Shown piece by piece: positions 1 to 64,000 of a stretch of DNA of 64,000 bases. Under the pieces are notes generated by a model. The model ran no database searches. It saw only the letters and a program-made list of their open reading frames with translations, and was not told the origin of the DNA. Within the stretch, counting starts at the first letter, position 1, and every line of letters begins with the position of its first letter. The position numbers and the translations under genes were made by a program. The stretch is from Polynucleobacter sp. MWH-Braz-FAM2G (GTDB lineage: Bacteria > Pseudomonadota > Gammaproteobacteria > Burkholderiales > Burkholderiaceae), in the NCBI RefSeq assembly GCF_018687635.1, contig NZ_CP061300.1, positions 1,323,424 to 1,387,423 of the forward strand, in the 5' to 3' direction.

Positions 1-1
1 C

Positions 2-295
2 TCTAAATTCATTTTGCCCACCCTACCTGGACCTGTAATCGGCCTGATTCTGATGGTGATGTGGCTTATCTTACGTAAAGGCATCAATGCAGAACTCGCC
101 CTAGTTGCCGATGGATTCAGTCAATACCTCGGCCTCCTATTTGTTCCAGCGGCTGTTGGAGTAGTGTTATTTCTTCCCCAATTAAAGGCAAACGCACTAG
201 CCATTGTTAGCGCTCTGATAGGCAGCGTGATTCTAACTATTGCATCGAGCGCATTAGTTGCGCGCTTCTTGAGCCAGAAAGCGCCTCATGACTGA
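2..295 (+). CDS. LrgA/CidA family membrane protein, 5' end outside the window
   Basis: C-terminal part of a small LrgA/CidA-type integral membrane protein, a holin-like family that works with LrgB and is linked to murein hydrolase control and, in plastids and some bacteria, to export of small organic acids. The reading frame is open to the window edge, and the visible part contains the family segment LPGPVIGLILM followed by three hydrophobic stretches. An in-frame TTG near base 14 is unlikely to be the true start, because the family is usually about 120 residues and the transmembrane region upstream is missing. The stop overlaps the start of the lrgB-like gene by 8 bases, so the two are translationally coupled. 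The family call comes from the LrgAB pairing and this motif. Confidence 0.8.
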   Translation, partial: SKFILPTLPGPVIGLILMVMWLILRKGINAELALVADGFSQYLGLLFVPAAVGVVLFLPQLKANALAIVSALIGSVILTIASSALVARFLSQKAPHD

Positions 296-1016
296 GAAAC
301 ATTCTATCGTTGAGATTTGGGTCTACCTTTCTGGTAGCCCGCTATTTGCCTTATTCATAACTCTTGCAGCTTATCAAATTGGTCTGAGCATTTATAAAGC
401 CACCCAACAAAACCCACTAGCGAATCCTGTGGCGATAGCGATTTTGATTGTTGCGACAACAATTCAATTAATTGAAATGCCTTACTCAACCTATTTCGAA
501 GGTGCGCAATTCATTCACTTTCTATTGGGGTCAGCAACGGTATCTCTCGCAATCCCCATTTATCGAGGCCTTAGTAGCTTAAAAGGCAGATCCATTCCAT
601 TGATTGCCTCGCTCTGCACTGGTGGACTGGTATCGATTATTAGTGCTGTGGGCATAGCTACTCTTCTGGGGGCGGATTCAAGCATTACTGGAGCGATGTA
701 CCCCAAATCTGTGACCGCGCCGATTGCCATGGGTATTGCTGAGCGCATTGGCGTGTCCCCTACCCTAACCGCAATCTTCGCAGTAAGCACTGGGATTTTG
801 GGGGCTATTCTTGCGCCCTTTGTGCTCAATGCCCTTGGCATGAAAGCTTGGTGGCAAAGAGGATTTGCGATTGGTATTGGGGCACATGGAATTGGTACCT
901 CACGTGCATTTAGCATTCACCCGGAAGCGGGAACTTATGCCAGCCTTGCAATGGGTATGAATGGCGTTGTAAGCGCAGTTGCCATTCCAGTGCTCTACCA
1001 TCTATTAAATAAGTGA
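288..1016 (+). CDS. lrgB: LrgB/CidB family membrane protein
   Basis: Polytopic inner-membrane partner of LrgA (242 residues, normal for the family). The C-terminal half carries typical LrgB segments: PKSVTAPIAM, then AIFAVSTGILGAILAP, and IGAHGIGTSRA followed by GTYASLAMGMNG near the end. Known members influence autolysis, and related plastid and bacterial proteins export glycolate or pyruvate; which activity applies here cannot be told from sequence. The start overlaps the end of the lrgA-like gene by 8 bases. The 43 bases before the next gene hold no obvious terminator, so readthrough into the catabolic genes is possible. Confidence 0.9.
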   Translation: MTEKHSIVEIWVYLSGSPLFALFITLAAYQIGLSIYKATQQNPLANPVAIAILIVATTIQLIEMPYSTYFEGAQFIHFLLGSATVSLAIPIYRGLSSLKGRSIPLIASLCTGGLVSIISAVGIATLLGADSSITGAMYPKSVTAPIAMGIAERIGVSPTLTAIFAVSTGILGAILAPFVLNALGMKAWWQRGFAIGIGAHGIGTSRAFSIHPEAGTYASLAMGMNGVVSAVAIPVLYHLLNK

Positions 1017-1059
1017 ATTACCATACATTAAATAACAAGAGACAAAATACAAGCATCGA

Positions 1060-2223
1060 ATGAATATTCCAGATCCAGTCAAATTAACGCAAGAATTAAT
1101 CCGCTTTAATACAATCAATCCCCCCGGTAATGAAGATGAGCTGTGCAATTACCTAAGCGAATTGTTAAAGTCTGCGAATTTCGAATGCCTTAATGTAGAC
1201 TTTGCCCCAAGACGCAGAAGCATTGTTGCCCGCATACCTGGAGCTAAAAATACTCCTAACATTTGCTTTACCGGACACGTAGACGTTGTTCCACTTGGTG
1301 ATCGGCAATGGGAACATGAGCCTTTTTCGGGTGTTATTCAGGATGGCAAATTATTTGGTCGCGGCTCTAGCGACATGAAAAGTGGCATTGCCGCTTTTGT
1401 CGTAGCTGCTATGAAAACAGCCCATTTAGCAAAAGGTAAAAGCGGAATCAGCATGATTATTACCGCTGGTGAAGAGACTGGCTGCGAAGGTGCTTTCTAT
1501 ATTGCTCAGCAAAAAGAAGTGATTGATTTTATTGGTAAGGTAGGTTGCTTCGTAGTGGCGGAGCCTACTGCTAATGAACCGATTATTGGTCATAAAGGGG
1601 CATATTGGCTACGTGCTAAAGCTGAAGGCATTACTGCTCATGGCTCTATGCCTGAGAGAGGTGATAACGCTTTTTACAAACTTGCAAAAGGTGCACTCTT
1701 ACTTGAGAAGTTTCAATTTGACACCCCGCCCCACGACCTCATGGGCCAAGGCACATTGAACGTAGGCACTGCTAAGGCAGGATTAAATATTAATTCTGTA
1801 CCAGATGCGGCAGAAATGACCTTAGATATTCGTTCGGTGCCAGGACAGAGTCACAAACATATTTTTGGCTGCCTCTGCAAAACACTTGGTCCGAATATTA
1901 AATTGGAAACCATCATGGATGTTGAGGGAATTTATACCCCACCGGATCATCCCTGGATTCAAACGGTCTTTGCATTTTGCGAAGAAATCAATGGCGTTAA
2001 GCCTGTTCCAAAGTCGATCTCTTACTTTACGGATGCATCTGCGCTAAAAGGTTTGATTGGTGAGCCCCCAACTGTAGTGTTAGGTCCTGGTCAACCAGAA
2101 ATGGCGCATCAAACGAATGAGTTTTGCTTTACAGACAAAATTATCCAAGCTACAGCCTTGTTTGAGAGGCTTATCATAGATTGGCAGAACAATAAATCAC
2201 ATGAAGAGGCAAATGCAAAATGA
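1060..2223 (+). CDS. M20 family deacylase (ArgE/DapE/acetylornithine-deacetylase type)
   Basis: Zinc-dependent amidohydrolase of 387 residues that removes an acyl group from an N-acylated amino acid or dipeptide-like substrate. Visible M20 features: metal ligand H73 in TGHVDVVP with D75, bridging D105 in GRGSSDMKSG, and the general-base pair E138/E139 in AGEETG; the dimerisation domain sits between roughly residues 170 and 290. It resembles ArgE-like enzymes, but the surrounding genes are catabolic rather than arginine or lysine biosynthetic, so the true substrate is open. The last bases form an ATGA overlap with the aminotransferase gene. It is the first gene of a five-gene run reaching the LysE gene. 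Confidence 0.85.
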   Translation: MNIPDPVKLTQELIRFNTINPPGNEDELCNYLSELLKSANFECLNVDFAPRRRSIVARIPGAKNTPNICFTGHVDVVPLGDRQWEHEPFSGVIQDGKLFGRGSSDMKSGIAAFVVAAMKTAHLAKGKSGISMIITAGEETGCEGAFYIAQQKEVIDFIGKVGCFVVAEPTANEPIIGHKGAYWLRAKAEGITAHGSMPERGDNAFYKLAKGALLLEKFQFDTPPHDLMGQGTLNVGTAKAGLNINSVPDAAEMTLDIRSVPGQSHKHIFGCLCKTLGPNIKLETIMDVEGIYTPPDHPWIQTVFAFCEEINGVKPVPKSISYFTDASALKGLIGEPPTVVLGPGQPEMAHQTNEFCFTDKIIQATALFERLIIDWQNNKSHEEANAK

Positions 2224-3581
2224 AAATTGAGAACACTCCATTTAAAGAAATGGACGCCGATACTTATGTAACCAATATGGATGCCTATTGGCTTCCGTAC
2301 ACACCCAATCGTTACTTTAAAAATAAACCCAAAATTATGGTTGCCGCCAAAGGGGTTTATTACACCGATGACCATGGACGTAAATTATTTGATGGCGCTT
2401 CTGGGCTGTGGACATCCCCTCTCGGTCATGGTGATCCACGCATTATTGATGCAATTCAAAAGCAATATCACAAAATGGATTATGTTCCAGCCTTTCAGAT
2501 GGCAGGACCAGAAACATTTCGCCTTGCAGAAAGGATCGTCAAGTACGCGCCTTCTGGTTTAAATAAAGTATTTTTCGTTAACTCTGGATCTGAGGCAGTA
2601 GACACTTCACTAAAGATAGCGCTTGCTTATCATCGCGCAAAAGGTGAAGCTAGCCGCACTCGCTTCATCGGCAGAGAGCGCGCTTATCACGGTGGATGCG
2701 TTGGTGGAATTTCTGTTGGCGGCATCCCAACAAATCGCAAATCATTTGGTTCAATGATGATGCTAGGAGTAGACCATCTACCGCATACCTTAAATTTATC
2801 GCAAATGGCTTTCTCTAAAGGGATGCCAACTTGGGGCGCACATCTTGCAGATGAATTAGAGCGAATTGTTTTATTGCATGATGCAAGCAATATTGCAGCA
2901 GTTATTCTTGAGCCCGTTCAAGGCTCGACCGGCGTGATCGTGCCACCAGTCGGCTACTTACAAAAAATTCGGGAAATCTGCGACAAACACGGCATCCTAC
3001 TCATTTTTGACGAAGTCATTACAGGCTTTGGACGCTTAGCCGCCAATTTTGGAGCAGATCGTTTTGGCGTTAAACCTGACATGATCACGTTTGCAAAGGC
3101 AATTACGAATGGCGTTATCCCAATGGGTGGCGTGATTGTTCGTGAAGATATTTACAACACTATTGTTGGAGCAGGTGGCCAAGAACAATTAATTGAATTT
3201 TTCCATGGATTTACTTACTCAGGACATCCAATTGCTACAGCTGCAGCAAATGCATGCCTAGATATTTTTGAATCTGATGGAATCATAGAAAAGACAAAGA
3301 CATTAGAGAAGATATTTGAAGACGGCGTACATTCTTATAAAGGAATGCCAGGCATATTGGATATTCGCAACTGCGGCTTGGCTGCAGGGCTTGATTTAGA
3401 GCCGATCGCTGGTAAACCTGGCTTGCGCGGCATGCAAGTTTTAGAAAGCTGTATTGAGAATGGAATCTTAGTGCGCATTACCGGTGACACCATTGCAATG
3501 GGACCTCCATTTGTCGCCACACCAACTGAGCTTGAATCCTTTATTGACACCTTTGGCAAAGTTTTAAAGAAAGCCTTCTAA
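2220..3581 (+). CDS. Class III omega-amino acid:pyruvate aminotransferase
   Basis: PLP-dependent transaminase of 453 residues, fold type I, most like beta-alanine/omega-amino acid:pyruvate aminotransferases, which move a terminal amino group to pyruvate or another keto acid. Seen in sequence: VNSGSEAVDTSLK for phosphate binding, D264 in LIFDEVITGFGR that contacts the pyridine nitrogen, and K293 in TFAKAITNG as the Schiff-base lysine. The length is normal. Its ATG lies inside the stop of the deacylase, and the next gene starts 2 bases downstream, so all three are probably made together. Neighbouring a carbamoylase-type hydrolase, it could handle beta-alanine or another omega-amine; that link is inference. 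Confidence 0.88.
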   Translation: MKIENTPFKEMDADTYVTNMDAYWLPYTPNRYFKNKPKIMVAAKGVYYTDDHGRKLFDGASGLWTSPLGHGDPRIIDAIQKQYHKMDYVPAFQMAGPETFRLAERIVKYAPSGLNKVFFVNSGSEAVDTSLKIALAYHRAKGEASRTRFIGRERAYHGGCVGGISVGGIPTNRKSFGSMMMLGVDHLPHTLNLSQMAFSKGMPTWGAHLADELERIVLLHDASNIAAVILEPVQGSTGVIVPPVGYLQKIREICDKHGILLIFDEVITGFGRLAANFGADRFGVKPDMITFAKAITNGVIPMGGVIVREDIYNTIVGAGGQEQLIEFFHGFTYSGHPIATAAANACLDIFESDGIIEKTKTLEKIFEDGVHSYKGMPGILDIRNCGLAAGLDLEPIAGKPGLRGMQVLESCIENGILVRITGDTIAMGPPFVATPTELESFIDTFGKVLKKAF

Positions 3582-3583
3582 TT

Positions 3584-4849
3584 GTGGCAAGCAATGATGC
3601 AGTACAGATTGCTAAACAGCTTCGTGTAGATGGCGGTCGACTCTACTCTTCCTTATTAGAGCTGGCTCAAATTGGGGCTACCCCTAAAGGCGGAGTGTGC
3701 CGACTTGCCCTGACTGATTTAGATAAGCAAGGTCGTCAATGGGTAATCAATAAGGCGCTTAGCTTGGGTCTCACGATAGTAACTGACCAAATTGGCAATA
3801 CCTTTATGCGCCGTGAAGGCAAAAAACCTCACTTGGCACCCATCATGACTGGTAGTCATATAGATACCCAACCTACCGGCGGTAAATATGATGGGAACTA
3901 CGGTGTACTAGCAGGTTTAGAAGTCATCGAAACGCTTAACGATCATCAAATTGAAACTGAGGCGCCCATTGAGGTTGTTTTCTGGACCAATGAAGAAGGT
4001 TCACGCTTTACACCTGTAATGATGGGGTCTGGAGTTTTTTCCGGGGCAATCAGCCAAGAACTTGCTTATACATCCAAAGATATTGATGGCAAAAATGTTA
4101 AAGATGAGCTTACTCGTATTGGTTTTTTAGGAACACAAAAACCTGGCGATCATCCCTGTGGAGCTTACTTTGAAGCCCACATAGAACAAGGACCCATACT
4201 TGAATATCAAGATAAAGTTATTGGTGTAGTACCGGCAGTGATGGGTCTACGTTGGTTTGATTGCACTGTTCAGGGTTTTGAGGCGCATGCTGGTCCAACC
4301 CCAATGGAAATTCGGGATGATGCTCTACAAAATTCCCTCCGCATCATGCAAAAAGTTGTTGATGTTGCCAACCAATATGCGCCTCATGGAAGAGGCACTG
4401 TCGGCATGGTGCAAGTCTTTCCGAATAGTAGAAATGTTATCCCAGGTAGAGTGCAGTTCTCGATTGATATTCGCCATACAGACGCCAGTACATTGGATCA
4501 GATGACTGTTGATCTTAAAGAATGTATTAAAGATATCGCGACCGAGAAGTCAATCAAGATCGACTTAAAGGAGGTATCGTATTTTCCTCCCTGCAATTTT
4601 GACGAGGGTTGTATTCAGACTATTCGTCAAGCAGCGCAAGATTTGGGATATTCGCATATGGATGTGGTTTCTGGCGCTGGACATGATGCCATTTATATGA
4701 AAAGTATTGCTCCGACTGGAATGATCTTCATACCCTGCAAGGATGGAGTTAGCCACAATGAAATTGAAGATGCAAAAGCAGATCATTTGGAAGCTGGCGC
4801 AAATGTACTGCTTCAATCTATCCTTGCTTACGCTAAACGATCTAACTAA
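3584..4849 (+). CDS. M20 hydrolase of the allantoate amidohydrolase/N-carbamoyl amino acid hydrolase type
   Basis: Metal-dependent amidase of 421 residues in the branch holding beta-ureidopropionase, L-carbamoylase and allantoate amidohydrolase. Diagnostic segments: GSHIDTQPTGGKYDG with ligands H92 and D103, the FWTNEEGSRF motif with E137/E138, EAHIEQGP for the third metal ligand, the HAGPTPM loop of the dimerisation domain, and SGAGHDAIYM near the C-terminus. It starts with GTG 2 bases after the aminotransferase stop. Together with that enzyme it could release and then transaminate an N-carbamoyl omega-amino acid, as in reductive pyrimidine breakdown; no dihydropyrimidinase is visible in the window, so this is only a suggestion. 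Confidence 0.88.
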   Translation: MASNDAVQIAKQLRVDGGRLYSSLLELAQIGATPKGGVCRLALTDLDKQGRQWVINKALSLGLTIVTDQIGNTFMRREGKKPHLAPIMTGSHIDTQPTGGKYDGNYGVLAGLEVIETLNDHQIETEAPIEVVFWTNEEGSRFTPVMMGSGVFSGAISQELAYTSKDIDGKNVKDELTRIGFLGTQKPGDHPCGAYFEAHIEQGPILEYQDKVIGVVPAVMGLRWFDCTVQGFEAHAGPTPMEIRDDALQNSLRIMQKVVDVANQYAPHGRGTVGMVQVFPNSRNVIPGRVQFSIDIRHTDASTLDQMTVDLKECIKDIATEKSIKIDLKEVSYFPPCNFDEGCIQTIRQAAQDLGYSHMDVVSGAGHDAIYMKSIAPTGMIFIPCKDGVSHNEIEDAKADHLEAGANVLLQSILAYAKRSN

Positions 4850-4863
4850 TTTACTGGCTTTTG

Positions 4864-6384
4864 ATGACTGATAAAAAAATTGGTGGCAAATGGGTTATTG
4901 CGCGCTTTCAGCATGAGACCAATACCTTCTCACCTATTGCCACAACACTAGAATCTTTCAACCCCCTCTGGGGCGCAGCCGCCTATCAAGATCAAGAAAA
5001 CGCCAGAACGGCAATGGGTGCATTTATTGATATCGCCAAAGAAGAAAACGTAGAGATTGTTACCCCCGTTTGCGCATTCTCCAATCCAAGCGGTACGGTC
5101 TGCGCTAAAGCTTATCAACGTATTTGCGATAGCATCGTCTCGGCGGTTGAGCAAGGGTGCGATGCCATCCTCTTAGATCTTCATGGGGCCATGGTCTCCG
5201 AAATCGCTGTAGATGGTGAAGGCGATTTACTGCGACGAATTAAATCGATTGCTCCCAATACTCCAATTGCAGTAGCGCTTGATTTACATGGAAACGTTAC
5301 TCCAGCCATGATTGCAAATAGTGATGTTATGGTGAGTTTTAAAACATATCCACATATTGATATGTATGAAACTGGTTTGCATGCAGGCAATTTATTGCGG
5401 GATTGCCTCAAAGGAAAAACCAAGCCACTTTTAGTCTATCGACAGATTCCCCTCCTTTCTCATACCCTGAGAAGCAATACTAACGAAGGGGCAATGAAAG
5501 CAGTGGTTGAAGCAGCCATTGCAATGGAATCTAAACCAGGCATCTTAGGCATCTCAATCATGGCTGGCTTTAGTTTGGCGGATTTTAAGGATGCTGGCAT
5601 GTCTGTCATCGTCGTTGCCGATAAAAGTAACCCTTCTTTTATTGCCGCAGCAAATGAAGTGGCCGACAAACTACAAGCAATGATTTTGGGTCGCGCAGAT
5701 GGATTCATTTATGCAAGCACGCCACTAGAGCTCTCTTTAAAAAATGCTGCAGAGATGGCCAATACACCTGAACCTGGGCCGATATTACTGCTTGACCATA
5801 GCGATAATGTGATGTCTGGTGGCTCTTGCGATACAACTGACATACTCGAGGCAGCATTAAATTATGGCTTGAAGAACATGGCCGCAGGCCCTATAGCTGA
5901 CCCATCAACAGTACAGCAACTGGTCGCCATCGGAATTGATCAAGAGGTAACAATTGAACTAGGAAATAAATCTGGCTGGACTTATCGAGGAGTAAGCAAG
6001 CCGCCTCTCAAATTGACAGGCTCTGTAAAAGCAATCAGCGACGGCAAGATTAAAGTAACTGGTCCTATCTTTAATGGGTCAATATTAAATATGGGTCCGA
6101 GCGTACTATTTAAAACGCAAGAGGCTGAGATTGTGATCAGCTCTGAAAGAGTCGAGCCATATGATATTGCGGTAATGACAGATTTAGGCATAGATTTAAC
6201 CAGTAAATCCTATGTGTTACTTAAGTCTCGCATGTACTGTCGACCTGTGTTCTTTCCGCTGAGCAAGGGCTTTGTTGAATGCGACTCTGATCAGGGCGGC
6301 CCCACTAGCTCAAACTATGACTGGTTTGATATTAAGCATATTAGGCGCCCCATATTCCCTTTGGATGTCATGACTACACCATAA
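4864..6384 (+). CDS. M81 family metallopeptidase (MlrC-like)
   Basis: About 506 residues, normal for the M81/microcystinase C family, whose best studied member is the zinc enzyme MlrC that cleaves linear microcystin fragments; most members have unknown substrates. Family marks: the N-terminal ARFQHETNTFSP (His-Glu), LLDLHGAM with DGEGDLLRR, ALDLHGNVTPAMI, KTYPHIDMYETG, and LLDHSDNVMSGGSCDTT in the second half. Two start codons lie together, TTG at 4861 and ATG at 4864; the ATG is chosen. No strong ribosome site is visible. It follows the carbamoylase gene by 14 bases in the same operon. Amide or peptide hydrolysis in the cytoplasm is likely, but the substrate cannot be read from sequence. Confidence 0.85.
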   Translation: MTDKKIGGKWVIARFQHETNTFSPIATTLESFNPLWGAAAYQDQENARTAMGAFIDIAKEENVEIVTPVCAFSNPSGTVCAKAYQRICDSIVSAVEQGCDAILLDLHGAMVSEIAVDGEGDLLRRIKSIAPNTPIAVALDLHGNVTPAMIANSDVMVSFKTYPHIDMYETGLHAGNLLRDCLKGKTKPLLVYRQIPLLSHTLRSNTNEGAMKAVVEAAIAMESKPGILGISIMAGFSLADFKDAGMSVIVVADKSNPSFIAAANEVADKLQAMILGRADGFIYASTPLELSLKNAAEMANTPEPGPILLLDHSDNVMSGGSCDTTDILEAALNYGLKNMAAGPIADPSTVQQLVAIGIDQEVTIELGNKSGWTYRGVSKPPLKLTGSVKAISDGKIKVTGPIFNGSILNMGPSVLFKTQEAEIVISSERVEPYDIAVMTDLGIDLTSKSYVLLKSRMYCRPVFFPLSKGFVECDSDQGGPTSSNYDWFDIKHIRRPIFPLDVMTTP

Positions 6385-6409
6385 TCAACCATCACAATTA
6401 CACATCCTG

Positions 6410-7036
6410 ATGGTCTCTATTTTTAATACCCAAGAGCTGATTGCACTGATCATCTTTTGCGCAGCAATGAGCTTCTCACCTGGCCCCAATACCATGTTGA
6501 CAACAGCTATCGCCGCAAATGAGGGATTTCGTCGCGCTATTCCTTTTACCTTATCAGTACCTTTTGGCTGGCTACTCATCATGCTGGCATGTGGATTGGG
6601 CTTAGGCGCATTGGTTACCGAAATACCTAGCTTAAGGCTTGCCATTAAATTAATGGGCTGCGCTTATTTGATTTGGCTCGCATTTAAACTTTGCCAAAAC
6701 AAAAAACTGCAAGAAATTTATTCAGCACCACTTAATATGACCTTCTTCAAAGGCATAGCTTTACAGTTTTTAAACATTAAGGTGTGGTTATTGGCAATTT
6801 CAGTAACTGGCTCTTGGATTCTGTACTCTGGTGGTCAACCTAGCTCCAATCCAAGCTCAAGACTGGTATTTGCTTGCGCAATAGTGATGTTCTTTGCCTT
6901 TACGAGCAATCTGACTTATGCAATCGCAGGTTCCCTTTTCAGAGAATGGCTAGGAACGGGTCGACGCCTACAGATCTTTAACTACCTACTGGCTTTTTTA
7001 TTAATAGCCACCGCTTTATGGACTTTAAGTATTTAA
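6410..7036 (+). CDS. LysE/RhtB family amino acid exporter
   Basis: Inner-membrane translocator of 208 residues with about six hydrophobic segments and the family signature SFSPGPNTMLTTAIA near residues 21-35, where LysE/RhtB proteins carry PGPN. Members export amino acids such as lysine, homoserine, threonine or cysteine and act as a safety valve when peptides are degraded. This fits the last gene of a peptide/amide catabolic run, 25 bases after the M81 gene. Its stop overlaps the stop of the convergent ABC ATPase gene by 12 bases, and both stops sit in an AT-rich inverted repeat. Confidence 0.9.
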   Translation: MVSIFNTQELIALIIFCAAMSFSPGPNTMLTTAIAANEGFRRAIPFTLSVPFGWLLIMLACGLGLGALVTEIPSLRLAIKLMGCAYLIWLAFKLCQNKKLQEIYSAPLNMTFFKGIALQFLNIKVWLLAISVTGSWILYSGGQPSSNPSSRLVFACAIVMFFAFTSNLTYAIAGSLFREWLGTGRRLQIFNYLLAFLLIATALWTLSI

Positions 7037-7044
7037 CTTAAAGT
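7022..7044. repeat. AT-rich inverted repeat containing both stop codons of convergent genes
   Basis: A 9-base perfect inverted repeat (ACTTTAAGT, loop ATTTA, ACTTAAAGT) spans the point where the LysE gene and the dppF-like gene overlap tail to tail. Both TAA stops lie within it. There is no uridine run on either side and only two G/C pairs per arm, so it is not a classical intrinsic terminator. It could act as an mRNA 3' end or processing structure for both transcripts. Confidence 0.5.
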
Positions 7045-8008
7045 GGCACGCCACAAAATGACCAGGCAAAACCTCCTCTAAACGAGGCTCCTCAACTTTG
7101 CAGCGCTCTTGAGCATAGATACAACGCGTATGAAAATGACAGCCATTAGGCCGATTGATAGGACTTGGAACATCACCGCCCAAAACAATCTGTTTGCGCT
7201 GCTTGGTAGGATCTGGAATAGGCACTGCAGATAGCAGGGCCTCGGTGTAAGGATGAGATGGGCGATTAAATAGCTCTGCAGTTTCGGCCAACTCTACAAT
7301 TCGACCTAAATACATTACTGCGATTCTGTGGCTGATGTGCTTAACCACTGCCAGATCGTGAGCAATAAATAAGTAAGAAACGCCAATTTCCTTTTGGAGA
7401 TCGCCCAATAAGTTAATGACCTGCGCTTGAACAGACACATCTAATGCTGAAACAGGCTCATCACACATAATCAACTTAGGTCTAACCGATAAGGCTCTAG
7501 CAATACCCAAGCGCTGCCGCTGTCCACCAGAAAACTCATGGGGGTAACGCAACATCTGATCAGGGCGTAACCCCACCAATGCAAATAATTCTTTTACACG
7601 TTCACGACCTTCGGCCTGCGTCAGGTTCTCAAAATTTCTGAGAGGTTCTGAAACAATATCGGCAGCTCGCATGCGCGGATTGAGCGAGGAGTATGGATCC
7701 TGAAAGACTGCTTGTATCTCTTTACGAAACGGTCGCATTTCAGCACGAGAAAGCTGATCTATACGCTGCCCATCCCAAATGATTTCACCAGCAGTCGGAT
7801 CCATTAAACGCAGAATGGTTCGGCCAACGGTCGATTTTCCGCAACCACTCTCCCCCACCAAACCCAATGTCTCACCTTCATAGATGGAAAAACTAACCCC
7901 ATCAACTGCATAAACATTAGCGGTTACCTTACCCAATATACCCTTGCGGATGGGATAGTGCTTACATAAGTTTTTCAGCTCTAAGAGCACTTTTTTATTC
8001 TTACTCAT
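7025..8008 (-). CDS. dppF: Dipeptide/oligopeptide ABC transporter ATP-binding protein (DppF/OppF type)
   Basis: Cytoplasmic ATPase of 327 residues that powers peptide import with the DppD-like partner. Walker [10 protein letters not shown] lies at residues 52-60, the signature [15 protein letters not shown] follows, and Walker B is [12 protein letters not shown]. The C-terminal oligopeptide/dipeptide extension has the family cysteines ([15 protein letters not shown] and the terminal VACHF). It overlaps the dppD-like gene by 8 bases and ends the five-gene importer operon. Its tail overlaps the convergent LysE gene. Confidence 0.93.
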
Positions 8009-9008
8009 GTTTGGCCTCTACTGCTGAGACTGGATTCCAGCACGCTGCCCAGTGATCATTGCCATAATTTTTTAGAACTGGAGACTCTAGAGAGCAGCGT
8101 TCTGTCGCTGCCGAACAGCGTGGCGCAAAAGCGCATCCCTGTATCTCAGTCTTCATCGAAGGAACCATGCCAGGAATTTCTACCAAACGCTTAGAGCCCT
8201 CTTCATCCAAACGCGGCATCGAATTCAAGAGTCCCAATGTATAGGGATGCAATGGATTTGCGAATAAATCAAATACGCTTGCTTCTTCCACCTTGCGTCC
8301 CGCATACATCACCACTACACGTTGGGCCATTTCAGCCACAACACCTAGGTCATGGGTAATTAAGATGATCGCTGCACGTGTACGATCTCGCAACTCACGC
8401 ATGAGGTTCAAAATCTGCGCCTGAATAGTAACATCCAAAGCAGTAGTCGGCTCATCCGCAATCAATATCTCGGGATCACAGGCTAGCGCCATGGCAATCA
8501 TGATGCGTTGACGCATGCCACCAGAAAGCTGATGGGGATACTCATCGATACGTCTCTCTGGCTCGGGAATATTCACTAACCTTAATAGTTCCAATATTCG
8601 AATGCGAGCCTCATCTTTAGTGCAATGGCGATGTAGCTCAAGAACTTCACTAATTTGCCTGCCTATAGTCAGCACCGGATTAAGGGAAGTCATAGGCTCT
8701 TGAAAGATCATTGAAATCTTATCGCCACGTATATCGCGCATTTCTGCATCTGAAAGTGACAGCAGATCTTTGCCGTGGAAAAGAATCGAACCCGAAACAA
8801 TTTTTCCCGGAGGCGATGGAATGAGTCGCAACAAAGATAATGAAGTAACACTCTTACCGCACCCCGATTCTCCAACAATTGCCAATGTTTCACCCTCGGA
8901 AATCGAGAATGAGACACCATCTACTGAACGTACTACACCATCACGCGTATAAAAATAAGTGCGCAGATCTTTTACTTCTAGAATTGATTTTCCAGTGCTC
9001 TGACTCAT
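8001..9008 (-). CDS. dppD: Dipeptide/oligopeptide ABC transporter ATP-binding protein (DppD/OppD type)
   Basis: Second ATPase of the importer, 335 residues. It shows Walker [10 protein letters not shown], the Q-loop segment IFQEPMTSLNP, signature LSGGMRQRIMIAMAL, Walker B ILIADEPTTALD and the switch histidine in LITHDLG. The cysteine-bearing C-terminal segment (QGCAFAPRCSAATERC) is typical of peptide transporters. A strong Shine-Dalgarno sequence GGAGGA stands before the ATG at 9008, so the start is secure. It lies 3 bases after dppC and overlaps dppF. Confidence 0.93.
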   Translation of the reverse strand: MSQSTGKSILEVKDLRTYFYTRDGVVRSVDGVSFSISEGETLAIVGESGCGKSVTSLSLLRLIPSPPGKIVSGSILFHGKDLLSLSDAEMRDIRGDKISMIFQEPMTSLNPVLTIGRQISEVLELHRHCTKDEARIRILELLRLVNIPEPERRIDEYPHQLSGGMRQRIMIAMALACDPEILIADEPTTALDVTIQAQILNLMRELRDRTRAAIILITHDLGVVAEMAQRVVVMYAGRKVEEASVFDLFANPLHPYTLGLLNSMPRLDEEGSKRLVEIPGMVPSMKTEIQGCAFAPRCSAATERCSLESPVLKNYGNDHWAACWNPVSAVEAKHE

Positions 9009-9011
9009 TGC

Positions 9012-9914
9012 TTACATCCTCCTAGAAAGTCGAGGATCTAATGCATCACGCAAACCATCGCCCAAATAATTGACTGCCAGCACAGTAGCCGATAGAAAAA
9101 TCGATGGGAACAAAATGAGGTAACCAGCAATCTGGAACAAGCTCCTAGACTCAGCCATGATATTTCCCCAGCTTGGAATATTAGGTGGTGTTCCAGCCCC
9201 AATAAACGAAAGAATAGCTTCGGTAATCATTGCTGAGGCGCAAATATACGTTGCCTGCACTAGCAAAGGTGCGGCAATATTCGGCAAGATATGACGCACT
9301 AAAGTTTTTAGCAACGGAGTACCAGATGCAGCTGCAGCTTCTACGTATGGTTGTTCGCGCAATCCCAATACAAGACTTCGCACTAGACGGACCACTCGCG
9401 GAACCTCTGCCAAAGTAATTGCGATGATGACGTTTTCAATGCTCGCTTTGGTCAAGGCCATCAAGGCAATAGCAAGCAATATTGAGGGAATCGACATTAA
9501 TCCATCCATAATGCGCATCACAATGGCATCTAACCAGCGCACAAACCCGGTAATCAGCCCGATAGATAGACCAATGACTGTACTTAATATCGCTACAGCA
9601 ATTCCGACGGTTAGAGACACTCGTGCACCATACATGACACGGCTATAAACATCCCTACCCAAGGCGTCGGTGCCAAACCAATGATCCCAACTGGGTGGCT
9701 TGAGGCGATCTAATGGCGCCACTGCCTGAGGGTCAACAGTCCATAGGAAAGGAGCAAAGATTGCGATAAATCCCATTAAAAGAAGAATGCCTGCACCTAT
9801 TACTGCAAATGGATAACGCTTAGATAATGCCGGTAATTGCGTTCTCAAAAAAAACTGCACCCTCGAAGAACATCCAAGCTGATCGGCAACATTCATAGTG
9901 GTTTTAGCAGTCAT
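9012..9914 (-). CDS. dppC: Dipeptide ABC transporter permease (DppC type)
   Basis: Inner-membrane permease of 300 residues, BPD_transp_1 family. After a cytoplasmic N-terminus of about 35 residues comes the first transmembrane helix, then the conserved WFGTDALGRDVYSRVMYGAR segment of DppC/OppC proteins. The EAA loop lies around EAAAASGTPLLKTLVRHILPN, and the protein ends in the family motif DPRLSRRM. The start codon is 5 bases downstream of the dppB-like stop. It pairs with the DppB-like protein to form the channel. Confidence 0.92.
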   Translation of the reverse strand: MTAKTTMNVADQLGCSSRVQFFLRTQLPALSKRYPFAVIGAGILLLMGFIAIFAPFLWTVDPQAVAPLDRLKPPSWDHWFGTDALGRDVYSRVMYGARVSLTVGIAVAILSTVIGLSIGLITGFVRWLDAIVMRIMDGLMSIPSILLAIALMALTKASIENVIIAITLAEVPRVVRLVRSLVLGLREQPYVEAAAASGTPLLKTLVRHILPNIAAPLLVQATYICASAMITEAILSFIGAGTPPNIPSWGNIMAESRSLFQIAGYLILFPSIFLSATVLAVNYLGDGLRDALDPRLSRRM

Positions 9915-9919
9915 ATGAA

Positions 9920-10861
9920 TTAGTACCGAATCCGTGGATCGAAGAAGACATACGACAAGTCAATCAACAAATTAATAATCACGTAGGTTGCAGAGAAAAT
10001 CAAAATAACGCCCTGAATAATTGGGTAATCGCGACGCAATATGGCATCAACGGTAAGCCGCCCAATACCGGGGATAGCAAAAACAGTTTCAGTTACTACT
10101 GCGCCTGAGATTAACAATCCAATACCAATACCGATAATGGTAATAATTGGAACAGCGGCATTTTTAAGAGCGTGGTGAATCATAATGTCGCGTTCTTTTA
10201 ACCCTTTAGCCTGAGCAGTTCGAATGTAATCTTGAGATAACACATCCAAAACACTTGCACGCGTGATACGCGCAATGAGAGCGGCGTAAACGGTACCCAA
10301 AGCAATGCTCGGCAGTATTAAATGTTGCAACCATGGCCAGAAGCCCTCTCCAATCGGGCGATAACCCTGCACTGGCAAAAGATGTAATTGCAATGAAAAA
10401 AGCAAAATTAATAGGTAGGCTAGGACGAATACTGGGATTGAAAATCCAAGCACAGAAAAGCCCATGATCGCGTGGTCCAATTTACTTTCGGCACGTGCCG
10501 CTGCAATCGCACCCAATGGAACCGACGTCAGAATAGCAACAATTAGCGTACAAATCGTTAGGGATAAAGTAGGCTCAACCCGTTGTCCAATCAACTTAGA
10601 TACGGGAAGATTGCTAAAGATAGATGTACCCAAGTCACCCTGCATTAATGCCCAGACCCAATTTCCAAAGCGAACCATAAAAGGTTGATCTAGACCGAGC
10701 GATTGGCGAATCCGCGCAATATCTTCAGTGCTGGCCACATCGCCAGCAATTACTGCGGCAGGATCGCCAGGGGTGAGATAAAGCAGAGAGAAAACAACGA
10801 ACGCAACGACGGCCATAACGACCACCGTTGCGCCCAAGCGCCTTACTATGTATGAAAGCAA
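9920..10861 (-). CDS. dppB: Dipeptide ABC transporter permease (DppB type)
   Basis: Inner-membrane permease of 313 residues with about six helices. The N-terminus LSYIVRRLGATV, the segment LTPGDPAAV and the LGLDQPF loop are typical of DppB/OppB. The EAA region reads YIRTAQAKGLKERDIMIHHALKN, and the C-terminus ends VFFDPRIRY. The start codon is TTG at 10861, supported by an AGGAG ribosome site about 9 bases upstream; no ATG is available at the N-terminus. It follows the substrate-binding protein gene by 34 bases. Confidence 0.92.
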   Translation of the reverse strand: MLSYIVRRLGATVVVMAVVAFVVFSLLYLTPGDPAAVIAGDVASTEDIARIRQSLGLDQPFMVRFGNWVWALMQGDLGTSIFSNLPVSKLIGQRVEPTLSLTICTLIVAILTSVPLGAIAAARAESKLDHAIMGFSVLGFSIPVFVLAYLLILLFSLQLHLLPVQGYRPIGEGFWPWLQHLILPSIALGTVYAALIARITRASVLDVLSQDYIRTAQAKGLKERDIMIHHALKNAAVPIITIIGIGIGLLISGAVVTETVFAIPGIGRLTVDAILRRDYPIIQGVILIFSATYVIINLLIDLSYVFFDPRIRY

Positions 10862-10895
10862 AAAATAACTCCTAAAAACTTAACAAAAATGGGAA

Positions 10896-12497
10896 TTATT
10901 TTTTCTCCACGTTCCAAAGGAATGCCATTGGCGCCACGATAATCCCAGAGAGATTGGTGCGGTATGCGGTTGGCAAAATAAACTGAGCTGTTGGAATATA
11001 AGGCAAGAACTCAAATGCACGTGCTTGAACGGCATCTGAAGCTTTCTTAGCACCAGCAGCATTTGGAGCCTCGAAATAAGCTTCACGCAAAGATTCCAAT
11101 TTTGGATCAGATGGCCATCCAAACCATGCTTTTTCACCGTTACCACGAATAGCGAAATTCACGCCTGGATTCAGCAAATCAGGACCAACTAGCCAGGTAT
11201 GGAAAATTGACCAACCGCCCTTATCTACTGGCTCCTTCGAAGTGCGACGGGTAATCAAGCTACCCCAGTCTCCGGCTTGCAACTCTACGTTCAGGCCCAG
11301 TTTACGCAAGAGCTCTGTTGTTAACAAAGATTGTGATTGGACGATTGGTTGATCAGCTGCGGAAATAATGACAATCTTTTCGCCCTTGTAACCAGACTCT
11401 TTAATTAAAGCTTTGGCAGCTTCAAAGTCACGCTTGCCTGTCAACAAAGTTGATCCCACATTGCTAGCCAACGGAGTGCCACAAGTGAAGAAAGAAGCGC
11501 ATGGCTTACCATTTTGCGGGCTACCAGCGATTCCTAAAACATAGTCCTGTTGATTTACCACCATCGCCACAGCACGACGCATCTTCTCGTTGTTAAACGG
11601 TGGATAGAGAAAGTTAAAGCGGATGAGACCCATGGACCCTAAGGGATCAATGTTGTCTACCTTAACGCTACTATTTTTTGCCAACACTGGAATCAGATCT
11701 GGAGGCATTTGCTCCCACCAATCTGCCTCGCCATTGCTCAACGCATTGGCTGCAGTAGCAGAATCTGGAATATAGAGCCACTCCACACGATCTACTTTTA
11801 CAACCTTTCCACCAGAAGCCCATGATGGAGCTTCTTTACGTGGAACATAATTTTGATTCTTGACATAGATGACTTTGCTTCCAGGTACCCACTCATCTTT
11901 CACCATCTTGAATGGGCCTGAACCAGTTGGATCTGTGATGTTAGTAAATGCATCAGTCTTAGCGATACGCTCAGGCATGATGAATGGCACATTGGATGAA
12001 GGCTTACCCAATGCATCCAAGACAAAAGCAAAAGGTTTTTTGAGTTTTAGGACAAAGGTTTTGTCATTTGTGGCGGTCCATGACTCTGTAGATTCGGCTA
12101 ATTTTTGACCAAGTCCATCGCGCTTAGACCAGCGCTCAATTGAGGCAATGACGTCAGCAGAACGAACTGGTGCGCCATCATGGAACATAAGTCCATCACG
12201 CAAAGTAAATGTATAAGTTTTCTTGTCAGGACTAATGGTGTATTTGTCCACCATTTGAGGCTTGATTTCAAACTTGCTATCCATCGCAAACAATGTGTCG
12301 TAAACCATGTAACCATGATTGCGAGTGATATAGGCTGTAGTAGTAATTGGATCTAGAATTTTTAGATCCGCCTGCGCAATAAACTTCAAGGTTTTTTGTT
12401 GTTGCGCTTGAGCTGGCAAGGAATATCCAACAGTGGCAATTGCTACTGCCATAGGAATGGCTGCCAACATTACTGAACGTCTTAATGTACTTATCAT
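10896..12497 (-). CDS. ABC transporter substrate-binding protein, peptide family (SBP_bac_5)
   Basis: Periplasmic binding protein of 533 residues for the importer encoded by the next four genes. An N-terminal signal peptide ending near PAQAQQQ is visible, followed by the family pattern YDTLFAMDSKFEIKPQMV, then FTLRDGLMFHDGAPVRSADV and the DPTGSGPFKM segment. The start is ATG with GGAGACA upstream. Peptide-family proteins bind di- or oligopeptides, but close relatives bind nickel, heme, opines or glutathione, so the ligand is unknown. Its place behind an amidase gene suggests an amide or peptide ligand. Confidence 0.9.
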   Translation of the reverse strand: MISTLRRSVMLAAIPMAVAIATVGYSLPAQAQQQKTLKFIAQADLKILDPITTTAYITRNHGYMVYDTLFAMDSKFEIKPQMVDKYTISPDKKTYTFTLRDGLMFHDGAPVRSADVIASIERWSKRDGLGQKLAESTESWTATNDKTFVLKLKKPFAFVLDALGKPSSNVPFIMPERIAKTDAFTNITDPTGSGPFKMVKDEWVPGSKVIYVKNQNYVPRKEAPSWASGGKVVKVDRVEWLYIPDSATAANALSNGEADWWEQMPPDLIPVLAKNSSVKVDNIDPLGSMGLIRFNFLYPPFNNEKMRRAVAMVVNQQDYVLGIAGSPQNGKPCASFFTCGTPLASNVGSTLLTGKRDFEAAKALIKESGYKGEKIVIISAADQPIVQSQSLLTTELLRKLGLNVELQAGDWGSLITRRTSKEPVDKGGWSIFHTWLVGPDLLNPGVNFAIRGNGEKAWFGWPSDPKLESLREAYFEAPNAAGAKKASDAVQARAFEFLPYIPTAQFILPTAYRTNLSGIIVAPMAFLWNVEKK

Positions 12498-12598
12498 ATT
12501 GTCTCCGTAATAAAACGAACTGCAAAACCAAGTTTATTTTTATAAATGACCTACACGAACTCTATAAAACTTGAATGCCTAATAATAATTTTTACGCC

Positions 12599-13960
12599 TT
12601 AATTTGGTGCAGCTAAGTAAGTTTTTACCATATATATAAGATTGTGTTCTTGATATTTTTTACCCACTAACTGCACACCCGCCAAACTTGCAGGCGACAA
12701 GTCGTAATGCGCTTTATCAAATATTAGGGGCATCCCTAATATTGGCAGACCAGCCGCCCCCATTGGCAGACTCAACTCCCTCAGTGGTTTTGCAGCATCT
12801 GGCAAACCAGCCTCCTCTACCGGCCCGCAGGGAGTCAAGGGTAAAGCAAGTATGTCCACAGAACCAATAACTTGACTCATAGCCTCCCGAAAGGCTTCCA
12901 GCTCAATGTAGGCTTTCTGGAGCTCGTTCGAACCAAGCGAGCTTGAATGGCGAAGCTCATTGATTACTGGCTTTCCTAATCGATCGGCAAATAACTCAAC
13001 CTCGCCACACATTTTTTTAAAGTCCCGCAAAAACTCCATCTGCAAAACCGTTAAGGCGCAGCTCGTCGCCTTTGGAAAATCTGGCCAAGATTGCTCTACA
13101 AAAGAGATGTTCGGTTGTTTTTGCACTTCCTGCATAAAACACTTAAACGCCCCTGCCACCTCATCACCCACACCCTCAAGCAAGCGAGGATCCCAGCCGA
13201 TTTGGATTGGGCGAAGACCATCGCTCTGGATATCTCGAATGGATTTGGGCAGAAAAGATGTGCCTAAAAAATACTCGCAATCCTCTACCGTTCGAGCAAT
13301 TGGGCCAACTACATCTAAAGTGCGTGAGCGAGGAACAACACCATCTAGATCAAATGATTCACTTGAGGGACGTAGGCCTACTATTCCGCACCAAGCGGCG
13401 GGCATGCGGATGGATCCACCGGTATCCGACCCCAAAGCCACAGGAACAATGCCCATAGCCACCGCTCTTGCACTTCCACTGGAAGAACCGCCAGATAAAC
13501 AACCAGATAGATGGGGATTCTGAACATTTCCAAAATGCGCATTTTCGCCAGTCAAACCAACGGCCCATTCGTTCATATTCGTTTTACCAATCGGTATCGC
13601 ACCCCGATCAATGAGACCCTGCAATACCGAAGCTGATTTTTTAGCCCTCTCCGAATAGGCTTTGGGGCTACCAGCGCTTGTATTTAAATCACGCCAGTCA
13701 ATATTGTCTTTTACCGCAAAAGGAATTCCACACAGATCACCACACTCTTCCCCTCGGCTTATTTTGGCATCCAGCAGATCTGCCATCGCCAGAGCTTCGT
13801 GAGGATGAAGACTAATGAATGTCGGCGAGACAGCAGAATCTAGCATTTCATTCTTTGCCAACTCCAAGGCACATTCCACTTGGCTACGCGCTGAACGCTT
13901 ACCTTTCTTTACCTCAGCAACAATCTCTTGCAATGAAGGCCATACGTAATAGGGCTTCAT
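12599..13960 (-). CDS. Amidase signature family hydrolase
   Basis: Cytoplasmic amide hydrolase of 453 residues with the Ser-cisSer-Lys triad of the amidase signature family: K84 in FAVKDNID, the serine cluster of LSGGSSSGSA near residues 156-164, and nucleophile S183 in GSDTGGSIRMPAAW. Family members include AtzE-type biuret/carboxybiuret hydrolases, GatA relatives and various acylamidases; the residues visible do not fix the substrate. A good ribosome site (GAAAGG) lies 9-14 bases before the ATG and inside a short upstream frame. The gene is 101 bases ahead of the peptide-binding protein gene on the same strand and probably heads that operon. Confidence 0.88.
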   Translation of the reverse strand: MKPYYVWPSLQEIVAEVKKGKRSARSQVECALELAKNEMLDSAVSPTFISLHPHEALAMADLLDAKISRGEECGDLCGIPFAVKDNIDWRDLNTSAGSPKAYSERAKKSASVLQGLIDRGAIPIGKTNMNEWAVGLTGENAHFGNVQNPHLSGCLSGGSSSGSARAVAMGIVPVALGSDTGGSIRMPAAWCGIVGLRPSSESFDLDGVVPRSRTLDVVGPIARTVEDCEYFLGTSFLPKSIRDIQSDGLRPIQIGWDPRLLEGVGDEVAGAFKCFMQEVQKQPNISFVEQSWPDFPKATSCALTVLQMEFLRDFKKMCGEVELFADRLGKPVINELRHSSSLGSNELQKAYIELEAFREAMSQVIGSVDILALPLTPCGPVEEAGLPDAAKPLRELSLPMGAAGLPILGMPLIFDKAHYDLSPASLAGVQLVGKKYQEHNLIYMVKTYLAAPN

Positions 13961-14086
13961 TTAAAAGCCTTTCAACTGAAATTTGCAGAAGTGCTCAAGC
14001 AAATTTTGCGAAAACAGTTGAGAATAAGTCTGAGTAACACCACGCCAGTCACCTAGCGTATCGAATATTTTCAAATTGCTTTGCAT
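13961..14086 (-). CDS. Possible 41-residue protein abutting the amidase gene
   Basis: An ATG-started frame of 41 residues (begins MQSNLKIFDTLGDWRG, ends CKFQLKGF). Its TAA is followed directly by the amidase ATG. A stop codon lies six codons upstream of its ATG, so it cannot be extended, and its own ribosome site (GAGACA) is weak. Some amidases, such as AtzE, work with a small partner encoded immediately upstream (AtzG), but that partner is longer and I see no clear similarity. It may be a leader peptide that couples translation to the amidase, or chance. I recognise no family. Confidence 0.35.
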   Translation of the reverse strand: MQSNLKIFDTLGDWRGVTQTYSQLFSQNLLEHFCKFQLKGF

Positions 14087-14103
14087 AGTTGTCTCTGATT
14101 TTT

Positions 14104-14129
14104 ATAGTAGTAATTCGATACTATAGTAT
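14104..14129. promoter_or_regulatory. Candidate operator between the divergent amidase and SnoaL-like genes
   Basis: The divergent 87-base gap contains a perfect 12-base palindrome, ATACTATAGTAT (14118-14129), that overlaps a second inverted repeat ATAGTA-N9-TACTAT (14104-14124). On the minus strand a TATAAA-like -10 box can be placed just downstream, putting the palindrome at its -35 region. This is what a dimeric repressor or activator site for the divergent transcripts would look like. No regulator gene is present nearby, so the binding protein is unknown. Confidence 0.4.
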
Positions 14130-14173
14130 TTTTCTTAATTCATCTTCAAGCCTTTAACAGCTCAAATATTGCT

Positions 14174-14575
14174 ATGCAAAATACAGAAAATTTCATGACT
14201 CCTGAAAAGCTTGCCGAATTCAGTGCCGCATGGAATCAGCATGACATCGACTCACTCATGAGCTTTATGAGCGATGACTGCGTATTTCAAACAGCGGCTG
14301 GCCCAGACTCTTGTGGCGCACGTTATGAGGGATTAACAGCGGTTAGAGCAGCTTTTGAAAGTGCTTGGATCAATACGCCAGATGCTCAATGGATCAATGA
14401 TCGTCATTTTGTTCATGAAAATTTTGGCGTGTCTGAGTGGACATTTATTGGAACGGCAGCCGATGGTAGTCGCATTGAAACTGATGGAGTGGATATTTTT
14501 ACTTTCAAAGATGGCAAGATTCAATTAAAAAATGCTTTTCGCAAAAACCGCCCTAACTTACCCGCAACAAAGTAA
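14174..14575 (+). CDS. SnoaL/NTF2-like domain protein
   Basis: Small protein of 133 residues with the cone-shaped NTF2 fold pattern: an N-terminal helix with the AWNQHDIDSLMSFMSDDCVF motif, a glycine-rich turn, and strands around SEWTFIGTAADGSRIETDGVDIFTF near the C-terminus. Family members are isomerases, lyases or ligand binders. The gene is 17 bases before the FAD oxidoreductase gene, so the two are likely co-transcribed and may act on the same compound. No recognisable ribosome site precedes the ATG. The fold is likely; the function is unknown. Confidence 0.8.
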   Translation: MQNTENFMTPEKLAEFSAAWNQHDIDSLMSFMSDDCVFQTAAGPDSCGARYEGLTAVRAAFESAWINTPDAQWINDRHFVHENFGVSEWTFIGTAADGSRIETDGVDIFTFKDGKIQLKNAFRKNRPNLPATK

Positions 14576-14592
14576 TGTGATCTATCGTTAAT

Positions 14593-15987
14593 ATGGCGTC
14601 AATGGAATACGATCCTCTTTATGATCCCCTGCACTCCCTAAATCCCGGAGCTGGAAGAGACTACGCACCGACTTACTGGGTTGCAAGCGCTGGAGCACCT
14701 CCAACAACCGATGGACCAGTTACGCAAAATATGGATGTAGATGTCGTTGTTATTGGATCAGGATCAACAGGGGTTTCAACTGCACTGTATTTAGCTCAAG
14801 AGCATGGAATTCAAGCGGTGATTTTGGAAGCCAATCAAACTGCTTGGGGTTGCTCAAGCAGAAGCGGAGGGCAAGGACAAAATGCTAGTGGGCGTTTGTC
14901 ACGCTCCCAATGGATTAAGCGCTGGGGACTTGAAACTGCAAAAAAACTAGATCGTGAGATTTATACCGGATTTGAAAATTTCAGAGAGCTTACTCAAGGT
15001 ATAGATTGCGATGCCACTAATGGAGGGCATTTATACGTTGCCCATCGTCCTGAGAAGATGCTTTATTTAAAAAATGAAGCAAAGGTACGCAAAGAAATTT
15101 TTGGGTACAACCCCACTTTACTGTGTGCAGAAGAATTAAGAGAACAATACTGCGATGATCGAGATGCAGCAGGAGCACTATTAGAGCATGAAGGCGTTGG
15201 GGTTCATCCCCTTAAATTAACATTTGGTTTGCTGAAAAAGGCTCAGGGTCTCGGCGTCAAAATCCACACTAGTAGTCCAGTAACATCTTGGGAAACAATT
15301 AACGGTGTGCATCATATTCAAACTCCAGGTGGAGTCGTGCGCGCCAAACGAATTGCTATCTGTACAGGTGGCTATGGAATGCAAGGTTTGAGACCTATCA
15401 AAAATCGCATCATTCCAATACTGTCCAACTCTGTCGTAACAAGACCATTAACAGATGAGGAAATAAAAGCCTGTAACTTTCGCTCACACACTTTCTTAAC
15501 TGACACCCGAACACTACGTTTCTATTACCGCCTCTTAAAAGATAATCGCCTGCAATTAGGTAGTCGGAGCTCCATCAGCGGAGCAGATGCAAATAATCCA
15601 GTACATCTCAAATTATTGACTGATGCGATTGCCCGAAAATTTCCACCATTAGCAGGAATTGAGATTGATTACTCATGGTGGGGGTGGGTGGATGTCAGTC
15701 ACGATATGATGCCGCGCATCACTCAACCAAACCCCAAAGAAAAAGTTTGGTACGCATTAGGCTACGGAGGAAATGGTGTTTCTTTCTCGACTTGGGCAGG
15801 CAGGCGACTCGCCGAACTAATTGCAGAAGAAAATCCCAATCCCGAAGTATTTAATCTTCCCATTTACAACTCATCTTTAGAGTTTCCCAATTTATTTGGC
15901 AAGATCCGCTCAGAGGCATTCGTACCTTTCAGACGATTGGGGCAAAGTGTCCTTTATAAGTGGTACTGGTTTAAAGATGAAAAATAA
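14593..15987 (+). CDS. FAD-dependent oxidoreductase, DAO family (PuuB/OrdL-like)
   Basis: Flavoprotein of 464 residues related to D-amino-acid oxidase-type enzymes that oxidise secondary or primary amines. The FAD-binding GSGSTG motif is at residues 55-60 with the ribose-binding acid E79, followed by the family RSGGQGQNASGRL segment. The C-terminal part has WVDVSHDMMPRI and YALGYGGNGVSFSTWAGR, as in gamma-glutamylputrescine oxidases. About 45 residues precede the Rossmann fold, slightly more than usual. With a gamma-glutamyltranspeptidase-like gene two genes downstream, gamma-glutamylated amines are a plausible substrate, but this is inference. Confidence 0.85.
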   Translation: MASMEYDPLYDPLHSLNPGAGRDYAPTYWVASAGAPPTTDGPVTQNMDVDVVVIGSGSTGVSTALYLAQEHGIQAVILEANQTAWGCSSRSGGQGQNASGRLSRSQWIKRWGLETAKKLDREIYTGFENFRELTQGIDCDATNGGHLYVAHRPEKMLYLKNEAKVRKEIFGYNPTLLCAEELREQYCDDRDAAGALLEHEGVGVHPLKLTFGLLKKAQGLGVKIHTSSPVTSWETINGVHHIQTPGGVVRAKRIAICTGGYGMQGLRPIKNRIIPILSNSVVTRPLTDEEIKACNFRSHTFLTDTRTLRFYYRLLKDNRLQLGSRSSISGADANNPVHLKLLTDAIARKFPPLAGIEIDYSWWGWVDVSHDMMPRITQPNPKEKVWYALGYGGNGVSFSTWAGRRLAELIAEENPNPEVFNLPIYNSSLEFPNLFGKIRSEAFVPFRRLGQSVLYKWYWFKDEK

Positions 15988-16030
15988 ATTCGCTAATCAA
16001 CACTTGAACTTATTTTCTATAAAGGTCAGC

Positions 16031-17011
16031 ATGAATCATCTTCACCGAATTTTCTTTGGTATCACTCTTCTATTAGGCATGGCTAGTGTCAGCAATGCCG
16101 CACCTGAATCAGATTGGCCAAAAAAACCAATTCAAATGATCCTTTCTTTTCCAGCTGGGGGGTCAACCGATGTCTTTGCTCGCAGCATTGCTGCACCCCT
16201 TGGGGATGCATTAGGTCAAGCAGTAGTTGTTGACAATAAGCCGGGTGCTGGTGGGATGATTGGCATGACCGCTGCTGCCAAGGCTAATCCCGATGGCTAC
16301 ACCATTCACTTTAGCGCCCTAACGAATCAGGCAATTGCTCAAGCACTTTTTAATAATCCTCCAGTTGACTTAGAAAAAGACTTTATTTCTGTTGCACTGG
16401 TAGGTTCAGTGCCACATATTTTAGAAGTGAACCCCAGCGTTCCTGCTAAAAATATGTCAGAGCTGATTGGCTATATTAAGTCTAGAAACGGTAACTTCAA
16501 TTACGCCTCTCAAGGTAATGGCACCCTCTCACATCTCGAAGCTCAACTCTTTATGCAGCGTATCGGCGCCACTGGAGTCCATATTCCTTATAAGGGCAGC
16601 AGCTTTGCGTTGCCCGATTTAATAGCTGGCAACACCATGATGATGTTTGACAGTCTGACCGCTTCTTTGCCGCACATTCAAAGTGGCAAGCTAAGACCTA
16701 TCGCCATTGCCTCCTCTGAACGCTCACCCCTATTGCCGAATGTCCCAACATTTGAACAGGATGGCATGAAGAAGTTTGATGTTGAAAACTTATTTGCCAT
16801 TTATGCGCCTAAAGGCACTCCTCCATCGGTAGTCTCTCGCCTAGAAAAGGAAATCCGTAAAATTTTGACTAACCCAGACTTTAAAAATAAGTTAGCTAAC
16901 CAAGGGATTCATCCTCAGTTCGCAAACTCAGAGAAATTAACTGAAATTACCATTGCTGAACAAGCAAAGTGGGCAAAGATTGTTAAAACCTCCAATATTA
17001 AGATCGATTAA
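16031..17011 (+). CDS. Bug/TTT family periplasmic solute receptor
   Basis: Tripartite-tricarboxylate-transporter-type binding protein of about 326 residues. The chosen ATG at 16031 has AAAGG upstream and gives a proper signal peptide (hydrophobic core then SNAAPESDWP); the same frame extends further upstream into the oxidoreductase gene, but that start would bury the signal. Family segments: PIQMILSFPAGGSTDVFAR, VVDNKPGAGGMIGM and HIPYKGSSFALPDLI. Bug proteins bind carboxylates, amides or similar small molecules. No TctA/TctB membrane subunits are in the window, as is common for Bug proteins in this order. Confidence 0.9.
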   Translation: MNHLHRIFFGITLLLGMASVSNAAPESDWPKKPIQMILSFPAGGSTDVFARSIAAPLGDALGQAVVVDNKPGAGGMIGMTAAAKANPDGYTIHFSALTNQAIAQALFNNPPVDLEKDFISVALVGSVPHILEVNPSVPAKNMSELIGYIKSRNGNFNYASQGNGTLSHLEAQLFMQRIGATGVHIPYKGSSFALPDLIAGNTMMMFDSLTASLPHIQSGKLRPIAIASSERSPLLPNVPTFEQDGMKKFDVENLFAIYAPKGTPPSVVSRLEKEIRKILTNPDFKNKLANQGIHPQFANSEKLTEITIAEQAKWAKIVKTSNIKID

Positions 17012-17041
17012 TCCCTACATTTACTAAAAGAAGAATTATCC

Positions 17042-18631
17042 ATGTTGATTTCTCCTCCATATGGCGGTGGCCGCGCCCCAGTTCTTGCTAGAAATACAGT
17101 TGCAAGCTCTCAACCACTAGCTACTCAAGCAGGAATTGAAGCTCTTCAAAGCGGTGGCAATGCTATAGATGCCGCTTTAGCAACCGCCATTACGCTGACT
17201 GTTGTTGAGCCTACGATGAATGGTTTAGGCGGAGATGGTTTTGCAATTCTTTGGGATGGCAAAAAACTACATGGTCTAAATGCATCAGGTCGTGCGCCTG
17301 CTGCATGGACCCCAGAATACTTTTCAGGCAAATCAGCTATGGATTTAATTGGATGGAATACTGTCACCGTCCCCGGCATGGTATCGGGATGGATTGAACT
17401 CTCTCGAAAGTTCGGCAGATTACCTTTCTCCCAACTATTTAAGCGTGCAATTGATTACGCGGAAAATGGCTTCCCCGTTTCTCCCGTTATTGCGCGTCAG
17501 TGGCGCGAGGCCATTCCCATTCTAAAAAATCAACCAGGCTTTTCCGAATCATTTCTTATCGATGGTAAAGCCCCCCAAGCAGGTCAAATTTGGAAGTACC
17601 CAGCACAAGCTAAAACACTGAAAGAAATTGCCGCCACTGAAGGTGAATCTTTTTATAAAGGGTCGCTAGCAAAAAGCATGGTGGAATTTTCTCAAGCTAC
17701 TGGCGGTTGCTTCACCATGCAGGATTTTGCTAACAATCAGCCAGAATGGGTTAACCCACTTGCATTTGATTATGGTGAATACACTCTCCATGAAATTCCA
17801 CCAAATGGTTCCGGTATTGCAGCACAAATAGCCTTGGGCATTTTGCAAGCGGCCAATGTAAAGCAATATCCAGCTAACTCCGCGCAACGAATACATCTAC
17901 AAATAGAAGCAATGCGCATGGCATTCGCAGATGCCTACGCCTATGTGTCTGATGCTAGCTCAATGAAGATGCAACCAGATGCCCTATTGAATCGAGAGTA
18001 TTTAGCCCGTCGCGCAGCGATGATTGATCACCAAAAAGCAGGCAGCTATAGCGCTGGAGACCCGCATTCTGGAGGAACGGTCTACCTTTGTGCAGCTGAT
18101 GAATCCGGCATGATGGTTTCTTATATTCAATCGAATTTCAAAGGTTTTGGTTCCGGCGTAGTTGCACCAGGTGGAATAGCCTTTCACAACAGAGGTATGA
18201 GCTTTAGATTGGAGAATGGACATCCCAATCAAGTTGCTCCAGGTAAACGCCCTTTTCATACTATTCTTCCTGCATTCCTCACCAAAGATAACAAGCCAAT
18301 CATGGCATTTGGGGTGATGGGTGGAAACATGCAACCACAAGGTCATATCCAATTTGTTATGCGATTTATCGATGAGTACCTAAACCCTCAATCATGCTCT
18401 GATGCGCCACGTTGGCGTATTGATGATTTAGGAAAGCTGACGGTAGAAGCAGCGATGCCAGCTAGCGTAGTAGAAGGATTAAGAGCACTGGGTCACGAGG
18501 TAGCAGTACAGCCCGCCAACAGCTTAGATTTTGGTAGCGCACAAGCAATAGCCAAAATAGATGATGATGCTAACTCTGCCTACATTGCTGGCAGCGACCA
18601 CCGTAGAGATGGATTAGCGGCTGGGTTTTAA
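17042..18631 (+). CDS. Gamma-glutamyltransferase-like Ntn-hydrolase, no signal peptide
   Basis: 529 residues of the GGT/cephalosporin-acylase family. The proenzyme would self-cleave before T346 in HSGGTVYL, and the region after it (VSYIQSNFKGFGSGVVAPG) forms the active-site wall. The N-terminal part has ASSQPLATQAGIEALQSGGNAIDAALA and EPTMNGLGGDGF, typical of the family. Classical GGT is periplasmic, but here the N-terminus (MLISPPYGGGRAP) has no signal peptide, so the enzyme is probably cytoplasmic like YwrD-type members. It could hydrolyse gamma-glutamyl amides imported by neighbouring transporters. It ends 3 bases from the convergent toxin gene with no terminator between. Confidence 0.88.
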   Translation: MLISPPYGGGRAPVLARNTVASSQPLATQAGIEALQSGGNAIDAALATAITLTVVEPTMNGLGGDGFAILWDGKKLHGLNASGRAPAAWTPEYFSGKSAMDLIGWNTVTVPGMVSGWIELSRKFGRLPFSQLFKRAIDYAENGFPVSPVIARQWREAIPILKNQPGFSESFLIDGKAPQAGQIWKYPAQAKTLKEIAATEGESFYKGSLAKSMVEFSQATGGCFTMQDFANNQPEWVNPLAFDYGEYTLHEIPPNGSGIAAQIALGILQAANVKQYPANSAQRIHLQIEAMRMAFADAYAYVSDASSMKMQPDALLNREYLARRAAMIDHQKAGSYSAGDPHSGGTVYLCAADESGMMVSYIQSNFKGFGSGVVAPGGIAFHNRGMSFRLENGHPNQVAPGKRPFHTILPAFLTKDNKPIMAFGVMGGNMQPQGHIQFVMRFIDEYLNPQSCSDAPRWRIDDLGKLTVEAAMPASVVEGLRALGHEVAVQPANSLDFGSAQAIAKIDDDANSAYIAGSDHRRDGLAAGF

Positions 18632-18634
18632 CAA

Positions 18635-18973
18635 TTAGATTGCAAAAGCTTCCTGCAGAACCGCAAGACTTACGGATAATGTCCTTGGATTGCATTTACC
18701 TATCTTTTTGACCAGCCGGGCCTTGTCAACGGATCTAATTTGATCTAAAAGAATGAGCCCCTTTTTACCATCATGCGTTATTGGAACCCGAAAGCCAGCC
18801 ACCCTACCTTTGGTGGTCATGGGTGCGACAATAACTGTGCGTAAATAATCGTTTAATTCTTGCGGAGAAACAACAATACAAGGTCTAGTCTTTTTTATTT
18901 CACTACCGATTGTTGGATCTAAATTAATGAGCCAGATCTCGCCTCGAGAAACAATGCTCCTTACCAAACCCAA
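18635..18973 (-). CDS. MazF/PemK-type endoribonuclease toxin
   Basis: 112 residues with the MazF/PemK core: RGEIWLINLDPTIGSE at the N-terminus, KKTRPCIVVSP with the basic catalytic loop, and VIVAPMTT followed by GLILLDQIRSVDKARL. These toxins cut mRNA at short motifs. No ATG is available in frame; the start is TTG at 18973 or the TTG six bases later, inside the last codons of the antitoxin gene, so translation is coupled to the antitoxin. The pair reads like a type II system with the antitoxin gene first. Confidence 0.88.
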   Translation of the reverse strand: MGLVRSIVSRGEIWLINLDPTIGSEIKKTRPCIVVSPQELNDYLRTVIVAPMTTKGRVAGFRVPITHDGKKGLILLDQIRSVDKARLVKKIGKCNPRTLSVSLAVLQEAFAI

Positions 18974-19251
18974 TCCCCATCATCTTCATTAGAAAAATCT
19001 CCGAGAAGCAATTTATCTTCACCTGCTTTTGCAAGATTTTGGGCGTCTTGCGCCCAACCATCCCTCACCATATTCTTTGGTTTACTTAGAATGATTTTGT
19101 CATCAACAACAGTCATATCTACAACCTCCTCAATTCCAGACTGCTCAAGAATAATCTTCGGAATAACCACACCCCTGGAGTTGCCGATTGCTCTAATCAT
19201 TGTTTGCAAGGACTTATTGACTGCAAAAGGAGCTTTCGGATTTTTATTCAT
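18961..19251 (-). CDS. MazE/AbrB-type antitoxin
   Basis: Partner of the toxin gene that it overlaps. The DNA-binding swapped-hairpin region reads MIRAIGNSRGVVIPKIILEQSGI, typical of MazE/AbrB antitoxins, and the acidic C-terminus (GDFSNEDDGDWVW) would bind the toxin. The frame can be extended upstream to a TTG at 19290, but that TTG belongs to a -35 box, so it is not the start. ATG at 19251 (96 residues) would give an almost leaderless mRNA; ATG at 19200 (79 residues, starting MIRAIG) matches the usual MazE N-terminus. Neither has a visible ribosome site. Confidence 0.8.
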   Translation of the reverse strand: MNKNPKAPFAVNKSLQTMIRAIGNSRGVVIPKIILEQSGIEEVVDMTVVDDKIILSKPKNMVRDGWAQDAQNLAKAGEDKLLLGDFSNEDDGDWVW

Positions 19252-19252
19252 A

Positions 19253-19290
19253 GTAATAACAATGTTATTACATACTTGAAACTTAGTCAA
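19253..19290 (-). promoter_or_regulatory. Promoter and autoregulatory operator of the toxin-antitoxin pair
   Basis: On the minus strand a -35 box TTGACT (19290-19285) and a -10 box TAACAT (19267-19262) are separated by 17 bases. The -10 lies inside a perfect inverted repeat GTAATAACAATGTTATTAC (19253-19271; 8-base arms, 3-base centre). Antitoxins of this class bind such palindromes to repress their own promoter. The predicted transcript would start at or within a few bases of the ATG at 19251. Confidence 0.65.
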
Positions 19291-19304
19291 TGACGCATAA
19301 AACG

Positions 19305-20636
19305 CTATTTTTTATTAGGTAAGCAATTTAGATAAAACCGCTTAATTTCTTGGTCACAACTCACATCCCTAGGTTCAATCGGCCTTTGTAAAGAGATGCC
19401 TTCGATTGTTTTACATCTACTCAACGCAACATAAACCTGCCCTGAAGCAAATGCGCCAGATGAAAGATCAATTTTCACTTTATCAAGCGTCTTTCCTTGG
19501 CTCTTATGAATGGTGACAGCCCAAGCCAACATCAGCGGAATCTGAACATATGTACCAATGATGCTTGGAGAAATTTTCCCTGACATCATGTCGTGATCAT
19601 AGCGATAGGATTCCCACTGATGACCTACTACCTCAACCGTGTTGGCATAAGGCCCATTTTGAACCATCACCTTTACTTTGTCTGGCAATAATTCACGGAC
19701 GATACCAATCGTGCCATTTACCCAGCGCTTAGGAAAACCGGGATCAGTTGCTGTAAACATTACCTTAGCGCCAACCTTTAAAACTAAATTATTTGGCGAA
19801 GGTAAATTACGTTCATCAATATTAAATTTGCCTGTCGTTTTTCCTGTGTAGACCTTGCCCTCGGCATCAATCGCTCTCAATCCTGCACCGTTAATTTGAT
19901 CTGCTCGTGCGTTAGTGGTCGTTAGAGTAATCGTCTGCTCATCTGCAACGGCATCTCGTTGATAACATTGCGCGTTTAATGTATCAATCACCTCATCTAC
20001 ATCATGATTAATACGAATTCGATTGAGTAAGCCAGCAAAGTGCTCATCTTTTTGGCGAAATATTTTTGAGAGCTCCACCATTGTTACTTCTTTGCGATGA
20101 AGAGCCATTGCACAAAAGAAATATGGACCTTCATACCCACGGTCAGACAAGACTTGCATATCTGAGCTCGAAACTACAGGAGGCAATTGAAATAAATCCC
20201 CGACAAACATCACCTGAATGCCACCAAATGGTTTACCTTTTTGCGGTCCGTTCTCACGTAAGAATAAATCCATAGCATCCACTACATCAGCGCGAACCAT
20301 CGAGATCTCATCAATAATGAGCAATCTAATATCTTTATAGAGACGCTTATCTCGAAGTGGCTTGATATCTTCCTCAGGAAAAATTAAGCGTGGCGGCAAA
20401 CGAAAAAATGAATGGATCGTCACCCCATTTACTTGCAAGGCAGCAACACCTGTAGGCGCAACTACGACTACATTGCCAGGAATGCTCTCGCGTAAATATC
20501 CAATTAATGTGGTTTTGCCTGTGCCAGCTTTACCGCTGACAAAAATATAGGGGTCGTGTCGCTCTATAGCCTCGATGACCGCCTGATAATCAGGGGTAAT
20601 TTCTATTTCAGAAGAATCTACTACGAGATTAGTCAT
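19305..20636 (-). CDS. Pif1-like superfamily 1B DNA helicase
   Basis: ATP-dependent helicase-like protein of 443 residues. Walker A GKAGTGKT is at residues 35-42, motif II LLIIDEISM at about 105-113, then the VMFVGDLFQLPPV motif III and the C-terminal VTIHKSQGKTLDKV plus YVALSRCKTIEGI motifs that mark the Pif1/RecD group. Pif1 enzymes unwind DNA 5' to 3', including G-quadruplexes; the bacterial versions are mostly unstudied. The gene is 14 bases upstream of the antitoxin transcript region and 3 bases downstream of the SUMF1-like gene, with which it probably shares an mRNA. Confidence 0.88.
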   Translation of the reverse strand: MTNLVVDSSEIEITPDYQAVIEAIERHDPYIFVSGKAGTGKTTLIGYLRESIPGNVVVVAPTGVAALQVNGVTIHSFFRLPPRLIFPEEDIKPLRDKRLYKDIRLLIIDEISMVRADVVDAMDLFLRENGPQKGKPFGGIQVMFVGDLFQLPPVVSSSDMQVLSDRGYEGPYFFCAMALHRKEVTMVELSKIFRQKDEHFAGLLNRIRINHDVDEVIDTLNAQCYQRDAVADEQTITLTTTNARADQINGAGLRAIDAEGKVYTGKTTGKFNIDERNLPSPNNLVLKVGAKVMFTATDPGFPKRWVNGTIGIVRELLPDKVKVMVQNGPYANTVEVVGHQWESYRYDHDMMSGKISPSIIGTYVQIPLMLAWAVTIHKSQGKTLDKVKIDLSSGAFASGQVYVALSRCKTIEGISLQRPIEPRDVSCDQEIKRFYLNCLPNKK

Positions 20637-20639
20637 TCT

Positions 20640-21425
20640 CTATTGTTTCACGGCATCGGCAACACATCTAAATCCGATGTAAACCACAGCAATGTCACCA
20701 GGCTTAGACTCCACATCAGACTCCTGCTGCCGTTCTGGTCCATACCACCATGAGGCACCACGGGTGATATATCCACCATTACGCTCAGTGGCAGTCCACT
20801 CCCAAACATTACCGCCCATGTCAAACATCCCATTCACACCCGGCTTTGTACTTCCAGTGATTACATGTCCTGTACCGCGATTTAATACGCCAGCTGGAGC
20901 CAAACCCTTATAGTCACCACAGCCTTTCAAGCAGTGAGAGACAGTTGGAGTGTTGCCGCCAGGATAAGGGTAGCGCTGGCCCTGAACATATCCAACCGAA
21001 GGTGTTGATCTTTGTTCCAAGAAAGCGGCATTTGTCCACTCAGCATCAGTTGGCAAGCGCTTTCCGTAATAGCGACAGATTGACTCAGCTTCTTTTTGAT
21101 TTAAGTGAACAGCTGGTTCACCATCTTGAGCAGTTACACCATAAGGAGTTCGCCAAGTCCAGCCAGGTTTTTGAACAAAACCCGATTCGTAAGATAATCC
21201 TCCGCCCTTCTTTTCAGCGGCACTCACAAAACCTGTTGCGGTGGCAAATACTTTTACATCAGCGATATTCATTTCGGTTTGATCCCAGATTAAATTACCG
21301 ATCTGAATTTTGGGAATGGATGAAGTAGGCGCGCTTTTACTTGGAGAAGGTCGAAGCATAAAAAATAGAGCTATCACACTAAGCGCTAGACCAAAAAGAA
21401 TTTGGTAGATATCAAATTTCTTCAT
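20640..21425 (-). CDS. SUMF1/FGE-sulfatase-modifying-factor domain protein, membrane-anchored
   Basis: 261 residues: one N-terminal transmembrane segment (about residues 7-24), then an SUMF1 (formylglycine-generating-enzyme-like) domain with KRLPTDAEWTNAAF, NGMFDMGGNVWEWTATE, RGASWWYG and the closing IGFRCVAD motif. True formylglycine-generating enzymes use a cysteine pair just after the RGGS(F/W) segment; here that stretch (WWYGPERQQESD) contains no cysteine, so oxidase activity is unlikely. It may be a binding or structural SUMF1 protein facing the periplasm. It lies just ahead of the helicase gene and has its own region downstream of tRNA-His. Confidence 0.82.
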   Translation of the reverse strand: MKKFDIYQILFGLALSVIALFFMLRPSPSKSAPTSSIPKIQIGNLIWDQTEMNIADVKVFATATGFVSAAEKKGGGLSYESGFVQKPGWTWRTPYGVTAQDGEPAVHLNQKEAESICRYYGKRLPTDAEWTNAAFLEQRSTPSVGYVQGQRYPYPGGNTPTVSHCLKGCGDYKGLAPAGVLNRGTGHVITGSTKPGVNGMFDMGGNVWEWTATERNGGYITRGASWWYGPERQQESDVESKPGDIAVVYIGFRCVADAVKQ

Positions 21426-21440
21426 CTTGATTGTTCCAAC

Positions 21441-21466
21441 AAAAAAAGCCCCTTAATGGAGCTTTT
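21441..21466 (-). terminator. Intrinsic terminator after tRNA-His
   Basis: On the minus strand a 9-pair stem (AAAAGCTCC, loop ATTAA, GGGGCTTTT with one U-G pair) is followed by a run of T. It starts 12 bases past the tRNA 3' end and ends 16 bases before the SUMF1-like gene. Confidence 0.8.
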
Positions 21467-21477
21467 AATGGTTATTT

Positions 21478-21554
21478 TGGGGCGAACGACGGGGCTCGAA
21501 CCCGCGACAACCAGAATCACAATCTGGGACTCTACCAACTGAGCTACGTCCGCC
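21478..21554 (-). tRNA. tRNA-His (anticodon GTG)
   Basis: The minus strand folds as a full cloverleaf. The anticodon stem-loop is CCAGA-TTGTGAT-TCTGG with anticodon GTG. The D-arm contains GCTCAGTTGGTAGAG and the T-arm GCGGGTTCGAGCCCCGT. The extra 5' G (position -1) that pairs with C73 and is unique to histidine tRNA is encoded, and CCA is encoded at the 3' end (through base 21478). The acceptor stem has one G-T pair. It has its own promoter and terminator, so it is a single-gene unit. Confidence 0.96.
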
Positions 21555-21568
21555 GTTGTAGAGGTGAC

Positions 21569-21598
21569 ATTATAGCTTTTTGCTCAAATCCCTGTCAA
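21569..21598 (-). promoter_or_regulatory. Sigma-70 promoter of tRNA-His
   Basis: Minus strand: -35 TTGACA (21598-21593), 18-base spacer, -10 TATAAT (21574-21569), both perfect consensus hexamers. Transcription would start about 7 bases before the tRNA 5' end. It sits in the gap between dusA and the tRNA gene. Confidence 0.85.
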
Positions 21599-21608
21599 AA
21601 ACACACTT

Positions 21609-22697
21609 CTAGACGCCTTCAATCTCAAAAGCAGCCCAATCCCCAAGGCTTAAACTGGCTTCCAGGAAAAAATCAGCAATTGCTGCCTTACTTTGAACCT
21701 TAGCCAAGGCATGGTGGTCCGAGAGACGTTGACGCCAATATCGAGCCCCCGCTCTACCATGAGCTAGACCCAATATATGTCTAGTGAATGCGCCGATATA
21801 AAACGGTTTATCTCTGACCTGACATTCATCAAACCAAGCTTGAACTTGTTTAACCAATGCAATTTGAATGCGTTGCCATTCTGTTTCACTAAAAAGATAA
21901 CCTGCTGCCTCGCCATTGGTATCAATCAAGTCATCCCAACCAAGAAGCATCGCTGGAAAATGGTAAGCCGCCCTTCCAACCATAAAACCATCAAATTGGT
22001 CCCAGTAGCCTGCAATTTGTTCATTGGTTTCAAGACCGCCATTTAGAAGCACTTTTAAATTTGGGAAATCCTTCTGGGCATCTAACCTCAGCCTAGCGGC
22101 AACCTCATAACGCAATGGTGGCTTACTACGATTTTCTTTTGGTGAAAGCCCTTTAAGCACAGCATTACGTGCATGAATAGTAACTTGACTTGCTCCAGCA
22201 TCTGCGACTGCCAAAATAAAATTAAGTGCAAATTGATAATCGGATTCTGAATTAGATGCATTCATAGAATCCAATCCAAGGCGATGCTTCACTGAAATAG
22301 GAATATCTACTGCACCTCTCATTGCCTTGACACAGTCAGCAACCAATGCTGGTTCAGCCATTAAGCAAGCGCCAAACGCGCCACGTTGCACTCTTTCGGA
22401 AGGGCATCCACAATTGAGATCAATTTCATCGTAGCCCCATTGCTGCGCTAATTCAGCTGATTTTGCTAAATCCGAAGGCTCGGATCCCCCTAATTGCAGA
22501 ACTACGGGATGTTGATCTTGTGAATAATCTAAGTGGCGTGGTACGTCGCCATGAATCAATGCGCCCGTTGTCACCATCTCAGTATAAAGAACCGCCTCTT
22601 TTGTCAAAGTGCGATGAAAAGATCGGCAATGGCGATCTGTCCATTCCATCATGGGAGCAACGGCCAGCCTCTTCTTACTCTTATTTTCCACAGACAC
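21609..22697 (-). CDS. dusA: tRNA-dihydrouridine(20/20a) synthase DusA
   Basis: FMN-dependent enzyme of 362 residues that reduces uridine 20/20a in the D-loop of tRNAs. The N-terminal VAPMMEWTDRHCRSFHR and TEMVTTGALIHGD segments are specific to DusA. The catalytic cysteine is C98 in INCGCPSERV form (residues 95-100, NCGCPS), followed by GAFGACLM. VTIHARNAVLKGLSPKENR and NGGLET fit the TIM barrel, and the C-terminal helical tRNA-binding domain is present (GLAHGRAGARYWRQRLSDH). It is located next to tRNA-His but is transcribed separately. Confidence 0.95.
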   Translation of the reverse strand: MSVENKSKKRLAVAPMMEWTDRHCRSFHRTLTKEAVLYTEMVTTGALIHGDVPRHLDYSQDQHPVVLQLGGSEPSDLAKSAELAQQWGYDEIDLNCGCPSERVQRGAFGACLMAEPALVADCVKAMRGAVDIPISVKHRLGLDSMNASNSESDYQFALNFILAVADAGASQVTIHARNAVLKGLSPKENRSKPPLRYEVAARLRLDAQKDFPNLKVLLNGGLETNEQIAGYWDQFDGFMVGRAAYHFPAMLLGWDDLIDTNGEAAGYLFSETEWQRIQIALVKQVQAWFDECQVRDKPFYIGAFTRHILGLAHGRAGARYWRQRLSDHHALAKVQSKAAIADFFLEASLSLGDWAAFEIEGV

Positions 22698-22754
22698 TTC
22701 GTATTAATAATGAATTACTAATATTTTAGTTTGTTTTGCGGATTGCTAATTGCC

Positions 22755-23963
22755 CTATGTCTTTTGATATTTAAAAGCCTGATTCAGAAACTGTTGATAG
22801 TCTGTAGTCACAGCCAAATCAACACCTCTATCCAATGCACCTGTGCTTAGACCGGGCCACTGACCTAATGCTTGACCACCAGGAACATGACTTCCCATGA
22901 TTAACCCAAATGAACCATGGCCATGGTCAGTGCCGTTGCTTCGATTAGAACGCAAGCGTCTACCAAATTCTGTCATTACAACCAATGTGTATGACTGATT
23001 TTTTCTCTCCATATCTTGAGCAAATGCAGCTAGGCTATTGCTCAAATTTTTAATTTGCCCATTCAGTCTACCGGGCTGATTTTCATGGGTATCCCAGCCA
23101 GACTGATCAACCCAGGCGTATTGAAGACCGACATTGGCATCTATCAATCTAGCAACTGAACGTAAACCGACTCCAGGATCTGCATTGGGATAGGAAATTT
23201 TTCCAGAAGTTTCATAGGGCAATGTTTTGCCATTACCCTTACCAATCGTCTGATTGATGAAATCTAAGTTACTGAGGTGATCTTTGATCCAAGGAGAGGC
23301 AATAGCATTTCCATCAGCATTACATAAAGCGCTAAGGGCATTGAATCCATTTACCCCATTAGGCAAAGAAATTCCCCCTTGAATATCACGAACTGCTATC
23401 GCACGATGAGCACCTTGCATAGATCGCGGAGCATTATTATTCCCTGCAAATAAGGGAATGGAATTCGACTGAAAGCGAGTTTTGTTAACAACTTGTCTTG
23501 CCATCCAGCCTAAGTCATCCGGCAGGGAATTAAGCGACTTCAAGCCCCGCTCCATCATTTCTTGAGCTTCAAAGTGAGAGCGGGTTTCATCTGTTATGCC
23601 AATGGCATTCCACACCATCAATTTTCTCTCTGAGAAAAGACCTGCTAATGGTGATGCTTCGGGATGCCAATAAAGGCTTACATTTGCTGTTTCCACTCTT
23701 CCACTGCTGGCATCGATTGCAAAACGCATTTCAGGAGGACGAGCAGCAATAAAATTCTCATCATTGAGTGGAGACAGAATGGCTAATCCATCGGCGCCTC
23801 CACGAAGAAATACCACAATAAATGGGTGTGACATTTGCGGAGCCACCAACCCACCATTAGATTTTTTTTGAACCTGCGCAAAGCCAAGATCACTAATGCC
23901 AGCAAGTGAAGTGGCAACACCAATCTTTAAGAATTCGCGCCGACTGATATTGTCAAAGCTCAT
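22755..23963 (-). CDS. DUF1501 family protein with twin-arginine signal
   Basis: 402 residues of the DUF1501 family, whose members resemble alkaline-phosphatase-fold sulfatase-like proteins and are always found with DUF1800 proteins. The N-terminus ISRREFLKIG is a Tat export motif, followed by a hydrophobic stretch ending near GFAQ, so the folded protein is probably exported. Other visible segments: FIVVFLRGGADGLAILSP, AWVDQSGWDTHENQ, VVMTEFGRRLRSN with DHGHGSFG, which look like the metal-binding part of the fold. It overlaps the DUF1800 gene by ATGA. The function of the pair is unknown; roles in surface or extracellular matter have been suggested. Confidence 0.85.
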   Translation of the reverse strand: MSFDNISRREFLKIGVATSLAGISDLGFAQVQKKSNGGLVAPQMSHPFIVVFLRGGADGLAILSPLNDENFIAARPPEMRFAIDASSGRVETANVSLYWHPEASPLAGLFSERKLMVWNAIGITDETRSHFEAQEMMERGLKSLNSLPDDLGWMARQVVNKTRFQSNSIPLFAGNNNAPRSMQGAHRAIAVRDIQGGISLPNGVNGFNALSALCNADGNAIASPWIKDHLSNLDFINQTIGKGNGKTLPYETSGKISYPNADPGVGLRSVARLIDANVGLQYAWVDQSGWDTHENQPGRLNGQIKNLSNSLAAFAQDMERKNQSYTLVVMTEFGRRLRSNRSNGTDHGHGSFGLIMGSHVPGGQALGQWPGLSTGALDRGVDLAVTTDYQQFLNQAFKYQKT

Positions 23964-25423
23964 GCACGCTCCCCAGCAGATAAATCTGGATCGATCGCCT
24001 CAGTTTGAAATGAAGGTGCACAACCCAAATAACCAACCATTTTTCTGGCCATCTTCATATCACCCAAGCGCTCTGAACCCGTCAAGTTTTGTGAGCGTAG
24101 GAGTGCTTGCGATAGCTCAGGTCTAGGTTGTCCAAATAGCGGGATCTCCCAACTGGAAAGGAATTGAATATATGTAGAACCTGGAGCAACTTTTTTAAAT
24201 GGATCCCATTCACCAGTACCCCACCAGTTTTCAGCAATACCTTGAATTAAAGTCATTCTTTGTCTGAGGTAACCAGCAGACAGATTCCACTGCAAACCAT
24301 CTGGAGGCCCCTCAGGCGAAACCCAGCCATATAATGCAGGCCCCGCCGAATCAATTTGACCCATTATTTTTCCCTCTGAAATATCAAAAGACAAATTGAT
24401 CGCATTGATAAAGGTGGCTGCAAGCCGCATTGGCTTCTTTACCTTTTGCCTCTCCTCTTTAGGAATGGACGATGCTAACTTAGCAATATGCTTAGACAGC
24501 AGACTTAATTGATTGGGCGCATGACGATTTTCAGTAAATACAGCTTGTGCGCTTTGGATCATCTTCTCTGAAGGTTGATCATGAATCATGCGCTTAATCA
24601 ACTTACGCATCAAGTGACGTGCGGTAGCAGGATGATATGCGCACAAATCCAATACCTTCTTACCATCTTTCATTGGACCGCTATATGGATCAAATTCTGT
24701 TGCCAGAATTCTTTTCTGATAATTGTCGTGCCATGACTCAAGATAGATGAACTGACCAGTTTTAGGTAAGTTTTGACCCCCACCAATTCCTGTGCCGTCC
24801 TCTATTGTCCATCCTGTAAATGCCCTTGCGGCCTCATATACATCCTGATCTATATAGCCTTTGGGCTTACCTTGCAGAGCACCAGGCACTTCACGCCACT
24901 GCGCATAAAGATTATTTAAATACGCGTCTCGGCCTAGAGTGTGTAATTCAAATAATTCTCTAGCGTAATTTTCATTGGCACTACCTGCACGGGAACTTTT
25001 GTTATTGAGGTAGTACAGCATGCATGGGTGGGTGGCGGTAGCCTCTAAAAATTGCCGAAAATTACCAAATGCATTTTTACGAATTACCTCGTTTTCCCAG
25101 TGAGGCAAGAAGGCGCCAACATTTTGCTCATATCCATAAACTGAGAAGTGATCTCTCCAAAAACTAATCCACTCCTCTTCCCAATAAGTTTTTGCTTGAA
25201 TCGCTCTTATTAGAGTGGCGGCTTGAATTTCTTTTCTTGGACGAGATCTCTCTGGTGGTGGCATCAACTCATCTCTACCCGTATATTGAAACAGGGTAGG
25301 AATACTTGCGTTTAATAAGCTAAGTGGCTTTAGTTCATCAACGGCAGGATACTCTCTACCATCTCTAAGCTTTCCAGCGGCATAGCGCTCGCGGAGAAGC
25401 ACTTGACTTATATCTGTATTCAA
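23960..25423 (-). CDS. DUF1800 family protein, unusual N-terminus
   Basis: 487 residues with DUF1800 hallmarks: FWRDHFSVYG, YYLNNKSSRAGSANENYARELFELHTLG, and ARAFTGWTIEDG. The start is TTG at 25423 with AAAAGG eight bases upstream; no ATG exists in frame before an upstream stop. The N-terminal motif of typical DUF1800 proteins (an asparagine/arginine, phenylalanine-glycine helix) and a secretion signal are not visible, so the protein either is a short variant or has lost its first segment. It is followed by the Tat-exported DUF1501 partner, with ATGA overlap, and may travel with it. Confidence 0.82.
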   Translation of the reverse strand: MNTDISQVLLRERYAAGKLRDGREYPAVDELKPLSLLNASIPTLFQYTGRDELMPPPERSRPRKEIQAATLIRAIQAKTYWEEEWISFWRDHFSVYGYEQNVGAFLPHWENEVIRKNAFGNFRQFLEATATHPCMLYYLNNKSSRAGSANENYARELFELHTLGRDAYLNNLYAQWREVPGALQGKPKGYIDQDVYEAARAFTGWTIEDGTGIGGGQNLPKTGQFIYLESWHDNYQKRILATEFDPYSGPMKDGKKVLDLCAYHPATARHLMRKLIKRMIHDQPSEKMIQSAQAVFTENRHAPNQLSLLSKHIAKLASSIPKEERQKVKKPMRLAATFINAINLSFDISEGKIMGQIDSAGPALYGWVSPEGPPDGLQWNLSAGYLRQRMTLIQGIAENWWGTGEWDPFKKVAPGSTYIQFLSSWEIPLFGQPRPELSQALLRSQNLTGSERLGDMKMARKMVGYLGCAPSFQTEAIDPDLSAGERA

Positions 25424-25523
25424 TTGCAGAGCCTTTTGCTGGCTGAAATTTAAAAATAATCCATCTTGACGAACGAGCTTTTGTAAATCCTAACCCTAAA
25501 CACCTACCAAAACAAGGGCGCCA

Positions 25524-25557
25524 AAAAAGAAGCCCTCAACATCTCTGATGAGGGCTT
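25524..25557 (-). terminator. Intrinsic terminator after the 87-residue protein gene
   Basis: Stem of nine pairs (AAGCCCTCA against TGAGGGCTT, 25530-25538 and 25549-25557) with a 10-base loop, followed on the minus strand by TCTTTTTT. It lies 20 bases after the stop of the gene at 25577 and ahead of the DUF1800 gene, isolating the two units. Confidence 0.8.
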
Positions 25558-25576
25558 TCTGCACGACTTTTATCTT

Positions 25577-25840
25577 CTAACGATGCTTGGCCAGCTTAGC
25601 TTCCAACTCAACAGCAAGATCTAAGGCGCCCATATATCCAGACTTCAAATGATTTGGAAGATCGGGATCTCCCACCATTGCACCCAAAGTCTCAACCAAA
25701 CTAAAGATAATTCCTTTAGCAGCGCCAATCGCAATCGTATTTGCGGCTACTGCCTCGTCAATATGGTTGACTGCATCCAAGAAATAATCATGGCTCGGCA
25801 ATCCATCAGGACCTAAGGCTTCTTTATTTTCTTTACTCAT
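25577..25840 (-). CDS. Hypothetical protein of 87 residues
   Basis: A small, soluble, largely helical protein (PSHDYFLDAVNHIDEAVAAN and a C-terminal helix ending AVELEAKLAKHR) with a glycine/alanine-rich centre. I recognise no family. It starts 15 bases after the stop of the release-factor-like gene and ends before a clear terminator, so the two genes form one unit that sits behind a candidate FNR/ANR box. An AGGGAG-type ribosome site precedes the ATG. This supports a real gene with a job linked to its partner, possibly in low oxygen. Confidence 0.7.
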   Translation of the reverse strand: MSKENKEALGPDGLPSHDYFLDAVNHIDEAVAANTIAIGAAKGIIFSLVETLGAMVGDPDLPNHLKSGYMGALDLAVELEAKLAKHR

Positions 25841-25855
25841 TTGAGCTCCCTCTAA

Positions 25856-26239
25856 TTACAGCATCTGATCAACTTTATAGAAAAACTTTCGTGCATAAGC
25901 AAGAATTTCTTTATCGCTTGGATGATCAACTGTTTCGACACCAACAATTTTTTCAGCAATTTGTGCATCATGATGGTGTGCATGCTTTATAAGCTCCAAT
26001 TTTGCTGAACCAGGACCTAGTATCAGAATTTCTTTTGATTCTTTTACTGCCTGAATGACGGAATGCAGATACTTAGAATCTAGAGCCAGCTTTCCACTAC
26101 CCACTGCCCCACCCTTGTGATGCAAGTGAGAATGTGTAGTCTTGCTTTTAATTACTTCGGCTTCACTAGCATCAGCATTTAAAAACATCACATGTGCCTC
26201 TTGATGGTCGATCCAAATAACTGCATGATTTAATGACAT
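25856..26239 (-). CDS. Bacterial archaeo-eukaryotic release factor-like protein (baeRF-type)
   Basis: 127 residues, beginning NHAVIWIDHQEAHVMFL and containing a KEILILGPGSAKLELIKH segment and VVETVDHP-like end (GVETVDHPSDKEIL). This is the small eRF1-domain-3-like family often annotated as translational machinery protein. Members are thought to bind ribosomes or RNA, but the biochemical role is unknown. A histidine-rich stretch (HSHLHHKGG, KHAHHHD) is notable and might bind metal. A GGGAG ribosome site precedes the ATG. It is the first gene of a two-gene unit, with a candidate FNR box about 80 bases upstream. Confidence 0.78.
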   Translation of the reverse strand: MSLNHAVIWIDHQEAHVMFLNADASEAEVIKSKTTHSHLHHKGGAVGSGKLALDSKYLHSVIQAVKESKEILILGPGSAKLELIKHAHHHDAQIAEKIVGVETVDHPSDKEILAYARKFFYKVDQML

Positions 26240-26311
26240 ATTGCTCCCTTTTATGAGTAATGACTACTTTGTTCAGGATACTCCTGCTCACAGACGAGCA
26301 CTCTATCAAGC

Positions 26312-26325
26312 TTGATTTAAGTCAA
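26312..26325. promoter_or_regulatory. Candidate FNR/ANR box
   Basis: TTGATTTAAGTCAA matches the FNR/ANR/DNR consensus TTGAT-N4-ATCAA in nine of ten fixed positions. It lies about 80 bases upstream of the release-factor-like gene (minus strand), the only gene starting nearby. A weak TATCCT -10-like hexamer at 26280-26275 would place the box near -50, not the usual -41.5, so the exact promoter is uncertain. Confidence 0.5.
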
Positions 26326-26401
26326 ATTAATCTGTTGAGTATTTGAACTTTATTGGAGTCGCTCTCAGTCACAAATCTTCAAGATACTTTCAGCCTGGAC
26401 C

Positions 26402-27310
26402 TTAAATCTCAAAATTCAATTTTTGGCGACTCTTAAATTGCCTCGATTCGCCAGTAACAGGATCTTGGAACGCAATCTCCTTAGCCAATAATTGCAAAGG
26501 CTTAGTGAAATCCAAGTCATACTCCTGATATGGGGTCAAAACTGGGTAAATTTGGTCGTTCTGAATCGGAATTCCTAATGCATTTAAATGACACCGCAGT
26601 TGGTGCTTTTTACCACTCCCTGGGGTTAATTGATATTTAGCCCAGGCGCCTTGGTGTTCTATCAGCTCTATCAAGGTATCTGCATTAGGATTTCCATCTA
26701 CTTCAGTCATCTGTAAAAAGTGCTCAGACTCTTCCAACCTGCTTCGATAGATTAAAGGCAGTTGATCTGCAACCTTCTTTTTGTAGGGTGCAATTGCTTC
26801 ATAGACCTTCTTGACTGCCCTATCTCTAAATAAGTTTTGATATCGAGCCCGCTCAGTTGGATTGATAGAAAAGATTACAAGCCCGGCAGTGTCACGATCG
26901 ATGCGATGAATTGGACTTAATGAAGAAAGCCCTGTTTTTTTCTTCAGTCGATTCAGCAATGTTTGATGCAAGTAAAGTCCAGTTGGTGTTACGGGTAAGA
27001 AATGCGGTTTATCTGCGACCAAAATATGACCGTCTTGATAAAGGATCTGCTCCTCAAAAGGAATTTCTGGCTCACGATCTAAACGCCTGAAATACAACAA
27101 ATGTGTATTAGGTCGATAAGCATCGTTCGCGGATAGGGAATGGCCCTCTCGATCCATTACAAGACCTTCATCAAAACGCTTAACCCACTCACCAGTCTCA
27201 ATGTGAGGAAATTGAGAAGTAAAAAAGCTTAGCAAATTTGAATGAGTTTGATCAGCAGGTAAATAGACCCGCGAAGCAGAAACTCCTTCTGAGTTAATTT
27301 GCATAGCCAT
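26402..27310 (-). CDS. RluA-family pseudouridine synthase
   Basis: 302 residues. The catalytic aspartate lies in the RluA motif HRIDRDTAGLVIF around residues 138-150; LVADKPHFLPVTPTG precedes it, and KKHQLRCHLNALGIPIQND is the C-terminal family motif. The N-terminal domain (residues 1-80) carries a modified S4-like part. The enzyme isomerises uridine in rRNA or tRNA; which site cannot be told. ATG at 27310 and ATG at 27304 are both possible starts; neither has a ribosome site. A 15-base palindrome CTTCAAT-G-ATTGAAG (27315-27329) abuts the start and may affect initiation. Confidence 0.88.
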   Translation of the reverse strand: MAMQINSEGVSASRVYLPADQTHSNLLSFFTSQFPHIETGEWVKRFDEGLVMDREGHSLSANDAYRPNTHLLYFRRLDREPEIPFEEQILYQDGHILVADKPHFLPVTPTGLYLHQTLLNRLKKKTGLSSLSPIHRIDRDTAGLVIFSINPTERARYQNLFRDRAVKKVYEAIAPYKKKVADQLPLIYRSRLEESEHFLQMTEVDGNPNADTLIELIEHQGAWAKYQLTPGSGKKHQLRCHLNALGIPIQNDQIYPVLTPYQEYDLDFTKPLQLLAKEIAFQDPVTGESRQFKSRQKLNFEI

Positions 27311-27433
27311 GAAACTTCAATGATTGAAGACGACTATTTTATGCTCTCTTTAGCCTACAGAACTTGATCTGTTTTGATGTATTGGTAATTCATATTCCTT
27401 TTGGATTATCCTGAGGTAAGCTAGGTGATTTAA

Positions 27434-27649
27434 TTAAGCAGCAATCAAAATATCGCCTATCTCCATTTTTTCCCACCAGATAAAAGGCAATAGATAAAGA
27501 GGTTCACCAGCCTCTTGCAGAATTTCCAATGCACCGTCATTGGTTTTGTTTGCCTCATATTTACCGGGGTTTAGAGGCTTACAACCTTTATCCGTGCCAT
27601 CATTGCAACGCATACGAGCGATGATATTTCGAGTGACATAAACGTACAT
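27434..27649 (-). CDS. Hypothetical protein of 71 residues
   Basis: A short soluble protein, MYVYVTRNIIARMRCNDGTD at the N-terminus and WWEKMEIGDILIAA at the C-terminus. I do not recognise it. A near-perfect ribosome site (AGGAGG, 4 bases before ATG) makes it very likely to be translated. Two cysteines (RCNDGTDKGC) could form a disulfide or bind metal. It stands alone between the pseudouridine synthase gene, 123 bases downstream, and the divergent transglutaminase operon. Confidence 0.7.
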   Translation of the reverse strand: MYVYVTRNIIARMRCNDGTDKGCKPLNPGKYEANKTNDGALEILQEAGEPLYLLPFIWWEKMEIGDILIAA

Positions 27650-27793
27650 GCTTCCTCCTAAAAGGTAATCCCATAGCTTGGTTTTCTGCTTTCTTTGGGC
27701 TCATCTACAACTTATTCCTTCTGCAATGCCCTTGAGAACAGCAATGCACGTTTTTTGACCTGAAATACCCTTTTTTGGGCGTTTGACAGACTT

Positions 27794-27812
27794 GCGCACT
27801 ATATTTGTGCGC
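27794..27812. promoter_or_regulatory. GCAC-N7-GTGC palindrome upstream of the transglutaminase operon
   Basis: GCGCACTATATTTGTGCGC is a perfect inverted repeat with 6-base arms and a 7-base centre, 41 bases before the operon ATG. The GCAC-N7-GTGC core is the pattern of NtrC upstream sites, which would suit an amide-ligase system. I could not place a matching sigma-54 promoter (GG-N10-GC) near it on either strand, so other regulators remain possible. Confidence 0.4.
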
Positions 27813-27853
27813 CGCAAAAGGGTGTGTGCTATGTGAACTTCTAGACTTTGCCT

Positions 27854-30800
27854 ATGTCCATACACGCCGCCCTACACCACGTTACCGAATATGAATATGA
27901 CCGCCCAGTTAAGCTTGGGCCACAGGTCATACGTCTACGTCCTGCGCCTCATTGTCGAAGCCACATTCTTTCCTATTCATTGAAAGTTGAGCCCGAAGGT
28001 CACTTTATAAATTGGCAACAAGATCCGTTCGCGAACTATCAAGCTCGTCTAGTGTTTCCTGAGAAAACAACGCGCTTCAAGGTAACGGTTGATCTTGTTA
28101 CGGAAATGGCGGTATACAACCCATTCGACTTTTTTCTAGAACCCGACGCAGAAAACTATCCGTTTTCCTATAACTATGACCTTAAGAAAGAGTTGCGCCC
28201 TTATTTAGGAAAAAAGCGTGCCGATGGATTAAATAGATACTTCAAAACAGTCAATCGCAACAAAATGCGAACCATTGATTTTCTGGTCGCTCTTAACCAA
28301 AAAATTCATCAAGATATCGACTACACCATTCGCATGGAGCCCGGGGTTCAAACTCCTGACGAGACGCTTAAACTTAAAAGCGGTTCATGCCGAGATTCCG
28401 CATGGCTCATGGTGAATATTCTGCGACTCTGCGGATTAGCTTCACGTTTTGTATCGGGTTACCTCATACAGCTTAAGCCAGATGTGAAGGCACTTGATGG
28501 TCCCAGCGGTACTGAAGTCGATTTCACTGATCTCCATGCTTGGTGCGAGGTATATTTACCGGGTGCCGGTTGGATTGGCTTAGATCCTACCTCAGGACTA
28601 TTTGCTGGTGAGGGTCATATACCTGTTGCCTGTACTCCTGAGCCATCAGGAGCAGCGCCAATTGAAGGTGGTGTTGATAAATGTGAAGTGAAATTCTCAC
28701 ACAGCATGGAAGTAACGCGTATTTATGAAGCACCACGCGTCACCAAACCTTACACAGAAGAACAATGGCAAGCCATTGTTGATCTTGGTCATCGAGTAGA
28801 CGAGCAACTTGTAGCCAATGACGTTAGATTGACTATGGGTGGTGAGCCAACCTTTGTTTCCGTAAATGGACGTGATGAGCGTGAATGGAATGTCGATGCA
28901 TTAGGACCCACCAAACGTGGATATGCAACGGATTTAGTAGAGAAACTTCGCAAGGAGTACGGCGATGGCGGCTTTTTACACTTTGGGCAGGGAAAGTGGT
29001 ATCCAGGTGAGCAATTGCCCCGTTGGGCTTTATCTATTTACTGGCGAGCTGACGGACAGCCTATATGGAAAAATCCGAGTTTGTTTGCAGATGAGCGCAA
29101 GCCCGCCAATTACACCAGCAAAGATGCCGAAAAATTTGTTTATACACTTTCTAAAAAATTGGGTCTTGCGGATAAATTTATCGAGCCAGCCTATGAAGAT
29201 GTGTTTTATTACCTCTGGCGCGAATCCAAACTACCAGTTAATGTGGATCCATTTGAATCTAACTTAGATGATGAGATGGAGCGCACTCGTTTAAAGCGGG
29301 TCTTCACACAAAAACTCGACTCTGTCATTGGATATGTCCTCCCAATTGAAGCCGATCAAGGGCAAAACTACTTTGACACCAACTGGAAAACTGGTCCCTG
29401 GCTATATCGTGATGATCGCCTTTACCTCCTGCCAGGCGACTCTCCAATGGGCTATCGCCTACCGCTTGATTCGCTACCTTGGACCAGCAAGGCCGACTAT
29501 CCCTACCTAATAGAGCAAGATCCATTTGCGCCAAGGCCAGCACTTAGGACTCATTCATCAGTATCTCATCAACAAAAACCCATTAAGAATGAGTCCGCAA
29601 GTGCTCGCAAGACAATTTGGAGCCAATCACAAGAAGTAAAATATCCACAGCGTCAAGAATCTGCTGCATGGATTACTAGAACAGCAATGTGCGTCGAGAC
29701 TCGCGATCCAATGCGCTCTAATGGACCTAAAGCGGAAAATGAACATGGTGGCAAGTCAGGTGTCCTGTATGTATTTATGCCACCTCTTGCACGTTTAGAA
29801 GACTATCTAAATTTATTGAGCGCGGTGGAAGCAACTGCGGAAGACTTAAAGTTCCAAATCGTTTTAGAGGGCTACCCTCCACCACGCGATCCAAGATTAA
29901 AGCTATTACAAGTCACTCCAGATCCTGGCGTAATTGAGGTGAATATTCATCCGGCACACAGCTGGGATGAATTGGTCCAGCATACCGAATTTTTATATCA
30001 AGCAGCATTTGAATCTCGCCTTTCTGCAGAAAAGTTTATGGCAGATGGTCGTCACACGGGCACAGGGGGTGGAAACCATTTTGTGATGGGTGGCGCCACG
30101 CCAATAGATAGCCCCTTCTTACGTAGACCAGAGTTGCTAGCAAGCTTAATTTTGTATTGGCACAACCATCCAAGCCTGAGCTATTTATTTAGCGGGATGT
30201 TCATTGGCCCAACCAGCCAAGCACCTCGAGTTGATGAAGCTCGTAACGATCAGGTATACGAATTAGAAATTGCCCTAAAAGAAATTCAGGAAAATCGCAA
30301 GAAGTATGGTCAAAGCATGCCGCCATGGCTAGTTGACAGAACCTTACGCAATATTTTGATTGATGTTACTGGCAACACACACCGTAGTGAATTTTGCATC
30401 GACAAAATGTACTCTCCTGACAGCCAAACTGGTAGGCTCGGTTTGTTAGAGCTACGCGCTTTTGAAATGCCTCCGCACGCTCAAATGAGTATTGTTCAAC
30501 AATTATTAATTCGGGCATTGATAGCGCGTTTCTGGAATGAGCCCTATAACGCCCCTATGACTCGCTGGGGAACCGAGCTTCATGATCGCTGCTTATTGCC
30601 TACATTCATTAAGATGGATTTTGATGATGTAATTGAAGAAATGCAGCAGCATGGTTACGATTTTAAGCCTGAATGGTTTGCACCACACTTTGAGTTCCGC
30701 TTCCCACTAATAGGTCAAGTACAGGCTATGGGCACAGAGATTACCCTGCGAAATGCACTAGAGCCTTGGCATGTCATGGGGGAAGAAAGCGCTGCTGGCG

Positions 30801-31249
30801 GCACAGCACGTTATGTTGATTCATCTTTAGAGCGTATTGAGGTTCGCGTTACTGGGCTAAACCAAAGTCGCTACACCATTACCTGCAATGGCGAACCCTT
30901 ACCATTACAGCCTACAGGCATTGCCGGTGAATATGTTGCTGGTGTCCGCTATAAGGCTTGGAATCCCCCTTCCAGCTTGCATCCCAGTATTGGCATTCAT
31001 GCCCCGCTTGTATTTGATGTTATTGATACCTGGATGAAACGCTCTGTCGGTGGTTGCCAATATCACGTTGCTCACCCAGGTGGCCGGAATTACGACAACT
31101 TCCCCATCAACGCTTATGAGGCAGAAAGTCGTCGTCTCTCGCGCTTTTTCCGGATGGGTCATACCCCAGGATTTATAGAAGGCATTCGAGCGAACATTGA
31201 TCTACCAGCCAGCAGGGAATTCCCATTTACGTTAGATATGCGGCGATGA
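27854..31249 (+). CDS. Large transglutaminase-DUF2126 protein
   Basis: 1131 residues. Residues 1-80 are the bacterial transglutaminase N-terminal region; the papain-like transglutaminase core has C179 in KSGSCRDSAWL, H228 in DLHAWCEV and D244 in GLDPTSGL. From about residue 310 to the end lies DUF2126, with the motif HTGTGGGNH at 734-742; this domain has been proposed to be a glutamine-synthetase-like amidoligase. The protein therefore combines a protease-like and a ligase-like domain. An in-frame TTG six bases upstream is a less likely start than ATG 27854. It leads an operon with an ATP-grasp/alpha-E protein and a second transglutaminase, predicted to make or cleave isopeptide or peptide tags. 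The substrate is unknown. Confidence 0.88.
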   Translation: MSIHAALHHVTEYEYDRPVKLGPQVIRLRPAPHCRSHILSYSLKVEPEGHFINWQQDPFANYQARLVFPEKTTRFKVTVDLVTEMAVYNPFDFFLEPDAENYPFSYNYDLKKELRPYLGKKRADGLNRYFKTVNRNKMRTIDFLVALNQKIHQDIDYTIRMEPGVQTPDETLKLKSGSCRDSAWLMVNILRLCGLASRFVSGYLIQLKPDVKALDGPSGTEVDFTDLHAWCEVYLPGAGWIGLDPTSGLFAGEGHIPVACTPEPSGAAPIEGGVDKCEVKFSHSMEVTRIYEAPRVTKPYTEEQWQAIVDLGHRVDEQLVANDVRLTMGGEPTFVSVNGRDEREWNVDALGPTKRGYATDLVEKLRKEYGDGGFLHFGQGKWYPGEQLPRWALSIYWRADGQPIWKNPSLFADERKPANYTSKDAEKFVYTLSKKLGLADKFIEPAYEDVFYYLWRESKLPVNVDPFESNLDDEMERTRLKRVFTQKLDSVIGYVLPIEADQGQNYFDTNWKTGPWLYRDDRLYLLPGDSPMGYRLPLDSLPWTSKADYPYLIEQDPFAPRPALRTHSSVSHQQKPIKNESASARKTIWSQSQEVKYPQRQESAAWITRTAMCVETRDPMRSNGPKAENEHGGKSGVLYVFMPPLARLEDYLNLLSAVEATAEDLKFQIVLEGYPPPRDPRLKLLQVTPDPGVIEVNIHPAHSWDELVQHTEFLYQAAFESRLSAEKFMADGRHTGTGGGNHFVMGGATPIDSPFLRRPELLASLILYWHNHPSLSYLFSGMFIGPTSQAPRVDEARNDQVYELEIALKEIQENRKKYGQSMPPWLVDRTLRNILIDVTGNTHRSEFCIDKMYSPDSQTGRLGLLELRAFEMPPHAQMSIVQQLLIRALIARFWNEPYNAPMTRWGTELHDRCLLPTFIKMDFDDVIEEMQQHGYDFKPEWFAPHFEFRFPLIGQVQAMGTEITLRNALEPWHVMGEESAAGGTARYVDSSLERIEVRVTGLNQSRYTITCNGEPLPLQPTGIAGEYVAGVRYKAWNPPSSLHPSIGIHAPLVFDVIDTWMKRSVGGCQYHVAHPGGRNYDNFPINAYEAESRRLSRFFRMGHTPGFIEGIRANIDLPASREFPFTLDMRR

Positions 31250-31260
31250 GACAATAGCTT

Positions 31261-33876
31261 GTGGAACCTTCTCAAGCCGACCCATTGAAAGCTATAGCCA
31301 ACTCTTCTCTAACGGAAGAAATTGCTCGCCTTTCCCCAAAGGCGTCAATTGGGCATTTTGATGAATTGCGTGGCAACTCTGTTTCTTTACTGCCGCAGTG
31401 GAAAACCTTTTTTGAAGCGCTCGGCACATCGGGGTTAAGCGATCTTGATCAGCGTACTCAAGAATTAAATAGGCAAATTCGTGATAACGGAATTACCTAT
31501 AACGTCTATGCAGACGAATTCGGACCTCAGCGACCATGGTCTGTAGATTTATTTCCACTGATTATTAGCCCAGAATCTTGGCAAGAAATTCAAGCTGGAG
31601 TCTTGCAGCGAGCTAAGCTCTTAGAAGCCATCATGACGGATATTTATGGGCCCCAAAATTTACTAAAAGAAGGTTTTATTCCGCCCGCATTAATTCATGG
31701 GCATCCAGGTTATTTACGATCCATGCATGGCATAAAACTTACTAGTAATAAACATCTCCATATTATGGCTTTTGACTTAGCCAGAGCGCCTAGTGGATCA
31801 TGGTCAGTATTATCACAACGCACTCAAGCACCTTCAGGATTGGGTTACCTGCTGGAAAACCGCAACCTAATTGCAAGGCAATTTCCACAAGCTTATGATC
31901 AGATGCACATCGCTCCTTTAGCCAATTCTTATAGGAGCTTGATAGATGCCTTAAAGCATGAGAGCCCCGCTGGCATGAATGCCCATATTGCTCTTCTAAC
32001 TCCTGGGCCATATAACGAAACATATTTCGAGCATGCCTATCTTGCTCGCTACCTTGGATTGACTTTAGTAGAGGGTGGTGATTTAACGGTTCGAGATCAG
32101 CATCTATTTCTAAAAACAGTGCGCGGATTAGAACCCGTTCATATCCTGCTAAAGCGTTTAGATGATGAGTTCCTAGATCCGCTTGAATTACGCTCTGATT
32201 CCACCCTAGGAATACCTGGTTTATTGCAATCTATTAGAGCGGGGAATGTCATACTAGCCAATGCGCCTGGATCCGCTTTTTTAGAATCCCCTGCTCTATT
32301 AGGCTTCTTACCCGCCATTAGTGAAAGATTGCTTAATGAAAAAATCCAACTTCCAGCAATGGACACTTGGTGGTGCGGTGAACGCGCTGCACTAGAGGCT
32401 GCTATTCCCAATTTAAGTCATAGCGCTATCAAGCCAACCTACCCTCCTGATTCAGGGCATCAGAGCTATGAATCTGTTTTGGGTGGAGAATTAAACCAAG
32501 CCCAGTTAGATGAATGGGTTGGACGAATTACACGTCAGCCCGATGAACATACAGTTCAAACCTATATACCCTTGGCTCAGATGCCAACTTGGCTCACATC
32601 ATCAACCCTCAATGACCCAAGTTTAATTGAACCCCACTCATATATGTTGCGAGTATTTGCACTGAGTGATGGTCCCAATAGCTGGCAAGTCTTGCCTGGT
32701 GGCCTTGCACGAATTGCGGGCGCAGACTCAGGAATTGCATCCATGCAACGGGGAGGCAGTAGTGCCGATGTATGGGTACAAAATATCGCGACCACCAAGG
32801 AACAAGGACAACAAAAACAGCCGGCTGTACAAGCCCCAGAAAAGCTAATGCGTAAGCGCCTTGTAACCAGTAGAGCCGCAGAAAATCTATATTGGTTTGG
32901 TCGATACACAGAGCGAAGTGAAAACATTCTGCGTTTAGCTAAGTTATACCTTGAAAAAATTAATAGCGAATACACCCCTTCTCGTCCACTTTGGGTATGG
33001 CTAGAAAATCTCTGTCACTTCTACGGGCTTGTTCCTGAAGGCGTGCCAAGCAACTATGATCAAGAAGATGTTCGTCATCGAATTTTTGAACGCACTTTAA
33101 TTCATTCACTCAATGCAAGTGAAAATGTGACCAGTGTTGGATTTAACCTAAAGGCAATGAAGCGGACAGCTTCTAATGTGAGAGAGAGATTATCGACAGA
33201 ACAATGGAGCACCATTAATCATTGCATAGAGCAATTTCAAGCTGATTGCGATAAAGCAAATACATTCCAAGATTTTTCCTCATCCCTTGCAATTGATGCA
33301 TTGGATGGTGCAAGCAGTTGTTTGGCAGCTATCACTGGCGCGCAAACGGATCGCATGACCCGAGATGATGGCTGGCAATTGCTTTCAATTGGAAGGCACA
33401 TAGAGAGACTTGCTTTTCTGACGAATGTTTTGGATTCTGCGATTGATGCTGGACTGTTAAATAATCCTAGTGAAGATAGCTCTGGTTATATTGCTCTACT
33501 AAATTTATTTGATAGCACGATTACATTCCATGCCCAGCATCAACAAAGTCGTGAGATGGTGCCTTTGGTTAGCTTATTGGTCATGGATGATGAGAACCCG
33601 CGCTCCCTTGCATGGGTCAGTAAGGCGCTTCGAGCACGGCTTTCTAAGCTAGCCGGCACGGAGCGAGATAACCCAAATGAACTGACACGTAGCGTAGTTA
33701 ATTTACTGGATTATGATCTCTACGCCCTTTCTAGCGCAGATAATTCTGGATCGTATTCAAATCTTAGAGACTGTTTACGCAACTGCTCGCAATCTGCTTG
33801 GAATGTATCAGATGAAATTAGCGCTCGCTATTTTAATTTGATCCACTCAAACGAATACAGCATTCAAATGCAATAA
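31261..33876 (+). CDS. Circularly permuted ATP-grasp/alpha-E domain protein
   Basis: 871 residues starting with GTG, 11 bases after the previous stop. The first 500 residues form the circularly permuted ATP-grasp domain (ILQRAKLLEAI-type helix, YGPQNLLKEGFIPPALI, DLARAPSGSWSVLSQRTQAPSGLGY). From about residue 534 the alpha-E domain begins (LVTSRAAENLYWFGRYTERSEN), a helical DUF403-type region. In many bacteria these are separate proteins; here they are fused. ATP-grasp enzymes join a carboxyl to an amine using ATP, so with the flanking transglutaminases the operon is predicted to build and remove a peptide modification. No substrate peptide gene is visible beside it. Confidence 0.88.
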   Translation: MEPSQADPLKAIANSSLTEEIARLSPKASIGHFDELRGNSVSLLPQWKTFFEALGTSGLSDLDQRTQELNRQIRDNGITYNVYADEFGPQRPWSVDLFPLIISPESWQEIQAGVLQRAKLLEAIMTDIYGPQNLLKEGFIPPALIHGHPGYLRSMHGIKLTSNKHLHIMAFDLARAPSGSWSVLSQRTQAPSGLGYLLENRNLIARQFPQAYDQMHIAPLANSYRSLIDALKHESPAGMNAHIALLTPGPYNETYFEHAYLARYLGLTLVEGGDLTVRDQHLFLKTVRGLEPVHILLKRLDDEFLDPLELRSDSTLGIPGLLQSIRAGNVILANAPGSAFLESPALLGFLPAISERLLNEKIQLPAMDTWWCGERAALEAAIPNLSHSAIKPTYPPDSGHQSYESVLGGELNQAQLDEWVGRITRQPDEHTVQTYIPLAQMPTWLTSSTLNDPSLIEPHSYMLRVFALSDGPNSWQVLPGGLARIAGADSGIASMQRGGSSADVWVQNIATTKEQGQQKQPAVQAPEKLMRKRLVTSRAAENLYWFGRYTERSENILRLAKLYLEKINSEYTPSRPLWVWLENLCHFYGLVPEGVPSNYDQEDVRHRIFERTLIHSLNASENVTSVGFNLKAMKRTASNVRERLSTEQWSTINHCIEQFQADCDKANTFQDFSSSLAIDALDGASSCLAAITGAQTDRMTRDDGWQLLSIGRHIERLAFLTNVLDSAIDAGLLNNPSEDSSGYIALLNLFDSTITFHAQHQQSREMVPLVSLLVMDDENPRSLAWVSKALRARLSKLAGTERDNPNELTRSVVNLLDYDLYALSSADNSGSYSNLRDCLRNCSQSAWNVSDEISARYFNLIHSNEYSIQMQ

Positions 33877-33883
33877 GCTTAAT

Positions 33884-34804
33884 ATGCTACTTGAGATCAC
33901 ACACGATACCCACTACACCTACGACCCTAATGTCGAGATAGCCCAGCACTTTGCCCACCTCAAGCCCGCAAACACTGAAACACAAACGGTTCTTAATACC
34001 GAAATTTATGTTGATCCCAAGCCTGCATGGAGCGAAGAAAATAAAGATAGCTATGGAAATGTGTGCACCTTCTTTTCTCTACAAAGCAGACATAGCGAAT
34101 TATTAATTACTGCCAAATCCCTAATTGAAACCTCCAGCACTGTTTATGGGCCAAAACCCCTAGACACCCCTGCTTGGGAATTGGTGCGTGAATATTTTCG
34201 TTATCACTCAAACACCAAGTGGGACGCTGCCTCAGAATTTCTATTTCCCTCGCCTTTCATTACCTTGCGGCCTGAATTTGCAGAATTTGCGCGTGCAAAC
34301 TTTACCTCAGGTAGACCTTTGTTAGATGCCGCAATTGATTTGATGAGGCGAATTTATAGCGAGTTTCACTACGTCAGCAAAAGTACGGATATCAGCACGC
34401 CAGCAATAGAGGCATTAAACAAGAGACAAGGCGTATGTCAGGACTTTGCGCATATTCTGATTGCCTCTTTACGCAGCATTGGGTTGCCTGCTAAATATAT
34501 CAGCGGCTATATTCTCACTAATCCACCCCCTGGACAGGCAAGACTCATTGGCGGAGATGCTTCGCATGCCTGGGTATCTGTTTATGTACCAAGTCTCAAT
34601 GAAAATAGCCAACTAGGTCATGGAGTTTGGTGTGACCTCGATCCAACCAATAATCGCTGGGGCTACGGCACCCCAGGCGAAGACTACGTTCACCTAGCGG
34701 AAGGACGAGACTTTTCAGATGTTTCACCAATTAGAGGAGTGATCCATGGTGGCGCTGACCATACACTCAATGTAGCGGTTACAGTGCTACCCATTAACTC
34801 CTAA
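33884..34804 (+). CDS. Small transglutaminase family protein
   Basis: 306 residues with the same N-terminal beta domain and transglutaminase core as the large protein. The catalytic triad is C185 in GVCQDFAHI, H228 in DASHAWVSVYV and D253 in CDLDPTNN. It follows the ATP-grasp gene by 7 bases and is the last gene of the operon, which ends at a clear hairpin terminator. It may be the deamidase or peptidase that acts on what the ligase proteins make; this is inference from gene context. Confidence 0.88.
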   Translation: MLLEITHDTHYTYDPNVEIAQHFAHLKPANTETQTVLNTEIYVDPKPAWSEENKDSYGNVCTFFSLQSRHSELLITAKSLIETSSTVYGPKPLDTPAWELVREYFRYHSNTKWDAASEFLFPSPFITLRPEFAEFARANFTSGRPLLDAAIDLMRRIYSEFHYVSKSTDISTPAIEALNKRQGVCQDFAHILIASLRSIGLPAKYISGYILTNPPPGQARLIGGDASHAWVSVYVPSLNENSQLGHGVWCDLDPTNNRWGYGTPGEDYVHLAEGRDFSDVSPIRGVIHGGADHTLNVAVTVLPINS

Positions 34805-34827
34805 TATCCATCTTGTTGAAATGAAAA

Positions 34828-34849
34828 AACCGCCCGAAGGCGGTTCTTT
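34828..34849. terminator. Bidirectional intrinsic terminator
   Basis: AACCGCC, loop CGAA, GGCGGTT (34828-34845) with an A-run on the left and a T-rich stretch on the right. It lies between the convergent transglutaminase operon and the Bug receptor gene and can serve both. Confidence 0.85.
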
Positions 34850-34875
34850 GTTTGGGTAAAGATTACTTAAATTTA

Positions 34876-35868
34876 TTAATCTGCGTAAACACCTGCAGAC
34901 TTAATAATTGGAGTCCACAAATCTATCTGGGCCTTTAGGTGTTTTTTCAGACCCTCAGGAGTTGCGTTAGCTTGCGAAGGAATTTCCACCCCTAATTCAG
35001 CCATATGCTGCTTGTACAGCGGGTCTTGAATAGCACCTTGTAAAGCTTTAGCCAACTTATCCATTTCTGGCTTAGGCGTACCTTTTGGAGCATAAACACC
35101 ATGCCAAACCTTCACTTCAAAGTTCTTTAGGCCCTGCTCGTTCAGAGTTGGGATCTTATCGAAAGCCTTGATGCGTTGCATGGTGGTTGTGCCATAAGGC
35201 TTCACAGCATTTGTTGCCAGTTGACCAGAAAGATTAGTTGTCTGATCACACATCAATTGAACTTGTCCACCAATTAAATCAGTTAATGCAGGCGCCGTTC
35301 CTTTGTAGGGAACAGTCGTTAAATCTAATTGAATACGACTCATAAAGAGCAAACCACAAAGGTGACTAGCTGAACCTACGCCAGCATTGGCATATGCAAT
35401 CTTGCTCACGTTTGCTTTCATGTAAGGAAGAAGCTCTTGATAATTCTTAGGAGGCAAATCCTTATTGCCAACTAATACCATTGGCACGTCAGCAACCTGA
35501 CCCACGTACTCATAATCATTCAAAGGATCAAAGCCCAAGTTCTTATACAAAGCAGGTGCAGTAGACATGCCAATATGATGAATAAGCAATGTATATCCAT
35601 CATTCTTAGAGTTAATTACGCGCTTCGCAGCAATGGTACCGCCAGCGCCGGGGCTGTTATCAACAATCACCTGACCCTTAAGTTGCTTACCCATTGCTAG
35701 GGCTAGCTCACGCGCTACTTTATCGGTTGGACCACCAGCAGAAAAAGGCACCACTAATGTAATTGGGCGATCCCCAGGAAAATCTGCAGCTTTTACAGCA
35801 GAAACACCAACACCAAATGCACACAGCGAAATTGCTGCAATGCGGAAAATTGATTGAGACATTTTCAC
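34876..35868 (-). CDS. Bug/TTT family periplasmic solute receptor
   Basis: 330 residues with a signal peptide (cleavage likely after AVKAADFP region) and the family segments ITLVVPFSAGGPTDKVAR, VDNSPGAGGTIAA and VPYKGTAPALTDLIGGQ. It shares long identical stretches with the receptor at 61860, including YVGQVADVPMVL, HLCGLLF-type, LMCDQTT and FEVKVWHG, so the two are close paralogs that may bind the same class of ligand. It is alone on its strand between tex and the convergent operon. Confidence 0.9.
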   Translation of the reverse strand: MKMSQSIFRIAAISLCAFGVGVSAVKAADFPGDRPITLVVPFSAGGPTDKVARELALAMGKQLKGQVIVDNSPGAGGTIAAKRVINSKNDGYTLLIHHIGMSTAPALYKNLGFDPLNDYEYVGQVADVPMVLVGNKDLPPKNYQELLPYMKANVSKIAYANAGVGSASHLCGLLFMSRIQLDLTTVPYKGTAPALTDLIGGQVQLMCDQTTNLSGQLATNAVKPYGTTTMQRIKAFDKIPTLNEQGLKNFEVKVWHGVYAPKGTPKPEMDKLAKALQGAIQDPLYKQHMAELGVEIPSQANATPEGLKKHLKAQIDLWTPIIKSAGVYAD

Positions 35869-35956
35869 AGGATTCCGAGCCTTTCGTGATTAAACAAGCA
35901 AAAACATAGTTTAGAGAAATTACACTATAAGTGCTAGAAATTCCAAAAATAACCTG

Positions 35957-38308
35957 CTATTTTTTAAGCTTACTAAATGCGGCAGCCATTGCATTATTCA
36001 TTGGGGGTGCTGTGCGTCTTTCCTCTGGTGCCTTTCTGGATTCCGACGGTTTGGCTCCATGGGGCACTCTTTGCTCATTTCTAGGCCCAGGCTTAGGTGA
36101 TTCATCGCTTAGACGCATGGTCAGCGCTATCCGCTTTCGCTTTTCATCTACCTCTAGTACTTTTACCTTCACAACCTGACCTGCCTTTACTACGCTATGA
36201 GGATCTTTTACAAAAGTATTGGATAAAGCCGAGATATGCACCAAGCCATCCTGATGAACACCGATATCTACAAAGGCACCAAAGGCCGCTACGTTTGTAA
36301 CTACACCCTCTAGAACCATATCAACCTTTAGGTCGCTAATTTTTTCTACACCTTCTTTAAAGGTGGCGGTTGTAAATTCTGGTCGAGGATCACGACCAGG
36401 TTTCTCAAGCTCCTTGATGATGTCAGTAACAGTTGGTAAGCCAAACTGTTGATCAACATACTTCTCTGGCGAGAGAGATTTGAGTAAGTTAGCATCCCCA
36501 ATCACCTCTTTCACACCCTTTTTAATATCCTTCAGAATTTTCTCCACTAAAGGATAGGATTCAGGGTGTACCGCGGACGCATCCAAGGGATCGTCTCCAT
36601 TCATGATGCGTAAAAAGCCGGCGGCTTGTTCGTATGTTTTGTCACCTAAGCGTGGCACGCTCTTAAGCTCTGCTCTCGATTTAAAAGCACCCTTACTATC
36701 TCTGTAAGCAACGATACCTTCAGCCACAGTCGAACTCAATCCCGATACCCTTGCCAATAGAGGTGCTGAGGCAGTATTCACATCTACTCCGACAGCATTC
36801 ACGCAATCCTCAACTACCGCAAGCAATGACTTTGCTAATTGAGTTTGCATCACATCGTGCTGATATTGACCAACACCAATTGACTTGGGATCTATCTTCA
36901 CCAACTCTGCTAAGGGATCTTGCAATCTTCTAGCAATCGAAACTGCGCCTCGTAAGGAAACATCCATGCCTGGCAATTCTTTTGAAGCGTATTCTGAGGC
37001 GGAATAAACAGATGCACCTGCTTCAGATACAACAATCTTAGTGAGCCCAAGTTCTGGTTTCGCTTTAATAAGGTCCTGCGCCAATTTATCGGTTTCACGA
37101 GAAGCAGTTCCATTGCCGATCGATATTAGTGACGCATGATGTTTTTCAGCCAATTTAGCCAAAGTAATCAAGGATCCAGCCCAATCATTTTTAGGTTGAT
37201 GCGGATAAATCACATCGGTATCAACCACTTTGCCGGTCGCATCCACCACAGCAACCTTGACGCCTGTACGCATGCCAGGATCTAGACCAATGGTGACTCT
37301 TGGGCCTGCTGGAGCTGCTAATAAAAGGTCTTTAAGATTTCGAGCAAAAACATTTATCGCCTCAGTTTCTGAGCGCTCACGCATTGCAGTCATCAACTCT
37401 GACTCCAAATGCAAAGAACACTTCACACGCCATGTCCAGCGAACGGTATCACGCAACCATGTGTCAGCTGGTCGACCTTCATTTTTAATATTGAAATGAT
37501 TGGCAATTCGGTTTTCACAGGGATTGTGAGGGGCGTCCCATTTAGGCTTCTCTTCTTCAGTATCTAGACGCAAGTTAACCATCAAAATCTGCTCGCGACG
37601 ACCTCTAAATAAAGCTAGAGCGCGGTGCGACGGAATGGCTTTAATCGGTTCTAAGTAATCAAAATAATCAGAGAACTTTTCGCCCTCCTGTTCTTTTCCT
37701 GCGATTACCTTGGACTCAACCACGCCATGATCTTGCATATATTCTCGCAATGACTGAACCAAGGAGGCATCTTCAGCAAAGCGCTCCATTAAGATCTGAC
37801 GGGCGCCTTCAAGCGCTGATTTAATGTCCGGAACTCCAGCATTATCTACCCCATCAATCTGAAAAGCTTCCTTGAAATATTTGGTAGCCTCTACTTCGGG
37901 ATCTAGCTTTGGATTATTGAGCAAGTCGTTTGCCAAGGGCTCCAAGCCAGCCTCTACTGCGATTTGTGCTTTTGTTCGGCGCTTTGGCTTATAGGGAAGA
38001 TATAAATCTTCTAAGCGAGTCTTATCTTCGGCCAACATAATTGCCTTCAGCAACTCTGGCGTCATCTTGCCCTGCTCTTCTATTGAGGTAACAATGGTTT
38101 TCCGGCGATCCTCTAACTCTCTGAGGTAAGTTAAACGCTCCTCCAATAAACGTAACTGCGCATCATCCAATCCACCTGTTACTTCCTTACGGTAACGCGC
38201 AATAAAAGGGACGGTCGCACCCTCATCTAATAGAGTTATTGCAGCGGCTACTTGAGCGGGTTTGGCAGACAGTTCTTGGGCAAGACGTTGTTCTATAGAT
38301 GGCAGCAT
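35957..38308 (-). CDS. tex: Transcriptional accessory protein Tex
   Basis: 783 residues. Order of domains: N-terminal helical Tex region, a YqgF/RNase-H-like domain ([21 protein letters not shown] around residue 340), helix-hairpin-helix repeats ([19 protein letters not shown]) and a C-terminal S1 domain ([28 protein letters not shown]). The tail after S1 is proline/arginine rich. Tex binds nucleic acids and influences transcription and stalled RNA polymerase. Length matches the family. It lies alone 88 bases upstream of the Bug gene on the same strand and after the typA terminator. Confidence 0.94.
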
Positions 38309-38359
38309 AAAGATGGGAATTAGCTAATATTTTTAGAGTTTTTGATTTCAATGAAGAAC

Positions 38360-38386
38360 AAAAGCCACCCGGAGGTGACTTTTGAT
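38360..38386 (-). terminator. Intrinsic terminator after typA
   Basis: Minus strand stem AAAAGTCACC, loop TCCG, GGTGGCTTTT (ten pairs with one G-T), followed by GTTC. It is 20 bases beyond the typA stop and before tex, so it ends the rimP-typA operon. Confidence 0.75.
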
Positions 38387-38402
38387 TTGAGGCTTAAGTT
38401 AC

Positions 38403-40220
<1,818 letters not shown>

Positions 40221-40260
40221 GTGAAGCTTCTAAAGTTAAAAATAAGTAAAAAAAAATTAA

Positions 40261-41172
40261 TTAATGTGTCTGTGAAATCAAACGCTTGGGATGCAAAACC
40301 CCTGAACGCCAATCAGCAGTACCTATAAAGTTATGGGGAGCTGCAGTAGCGCGATATATGCGTACTAATGCTTCAATGGGAGGTAAATTCAGTGGAACGC
40401 GTTGCCCCATCTCTAAACGCTTTGCTTGTTGCTCGTCAACCGTTAGGTGAGGCAATGTTTGCAAGAGTGCATCAACCGGCAAAATAAAATCAGAGCTGTT
40501 TTGCAAGCCACTTTGAATCGACTCAATCGTAAATGACTGCTCTAAATTGAGATGTCCGACTTCAGTACGGCGCAGACCAACGAGGTGAGCACCACAACCG
40601 AGGGCATTGCCTAAATCTTCAGCCAATACGCGAATATAAGTTCCCTTGCTACAGCTAACTTCCAGAGTTGCCTCAGGCCATGCAATATCTGTCCAGCGAA
40701 TAGAGTGAATGATGATATCTCGCGGAGTACGCTCTAGCTCAAGACCAGCACGGGCATACTCATACAAAGGCTTCCCATCGCGTTTAAGCGCAGAATACAT
40801 TGGAGGCACTTGTGAAATAGCTCCAGTGAATTTAGGAAGTAATGCATCTAGAGCAGCTTTGATTTCCGCATCAGACGCTAATACTGGTAGAGGCAATTCT
40901 TCAATAATGACGCCCTCTGCATCACCAGTATCTGTACGAGATCCAAATTTCACACGAGCAATATAAGTTTTATCGGCTTCAAGCAAATCTTGCGAATATT
41001 TTGTAGCCTCACCCAAACAGATTGGTAGTAAACCTGTGGCCATTGGATCTAAAGTACCAGTATGACCAGCCTTATCAGCGTTGAAAGCACGCTTGATAGC
41101 AGTAACCGCACCCTGTGAACTCATTCCAGCCGGTTTATCAAGAAGCACTACGCCGTCAATTCGTGTAGACAT
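40261..41172 (-). CDS. truB: tRNA pseudouridine(55) synthase TruB
   Basis: 303 residues. The family motif GHTGTLDPMATGLLPICLGEATK contains catalytic D42; the YSALKRDGKPLYEYAR and CSKGTYIRVLAEDLG motifs follow. It makes pseudouridine 55 in the T-loop of tRNAs. It starts 5 bases after the rbfA stop in the nusA-infB operon, the usual arrangement in proteobacteria. Confidence 0.97.
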   Translation of the reverse strand: MSTRIDGVVLLDKPAGMSSQGAVTAIKRAFNADKAGHTGTLDPMATGLLPICLGEATKYSQDLLEADKTYIARVKFGSRTDTGDAEGVIIEELPLPVLASDAEIKAALDALLPKFTGAISQVPPMYSALKRDGKPLYEYARAGLELERTPRDIIIHSIRWTDIAWPEATLEVSCSKGTYIRVLAEDLGNALGCGAHLVGLRRTEVGHLNLEQSFTIESIQSGLQNSSDFILPVDALLQTLPHLTVDEQQAKRLEMGQRVPLNLPPIEALVRIYRATAAPHNFIGTADWRSGVLHPKRLISQTH

Positions 41173-41177
41173 GTGAA

Positions 41178-41546
41178 TTACTTAGTCTCGTCTTTGTGAT
41201 CGCTCTCTACGGCTTGATCGATCAATCGAGACATTTCTATGCCATGCTCAACAGAGCTGTCATAGTGAAAATGCAAAGTAGGTACGGTGTGAATATGCAA
41301 GCGCTTAAATAACAAGGAATGTAAGTAGCCCGCCTTTTCTTGAAGCGCCTTCAAGGCATGTTCAGGTTCAGCGCCTAGAACAGTAAAAAATACTTTAGCG
41401 TGCGCCAAATCAGGAGTGAGCTCGATACTCTGTAAGGTAATCAATCCCAAACTCGGACTACGTAATTCACGAGGAATAAGCTCAGCCAGGTCTCGCTGAA
41501 TTTGATCGGCAAGACGCTGGTTGCGATGCGGACTAGATTTATGCAT
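41178..41546 (-). CDS. rbfA: 30S ribosome-binding factor RbfA
   Basis: 122 residues of the KH-fold ribosome maturation factor. Family marks: [21 protein letters not shown] at the N-terminus, [13 protein letters not shown] and [23 protein letters not shown] at the end. It aids processing of 16S rRNA 5' end and cold adaptation. It lies between infB (14 bases upstream) and truB. Confidence 0.96.
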
Positions 41547-41560
41547 ATTTCCTAAAACAA

Positions 41561-44323
41561 TTACAGTGAACGAGCTACTTCAGTAACTTCAAACACTTCA
41601 AGCTGATCACCTTCTTTGATGTCGTTGTAACCTTTTAATGAAAGGCCGCACTCAACACCGGCACGAACTTCCTTGGCATCATCTTTAAAGCGCTTCAGAG
41701 AATCTAACTCACCAGTCCAAATCACAACGTTGTCACGCAGGAGACGAACGCTAGATGTGCGCTTAACGATGCCATCTACCACCAAGCAACCTGCAATTGC
41801 ACCAACTTTGGATACCAAGAAGACTTGACGAATTTCAACGAGACCAGTGATCTCTTCCTTCTTGTCTGGAGTCAACATGCCACTCAGAGCTAATTTCACT
41901 TCATCTACTGCGTCATAAATAATGTTGTGATAACGAATATCAACGCCATTATTCTCGGCTAACTTACGTGCAGCGGCATCAGCCCGTGAGTTAAAGCCAA
42001 TTACAACCGCTTTAGATGCAACCGCTAAATTCACGTCCGTTTCAGTAATACCGCCTACTGCAGCATGAACGATCTGAACCTTCACTTCCGGTGTAGAAAG
42101 CTTCATGAGCGACTGAGATAAAGCCTCTTGGGAGCCCTGAACGTCTGCCTTGATGATGAGTGGTAACAATTTAGCTTCAATTGCGCCCTCACCCATGTTT
42201 TCCATCATGGTTTCAAGTTTGACCGCTTGCTGCTTAGCAAGCTTCACATCACGGAACTTACCTTGACGGAAGAGAGCAATCTCACGTGCTTTACGCTCGT
42301 CAGGAACAACTTGCACCGCCTCACCAGCAGCAGGAACCTCTGATAAACCTTGAATCTCCACAGGAATAGACGGGCCAGCTTCACTACAAGGCTTGCCGTT
42401 TTCATCCATCATGGCACGAACACGACCAAACGAAGATCCAGCTAGAAGCATATCGCCACGTTTGAGAGTACCCGACTGGACCAATACTGTTGCAACCGGC
42501 CCCTTACCCTTATCCAAACGAGCTTCAATCACTAAACCTTGAGCTGGGGAATCTTTCGGCGCTTTGAGCTCCAAAATTTCAGCCTGCAATAGAACGTTCT
42601 CCAACAAAGCATCGATGCCTTCGCCAGTTTTTGCTGACACAGGAATAAATGGCACATCACCACCGTATTCCTCGGGAACCACTTGCTCTGCCACTAATTC
42701 AGTTTTAACTCGCTCAGAGTTCGCTTCTGGTTTATCAATCTTATTGATTGCAACCACCAAAGGAACGCCACCAGCTATCGCATGATGAATTGCTTCCTTC
42801 GTTTGCGGCATTACGCCATCATCTGCAGCCACAACCAAGATAACGATATCGGTCGCTTTTGCTCCACGAGCACGCATTGCCGTAAAGGCCTCATGACCTG
42901 GAGTATCCAAGAATGTGATCATGCCACGCGGTGTCTCCACATGGTAGGCGCCAATGTGCTGAGTAATTCCACCAGCCTCACCTGTTGCCACTTTTGCGGC
43001 ACGAATCTTATCAAGCAGAGAAGTTTTTCCGTGGTCAACGTGACCCATCACCGTTACTACCGGTGGACGTGGTAATAGCTCTGCATCATGACCATCCGTT
43101 CCCAAATCTAAATCTGGATCGTCTAGCTTCGCGGCATGGGCCTTATGACCCATTTCTTCCACGATGATCATCGCAGTATCTTGATCTAGCACTTGATTGA
43201 TGGTGACCATTTGGCCCATACCCATCAGTAACTTAATCACTTCTGCACTCTTGACCGCCATTGCATGAGCTAACTCAGCAACAGTAATCGTTTCTGGAAC
43301 ATGAACATCACGCACCACCGGCTCAGTAGGAACCTGGAAATTCGTATCAACATTCGCTTCAGCAATTTGGCGTTGCTTTTTACGACCGCCACCTGAGCGC
43401 CAGCCACCAACACCACCGGATGTATCGCCACGGGTTTTTAAACCACCAGATTTCTTAGCGCCTTCTTCTTGCCAAGTGGATGATGTTTCAGAAGATTTAA
43501 TTGTCTTACCGCCAACTTTGGTAGCTGCTTTCTTTTTATCATCAGCACCTTCAGCTTTTGCAGGCTTGTGTAATGTACCTTTTTTCGCCTCTTCAGCCGC
43601 AATCTCACTTGGCGCTTTTAGAACACGAGCAGGAGCACTCATCATGTCACGAATTGCTAAAGCTTCTGCCTCAGCAGCAGCGCGACGCACACGAATATCT
43701 GCCAACTCTTTTTCTTTGCTAGCAGCCAACTCCTTTGCCGCCTTTTCTGCTACAGCTTTTTTATCTGCAGCAGCAGCAACTTCAGCCGGAGCTTCATCTA
43801 CTAGAGTTTCTTCTTTAGCAATTTTTGGAGTAGCGACTTCTTTTTGTCGCGCCTCTTCAGCTGCTTTCATTTCAGCCTCTTGACGAGCCAATAGTTCAGC
43901 TTGACGAGTGGCCTCAGCTGCGCGTTTTTCTAACTCTTCTTCAGAAATAATTGGCTTAGCTGGTGCAGCTTTAGTTTCTGCCTTTGCAGGACTAGCTTCT
44001 GGCGCTGCCTCAGATGCCTTATCGCCCGCCTTAACGAGCACACGTTTTTTACGAACCTCAACCTGCACAGTGCGAGTGCGCCCAGCAGAGTCCGCTTGAC
44101 GGATTTCTGAGCTTTCTCGCTTGATCAAGGTGATCTTCTTGCGAGCGCCTGTCTCAGCACTGCCATGTGCTTTTTGCAAATGCTCAAGCAGGACAGTTTT
44201 ATCCTTTTCGGTAATGCTATCGTCTTCAGAATCTTTTTCGATACCGGCCGCCTTCAACTGCTCCAAGAGGTCTGGCGCGGTACGTTTTAATTCTTTAGCG
44301 AGTACTTTTACTGTTGTTGCCAT
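41561..44323 (-). CDS. infB: Translation initiation factor IF-2
   Basis: 920 residues. An N-terminal IF2-specific region with coiled, alanine/glutamate/lysine-rich repeats (about residues 60-340) precedes the GTPase domain at about residue 427 ([32 protein letters not shown]). Domains II-IV end the protein. It delivers fMet-tRNA to the 30S subunit. The gene follows nusA by 13 bases. The antisense frames over the repeat region are shadows. Confidence 0.97.
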
Positions 44324-44336
44324 GCACTACTTCCTC

Positions 44337-45818
44337 TCATGAAGTAAACCAATGTTCGCGCGCTTTCATGATGAGCGTTTTCGCAGTTTCTTCGTCAATT
44401 TGTGTCGCCTCAACCAGCTCATCAACAGCCAATTCAGCAAGGTCGTCACGGGTATGAACTTGATTGTCAGCAAGCTTAGCAATCAGTTCCGTTGTCATTC
44501 CCTCTAATGAGCGCAAGTCTTGTGAGACTTCACCAATACGCTCTTCTTTAGCTAACTCCATAGTCAACAAAGAATCACGCGCACGAGTACGCAATTCATT
44601 TACAGTATCTTCATCGAAAGAGTCAATTTCCAACATTTCAGACAATGGAACATAAGCCACTTCTTCTAACGTATTGAAACCTTCTTCAATCAAGATATCC
44701 GCCACCTCTTGATCGACATCCAACTTGTCCATAAACAACTGGCGTACAGAGGATGCTTCTTTTTCTGTTTTCTCAGCGGACTCTTCAGGAGTCATGATGT
44801 TGATCTGCCAACCAGTCAAATCACTAGCCAAACGAACGTTCTGTCCGCTGCGGCCGATGGCGATAGCAAGGTTTTCTTCATCAACAACCACGTCCATTGC
44901 ATGACGCTCTTCATCAACCACGATTGAAGAAACTTGCGCTGGTGCCAAAGCTCCAATCACAAACTGAGCAGGATCTTCAGACCACAATACGATATCGACA
45001 GCTTCGCCTGCTACTTCATTGCGCACAGCAGTAACACGTGTTCCGCGAACACCTACGCAAGTACCAATTGGGTCAATGCGCTTGTCATAAGTAATCACGG
45101 CAATTTTTGCGCGGATACCAGGATCACGAGCGGCGCCTTTAATCTCTAACAAGCCTTGCTCCATTTCTGGAACTTCGTTCTCAAACAGCTTGATCAAAAA
45201 TTCCGGGCAAGTACGTGAGAGTTCAATTTGAGGGCCGCGAGCTTCACGATCTACCTTAAGGATATAAGCGCGCACGCGATCACCAGAACGTAGGTTCTCT
45301 TTTGGAATCATTTGGTCTCGACGGAGCAATGCTTCCACGCGACCTGATTCAATAATGAGTCCATTCTTGTCAGCACGCTTAACAGTACCAGTCATGACTT
45401 TTTCGCCACGCTCTAGGTAGTCATTCAAAATCTGTTCACGCTCAGCATCACGAATGCGTTGCAAGATCACCTGCTTAGCAGCTTGTGCGCCAATACGACC
45501 AAAAGCCAAAGACTCGATCTGCTCTTCGATGTATTCACCAACTTCCATATCAGGAAATTGTTCTTGGGCTTCGAATTGCAAAATCTCTTTATCAGGCTCT
45601 TGCAATCCAGCTTCGTTAGGAACGACCAACCAGCGGCGGAAGGTTTCATATTCACCAGTTTCGCGATCAATCGAAACTCGAATGTCCACGTCTTCTGTTG
45701 CGTAGCGTTTTTTGGTTGCAGAGGCCAACGCCATCTCCAACGCTTCAAACACAATTGCTTGATCTACGTTCTTTTCACGCGCTAGGGCGTCTGCCAACAT
45801 GAGAACTTCTCGGCTCAT
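44337..45818 (-). CDS. nusA: Transcription termination/antitermination factor NusA
   Basis: 493 residues. N-terminal RNA-polymerase-binding region ([18 protein letters not shown]), S1 domain around 135-200 ([16 protein letters not shown]), KH1/KH2 ([19 protein letters not shown] [31 protein letters not shown]), and C-terminal acidic repeats typical of proteobacterial NusA. It binds nascent RNA and pauses the polymerase, and is known in E. coli to feed back on its own operon. Its start overlaps the rimP stop by ATGA. Confidence 0.97.
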
Positions 45819-46306
45819 GACTTTCTTCCTTTGAAATCAATAACAGGGACCAACCGAGTCTTATCGACCTCGGCTAAAGAGAACTCCAATTGAGAAGGCT
45901 GACCATCAGCACCCTCAAATACCAAACCAAATTTTGCATCTGGTGAATTCAATTCACCGCTCAGCAAACCTTGTAACTCACCACGAAAATTTTTACGATT
46001 GCCAACTGCAACACGCAATTTCAAATCCACTTGCATGCCAGTAAAGCGCACATAGTCCGCAGCACTTTTAACAGGACGATCCAAACCTGGAGATGAAATC
46101 TCTAAACGCTCATAAGGAATGTTTTCAACCGGCAAGGTATAACTCAATTGGTGACTTACCTTTTCACAGTCCAAAACAGTAATTAAGCGTTCGTAATCTG
46201 GGTTTTCAATCGTGACGCGCAGCAAACCTCTGGCTTCACGCTCAATATCCACTAGCGTGTAGCCTAAGTTTTCCACCTCTGCAGAAATAACCTGCTGATC
46301 CTTCAC
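45815..46306 (-). CDS. rimP: Ribosome maturation factor RimP
   Basis: 163 residues. Motifs [37 protein letters not shown] and GRKS at the end belong to RimP, needed for 30S assembly. The start is GTG at 46306 with a strong AAGGGG ribosome site; just upstream is a three-codon ATG frame (ATG AAG GGG TGA) that ends one base before the GTG, so reinitiation could affect its level. It is the first gene of the rimP-nusA-infB-rbfA-truB-typA operon. Confidence 0.95.
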
Positions 46307-46330
46307 GTCACCCCTTCATACCAAAACGGC

Positions 46331-46356
46331 AAAAAAAAATGGGCTTCAAAGCCCAT
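46331..46356 (-). terminator. Intrinsic terminator just before rimP
   Basis: Minus strand stem ATGGGCT, loop TTGA, AGCCCAT (46356-46339) followed by an unbroken T-run. It stands 25 bases upstream of the rimP start, so it must either be read through, or the rimP operon needs a condition that opens it. It also ends any rluB transcript. Confidence 0.85.
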
Positions 46357-46440
46357 ATTCTCGAAATTCAGAACAGGCCGACTTACGTTGATCGCAACAT
46401 CAGTCGGTAACAACACTTCACAGCAGAAGCCCGCTGTAAG
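46331..46440 (-). ncRNA. Structured leader/attenuator of the rimP-nusA-infB operon (candidate)
   Basis: Between the -10 box and rimP the minus strand folds into three hairpins: a 5-pair stem (ACAGC/GCTGT, 46437-46420) with GGGCTT in its loop, a long hairpin CCGACT...AGTCGG with an inner GTTG-CGAT-CAAC (46407-46378), and a terminator stem followed by eight or nine T. The GGGCTT loop of the first hairpin is complementary to the AAGCCC arm of the terminator, so an alternative fold could block termination. It is either an attenuating 5' leader or a free small RNA of about 110 bases. Attenuation ahead of rimP/nusA with NusA feedback is known in E. coli. Confidence 0.6.
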
Positions 46441-46446
46441 ACCGAA

Positions 46447-46452
46447 ATTATA
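46447..46452 (-). promoter_or_regulatory. Consensus -10 box of the rimP leader
   Basis: Minus strand TATAAT directly preceded by GGC, which resembles an extended -10. No good -35 hexamer lies at 16-18 bases. Transcription would begin near base 46440, right before the first leader hairpin and 40 bases after the rluB stop. Confidence 0.55.
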
Positions 46453-46479
46453 GCCTAATTAGCAGAAAACTGATACAAA

Positions 46480-48213
46480 TCAGAAGCTTTCGCCCGGATT
46501 ACGCGGCTTTCTTGGACCCTTATTGAAGGGTTTGCGCCCTTTTGGTGCGCCACGTTTAGGCCCATTTCCTGGAGTCTGGGGGTTGCCAGTCACGAAGGCA
46601 GACTGACCATGGTGAACTTTTCCACCTTTATTGCGTTTTTGGCCTTGACCGCCTTGCCCTGGTCTACCTCCTTGAGTGCGCCCGCGGAATGAACCGCGAC
46701 CTTCACCAGAACCACCTCCGCCAGCCGGTTTTCCACCCCTTCCTTGATGGGTAAGACCAGTGTGACCACTAGCAAGAGTTAAAGCATCTCGAGAACCCCA
46801 ATAAGAAACCGAGGTTTGCATAGGATCAGGCTGGAAATCTCCTCCCGATTGGTTTCGATCGCGATTATTTGGGTTGGGATTACGTGCCTTATCAGAAGCT
46901 TGGGGCATCTTTAAGCCAGCAAACTTCATCAAGTTGTAGATACCACCAGCTTCCACTTCCTCCCATTTGCCCCGCCTCAAACGTGGGGGCAATAAGAAAA
47001 TGCCGTAACGAGTACGAATCAACCGTGACACGGTATGCCCTACAGCCTCAAACATACGACGTACTTCGCGATTACGACCTTCGGTTAAGGCAACGTGATA
47101 CCAGCGATTAGCACCATCCCCTCCACCCATAGCTAAACGTAGGAACTTAGCTTGGCCATCATCGAGGGTAATACCGCTCTTTAACTGGGAAGTATTTTCT
47201 TGGCTTAGCTCACCCAAAATTCGAACGGCATATTCACGTTCAACCCCATAACGAGGATGCATCAAACGATTGGCTAGTTCACCAGAAGTAGTAAACAGCA
47301 GCAAGCCTTCAGTATTAAAGTCTAAGCGCCCAACCGCAATCCAACGACCTTGGCGTGGCTTAGGCAAACGATCAAATACTGTTGGACGTCCTTCAGGATC
47401 AGATTGGCTAACAATTTCGCCAGCTGGCTTGTGATACAAAATGACACGTGGTGGCTTTGTCTGAATCTTCCGATGAACAGGTTTGCCATTAATGCGAACT
47501 TGATCGGTTGGCCCTATACGTTGGCCAATATGGGCAGGCAAGCCATTTACAGAAACTCGCCCTTGAATAATCAAGTCTTCCATATCGCGACGCGAACCCA
47601 TACCAGCATCAGCCAATACCTTATGCAACTTGACAGTGTCTTCATCGTCGGCGTCATCATCAAGACCATCAAGATCTGACCACACTTCATCACGCAAACT
47701 CAAAGGCAAATCATCCACGTTTGCAAATTGCAAACTACTTACCTCTTCCTCAGTTGGTGCATCTGGATCATCCTCTTCACGCGAACGTTCTGCGCGCTGC
47801 GCACGACGCTCTGCGCCAGTTTGATGAGAAATCTCAATTTCATTTACACCATCTGGATTTTTTACTTCCTCAACTTCGGGTGCATCTAGAGCGGCATCGA
47901 ATTCACCCGATACTACTGAAGCAAATAAAGCTTCAATTTCAGCGGGGTTAGGCGCTAACTTAGAAGATTGATTACCGTTACCTTCGCGTGGGCCATTCGT
48001 ATCACCACCCTCGCGACGCGGCCGATCCTTATTGAATGGGCGCTTCTTATTGAATGGATGCTTGCCAGTACCTTGACGACGTGGGCGGCGTTCTCCACGC
48101 TCGCCACCTTCAAACTTAGCACCTTCAGCATTTGAAGGCGCCGAATCTGAATTGGAAGGAGTTGCCGATGGGTTTACTACCGGAGATGAATCGTTTTCGT
48201 TAGAGCTTGTCAT
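46480..48213 (-). CDS. rluB: 23S rRNA pseudouridine synthase RluB-type with long disordered ends
   Basis: 577 residues, about twice a standard RluB. Residues 1-190 are low-complexity, rich in Ser, Asn, Arg and acidic clusters. The S4 domain follows ([20 protein letters not shown]), then the catalytic domain with [20 protein letters not shown] and the aspartate in [14 protein letters not shown]. After about residue 440 a glycine/arginine/asparagine-rich tail runs to the end ([18 protein letters not shown]). The core should isomerise U2605-type uridine in 23S rRNA; the tails probably add RNA binding. It starts 6 bases after the scpB stop. Confidence 0.93.
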
Positions 48214-48219
48214 TAATTA

Positions 48220-48960
48220 TTATTTTGTTTCGCCTGAATTATCTTCAGACTCGGGGGTAACTTCTTCGGTGTCTTCTATAACCGTTTCTTCTTCTGTCAC
48301 TTCGGTTATTTCTAATTCAGCAACTTCTACTGCCGCATCTTCACTCTCATTGACTTCCATGCTTTGCGTATCAATGACAACTGTTTCCACGGTTGCAGAT
48401 GGATCAAACTCAATTACAGCTTGACCTAATTGCTCTGCGGCAGCCATTGGTGCTGCGTCCTCCAAGATAGGCAAGCTTTGTAAATTCGTCAGACTCAGAT
48501 CATCCAAAAATTGCTTAGTGGTTGCATATAAACCTGGACGACCTATTGTTTCTTTGTGGCCAATCACCTCAACCCAACCGCGATCTTCTAACTGCTTCAT
48601 TACATTGCTACTAACTGCTACGCCACGAATTTCTTCAATTTCTCCACGAGTAACGGGCTGACGATAAGCAATGATTGCCAAAGTCTCCATCACAGCGCGC
48701 GAATACTTAGGAGGCTTTTCTGGAGTCAAACGATCCAAATACTCACGCATAGAAAGGCGGCTTTGAAAACGCCAACCTGTAGCGATATGGACTAGCTCCA
48801 TGCCTTTGTTATCCCAGAAGCGCTGTAATTCAACTAATGCCTCATCTATATCTGCCGTTGAAATATCTTCAACAAATAAACGAGACATATCAGCAACGGT
48901 GAGTGGCTCCTGCGCGCACAGGAGGGCTGTTTCAATTACGCGCTTATTGTGTTCGTCCAT
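48220..48960 (-). CDS. scpB: Chromosome segregation/condensation protein ScpB
   Basis: 246 residues from ATG 48960; a TTG at 48984 would add eight residues (SPGNPTF), so the start is not certain. The two winged-helix modules of ScpB are visible: [24 protein letters not shown], and [32 protein letters not shown] followed by [29 protein letters not shown]. ScpB binds the ScpA kleisin of the SMC complex. The last 60 residues form a very acidic tail, unusual for the family. scpA is not in the window. Confidence 0.92.
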
Positions 48961-49071
48961 AAAAGTTGGGTTACCAGGACTCAACCTGATTAGGCTTTAA
49001 ATATGTATTTCAGTAATGGGTTTTGGTGTTCTCAAGCTACTACGGACAATTCATCTCATCAGTTCTTATTG

Positions 49072-49124
49072 GGACATGTCCGAGCTGATACGAAATCCTT
49101 TTCGTTCACCTTGCGCCCATTATA
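49072..49124. promoter_or_regulatory. Divergent intergenic region scpB/patatin with -10 box and palindrome
   Basis: The 188-base gap contains a perfect TATAAT on the minus strand (49124-49119) that could start scpB mRNA, about 160 bases ahead of its ATG, and a perfect 10-base palindrome GGACATGTCC (49072-49081) downstream of it. I see no good -35 hexamer and no convincing promoter for the + strand patatin gene. Confidence 0.35.
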
Positions 49125-49148
49125 AGGTAGGCTCAATACAATAGCCAT

Positions 49149-50072
49149 ATGCTTAAAAATTCCATGAAAATCCCCTTGTTGCCGTCAAATACCCCTGAAT
49201 CCCTAGAACGTCGCCGACTTCTAGGGCTTGGAATTGGCTTCGGAGCTTTACTTGGAGGCGCGAGCCTAAGTTCATGCAGTCTCATAGGAAGTAAAAAGCC
49301 AGTTATTGGCTTGGTTCTTGGTGCTGGAGCCGCACGTGGCTTCGCTCATGTCGGCGTAATCAAAGCCTTGGAAGCGCAAGGCATCAGGCCCGATATTGTT
49401 GTTGGCAGTAGCGCAGGGAGCGTGATTGCTGCATTACTTGCATCAGGTGCCACAGGAAATGATCTAAATCGATTAGCCTTGAACCTAGATGAAGCCACCA
49501 TTGCCGACTGGGGACTGCCATTCGCCGGCAAATTCGGTGGCCTGATTAAAGGCGATGCCCTGCAAAATATGGTGAATCGCGAGGTCCAGCATAAATCGAT
49601 TGAACAAATGCGCATTCCATTAGGTATCGTTGCCACAGAATTGCAATCCGGCAAAGGAGTGCTGTTTCGCACCGGAAACACAGGCTTAGCAGTGCGTGCA
49701 TCCTGCAGTGTTCCTGGGGTATTTCAGCCGGCTATCATCAGCGGAAAAGAATATGTTGATGGCGGTTTAGTTGCACCAGTTCCGGTAAGTTATGCCAGGC
49801 AAATGGGGGCAACGCTGGTGATTGCAGTCAACATCTCTTCTGAGCCAGTACATCAAGATGCGAGTGGAACCTTGGGGATCTTGCAGCAAACAATATCCAT
49901 CATGCAACGAAGCATTAATCAATATGAGTTAAAAAGCGCTGATGTAGTGATTCAACCGCAGTTAAAACAGATGAGTAGCGGTGATTTCAAATCTAGGAAT
50001 GCCGCCATTCTTGCGGGCGAAGTGGCTGCCCAAGAGCAAATGGGGTTGATCAAAGAAAAGTTAAAAAGCTAA
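49149..50072 (+). CDS. Patatin-like phospholipase, predicted lipoprotein
   Basis: 307 residues of the RssA/patatin family. The Ser-Asp dyad is S88 in GSSAG and D204 in DGG; the oxyanion-hole motif GAGAARGFAHVGV lies at 58-70. The N-terminus has ERRRLLGLGIGFGALL followed by LSSC (C43), which reads as a twin-arginine signal with a lipobox, so the enzyme is probably a Tat-exported, lipid-anchored lipase. Family enzymes deacylate phospholipids. No ribosome site is clear for ATG 49149, and ATG 49164 is possible. It is a single gene convergent with the NlpC/P60 gene. Confidence 0.87.
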   Translation: MLKNSMKIPLLPSNTPESLERRRLLGLGIGFGALLGGASLSSCSLIGSKKPVIGLVLGAGAARGFAHVGVIKALEAQGIRPDIVVGSSAGSVIAALLASGATGNDLNRLALNLDEATIADWGLPFAGKFGGLIKGDALQNMVNREVQHKSIEQMRIPLGIVATELQSGKGVLFRTGNTGLAVRASCSVPGVFQPAIISGKEYVDGGLVAPVPVSYARQMGATLVIAVNISSEPVHQDASGTLGILQQTISIMQRSINQYELKSADVVIQPQLKQMSSGDFKSRNAAILAGEVAAQEQMGLIKEKLKS

Positions 50073-50080
50073 TAGTTATG

Positions 50081-50098
50081 AGGCTTGAAAGCCTTTAA
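50081..50098. terminator. Weak hairpin between convergent genes
   Basis: AGGCT, loop TGAA, AGCCT followed by TTAATT, 9 bases after the patatin stop. Five pairs and a poor T-run; it may be a weak terminator. Confidence 0.35.
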
Positions 50099-50110
50099 TT
50101 CATCGCTAAC

Positions 50111-50758
50111 TTAAAGACTACGTGATTTACGCTTGAGGTTTTTTACTTCGTTCATTAGCTCTTGGCGCTCAGGATCATTGAAGCTATCGCTACCGTCTAA
50201 ACGTCGTGCCCCATCAAAACGTTTATCCCAATACAGGCTACCGAGATCATCCACCCTAACATTCGTTCCCTTTGAAGGAGAATGAATAAATTTGTTATCG
50301 CCCACATAAATGCCTACGTGAGAAAAAGTGAGGCGCATTGTATTAAAGAACACGAGATCGCCAGGTTGCAATTCTTCACGCGTGATTGGCTTGCCAACTC
50401 GACTCATTTGAGTAGATTTACGTGGCAGTAAAAAACCAAGCTTATCTTTAAATACATAACCAACAAAACTACTGCCATCCAAGCCGGATTGAGGCAATTC
50501 CGCATCCCAACGATAGCGTACGCCAATTACTTCCATGGCGCGATTAATTAATTCTTCTGACTTTCCTGTGACCGTATCAGCCAAACGGTCAGAAACACGA
50601 GCAATGTAAGACTTACTCGCCTGGAACATGCTTTCCTTAGGCACAGTTGCTTCAGTTGAAGCCTCAGCAACAGAATCAGCTGCAACTGCAGGAACGCAAA
50701 CAAGAGCGCATATGCTCAAGCCCATTAATTTTGAAAGCAGTACTTTTTTTAGTGACAT
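50111..50758 (-). CDS. NlpC/P60-like protein with the catalytic cysteine replaced
   Basis: 215 residues, signal peptide ending near PAVAADS, then an NlpC/P60 domain from about residue 70. Where active members have D-C-S-G, this protein has SGLDGSSFVGYVF, with G95 (codon GGC, one base from TGC) at the cysteine position; the adjacent conserved WGG is WDAE. The other parts are intact: LQPGDLVFF, H147 in FSHVGIYVG and H159 in FIHSPSKG. This predicts a peptidoglycan-binding but inactive hydrolase, or an enzyme changed beyond recognition. The reading frame is otherwise complete. It is the only gene of its transcript, between patatin and yejF. Confidence 0.88.
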   Translation of the reverse strand: MSLKKVLLSKLMGLSICALVCVPAVAADSVAEASTEATVPKESMFQASKSYIARVSDRLADTVTGKSEELINRAMEVIGVRYRWDAELPQSGLDGSSFVGYVFKDKLGFLLPRKSTQMSRVGKPITREELQPGDLVFFNTMRLTFSHVGIYVGDNKFIHSPSKGTNVRVDDLGSLYWDKRFDGARRLDGSDSFNDPERQELMNEVKNLKRKSRSL

Positions 50759-50872
50759 CGAATCAGTGTAACAAAGAACCTTTAATTTACCAAGTCTTCA
50801 GTCTAGTCATAAGTCCTTGTTTCTGATGGTAATTTTTCATCAAATAAGGGCATATGCACCAATTTAACCCAT

Positions 50873-52510
50873 CTAAGTCAACTCAGCAGCCGCAAAAAGC
50901 TCCTTAGTGTAAGTTTGACGCGGATGCTTAATAAGGGCCTCAGTATCACCAAACTCGATCACCTTACCCCCCTTCAGAACCATGATTTCATGCGACATTG
51001 CCCTGATCACCGCCAAATCATGGCTAATCATCAAATAGGCTAAGTTGTATTTTTTCTGTAACTCAGTCAACAAAGCCAGAACCTGCTTTTGAATCGAGAC
51101 ATCCAATGCAGAAGTCGGCTCATCTAAAACCAAAATTTGTGGGCGCAAGATCAAAGCACGGGCAATCGCAATACGCTGACGTTGCCCTCCCGAAAACTCA
51201 TGTGGATAACGGAGTAGTGCTGATCGATCGATTCCCACTTCTTTGAGCATGTCTACCACGCGCGCCTCGCGCTCTGCTGCTGACAGCTTAGGAAAATGAA
51301 CGTCAAGACCTTCAGAAACAATTTGCAATATATTCATGCGGGGCGATAGTGATCCGAAAGGATCTTGAAAGATTACCTGCAAACTGGAACGCATTGCACG
51401 TCGTTCCGCAGGCTTCAGTTTCTGCCAGTCATTTCCAAGCACATCTACATCACCAGTGACTTCGGCTGCCGAGTCACCCAACAAACCCAGCACTGCCATA
51501 CCCAAGGTTGTCTTGCCAGAACCAGATTCGCCAATGACGCCGATAGTTTGACCTTGCTTTAATGTAAAGCTAACCTTTTTTAATACTTTATGGAGTGGCG
51601 CTTTTTTAAACCACGAGCCAGATTCTGCACTGGGGTATGCAACCGATAATTCCTCAGTTTTTAGTAGCGCTGGGGCCAAAGGCATTAAAGGAGCAATTGC
51701 CCGAACTGGTTCGCTATTGACTAATGCACGCGTGTATGGATCTTCGGGATGTTGAAATATTTGTTTCGTTGATCCTACCTCCATCAAATTGCCTTGATGA
51801 AGAACAGCAACGCGTTGCGCGAAATGCTTTACCAAATTGAGGTCATGGGTAATCAAAAGAATTCCCATGCCACCATCATTCTTAGACTCTTCTTGGAGCT
51901 CTTTTAATAGATCCAAAATCTGTAACCGCAAGCTAACATCTAAAGCCGTGGTCGGCTCATCTGCTATTAGCAGTCTTGGCTTGCAAGCCAAGGCCATCGC
52001 AATCATTGCACGCTGTCTTTGCCCGCCAGATAGTTGATGCGGATAAGCATGAATTCGCCTCTCTGGTTCTGGAATTCCAGTCTTTCTAAGTAAATCGATG
52101 GCTGCATCGATTGCTGCCGCTTTCGATATCAGAGGCTCGTAGATTTGTACCGCTTCGATAATTTGATTGCCGATTGTAAAGAGCGGATTTAACGCTGTCA
52201 TGGGCTCTTGAAACACCATGGCTATTTCACGCCCTCTAATCGCTCGAATATCCTCAATAGGCATCGATAGCAAATCCACTGGGCCTTTACCATCCTTAGC
52301 ATTCCACAAAATCCTACCAGTGACTTTTGCACCTTCGGGCTCTAAGCGCAAAGGAGCAAGTGCAGTTAAGGTCTTACCTGAACCAGATTCACCCACTAGG
52401 GCAACTCGCTCACCAATGCCGATTTCTAAATCGAGATGTTTAACGGCAAACTTTTCTCGGCGCCCTGCTCCGAAAGAAATACTCAGATCTTCATAGCGCA
52501 ACAAACTCAC
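50873..52510 (-). CDS. yejF: Peptide ABC transporter ATP-binding protein, double domain (YejF type)
   Basis: 545 residues with two ATPase modules. The first has GESGSGKTL, LSGGQRQRAMIAMAL and LLIADEPTTALD; the second [26 protein letters not shown] and ILVLDEPTSALD. Fused double ATPases are typical of the YejABEF system, which imports peptides (including microcin C in E. coli). Start GTG at 52510 overlaps the yejE stop. Confidence 0.93.
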   Translation of the reverse strand: MSLLRYEDLSISFGAGRREKFAVKHLDLEIGIGERVALVGESGSGKTLTALAPLRLEPEGAKVTGRILWNAKDGKGPVDLLSMPIEDIRAIRGREIAMVFQEPMTALNPLFTIGNQIIEAVQIYEPLISKAAAIDAAIDLLRKTGIPEPERRIHAYPHQLSGGQRQRAMIAMALACKPRLLIADEPTTALDVSLRLQILDLLKELQEESKNDGGMGILLITHDLNLVKHFAQRVAVLHQGNLMEVGSTKQIFQHPEDPYTRALVNSEPVRAIAPLMPLAPALLKTEELSVAYPSAESGSWFKKAPLHKVLKKVSFTLKQGQTIGVIGESGSGKTTLGMAVLGLLGDSAAEVTGDVDVLGNDWQKLKPAERRAMRSSLQVIFQDPFGSLSPRMNILQIVSEGLDVHFPKLSAAEREARVVDMLKEVGIDRSALLRYPHEFSGGQRQRIAIARALILRPQILVLDEPTSALDVSIQKQVLALLTELQKKYNLAYLMISHDLAVIRAMSHEIMVLKGGKVIEFGDTEALIKHPRQTYTKELFAAAELT

Positions 52511-53532
52511 GAGCGACCTCCACTCATCAGACTAGCTTTGCGGGAATCGTAGGCATTACGTAATGCCTCACCCATAAAGGTTAACAACAGCAATGTGGTG
52601 ACCAAGACCACAAAAGTCGATAAGGAAATCCACCAAGCATCGAGATTACTTTTTCCTTGTGACAATAACTCTCCCAAGCTCGGCGTTCCAGGCGGGACAC
52701 CTAAGCCCAAAAAATCCAAACTCGTTAAAGATAGAATTGCGGCGCTCATGCGAAATGGCAAAAAAGTAATCACTGGTGTCAAGCTATTAGGCAAAATATG
52801 ACGCCACATGATTTGCACATTGGTCAAACCCAGTGCTCGCGCTGCGCGCACATATTCCAGTGCGCGATTACGGAAAAATTCTGCACGGACATAATCAGAC
52901 AGACCCATCCATCCAAAGGCAGCTAACAAAATAATAAGAAGCGATACGCTAGGATTAAAGATGGAGGCAAAAATAATCAGCAAGTAAAGTTCTGGCATCG
53001 CCGACCAGATCTCAATTAAGCGCTGCGAAATCAAATCGAATTTACCACCGAAAAATCCCATCAACGATCCAGTAATGATGCCTACACTCACTCCAACAAT
53101 CGTGAGTGCAAGACCAAACAGTATCGATAAACGAAAGCCATAAATTAGTCGCGCTAAAACATCGCGTCCACGATCATCTGTGCCTAGCCAATTCTCTGAG
53201 GATGGTGGTGCTGGATTAGGAACCTTAGAAAAGTAATTAAGGGTTTCGTAGCTATAGTGAATTGGCGGATAAATCGCCCAATTGCCATTGCTAGTAATGT
53301 TCTGGCGAATATCCGGATCCAAAAAATCCGTAGGTGTGGCAAAGTCCCCACCAAAAACTGTCTCAGGCTGACTCTTGATGATAGGGAAATAAAAGCGCCC
53401 CTCGTAGCGAACCACCAAAGGCTTGTCATTCGCGATTAACTCGGCGCACATCGATAGACCAAAGAGCACGGCGAAGATCCATAAACTGACATAGCCCATG
53501 CGATTATTTTTAAAACGTTGCCAACGACTCAT
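52507..53532 (-). CDS. yejE: Peptide ABC transporter permease (YejE type)
   Basis: 341 residues. The ATG at 53532 overlaps the yejB stop by ATGA and begins MSRWQRFKNNRMGYVSLWIF, the normal YejE N-terminus; a longer frame upstream is not needed. The large periplasmic insert after the first helix (FYFPIIKSQPETVFGGDFATPTDFLDPDI) and the NWLGTDDRGRDVLARLIYGF segment are characteristic. The EAA loop is around YVRAARALGLTNVQIMWRHILPN. Confidence 0.93.
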   Translation of the reverse strand: MSRWQRFKNNRMGYVSLWIFAVLFGLSMCAELIANDKPLVVRYEGRFYFPIIKSQPETVFGGDFATPTDFLDPDIRQNITSNGNWAIYPPIHYSYETLNYFSKVPNPAPPSSENWLGTDDRGRDVLARLIYGFRLSILFGLALTIVGVSVGIITGSLMGFFGGKFDLISQRLIEIWSAMPELYLLIIFASIFNPSVSLLIILLAAFGWMGLSDYVRAEFFRNRALEYVRAARALGLTNVQIMWRHILPNSLTPVITFLPFRMSAAILSLTSLDFLGLGVPPGTPSLGELLSQGKSNLDAWWISLSTFVVLVTTLLLLTFMGEALRNAYDSRKASLMSGGRS

Positions 53533-54593
53533 GAACCGCCTCCCGCGCTGAACTGAATGCGTGGGTCTACGTAAACGTAGCAAAGATCAGATATTAATTT
53601 CGTGAACAAGCCAATCAGCGTAAATAAATACAGCGTTCCGAATACCACTGGGTAGTCGCGACGCATCACCGATTCATAAGAAAGCAAGCCAAGGCCATCT
53701 AAAGAAAATAATGTTTCGATTAATAATGATCCAGTAAAAAATGCACCAATAAATGCCGCTGGAAATCCAGTAACTAGTGGCAACAATGCATTACGGAAGA
53801 CGTGCTTCCACAGCACTTGCTTCTCAGTAAGCCCTTTTGCTCGAGCAGTTAGAACATATTGCTTACGAATCTCTTCTAAAAAAGAATTCTTAGTGAGCAT
53901 AGTGACTACCGCAAAACTACCTAAAACAGATGCAGTAATTGGCAACACCAAATGCCATAAATAATCCATCACCTTACCCATCAAACTGAGCTCACTCCAG
54001 TTATCCGAAGTGAGACCTCGTAGTGGAAAGAGCTGCAAAAAACTACCGCCACCAAAAATCACCAGCAACAAAACGCCTAATACAAAGCCGGGAATGGCAT
54101 AGCCAACCAAAATCATGCTACTAGTAATCGCATCAAAACGAGAGCCATCACGAACTGCTTTCGCAATACCTAAAGGAATGGACACAAGATAGGTAATAAA
54201 GAAGGTCCACAGTCCAATGCTGATGGATACTGGCAGTTTAGAAACTACTAAACGCCAAACGCTCTCGTGTTGATAGTAGCTTTGCCCCAAATCAAATCGC
54301 GCAAAACGGCCCAACATCATGAAGTAACGTTCAAGTGGGGGCTTATCAAAACCATAAAGCGCTTTGACCTCTTCCAAACGTTGTGCATCAACGCCTTGAC
54401 GCCCTCGGTAAGTTGCACCAGCACCAGAAGACTCCGAACCTCCAGTAGCGGCACTACCCTTCCCCTTCAATTCCAACACCATTTGCTCTACTGGACCGCC
54501 TGGTACAAATTGCACTACTGCAAAGGTAAGAGTGAGCACCCCGATGATGGTGGGAATCATCAAGAGCAAACGTTTAAAGATATAGGCGCGCAT
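53529..54593 (-). CDS. yejB: Peptide ABC transporter permease (YejB type)
   Basis: 354 residues from ATG 54593, preceded by CAGGGACAA as ribosome site; an ATG 12 bases earlier (54605) overlaps the yejA stop and is less likely. RAYIFKRLLLMIPTIIGVLTLTF is the typical first helix, followed by the YejB-specific long loop before LEEVKALYGFDKPPLERYF. The EAA loop lies at YVLTARAKGLTEKQVLWKHVFRN, and the C-terminus reads YVDPRIQF. It pairs with YejE. Confidence 0.93.
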   Translation of the reverse strand: MRAYIFKRLLLMIPTIIGVLTLTFAVVQFVPGGPVEQMVLELKGKGSAATGGSESSGAGATYRGRQGVDAQRLEEVKALYGFDKPPLERYFMMLGRFARFDLGQSYYQHESVWRLVVSKLPVSISIGLWTFFITYLVSIPLGIAKAVRDGSRFDAITSSMILVGYAIPGFVLGVLLLVIFGGGSFLQLFPLRGLTSDNWSELSLMGKVMDYLWHLVLPITASVLGSFAVVTMLTKNSFLEEIRKQYVLTARAKGLTEKQVLWKHVFRNALLPLVTGFPAAFIGAFFTGSLLIETLFSLDGLGLLSYESVMRRDYPVVFGTLYLFTLIGLFTKLISDLCYVYVDPRIQFSAGGGS

Positions 54594-54604
54594 TTGTCCC
54601 TGCA

Positions 54605-56473
54605 TTATTTAGCCCCCTCTTTCCACCAGTTTTGCATGATCCACAACTCAGCAGAGTAATACAAAGGAGGCTCGGGATAACGCATCTCATGACGGAAGGC
54701 AACGCGATGCGTTGGGTTGTACCACTGAGGAACAACATAATAGCTATTCCACAACACTCGATCGAGCGCTCTTGTGGCAGTCCTTAACTGATCACGATTT
54801 TGGGCTTTTGTAATTTCTTCAACTAAAGCATCTACAACTGGCGACTGCACACCAATCACATTGTCAGAACCTTTTTCTTTAGCAGCCTGACTTCCGAAAC
54901 GATCCCAGAGTTCATTGCCGGGATTTTGAGAATCCTGAAAACGTATCGTAGTCATATCAAAGTCGTATTCATTCATACGCTTTTGATGCAAAGCAAAGTC
55001 ACTTGTCCGAATATCTACTTGCACACCCAATTTCTCAAGGTTACGCACATAAGCAGAGATCACCCTGAGAAAAAATCCACCATCTTCCACAATCTCAAAT
55101 CGAAACGGCTCACCCTTTTCATTACGTAGAGCGCCGTCTCGATACTGCCAACCTGCATGCATTAGCAGTTCACGGGCTTTCTTTAGATTTTGACGCAGAC
55201 TACCAGGAGGATTTGTCGATGGTGCAGCTGGCATGGGCCCAAATACGGCGTCAGGAACCCACTGAGGATACTTCGCCTTTAATGGTTTAAGTAATTTCAG
55301 CTCCGCTTCCGTAGGCTTTCGAGGTCCGTCAAAGTTTGCGCTCAAATCGCTATTGGTGAAGTAACTATTGATACGGCTGTATTGGTCAAAAAATATTTGG
55401 CGATTAAGCCATTCAAAATCGAGGGCATAACCTAATGCTTCACGCACGCGCACGTCTTTAAAGATTGGTCGCCGCACATTCATAGCGAAACCTTGCATTC
55501 CAGCGCCGTTGTGATTTAAAAATGCTTTCTTTAGCAGAATACCTTTATCAAACTTGGATCCAACGTACCCTTTTGCCCAAATCTTGGCGCGATATTCAAC
55601 GAGAGCATCAAACTCGCCTGCCTTAAAGGCCTCCAACCTGACAGCATCATCGCTGTACAACTTATACAGAACTCGATCAAAGTTATAAAAACCAACGCGA
55701 ATGTTTAAAGGCTTGCTTAATTGATCTGCCCAATACTGTGGATTTCTTTTATAAGTAATTGATTTGCCCGCTTTAAAAGATTCAATTAAATAAGGTCCAC
55801 TGCCAATAGGAGCTTCAAAGGCAAGCTTCTCAAATGGAATCATGGTTCCATCTGGCTGCTTACCCCAGTTGCGCGAGAACACAGGAAAAGTTCCAGCTAA
55901 TATTGGGAGCTCTGTGTTGTCATTCTTGAAATCAAAACGAATAGATCTATCCGATAGAACTACAGCTTCTTTAATATCTGCGAAGGTGGTTTTATAGCGA
56001 GGATGTGCTTTACCACTCATTAAGGTATCAAAACTATATTTAACATCGGCCGCCAATACAGAACTGCCATCCGAAAATTTGGCCTCAGGACGAATATGAA
56101 ACGTTACCGATTTGCGATCTTTTGCTACCTGAATATCGTCAGCTAATAGTCCATAAATACTAGAAACTTCGTCCGCGCTCCCCTCCGCAAGAGATTCGAA
56201 CATTAATTCAATGCCTGGAGCAGTAATGCCTCGAAGAGTAAATGGATTGAACTTATCAAAACTGGTTCTTTGCCCTGGATTTGGCAAAACAAGGGTTCCG
56301 CCCCTGGGGGCATTGGGATTCACATAATCAAAATGGGCAAATCCCTCGGGATACTTAGGCGCTCCGTATTGTGCTATCCCTTGACCAGCCTGAGTTGCAT
56401 TGACTCCAAGCCCTAGAAGCAGAGCTAAGAGGAATAAATGGGCAATCTGGCGAATGGGTTTTAGGCTAGGCAT
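54605..56473 (-). CDS. yejA: Peptide ABC transporter substrate-binding protein (YejA type)
   Basis: 622 residues with a signal peptide (LFLLALLLGLGVNATQAGQG). YejA-type marks: GAPKYPEGFAHFDYVNPNAPRGG near the N-terminus, SIYGLLADDIQVAKDRKSV, then FKDVRVREALGYALDFEWLNRQIFFDQYSRI, and WNSYYVVPQWYNPTHRVAFR close to the end. Long for a peptide binder, as usual in this family. It heads the operon and is divergent from fabI across only 50 bases. Confidence 0.93.
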   Translation of the reverse strand: MPSLKPIRQIAHLFLLALLLGLGVNATQAGQGIAQYGAPKYPEGFAHFDYVNPNAPRGGTLVLPNPGQRTSFDKFNPFTLRGITAPGIELMFESLAEGSADEVSSIYGLLADDIQVAKDRKSVTFHIRPEAKFSDGSSVLAADVKYSFDTLMSGKAHPRYKTTFADIKEAVVLSDRSIRFDFKNDNTELPILAGTFPVFSRNWGKQPDGTMIPFEKLAFEAPIGSGPYLIESFKAGKSITYKRNPQYWADQLSKPLNIRVGFYNFDRVLYKLYSDDAVRLEAFKAGEFDALVEYRAKIWAKGYVGSKFDKGILLKKAFLNHNGAGMQGFAMNVRRPIFKDVRVREALGYALDFEWLNRQIFFDQYSRINSYFTNSDLSANFDGPRKPTEAELKLLKPLKAKYPQWVPDAVFGPMPAAPSTNPPGSLRQNLKKARELLMHAGWQYRDGALRNEKGEPFRFEIVEDGGFFLRVISAYVRNLEKLGVQVDIRTSDFALHQKRMNEYDFDMTTIRFQDSQNPGNELWDRFGSQAAKEKGSDNVIGVQSPVVDALVEEITKAQNRDQLRTATRALDRVLWNSYYVVPQWYNPTHRVAFRHEMRYPEPPLYYSAELWIMQNWWKEGAK

Positions 56474-56523
56474 ATATGCAACAATTGTAGATAGCTAATC
56501 ATATTTGAAGCAAAGGACACAAC

Positions 56524-57309
56524 ATGGGCTTTCTTACTGGCAAAAAAATTCTTATTACCGGCCTTCTCTCAAACCGCTCAATTGCCTATGGCATTGCCAA
56601 GGCTTGTCACCGCGAAGGGGCTGAACTAGCCTTTACTTACGTAGGCGAGCGCTTTAAAGATCGTATTGTGGATTTTGCAAAAGAATTCAATAGCGAGCTT
56701 ATTTTTGACTGTGATGTCGGTAGTGACGAGCAAATCAGCGCACTTTTTAAGGATTTAGCTAAATCTTGGCCTCAATTTGATGGTTTTGTGCATGCCATTG
56801 GCTTTGCCCCACGCGAAGCAATTGCTGGAGATTTTTTAGAAGGTCTATCTCGTGAAGGCTTCAAGATCGCGCATGACATCTCGGCATACAGTTTCCCAGC
56901 AATGGCTAAGGAAGCTTTGCCAATGTTGCGCGATAAGTCTTCATTGTTAACGCTAACCTATTTGGGGTCAATGAAGAATGTGCCGAACTACAACACGATG
57001 GGTTTGGCTAAGGCATCTCTTGAAGCATCGGTACGTTATCTTGCTGGCTCAGTAGGTCCTAAAGGCATTCGTGCGAACGGTATTTCTGCGGGCCCCATTA
57101 AAACTCTAGCCGCATCAGGCATTAAAGGCTTTAGCAAGATTTTGGAGGCGGTTGAGCAAACTGCACCTCTCCGTCGTAACGTCACAATTGATGATGTCGG
57201 TAATACCGCCGCATTCTTACTGTCCGACCTAGCTAATGGCATTACTGCTGAAATTATCTATGTGGATAACGGCTTTAGCCAAGTGATTGGCGGAATGGAA
57301 GAAGCTTGA
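56524..57309 (+). CDS. fabI: Enoyl-ACP reductase FabI
   Basis: NADH-dependent reductase of 261 residues for the last step of fatty acid elongation; target of triclosan-type inhibitors. The catalytic pair is Y156 and K163 in YNTMGLAK, numbering the same as in E. coli FabI. The N-terminal [21 protein letters not shown] is the cofactor site, and Y146 (LTYLGS) is present. A clear AAAGGA ribosome site precedes the ATG. Its stop is overlapped by the chrA start (TTGA). Confidence 0.96.
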
Positions 57310-58634
57310 AAGTCTCATTAGCCGAAGCCCTGAAGTTTTGGGCCAAGCTAGGCTTCATTAGTTTCGGAGGGCCTGCGGGACAGATTGCTGTTCTTCATCA
57401 AGAATTAGTAGAAAAGCGTCGCTGGATTTCTGAGCGGCGCTTTTTACATGCACTCAACTACTGCATGCTCTTACCAGGACCAGAGGCCCAGCAGCTTGTT
57501 ACTTATATTGGTTGGCTCATGCATCGTAGCTGGGGAGGCATTCTAGCCGGCACTCTTTTTATTTTGCCATCCTTGGTTATTTTGATTGGTTTGTCGTGGG
57601 TTTATCTCACTTATGGACAAGTTCCCTGGATAGCGGCTATCTTTTTTGGTATCAAGCCTGCGGTGACTGCGATCGTTTTGCATGCTGCCGTTCGAATTGG
57701 TAAACGTACCATTCATAATCAAGCTCTGCAATGGATTGCACTCGGATCATTTCTAGCAATCTTCATTCTGAATTTAGCTTTTCCATTCATCGTTGCCATT
57801 GCCGCTGTGATTGGTTACTGGGGCGGTAAGCGTTATCCAGAAAATTTTCAACAAGGCAGTGGGCATGGATCTAAAGAAGTAAAAGAATATGGCGAAGCCA
57901 TCATTGATGATCACACCCCCACTCCTGAACATGCAAAATTTACTTACCAAAAAACCATTCGCCATAGCGTCGTTGCCCTCTTTTGTTGGCTATTGCCAAT
58001 AGGTGGATTAATCACCATTTTTGGTTGGAAGACTTTGTACCCACAGTTGGCATGGTTCTTTACTAAGGCTGCGCTGTTAACCTTTGGTGGTGCTTATGCA
58101 GTGCTTCCATACGTATATCAGGGCGCCGTCGAACAGTTTCATTGGCTGAGCGCAAACCAAATGATTGATGGCTTAGCTCTGGGAGAAACCACCCCAGGAC
58201 CGCTCATCATGGTGGTGGCTTTTGTTGGATACCTTGCAGGGCATATTCAACATTTAATCGGTAATAGCAACCCATTTTGGTTTGGCGTGATTGGCGCCTG
58301 CGTTGCCACTTGGTTTACCTTTTTACCCTCCTTCTTTTTTATCTTAGTTGGCGGTCCACTCATTGAGTCAACCCATGGCAAACTGGGTTTTACCGCCCCA
58401 CTCACCGCTATTACTGCAGCTGTGGTGGGTGTTATTGCCAATCTAGGCTTATTTTTTGCCTATCACGTATTTTTGCCACAGGGTTTTAGTGGATCAATCT
58501 CATGGATATCCATTCTGATCTGTGCCTTAGCTGGATTGGCTTTATTCAAGTATCAAAAAAATGTTCTTTCTGTAATCGGCGGTTCTGCCCTGGCTGGACT
58601 ACTTTTTTATTGCGCCTCTGTTTTGATGAGATGA
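57306..58634 (+). CDS. chrA: Chromate transporter ChrA, long (double-domain) type
   Basis: 442 residues with about 11 hydrophobic segments and both homologous CHR halves: [20 protein letters not shown] with [10 protein letters not shown] in the first, and [17 protein letters not shown] with [14 protein letters not shown] in the second. The protein exports chromate as a sulfate analogue. The TTG start overlaps the fabI stop, so expression is tied to fabI unless a separate promoter exists. Confidence 0.92.
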
Positions 58635-58656
58635 GTTTTCTAGCAAGATTGGCATA

Positions 58657-59541
58657 ATGGAATATATGCGAATCGAACCTCAAACTATTACCCACCTTCA
58701 AGAATGGCTTGGTAAAACCGAGTCACTGCAAGATACTGTGACAGCAGCTCCTGTGCGAGCACTATCAGCAACTTTAGATCGAGATGATCCAGCGCCGTGC
58801 AAAGGGACTTACTTGCCTGAACTATGGCATTGGTTGTACTTTTTGCCACATGCTCGTCAATCTGAAATTGGCCCCGATGGTCACCCTAAACGTGGCGGAT
58901 TTCTTCCACCTGTTCTATTGCCTCGTCGCATGTGGGCAGGTAGCAGAATTGAATGGTTAAAACCCCTTGCCGTGGGGGATGAAATTGAGCGCGTTTCCAA
59001 GATTGAATCCGTTACTCATAAAGCAGGCCGTACCGGGGATTTGATCTTCGTTTTAGTAAACCATCAGATCTCTAATCAAAACGGTCTTGCCATCATTGAA
59101 GAGCATGACATTGTGTATCGAGATGCCCCAGGACCAGACGATAAACCTGTTGCCCCCACTCCTGCGCCTACTGATGCTAAATGGAGTAAAACGATCACGC
59201 CAGATGATGTACTGCTATTTCGTTATTCAGCTCTCACCTTCAATGGACACCGCATTCACTACGATCGTAAATATGTGACTGAAGTCGAAGGCTATCCAGG
59301 ATTAATTGTCCATGGACCATTAATTGCTACCTTATTAGTTGATCTTGTGCGTCAGAGCATTCCAGGATGCAAGCTCAAGAGTTTTGAGTTCCGCGCTATT
59401 CGCCCCACCTTTGATATCAACATCTTCAAGGTCAATGCTAAACCCGACCTTGAGAAAGATCCCAGTGGGAAAACTATTTCAATCTGGGCGCAAGACCATG
59501 AAGGTTGGCTCACTATGCAGGCCACTGCCGTATTAGCGTAA
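58657..59541 (+). CDS. MaoC-like/FAS1-type hydratase (mesaconyl-C4-CoA hydratase-like)
   Basis: 294 residues with an N-terminal FAS1-like dehydratase half and a C-terminal hot-dog half. Visible: LPELWHWLYFLPHARQSEIGPDGHPKRGGFLPP, LPRRMWAGSRIEWL and LTFNGHRIHYDRKYVTEVEGYPGLIVHGPL, a pattern seen in Htd2-type and mesaconyl-CoA hydratases. The enzyme would add or remove water at an enoyl-CoA. The ATG at 58657 or at 58666 could start it. The lyase gene two genes downstream makes citramalyl-CoA hydrolysis a logical next step. Confidence 0.82.
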   Translation: MEYMRIEPQTITHLQEWLGKTESLQDTVTAAPVRALSATLDRDDPAPCKGTYLPELWHWLYFLPHARQSEIGPDGHPKRGGFLPPVLLPRRMWAGSRIEWLKPLAVGDEIERVSKIESVTHKAGRTGDLIFVLVNHQISNQNGLAIIEEHDIVYRDAPGPDDKPVAPTPAPTDAKWSKTITPDDVLLFRYSALTFNGHRIHYDRKYVTEVEGYPGLIVHGPLIATLLVDLVRQSIPGCKLKSFEFRAIRPTFDINIFKVNAKPDLEKDPSGKTISIWAQDHEGWLTMQATAVLA

Positions 59542-59552
59542 AAATCATCCTC

Positions 59553-60929
59553 GTGCCTACAGAACACCTCTCCTGCGAACTAGCTAGCTTTGCAGCCAAG
59601 CTCAAAATCCAAGATATCCCCAATGATGTCTTGAACCGAGCTGAAGATTTGTTGGTGGATTGGTTTGGCTCAGCAATTGCTGGCAAGGGATCTCGACCTG
59701 TAGAGTTAATTACACAGTTTGCGTTAAACATGGGAGGCTTTGATTCTGAACACACAGGACCATCTGAGATTCTGGTTTCCCGCAAAACATCTAGCCCTTT
59801 TTTAGCCGCGATGGCAAACGCTGCGGCATCTCATGTTGCTGAACAAGATGATGTTCATAATGGTTCAGTCTTTCATCCAGCAACGGTTGTCTTTCCTCCT
59901 GCACTAGCCTGCGCTCAAGCAATTGGCGCTTCTGGAGAAGATTTATTACTTGCTGCAATTGCAGGTTATGAAGTAGGCATCCGCGTTGGTGAATTTTTAG
60001 GCCGCTCTCACTACAAGGTATTTCACACCACCGGCACTGCTGGAACATTGGCAGCCGCTGCTACAGTTGGCCACTTGCTAAAGTTAAACCCTGAGCAAAT
60101 GCTCCATGCCTTTGGGTCGGCTGGTACTCAATCGGCAGGTCTCTGGGAATTTCTTCGTGATGCCGCTGACTCCAAGCAACTTCATACTGCCCATGCTGCA
60201 TCGACCGGTTTAATGTCTGCCTATCTTGCCAAGACTGGTTTTACTGGCGCACAGCACATCCTGGAGGGAAAACAAGGACTAGCAGCTGGCATGACCAGCG
60301 ATAGTAATCCAAGCAAGCTGGTTGATGGCTTAGGAACTCGCTGGACTCTGACAGAGACAAGCTTTAAATATTACGCATCATGTCGCCATACCCACCCCGC
60401 AGCCGATGCTTTATTACAAGTTATATTGGCAAATAAACTTGCACCGAGCGATATTGCAAAAGTAGAAACTTTGGTTCATCAAGGCGCAATTGATGTCTTG
60501 GGGCCAGTGACAGATCCAGCTACGGTGCATCAGTCTAAATTCTCGATGGGCACGGTATTGGCTCTAGTCGCGTATCACCAATTTGCAGGTTTACAAGAGT
60601 TCGATGCACATTTTCATGATGACGAGATTTGCAACTTCCGTGATCGCGTCACTATGACCTTAGATCCTGAGGTCGATAGCGCCTACCCACAGCGCTGGAT
60701 TGGAAAAGTTCGAGTGCATTTGAATAATGGGCAAGTGCTGAATGGTCGAGTGGATGAACCCAAAGGGGATCCCGGCAACACTCTTACACGCGCAGAAATT
60801 ACCGATAAAGCAATGCGTCTTGCAGCCTATAGCAAAGGCGCCACCCCAGAAGAAATGAGTAAAGCTATTGAACTGTTGTGGAATATCCGCAAACAAGCCA
60901 AGATAAGCTTCTTACTACCACCCCAATAA
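59553..60929 (+). CDS. MmgE/PrpD family protein
   Basis: 458 residues from GTG 59553. The frame extends back into the hydratase gene (codon 59505), but the GTG 11 bases after the hydratase stop fits the family length. Features: DWFGSAIAGKG, ASHVAEQDDVHNGSVFHPATVVFP, HTTGTAGTLAAAATVGHLLKLN and SCRHTHPAADALLQ. Family members are methylcitrate dehydratases, cis-aconitate decarboxylases or isomerases. With a mesaconyl/citramalyl-type hydratase and lyase around it, a C5-dicarboxylate step is likely, but the reaction is not fixed. Confidence 0.88.
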   Translation: MPTEHLSCELASFAAKLKIQDIPNDVLNRAEDLLVDWFGSAIAGKGSRPVELITQFALNMGGFDSEHTGPSEILVSRKTSSPFLAAMANAAASHVAEQDDVHNGSVFHPATVVFPPALACAQAIGASGEDLLLAAIAGYEVGIRVGEFLGRSHYKVFHTTGTAGTLAAAATVGHLLKLNPEQMLHAFGSAGTQSAGLWEFLRDAADSKQLHTAHAASTGLMSAYLAKTGFTGAQHILEGKQGLAAGMTSDSNPSKLVDGLGTRWTLTETSFKYYASCRHTHPAADALLQVILANKLAPSDIAKVETLVHQGAIDVLGPVTDPATVHQSKFSMGTVLALVAYHQFAGLQEFDAHFHDDEICNFRDRVTMTLDPEVDSAYPQRWIGKVRVHLNNGQVLNGRVDEPKGDPGNTLTRAEITDKAMRLAAYSKGATPEEMSKAIELLWNIRKQAKISFLLPPQ

Positions 60930-60943
60930 TTGATCCACCAAAC

Positions 60944-61789
60944 ATGAACCCACTCGATACTCCACTTGGCTTTTGTACTAATTTTTTATTTGTACCAGGC
61001 ACTCGACCAGAGCGCTTTCTAAAAGCTTTGGATAGCGGAGCTGGCGGCGTTGTCTTAGATTTAGAGGATGCTGTAGCAGAAGATGATAAAGATCTCGCAC
61101 GAAATGCCATACGCACTGCGTGGCCTACTTTCAGTTCGGAGCAAAAGAAGCGTTTAGTCATCAGAACTAACTCGCCTGGAAGCAAATTTTATGCGGCTGA
61201 TTTGATTCTGGCGCAAGAACTTCAAGTCGCCTGCTTACTCATTCCAAAAAGTGAGTCCTTAGATCAAATCAATGGCGCCGCCATGATTCTTCCAGATACA
61301 GCAATCATTCCTATGATTGAAACTGCCGTTGGCCTAGATCGATTAAAAGAAATTGCGAACTCCAATCAGGTAGTTCGTCTTGCTTTAGGAAATCTTGATC
61401 TGCAAGCCGATCTAGGGATGCAGTGCGATCGCCAAGAAACAGAATTACAAACTGCGCGCTATCAAATTGTTTTAGCATCTCGACTTGCTCAGATTGCCCC
61501 TCCTGTAGATGGGGTTACACCATCTACAGATGATATTGAACGCATCACCGATGATGCTGAACGCGCAAAGCGTATGGGGTTTGGCGGCAAACTCTGTATT
61601 CATCCAAAACAAGTCAGCATTGTCATCAAAGCATTCACGCCAACCGAAGAAGAATTAGCTTGGGCCCAAAGAGTCATTGAGGCAGACAAAGCCTCCAAAG
61701 GCGGAGCCGTCAAATTGGATGGCCGCATGATCGATCGGCCCGTTGTTTTGTTAGCCAAAAGAACCCTTGCAATTACTGGTAAACACTAG
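60944..61789 (+). CDS. HpcH/HpaI-family CoA-ester lyase (CitE/citramalyl-CoA lyase-like)
   Basis: 281 residues from ATG 60944, 14 bases after the previous stop; the longer upstream frame lies inside the MmgE/PrpD gene. Motifs: FLFVPGTRPERFLKALDSGAGGVVLDLEDAV, IPMIETAVGL with the metal-binding glutamate, LALGNLDLQADLG with the aspartate, and GGKLCIHPKQV. It would split citramalyl-CoA, malyl-CoA or a related ester into acetyl-CoA or another CoA ester and a keto acid. Confidence 0.88.
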   Translation: MNPLDTPLGFCTNFLFVPGTRPERFLKALDSGAGGVVLDLEDAVAEDDKDLARNAIRTAWPTFSSEQKKRLVIRTNSPGSKFYAADLILAQELQVACLLIPKSESLDQINGAAMILPDTAIIPMIETAVGLDRLKEIANSNQVVRLALGNLDLQADLGMQCDRQETELQTARYQIVLASRLAQIAPPVDGVTPSTDDIERITDDAERAKRMGFGGKLCIHPKQVSIVIKAFTPTEEELAWAQRVIEADKASKGGAVKLDGRMIDRPVVLLAKRTLAITGKH

Positions 61790-61859
61790 GATTTTTAAAA
61801 GCAAAAAAGTTTTAAAACTGGCAAAATTGGTCGACTAAATACAATAATTAGGAGACCAA

Positions 61860-62849
61860 ATGAAAATGAAGAAATTCTTATTTTCTGGAATTGCCATGGC
61901 GCTTACAGCCAGTGCTTTTTTAAGCACTAACGCTATTGCCCAAAAAGACTGGCCCACTAAATCAATTACTTTAGTTGTTCCATTTGCTGCTGGTGGCCCA
62001 ACAGATTCAGTAGCTCGACTCATTGCAGTTCCAATGGGTCAATATCTTGGTCAAACCGTTGTTGTCGAAAACGTGAATGGCGCTGGCGGCACTATTGCCA
62101 GCACTAAAGTTGCCCGTGCCGCTCCAGATGGCTACACAATCTATTTGCATCACATGGGCATGGCCACAGCCAATGCTCTATATGACAAGCTCCCATATGA
62201 TCCTTTGACTAACTTTGATTACATAGGTCAAGTTGCCGACGTACCGATGGTGCTTTTGGGTAAAAAGGATTTACCTGCCAATAACTTTAAGGAGCTAGAA
62301 GCCTATATCAAGGCCAATGGCTCAAAAGTAACGATGGCGAATGCTGGTCCTGGAGCAGTCTCACAATTATGTGGACTGTTATTTCAGAGTCGAATGGGCG
62401 TAAAGCTAACTAATATCCCTTATAAAGGCACAGGCCCTGCGCTTACCGATCTGTTAGGCGGTCAAGTGGACCTCCTTTGTGATCAAACCACACAAACCAT
62501 TCCTTATATTAAAGATGGGCGTGTGAAAGCTTTTGGCACAACTACTTTAAAACGATTGCCTGCGATTCCAAATATTCCAACCCTTGATGAGCAAGGCTTA
62601 AAAGGGTTTGAAGTCAAAGTTTGGCATGGTATGTACACACCAAAAGGCGTTCCAAAACCTATCTTGGACAAATTAAATGCAGCATTAAAAACTGCACTAA
62701 ACACCCCTGATGTTAAAAAACGTCTAGAGGATGCCAATATCGATATTGTCACCCCAGATAAGATGACACCTAGTGGCTTGAAGTCACATCTCGAAACTGA
62801 AATCAACAAATGGGGGCCGATTATTCGAAAGTCTAATATTCCAGATTAA
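61860..62849 (+). CDS. Bug/TTT family periplasmic solute receptor
   Basis: 329 residues with a signal peptide (FLFSGIAMALTASAFLSTNAIAQ) and the family segments ITLVVPFAAGGPTDSVAR, VVVENVNGAGGTIAS, YKGTGPALTDLLGGQ and LLCDQTTQTIPY. An AGGAGA ribosome site precedes the ATG. It is close to the receptor at 34876 and probably supplies the substrate of the preceding CoA-ester genes. No membrane subunits are present. The gene ends at a strong terminator. Confidence 0.92.
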   Translation: MKMKKFLFSGIAMALTASAFLSTNAIAQKDWPTKSITLVVPFAAGGPTDSVARLIAVPMGQYLGQTVVVENVNGAGGTIASTKVARAAPDGYTIYLHHMGMATANALYDKLPYDPLTNFDYIGQVADVPMVLLGKKDLPANNFKELEAYIKANGSKVTMANAGPGAVSQLCGLLFQSRMGVKLTNIPYKGTGPALTDLLGGQVDLLCDQTTQTIPYIKDGRVKAFGTTTLKRLPAIPNIPTLDEQGLKGFEVKVWHGMYTPKGVPKPILDKLNAALKTALNTPDVKKRLEDANIDIVTPDKMTPSGLKSHLETEINKWGPIIRKSNIPD

Positions 62850-62869
62850 GAATGAATTTCTAACAAACA

Positions 62870-62894
62870 AAAGCCAGCATATTGCTGGCTTTTT
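62870..62894. terminator. Bidirectional intrinsic terminator
   Basis: AAAGCCAGCA, loop TAT, TGCTGGCTTT (62870-62892) with a T-run on the right and an A-rich left flank, between the Bug gene and the convergent membrane protein gene. Confidence 0.88.
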
Positions 62895-62921
62895 GCTTCT
62901 GCTCCACCATTCTGGAGTTAT

Positions 62922-63536
62922 TTATCCCGGTCTAAACAAATATCCAGAATGAGCTTTATTTTTACGTCTGCTAAAGAACATACCAATCAGGTCAAAGAAG
63001 ATCCAAACAACCAAAAGAGGGTCCAATAAATAATCCCAAAGATTAGTCGATTCATGCCAATGGCCCGACCAAGCAATGATGGCAATGGCAATAATCCAAA
63101 CACCCTTAGCCCAATTAGCCAGAGCACAGATCAAAGCAAAGGCAATAACAGATGCAAGGAAAATAATGGAACCATAGCCCCAGGCATACGGATCAATCAT
63201 TCCCACCCCCAGAGCAAATGGATAAAACCCAAGAGCAATAGTCACAATAGTCAACTTACAAACGATTGGAAGTGGCTTATCAACTGGTAATAAAGAGCTC
63301 CAGAGCAATAAAGTCAACACAATGCTTAAATCTCCAGTAACCCCACGAATATAAGCAACTAAAGGCAACTCCAAACCTAAAGGCCAAAACAATAGATTGC
63401 CAAGCAAGAGCACTAAAAATATTTTCAAAGGCGCTGGAAAAGTTTTTGGCGAAAACTTTTGCATGATCCAGACACTAACAATGGCGGAGGTAATCGATAA
63501 CTCAATCAAGGGAAAAGTTTGCATTAAATGATTCAT
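62922..63536 (-). CDS. Integral membrane protein of unknown function
   Basis: 204 residues with about six or seven hydrophobic segments (for example IFLVLLLGNLLFWPLGLELPLVAYI and WIIAIAIIAW) and a basic, positively charged C-terminus (FFSRRKNKAHSGYLFRPG). I recognise no family. The ATGA overlap with the sialidase-like gene upstream shows they form an operon, so the membrane protein may serve that enzyme or an associated glycan pathway. Confidence 0.75.
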   Translation of the reverse strand: MNHLMQTFPLIELSITSAIVSVWIMQKFSPKTFPAPLKIFLVLLLGNLLFWPLGLELPLVAYIRGVTGDLSIVLTLLLWSSLLPVDKPLPIVCKLTIVTIALGFYPFALGVGMIDPYAWGYGSIIFLASVIAFALICALANWAKGVWIIAIAIIAWSGHWHESTNLWDYLLDPLLVVWIFFDLIGMFFSRRKNKAHSGYLFRPG

Positions 63537-64000
63537 TGTGCAGACTCCTTATTGGATGCTTCTTCTTCAATCAAAAGCGCATGACTATAGGCTTGCTTTA
63601 GCCAAGCATCCGAGAAGTAACGATGACGAATCCTCTTGCGGTCCCAGGTATATACCAAATGCACTCCTCCATCAGCAGAGAGCAAATAAGGGTATGAGAA
63701 TTCTTTACGTTGCGTCTCAGGCACAGACTCATCATCTTCCAGCAATTCAATAGTGCGCCATTGCCCAGTCTTTCCATCACTCATCATCAACGCTAATCGA
63801 TAACGCCCAGCTTCAATATTATTTAGGACCAAGACGCGTACACCGGTATTTAGTACGAGACCAGCAACCGCAGAGTTGGGATTAGCGATGGGTAAATCTG
63901 GTGCCTGCAGCCATGTTTGACCTGCATTTTGCGTAAGGCTGACAGGAATTTGTTTAGGCAATCGGGCACTACGTGTTTGCCGAAAATATGCAATCGCATC
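63533..64000 (-). CDS. Sialidase-like (BNR/Asp-box) protein, 5' end outside the window
   Basis: The frame stays open to the right edge of the window, giving at least 155 residues. An Asp-box-like element (SLTQNAGQTWL) and the repeated beta-strand pattern (LLSADGGVHLVYTWDRKRIRHRYFSD) point to a six-bladed sialidase/neuraminidase fold, as found in exo-alpha-sialidases and other glycan-binding proteins. The upstream part with the catalytic arginine triad is not visible, so activity is unknown. An in-frame TTG near 63961 is not needed as start. The gene overlaps the following membrane protein gene by ATGA. Confidence 0.65.
   Translation of the reverse strand, partial: DAIAYFRQTRSARLPKQIPVSLTQNAGQTWLQAPDLPIANPNSAVAGLVLNTGVRVLVLNNIEAGRYRLALMMSDGKTGQWRTIELLEDDESVPETQRKEFSYPYLLSADGGVHLVYTWDRKRIRHRYFSDAWLKQAYSHALLIEEEASNKESAQ

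Follow-up and report, generated by a model that had tools for sequence, protein, structure and literature searches.

The leader described here lies on the minus strand of a 64,000-nucleotide stretch of DNA (the window) from Polynucleobacter sp. MWH-Braz-FAM2G, the genome of which is a single contig of 2,172,647 bases. Along that strand, the open reading frame list and Pfam matches give an rluB-like gene, a gap of 173 bases, and then rimP, nusA and infB, an operon that couples transcription control to ribosome building. The names are supported by Pfam domains (a pseudouridine synthase with an S4 domain for the rluB-like gene, RimP, NusA and IF2), and we take the reading frames beyond infB to be rbfA, truB and typA. 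The gap contains, in order, a TATAAT box, hairpin 1, hairpin 2, hairpin 3 and a terminator, after which 24 bases lead to the rimP GTG at 46306:

46447..46452, minus strand: TATAAT, the −10 box of the presumed rimP promoter (mean identity 1.0 in 80 aligned leaders)
46418..46439, minus strand: hairpin 1 (−11.0 kcal/mol; stable in the source genome, sequence not conserved)
46378..46407, minus strand: hairpin 2, CCGACU-G-AUGUUG-CGAU-CAACGU-A-AGUCGG (genus-specific, nearly invariant, one copy in the genome)
46356..46375, minus strand: hairpin 3, UGUUCU...AGAAUA, abutting the terminator (99.6% of cells paired, 40 distinct sequences)
46353..46377, minus strand: extended hairpin 3, CCUGUUCU / AGAAUA-U-GG (predicted fold; 8 pairs hold in 97.8% of the cells of alignment A2)
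46339..46356, minus strand: intrinsic terminator hairpin AUGGGCUUUGAAGCCCAU, of the general rimP-leader type GGGc..gCCC (terminator scan, pattern, literature)
46331..46338, minus strand: terminator U-tract (identity 1.00 at each position)
45815..46306, minus strand: rimP, the first gene of the operon (Pfam RimP_N and reading frame)
44337..45818, minus strand: nusA, presumed source of the feedback signal (Pfam NusA_N, S1 and KH_5, and reading frame)

The RNA downstream of the TATAAT box folds at −39.5 kcal/mol (z −4.2), with none of 200 shuffles as stable; folded alone, the block 46407-46330 gave a z of −4.16 and the 31-nt piece 46407-46377, which holds hairpin 2, gave −13.8 kcal/mol (z −4.1). 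An earlier note, made from the sequence, had placed a TATAAT directly after rluB and a terminator with a T-run close to the rimP GTG, and both are borne out: the box lies 27 bases past the rluB stop with a column identity of 1.0 in 80 leaders, and the terminator occupies 46356-46339 with its T-run reaching 46331, 24 bases before the GTG. The three hairpins of that note are present as well, but the predicted fold has four, because a small extra hairpin (46375-46356) stands between hairpin 2 and the terminator. A consensus scan found no −35/−10 pair in the leader; the −10 alone is strong, and transcription presumably starts near 46440.

Conservation and folding of the leader within the genus

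We aligned the leaders of 80 sequences, namely the window and 79 named loci (L138, the contig of which starts 27 bases before rimP, was omitted). The 77-nt block 46407-46331, which comprises hairpin 2, the small hairpin 3 and the terminator, had a mean identity to the window of 0.972, as against 0.642 at 64 fourfold sites of rimP counted on nearly the same loci (two of the 80 were too short). Columns at an identity of at least 0.97 made up 81% of the block and 14% of the fourfold sites (9/64). On either side of the block the values dropped, to 0.739 between the block and the GTG and to 0.639 in the hairpin 1 region, 46446-46411. This identity profile indicates that the two other hairpins and the terminator are kept nearly unchanged, whereas hairpin 1, judged by its sequence, drifts at about the neutral rate.

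Alignment of relatives was the test that the earlier note had set for its own reading; hairpin 2 and the terminator pass it, whereas hairpin 1, a proposed switch and a proposed small reading frame fail. In that switch the GGGCTT loop of hairpin 1 would pair with the AAGCCC arm of the terminator. The complementarity is present in the window, but a functional, conserved switch finds no support: GGGCTT occurs in the hairpin 1 region of 1 of the 80 leaders, the pairing has a probability of 0.00024, and the fold in which it is forced is 5 kcal/mol worse. Likewise, the three-codon frame ATG AAG GGG TGA exists at 46319-46308, but as a second level of control it is unsupported, being found in 1 of the 80 aligned leaders. 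The same frame was seen in L042, which lies outside the 80; in this complete genome (G051) hairpin 2 is weakened by several changes, and hairpin 3 and the terminator look intact, so that it presents a naturally damaged form of the element.

A wider set of 165 loci, many of which are the same assembly under two records and hence not independent, was reduced to 40 distinct forms of the block (alignment A2). The pairs of the named structure hold in 97.8% of its cells. Both sides of hairpin 2 pairs 3-28 and 4-27 are changed in 19 cells, a figure reached in 0 of 500 shuffles and in none of the slid controls; because the forms are related, these shuffle counts are optimistic. Only 2 of the 12 pairs of hairpin 2 covary, a count matched in 239 of 500 shuffles, and the number of further pair types is unremarkable (418 of 500). 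As the inner stem is nearly invariant, structure there is argued for by folding energy and by one diverged locus, L243, in which, by eye, the pair atop the inner stem is flipped and a G-C replaces an A-U at the base of the terminator. Across the 40 forms the loop of hairpin 2 varies (CGAU, CGUU, ACAU, AAUA, AGUG, UGUU, AGUU and others), and GUUG/CAAC and G22-U23-A24 are nearly fixed, a pattern which suggests that what is recognized is the stem with its non-canonical step, and not the loop.

Two G of the 5′ arm of the terminator can also be drawn into hairpin 3, which in its extended form is predicted to compete with that arm before the 3′ arm has been transcribed. When the terminator 3′ arm was left out, the extended hairpin 3 was predicted, in this or a shifted register, in all 26 distinct forms of alignment A1; in most of them CC pairs with the two G over a one-base bulge, the exceptions being L045 and L046, with a shifted register, and L134, with a moved bulge. 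At full length, hairpin 3 was missing from the lowest-energy fold of 4 of the 26 forms (L043, L115, L125 and L135), where a longer terminator stem that uses the U-tract replaces it. The extended hairpin 3 (−5.4 kcal/mol) is weaker than the terminator (−9.4 kcal/mol), and so could delay but not by itself prevent termination. In A2 its pair 33-57 is broken in 6 rows, and none of its pairs shows a double-sided change, so that sequence conservation could also explain the pairs. As far as the modelled folds go, the competing fold kept across relatives is that of CCUGUUCU with AGAAUA(U)GG and not the switch of the earlier note.

The distance between the −10 box and hairpin 2 was measured in the 165 loci, one of which had no box in the stretch read. 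From the end of the box to the first base of hairpin 2 there are 37-43 bases in 126 of 164 loci and only 10-17 in 21; those short-spacing loci that are present in our NusA tree fall into two separate clades. Transcription usually starts 6-8 bases after a −10 box, which in the short-spacing loci would put hairpin 2 at or very near the 5′ end of the RNA, where it probably begins the transcript. In these loci there is no room for hairpin 1, and the minimal leader consists of hairpin 2, hairpin 3 and the terminator.

The terminator as a member of the general rimP-leader family

To the 100 betaproteobacterial loci, hand-picked to cover genera and families among the rimP matches of the order (five genomes in one search set and three in another had no rimP match), we applied a strict terminator pattern of GGGC, 2-14 bases, GCCC and T5. 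It was found 5′ of rimP in 92 of the 100 loci, as compared with 0 of 500 dinucleotide shuffles and 5 of 100 loci on the opposite strand. A looser pattern raised the count to 97, and L176, one of the three loci missed by both patterns, has a GGGC..GCCC hairpin by eye. The terminator is real and of a known kind, the rimP-leader attenuator of Naville and Gautheret (2010; PMC2965389), who described a GGGc..gCCC terminator ahead of rimP and hypothesized NusA as its regulator; in that paper it is called the most ubiquitous transcription attenuator. The leader of the window has in common with that family its placement before rimP–nusA–infB, the GGGc..gCCC stem with a U-stretch, and NusA as the suspected regulator, and its distance of 24 bases to the gene falls within the 4-130 nt given there. 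It differs in that the paper reports, descriptively, no larger conserved element, whereas the present leader has, ahead of its terminator, the genus-specific hairpin 2 and a small hairpin that competes with it. The earlier note had proposed an attenuator leader or a small RNA. Its first alternative stands, since a promoter followed by a terminator before rimP–nusA–infB is this recognized family (PMC2965389); the second, a separate small RNA that acts in trans, we do not favour, given that the 5′ region lacks conservation and that few of the conserved bases are left unpaired.

Work on other bacteria points the same way in part. Transcripts of the Streptococcus agalactiae rimP operon ended 31 nt past their start and NusA feedback was proposed (PMC4448216), and work on E. 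coli describes both terminators before rimP and regulation by NusA (PMC6511841). E. coli rimP fusions were decreased in a Rho mutant (PMC7815308), an effect that the attenuator model proposed below does not explain. The E. coli metY–rimP–nusA–infB operon differs from the present one in having the tRNA gene metY before rimP, where the window has none (its sole tRNA is at 21481-21553), and further promoters and RNase III sites are described for E. coli. With a metabolite riboswitch in mind as well, Rfam was scanned, and no family matched the leader region at its cut-off; weak matches to sX14 and two snoRNAs were far below it and were set aside. RF01770, the rimP leader of Gammaproteobacteria, shares the gene and has similar terminator letters, but the window leader scores 18.1 bits against a gathering score of 47 and is not a member. 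RF02420 (Bp1_162, a Burkholderia ‘sRNA’) covers the rimP leader of Burkholderia-like genomes, but its model lies on the strand opposite the leader and the window scores 24 bits against 50. Among 20 loci scanned, seven (L151, L159, L164, L152, L144, L147 and L154) carry RF02420 above its cut-off, on the strand opposite the rimP leader. It is reported as a Burkholderia sRNA candidate with RT-PCR support (PMC3521395); the family may have been built on the wrong strand of the rimP leader, or it may represent an RNA antisense to that leader.

Of the 97 order loci in which a terminator was found, 49 also have a TATAAT-like box (at least 5 of 6 letters) within 60 bases upstream of the GGGC, at a median distance of 22 bases and at 12-34 bases in 36 of the 49. 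The next two 60-base stretches upstream, taken as controls, contained a box in 35 of 96 and 17 of 94 cases, an approximately threefold excess over the furthest; the nearer control is probably raised because many Burkholderiaceae leaders are longer, and only 4 of 28 Burkholderiaceae loci have the box within 60 bases. By eye, several Burkholderiaceae leaders have their own, different hairpins before the terminator. In the 36 of 97 leaders with a box 12-34 bases before the terminator, mostly L166-L237, termination would yield an RNA of only about 30-50 nt. If these presumed starts are used, there is little space for an antiterminator or a leader peptide, as would fit an elongation factor that acts directly.

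Distribution of hairpin 2

Two covariance models were used, one of the whole block (R1), which matches its 26 building forms by construction, and one of hairpin 2 only (R2). Of 186 genus genomes, 159 matched R1 at E ≤4.3e-13, each at one place among the matches listed, and seven had a second, weaker match (E 0.1 or better). Counting G053, where it has diverged, hairpin 2 is present in at least 160 of the 186. Besides G053, the remaining 27 genomes comprise 15 that have rimP and the terminator without hairpin 2 and 11 without a RimP match, ten of the latter being assemblies of 73-84% completeness. The exception is G037 (99% complete, one contig), where neither RimP (at E 0.001) nor the leader (at E 0.1) was matched, and in which rimP may be lost or strongly diverged. 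By a text pattern the element was found in 165 of 183 loci; the other 18 are the 15 without hairpin 2, L138, and L025 and L323, which belong to one genome (G034) and carry the element by R1.

In 160 genomes of the order, R1 scored at most 33.1 bits outside the genus, as against 102-105 for three genus members; several weak matches just 5′ of rimP most likely reflect the shared terminator. R2 matched 42 of 299 genomes sampled from the family, all in one of 25 genera; the remaining 24 genera yielded no match at E 0.01. Among the 100 order loci its scores did not exceed 11.8 bits, and the 15 genus loci that lack hairpin 2 gave no match even at E 5. In the NusA tree, 14 of these 15 genomes (L246 was omitted) form one clade (support 100/99) nested among carriers of hairpin 2, with moderate support (89/81) for the grouping of this clade with the core. 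The tree suggests that hairpin 2 had one origin followed by one loss or replacement. Because the 15 genomes keep the terminator, hairpin 2 is not needed for the basic mechanism. Among these 15 loci (L244-L259 except L254), several were seen to have another, AT-rich hairpin against the terminator, in the place of hairpin 3, and hairpin 2 may have been replaced there rather than simply lost.

Within the source genome, R2 (at E 10) and the leader DNA each found hairpin 2 at one place. A looser search for further copies (up to 3 mismatches) gave 276 places against 264 in a reversed control and was discarded, and the viral contigs had no exact match to the hairpin 2 core. Mimicry of ribosomal RNA was rejected, as hairpin 2 matches only 7-8 bases in the 7.2-kb rrn stretch of the genome and R2 found nothing there. 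So was boxA-like antitermination: the best match has 4 mismatches in 10 and is equalled by 80% of shuffles; against the genome’s own spacer boxA the leader has 3 mismatches by eye. A literature search of titles and abstracts found no such hairpin described in Polynucleobacter, and the main text of a survey of structured RNAs in 26 genomes including Polynucleobacter (PMC8632094) does not contain rimP, nusA or rluB.

Mechanism and alternatives

We consider it reasonably likely that the leader is a promoter-proximal rimP-leader attenuator in which NusA raises termination and a protein bound to hairpin 2 sets the odds of the terminator. RNA polymerase would start near 46440, transcribe a leader of about 110 nt, and either stop at the GGGC..GCCC terminator (end near 46331) or read on into rimP–nusA–infB. 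At the paused complex NusA, the product of the second gene, would most likely raise termination, giving negative feedback on the operon, a step taken from the literature on the family. Hairpin 2 would form early, in Polynucleobacter as an extra, sequence-specific RNA domain; hairpin 3 would tie up two G of the terminator arm for as long as the terminator is unfinished, and the terminator would then win by branch migration unless the polymerase moves on. Hairpin 2 would most likely be bound by a protein, be it NusA, RNA polymerase or another operon product, that shifts the odds of the terminator; here we infer both the binder and the sign of its effect.

That the terminator simply ends rluB transcription with a fixed readthrough, and that the hairpins merely stabilize the RNA, with hairpin 2 as a 5′ cap against decay, we regard as unlikely. 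A scan found no other full T-run terminator between rluB and rimP, but the TATAAT that stands between rluB and this one does not vary, and control is the better fit for a promoter placed in front of a conserved terminator. Hairpin 2 is stable enough for a cap (−13.8 kcal/mol) and in 21 of 165 loci, starting 10-17 bases past the −10 box, stands where a stabilizer would; a stabilizer needs stability and not sequence, however, and yet the inner stem and G22 U23 A24 are nearly invariant while the loop is variable. It is also improbable that the leader serves chiefly to supply a small RNA of about 110 nt that termination releases and that acts in trans. Its anatomy with a U-tract resembles that of small RNAs, and the enterobacterial rimP leader is listed among ProQ-associated, attenuator-derived RNAs (PMC5391140); against this, no unpaired stretch that could act as a seed is conserved (identity is at the neutral level across 46446-46411, and the loop sequences of hairpins 2 and 3 differ among loci), and the element is 5′ of rimP at every neighbourhood inspected and present in a single copy in the genome.

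Control by ribosomes is similarly doubtful. Hairpin 2 conceals a five-codon frame, AUG UUG CGA UCA ACG UAA (MLRST), and a ribosome there might govern the terminator: an AUG, four codons and an in-frame stop persist in 156 of 165 loci despite changes in the loop, and in another clade, without the AUG, CGA is replaced by the synonymous CGU. The frame has no Shine–Dalgarno sequence, however, its median duplex energy being −1.7 as compared with −12.7 for rimP, and the −3.7 of the window is equalled by 69% of shuffles. The AUG is replaced by AAG (8) or UUG (1) in nine of the 165 loci, the 3-nt loop of L243 breaks the frame, and at some loci only some 10-20 nt of RNA would precede the AUG. Moreover, G22 is invariant in the 40 forms, although a synonymous change of ACG to ACA would pair better with U9. 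Neither this frame nor the three-codon frame provides the conserved leader ORF with a ribosome site that marks a ribosome-mediated attenuator. The switch in which GGGCTT pairs with AAGCCC has next to no chance of being right: beyond its complementarity in the window, it meets its rarity among the 80 leaders, its negligible pairing probability, the energy cost of forcing it, and the loci where hairpin 1 has no room.

Returning to the attenuator governed by NusA and hairpin 2, what is new is the conserved hairpin 2 domain in the genus, the terminator itself being already known. The sequence comparisons suggest that the genus tunes rimP–nusA–infB in its own way via hairpin 2. The put element of phage HK022 is a cis-acting antitermination RNA, a 5′-proximal conserved structure ahead of a terminator. 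Hairpin 2 resembles it in being such a structure and differs in being one hairpin, with a putative effect. A bolder and, in our estimate, rather unlikely idea is that hairpin 2 is a genus-specific signal, the first structure to leave the polymerase, to which NusA, RimP or polymerase binds so that the balance between the terminator and the extended hairpin 3 is reset, possibly as a put-like antitermination RNA in a free-living bacterium. If that were true, a plain NusA feedback terminator would become a tuned sensor of how much ribosome and transcription capacity the cell has. Natural variants exist within the genus, in which the same terminator stands with hairpin 2, with a diverged hairpin 2, or with none; their comparison would separate the universal mechanism from the add-on and could show what reads the leader.
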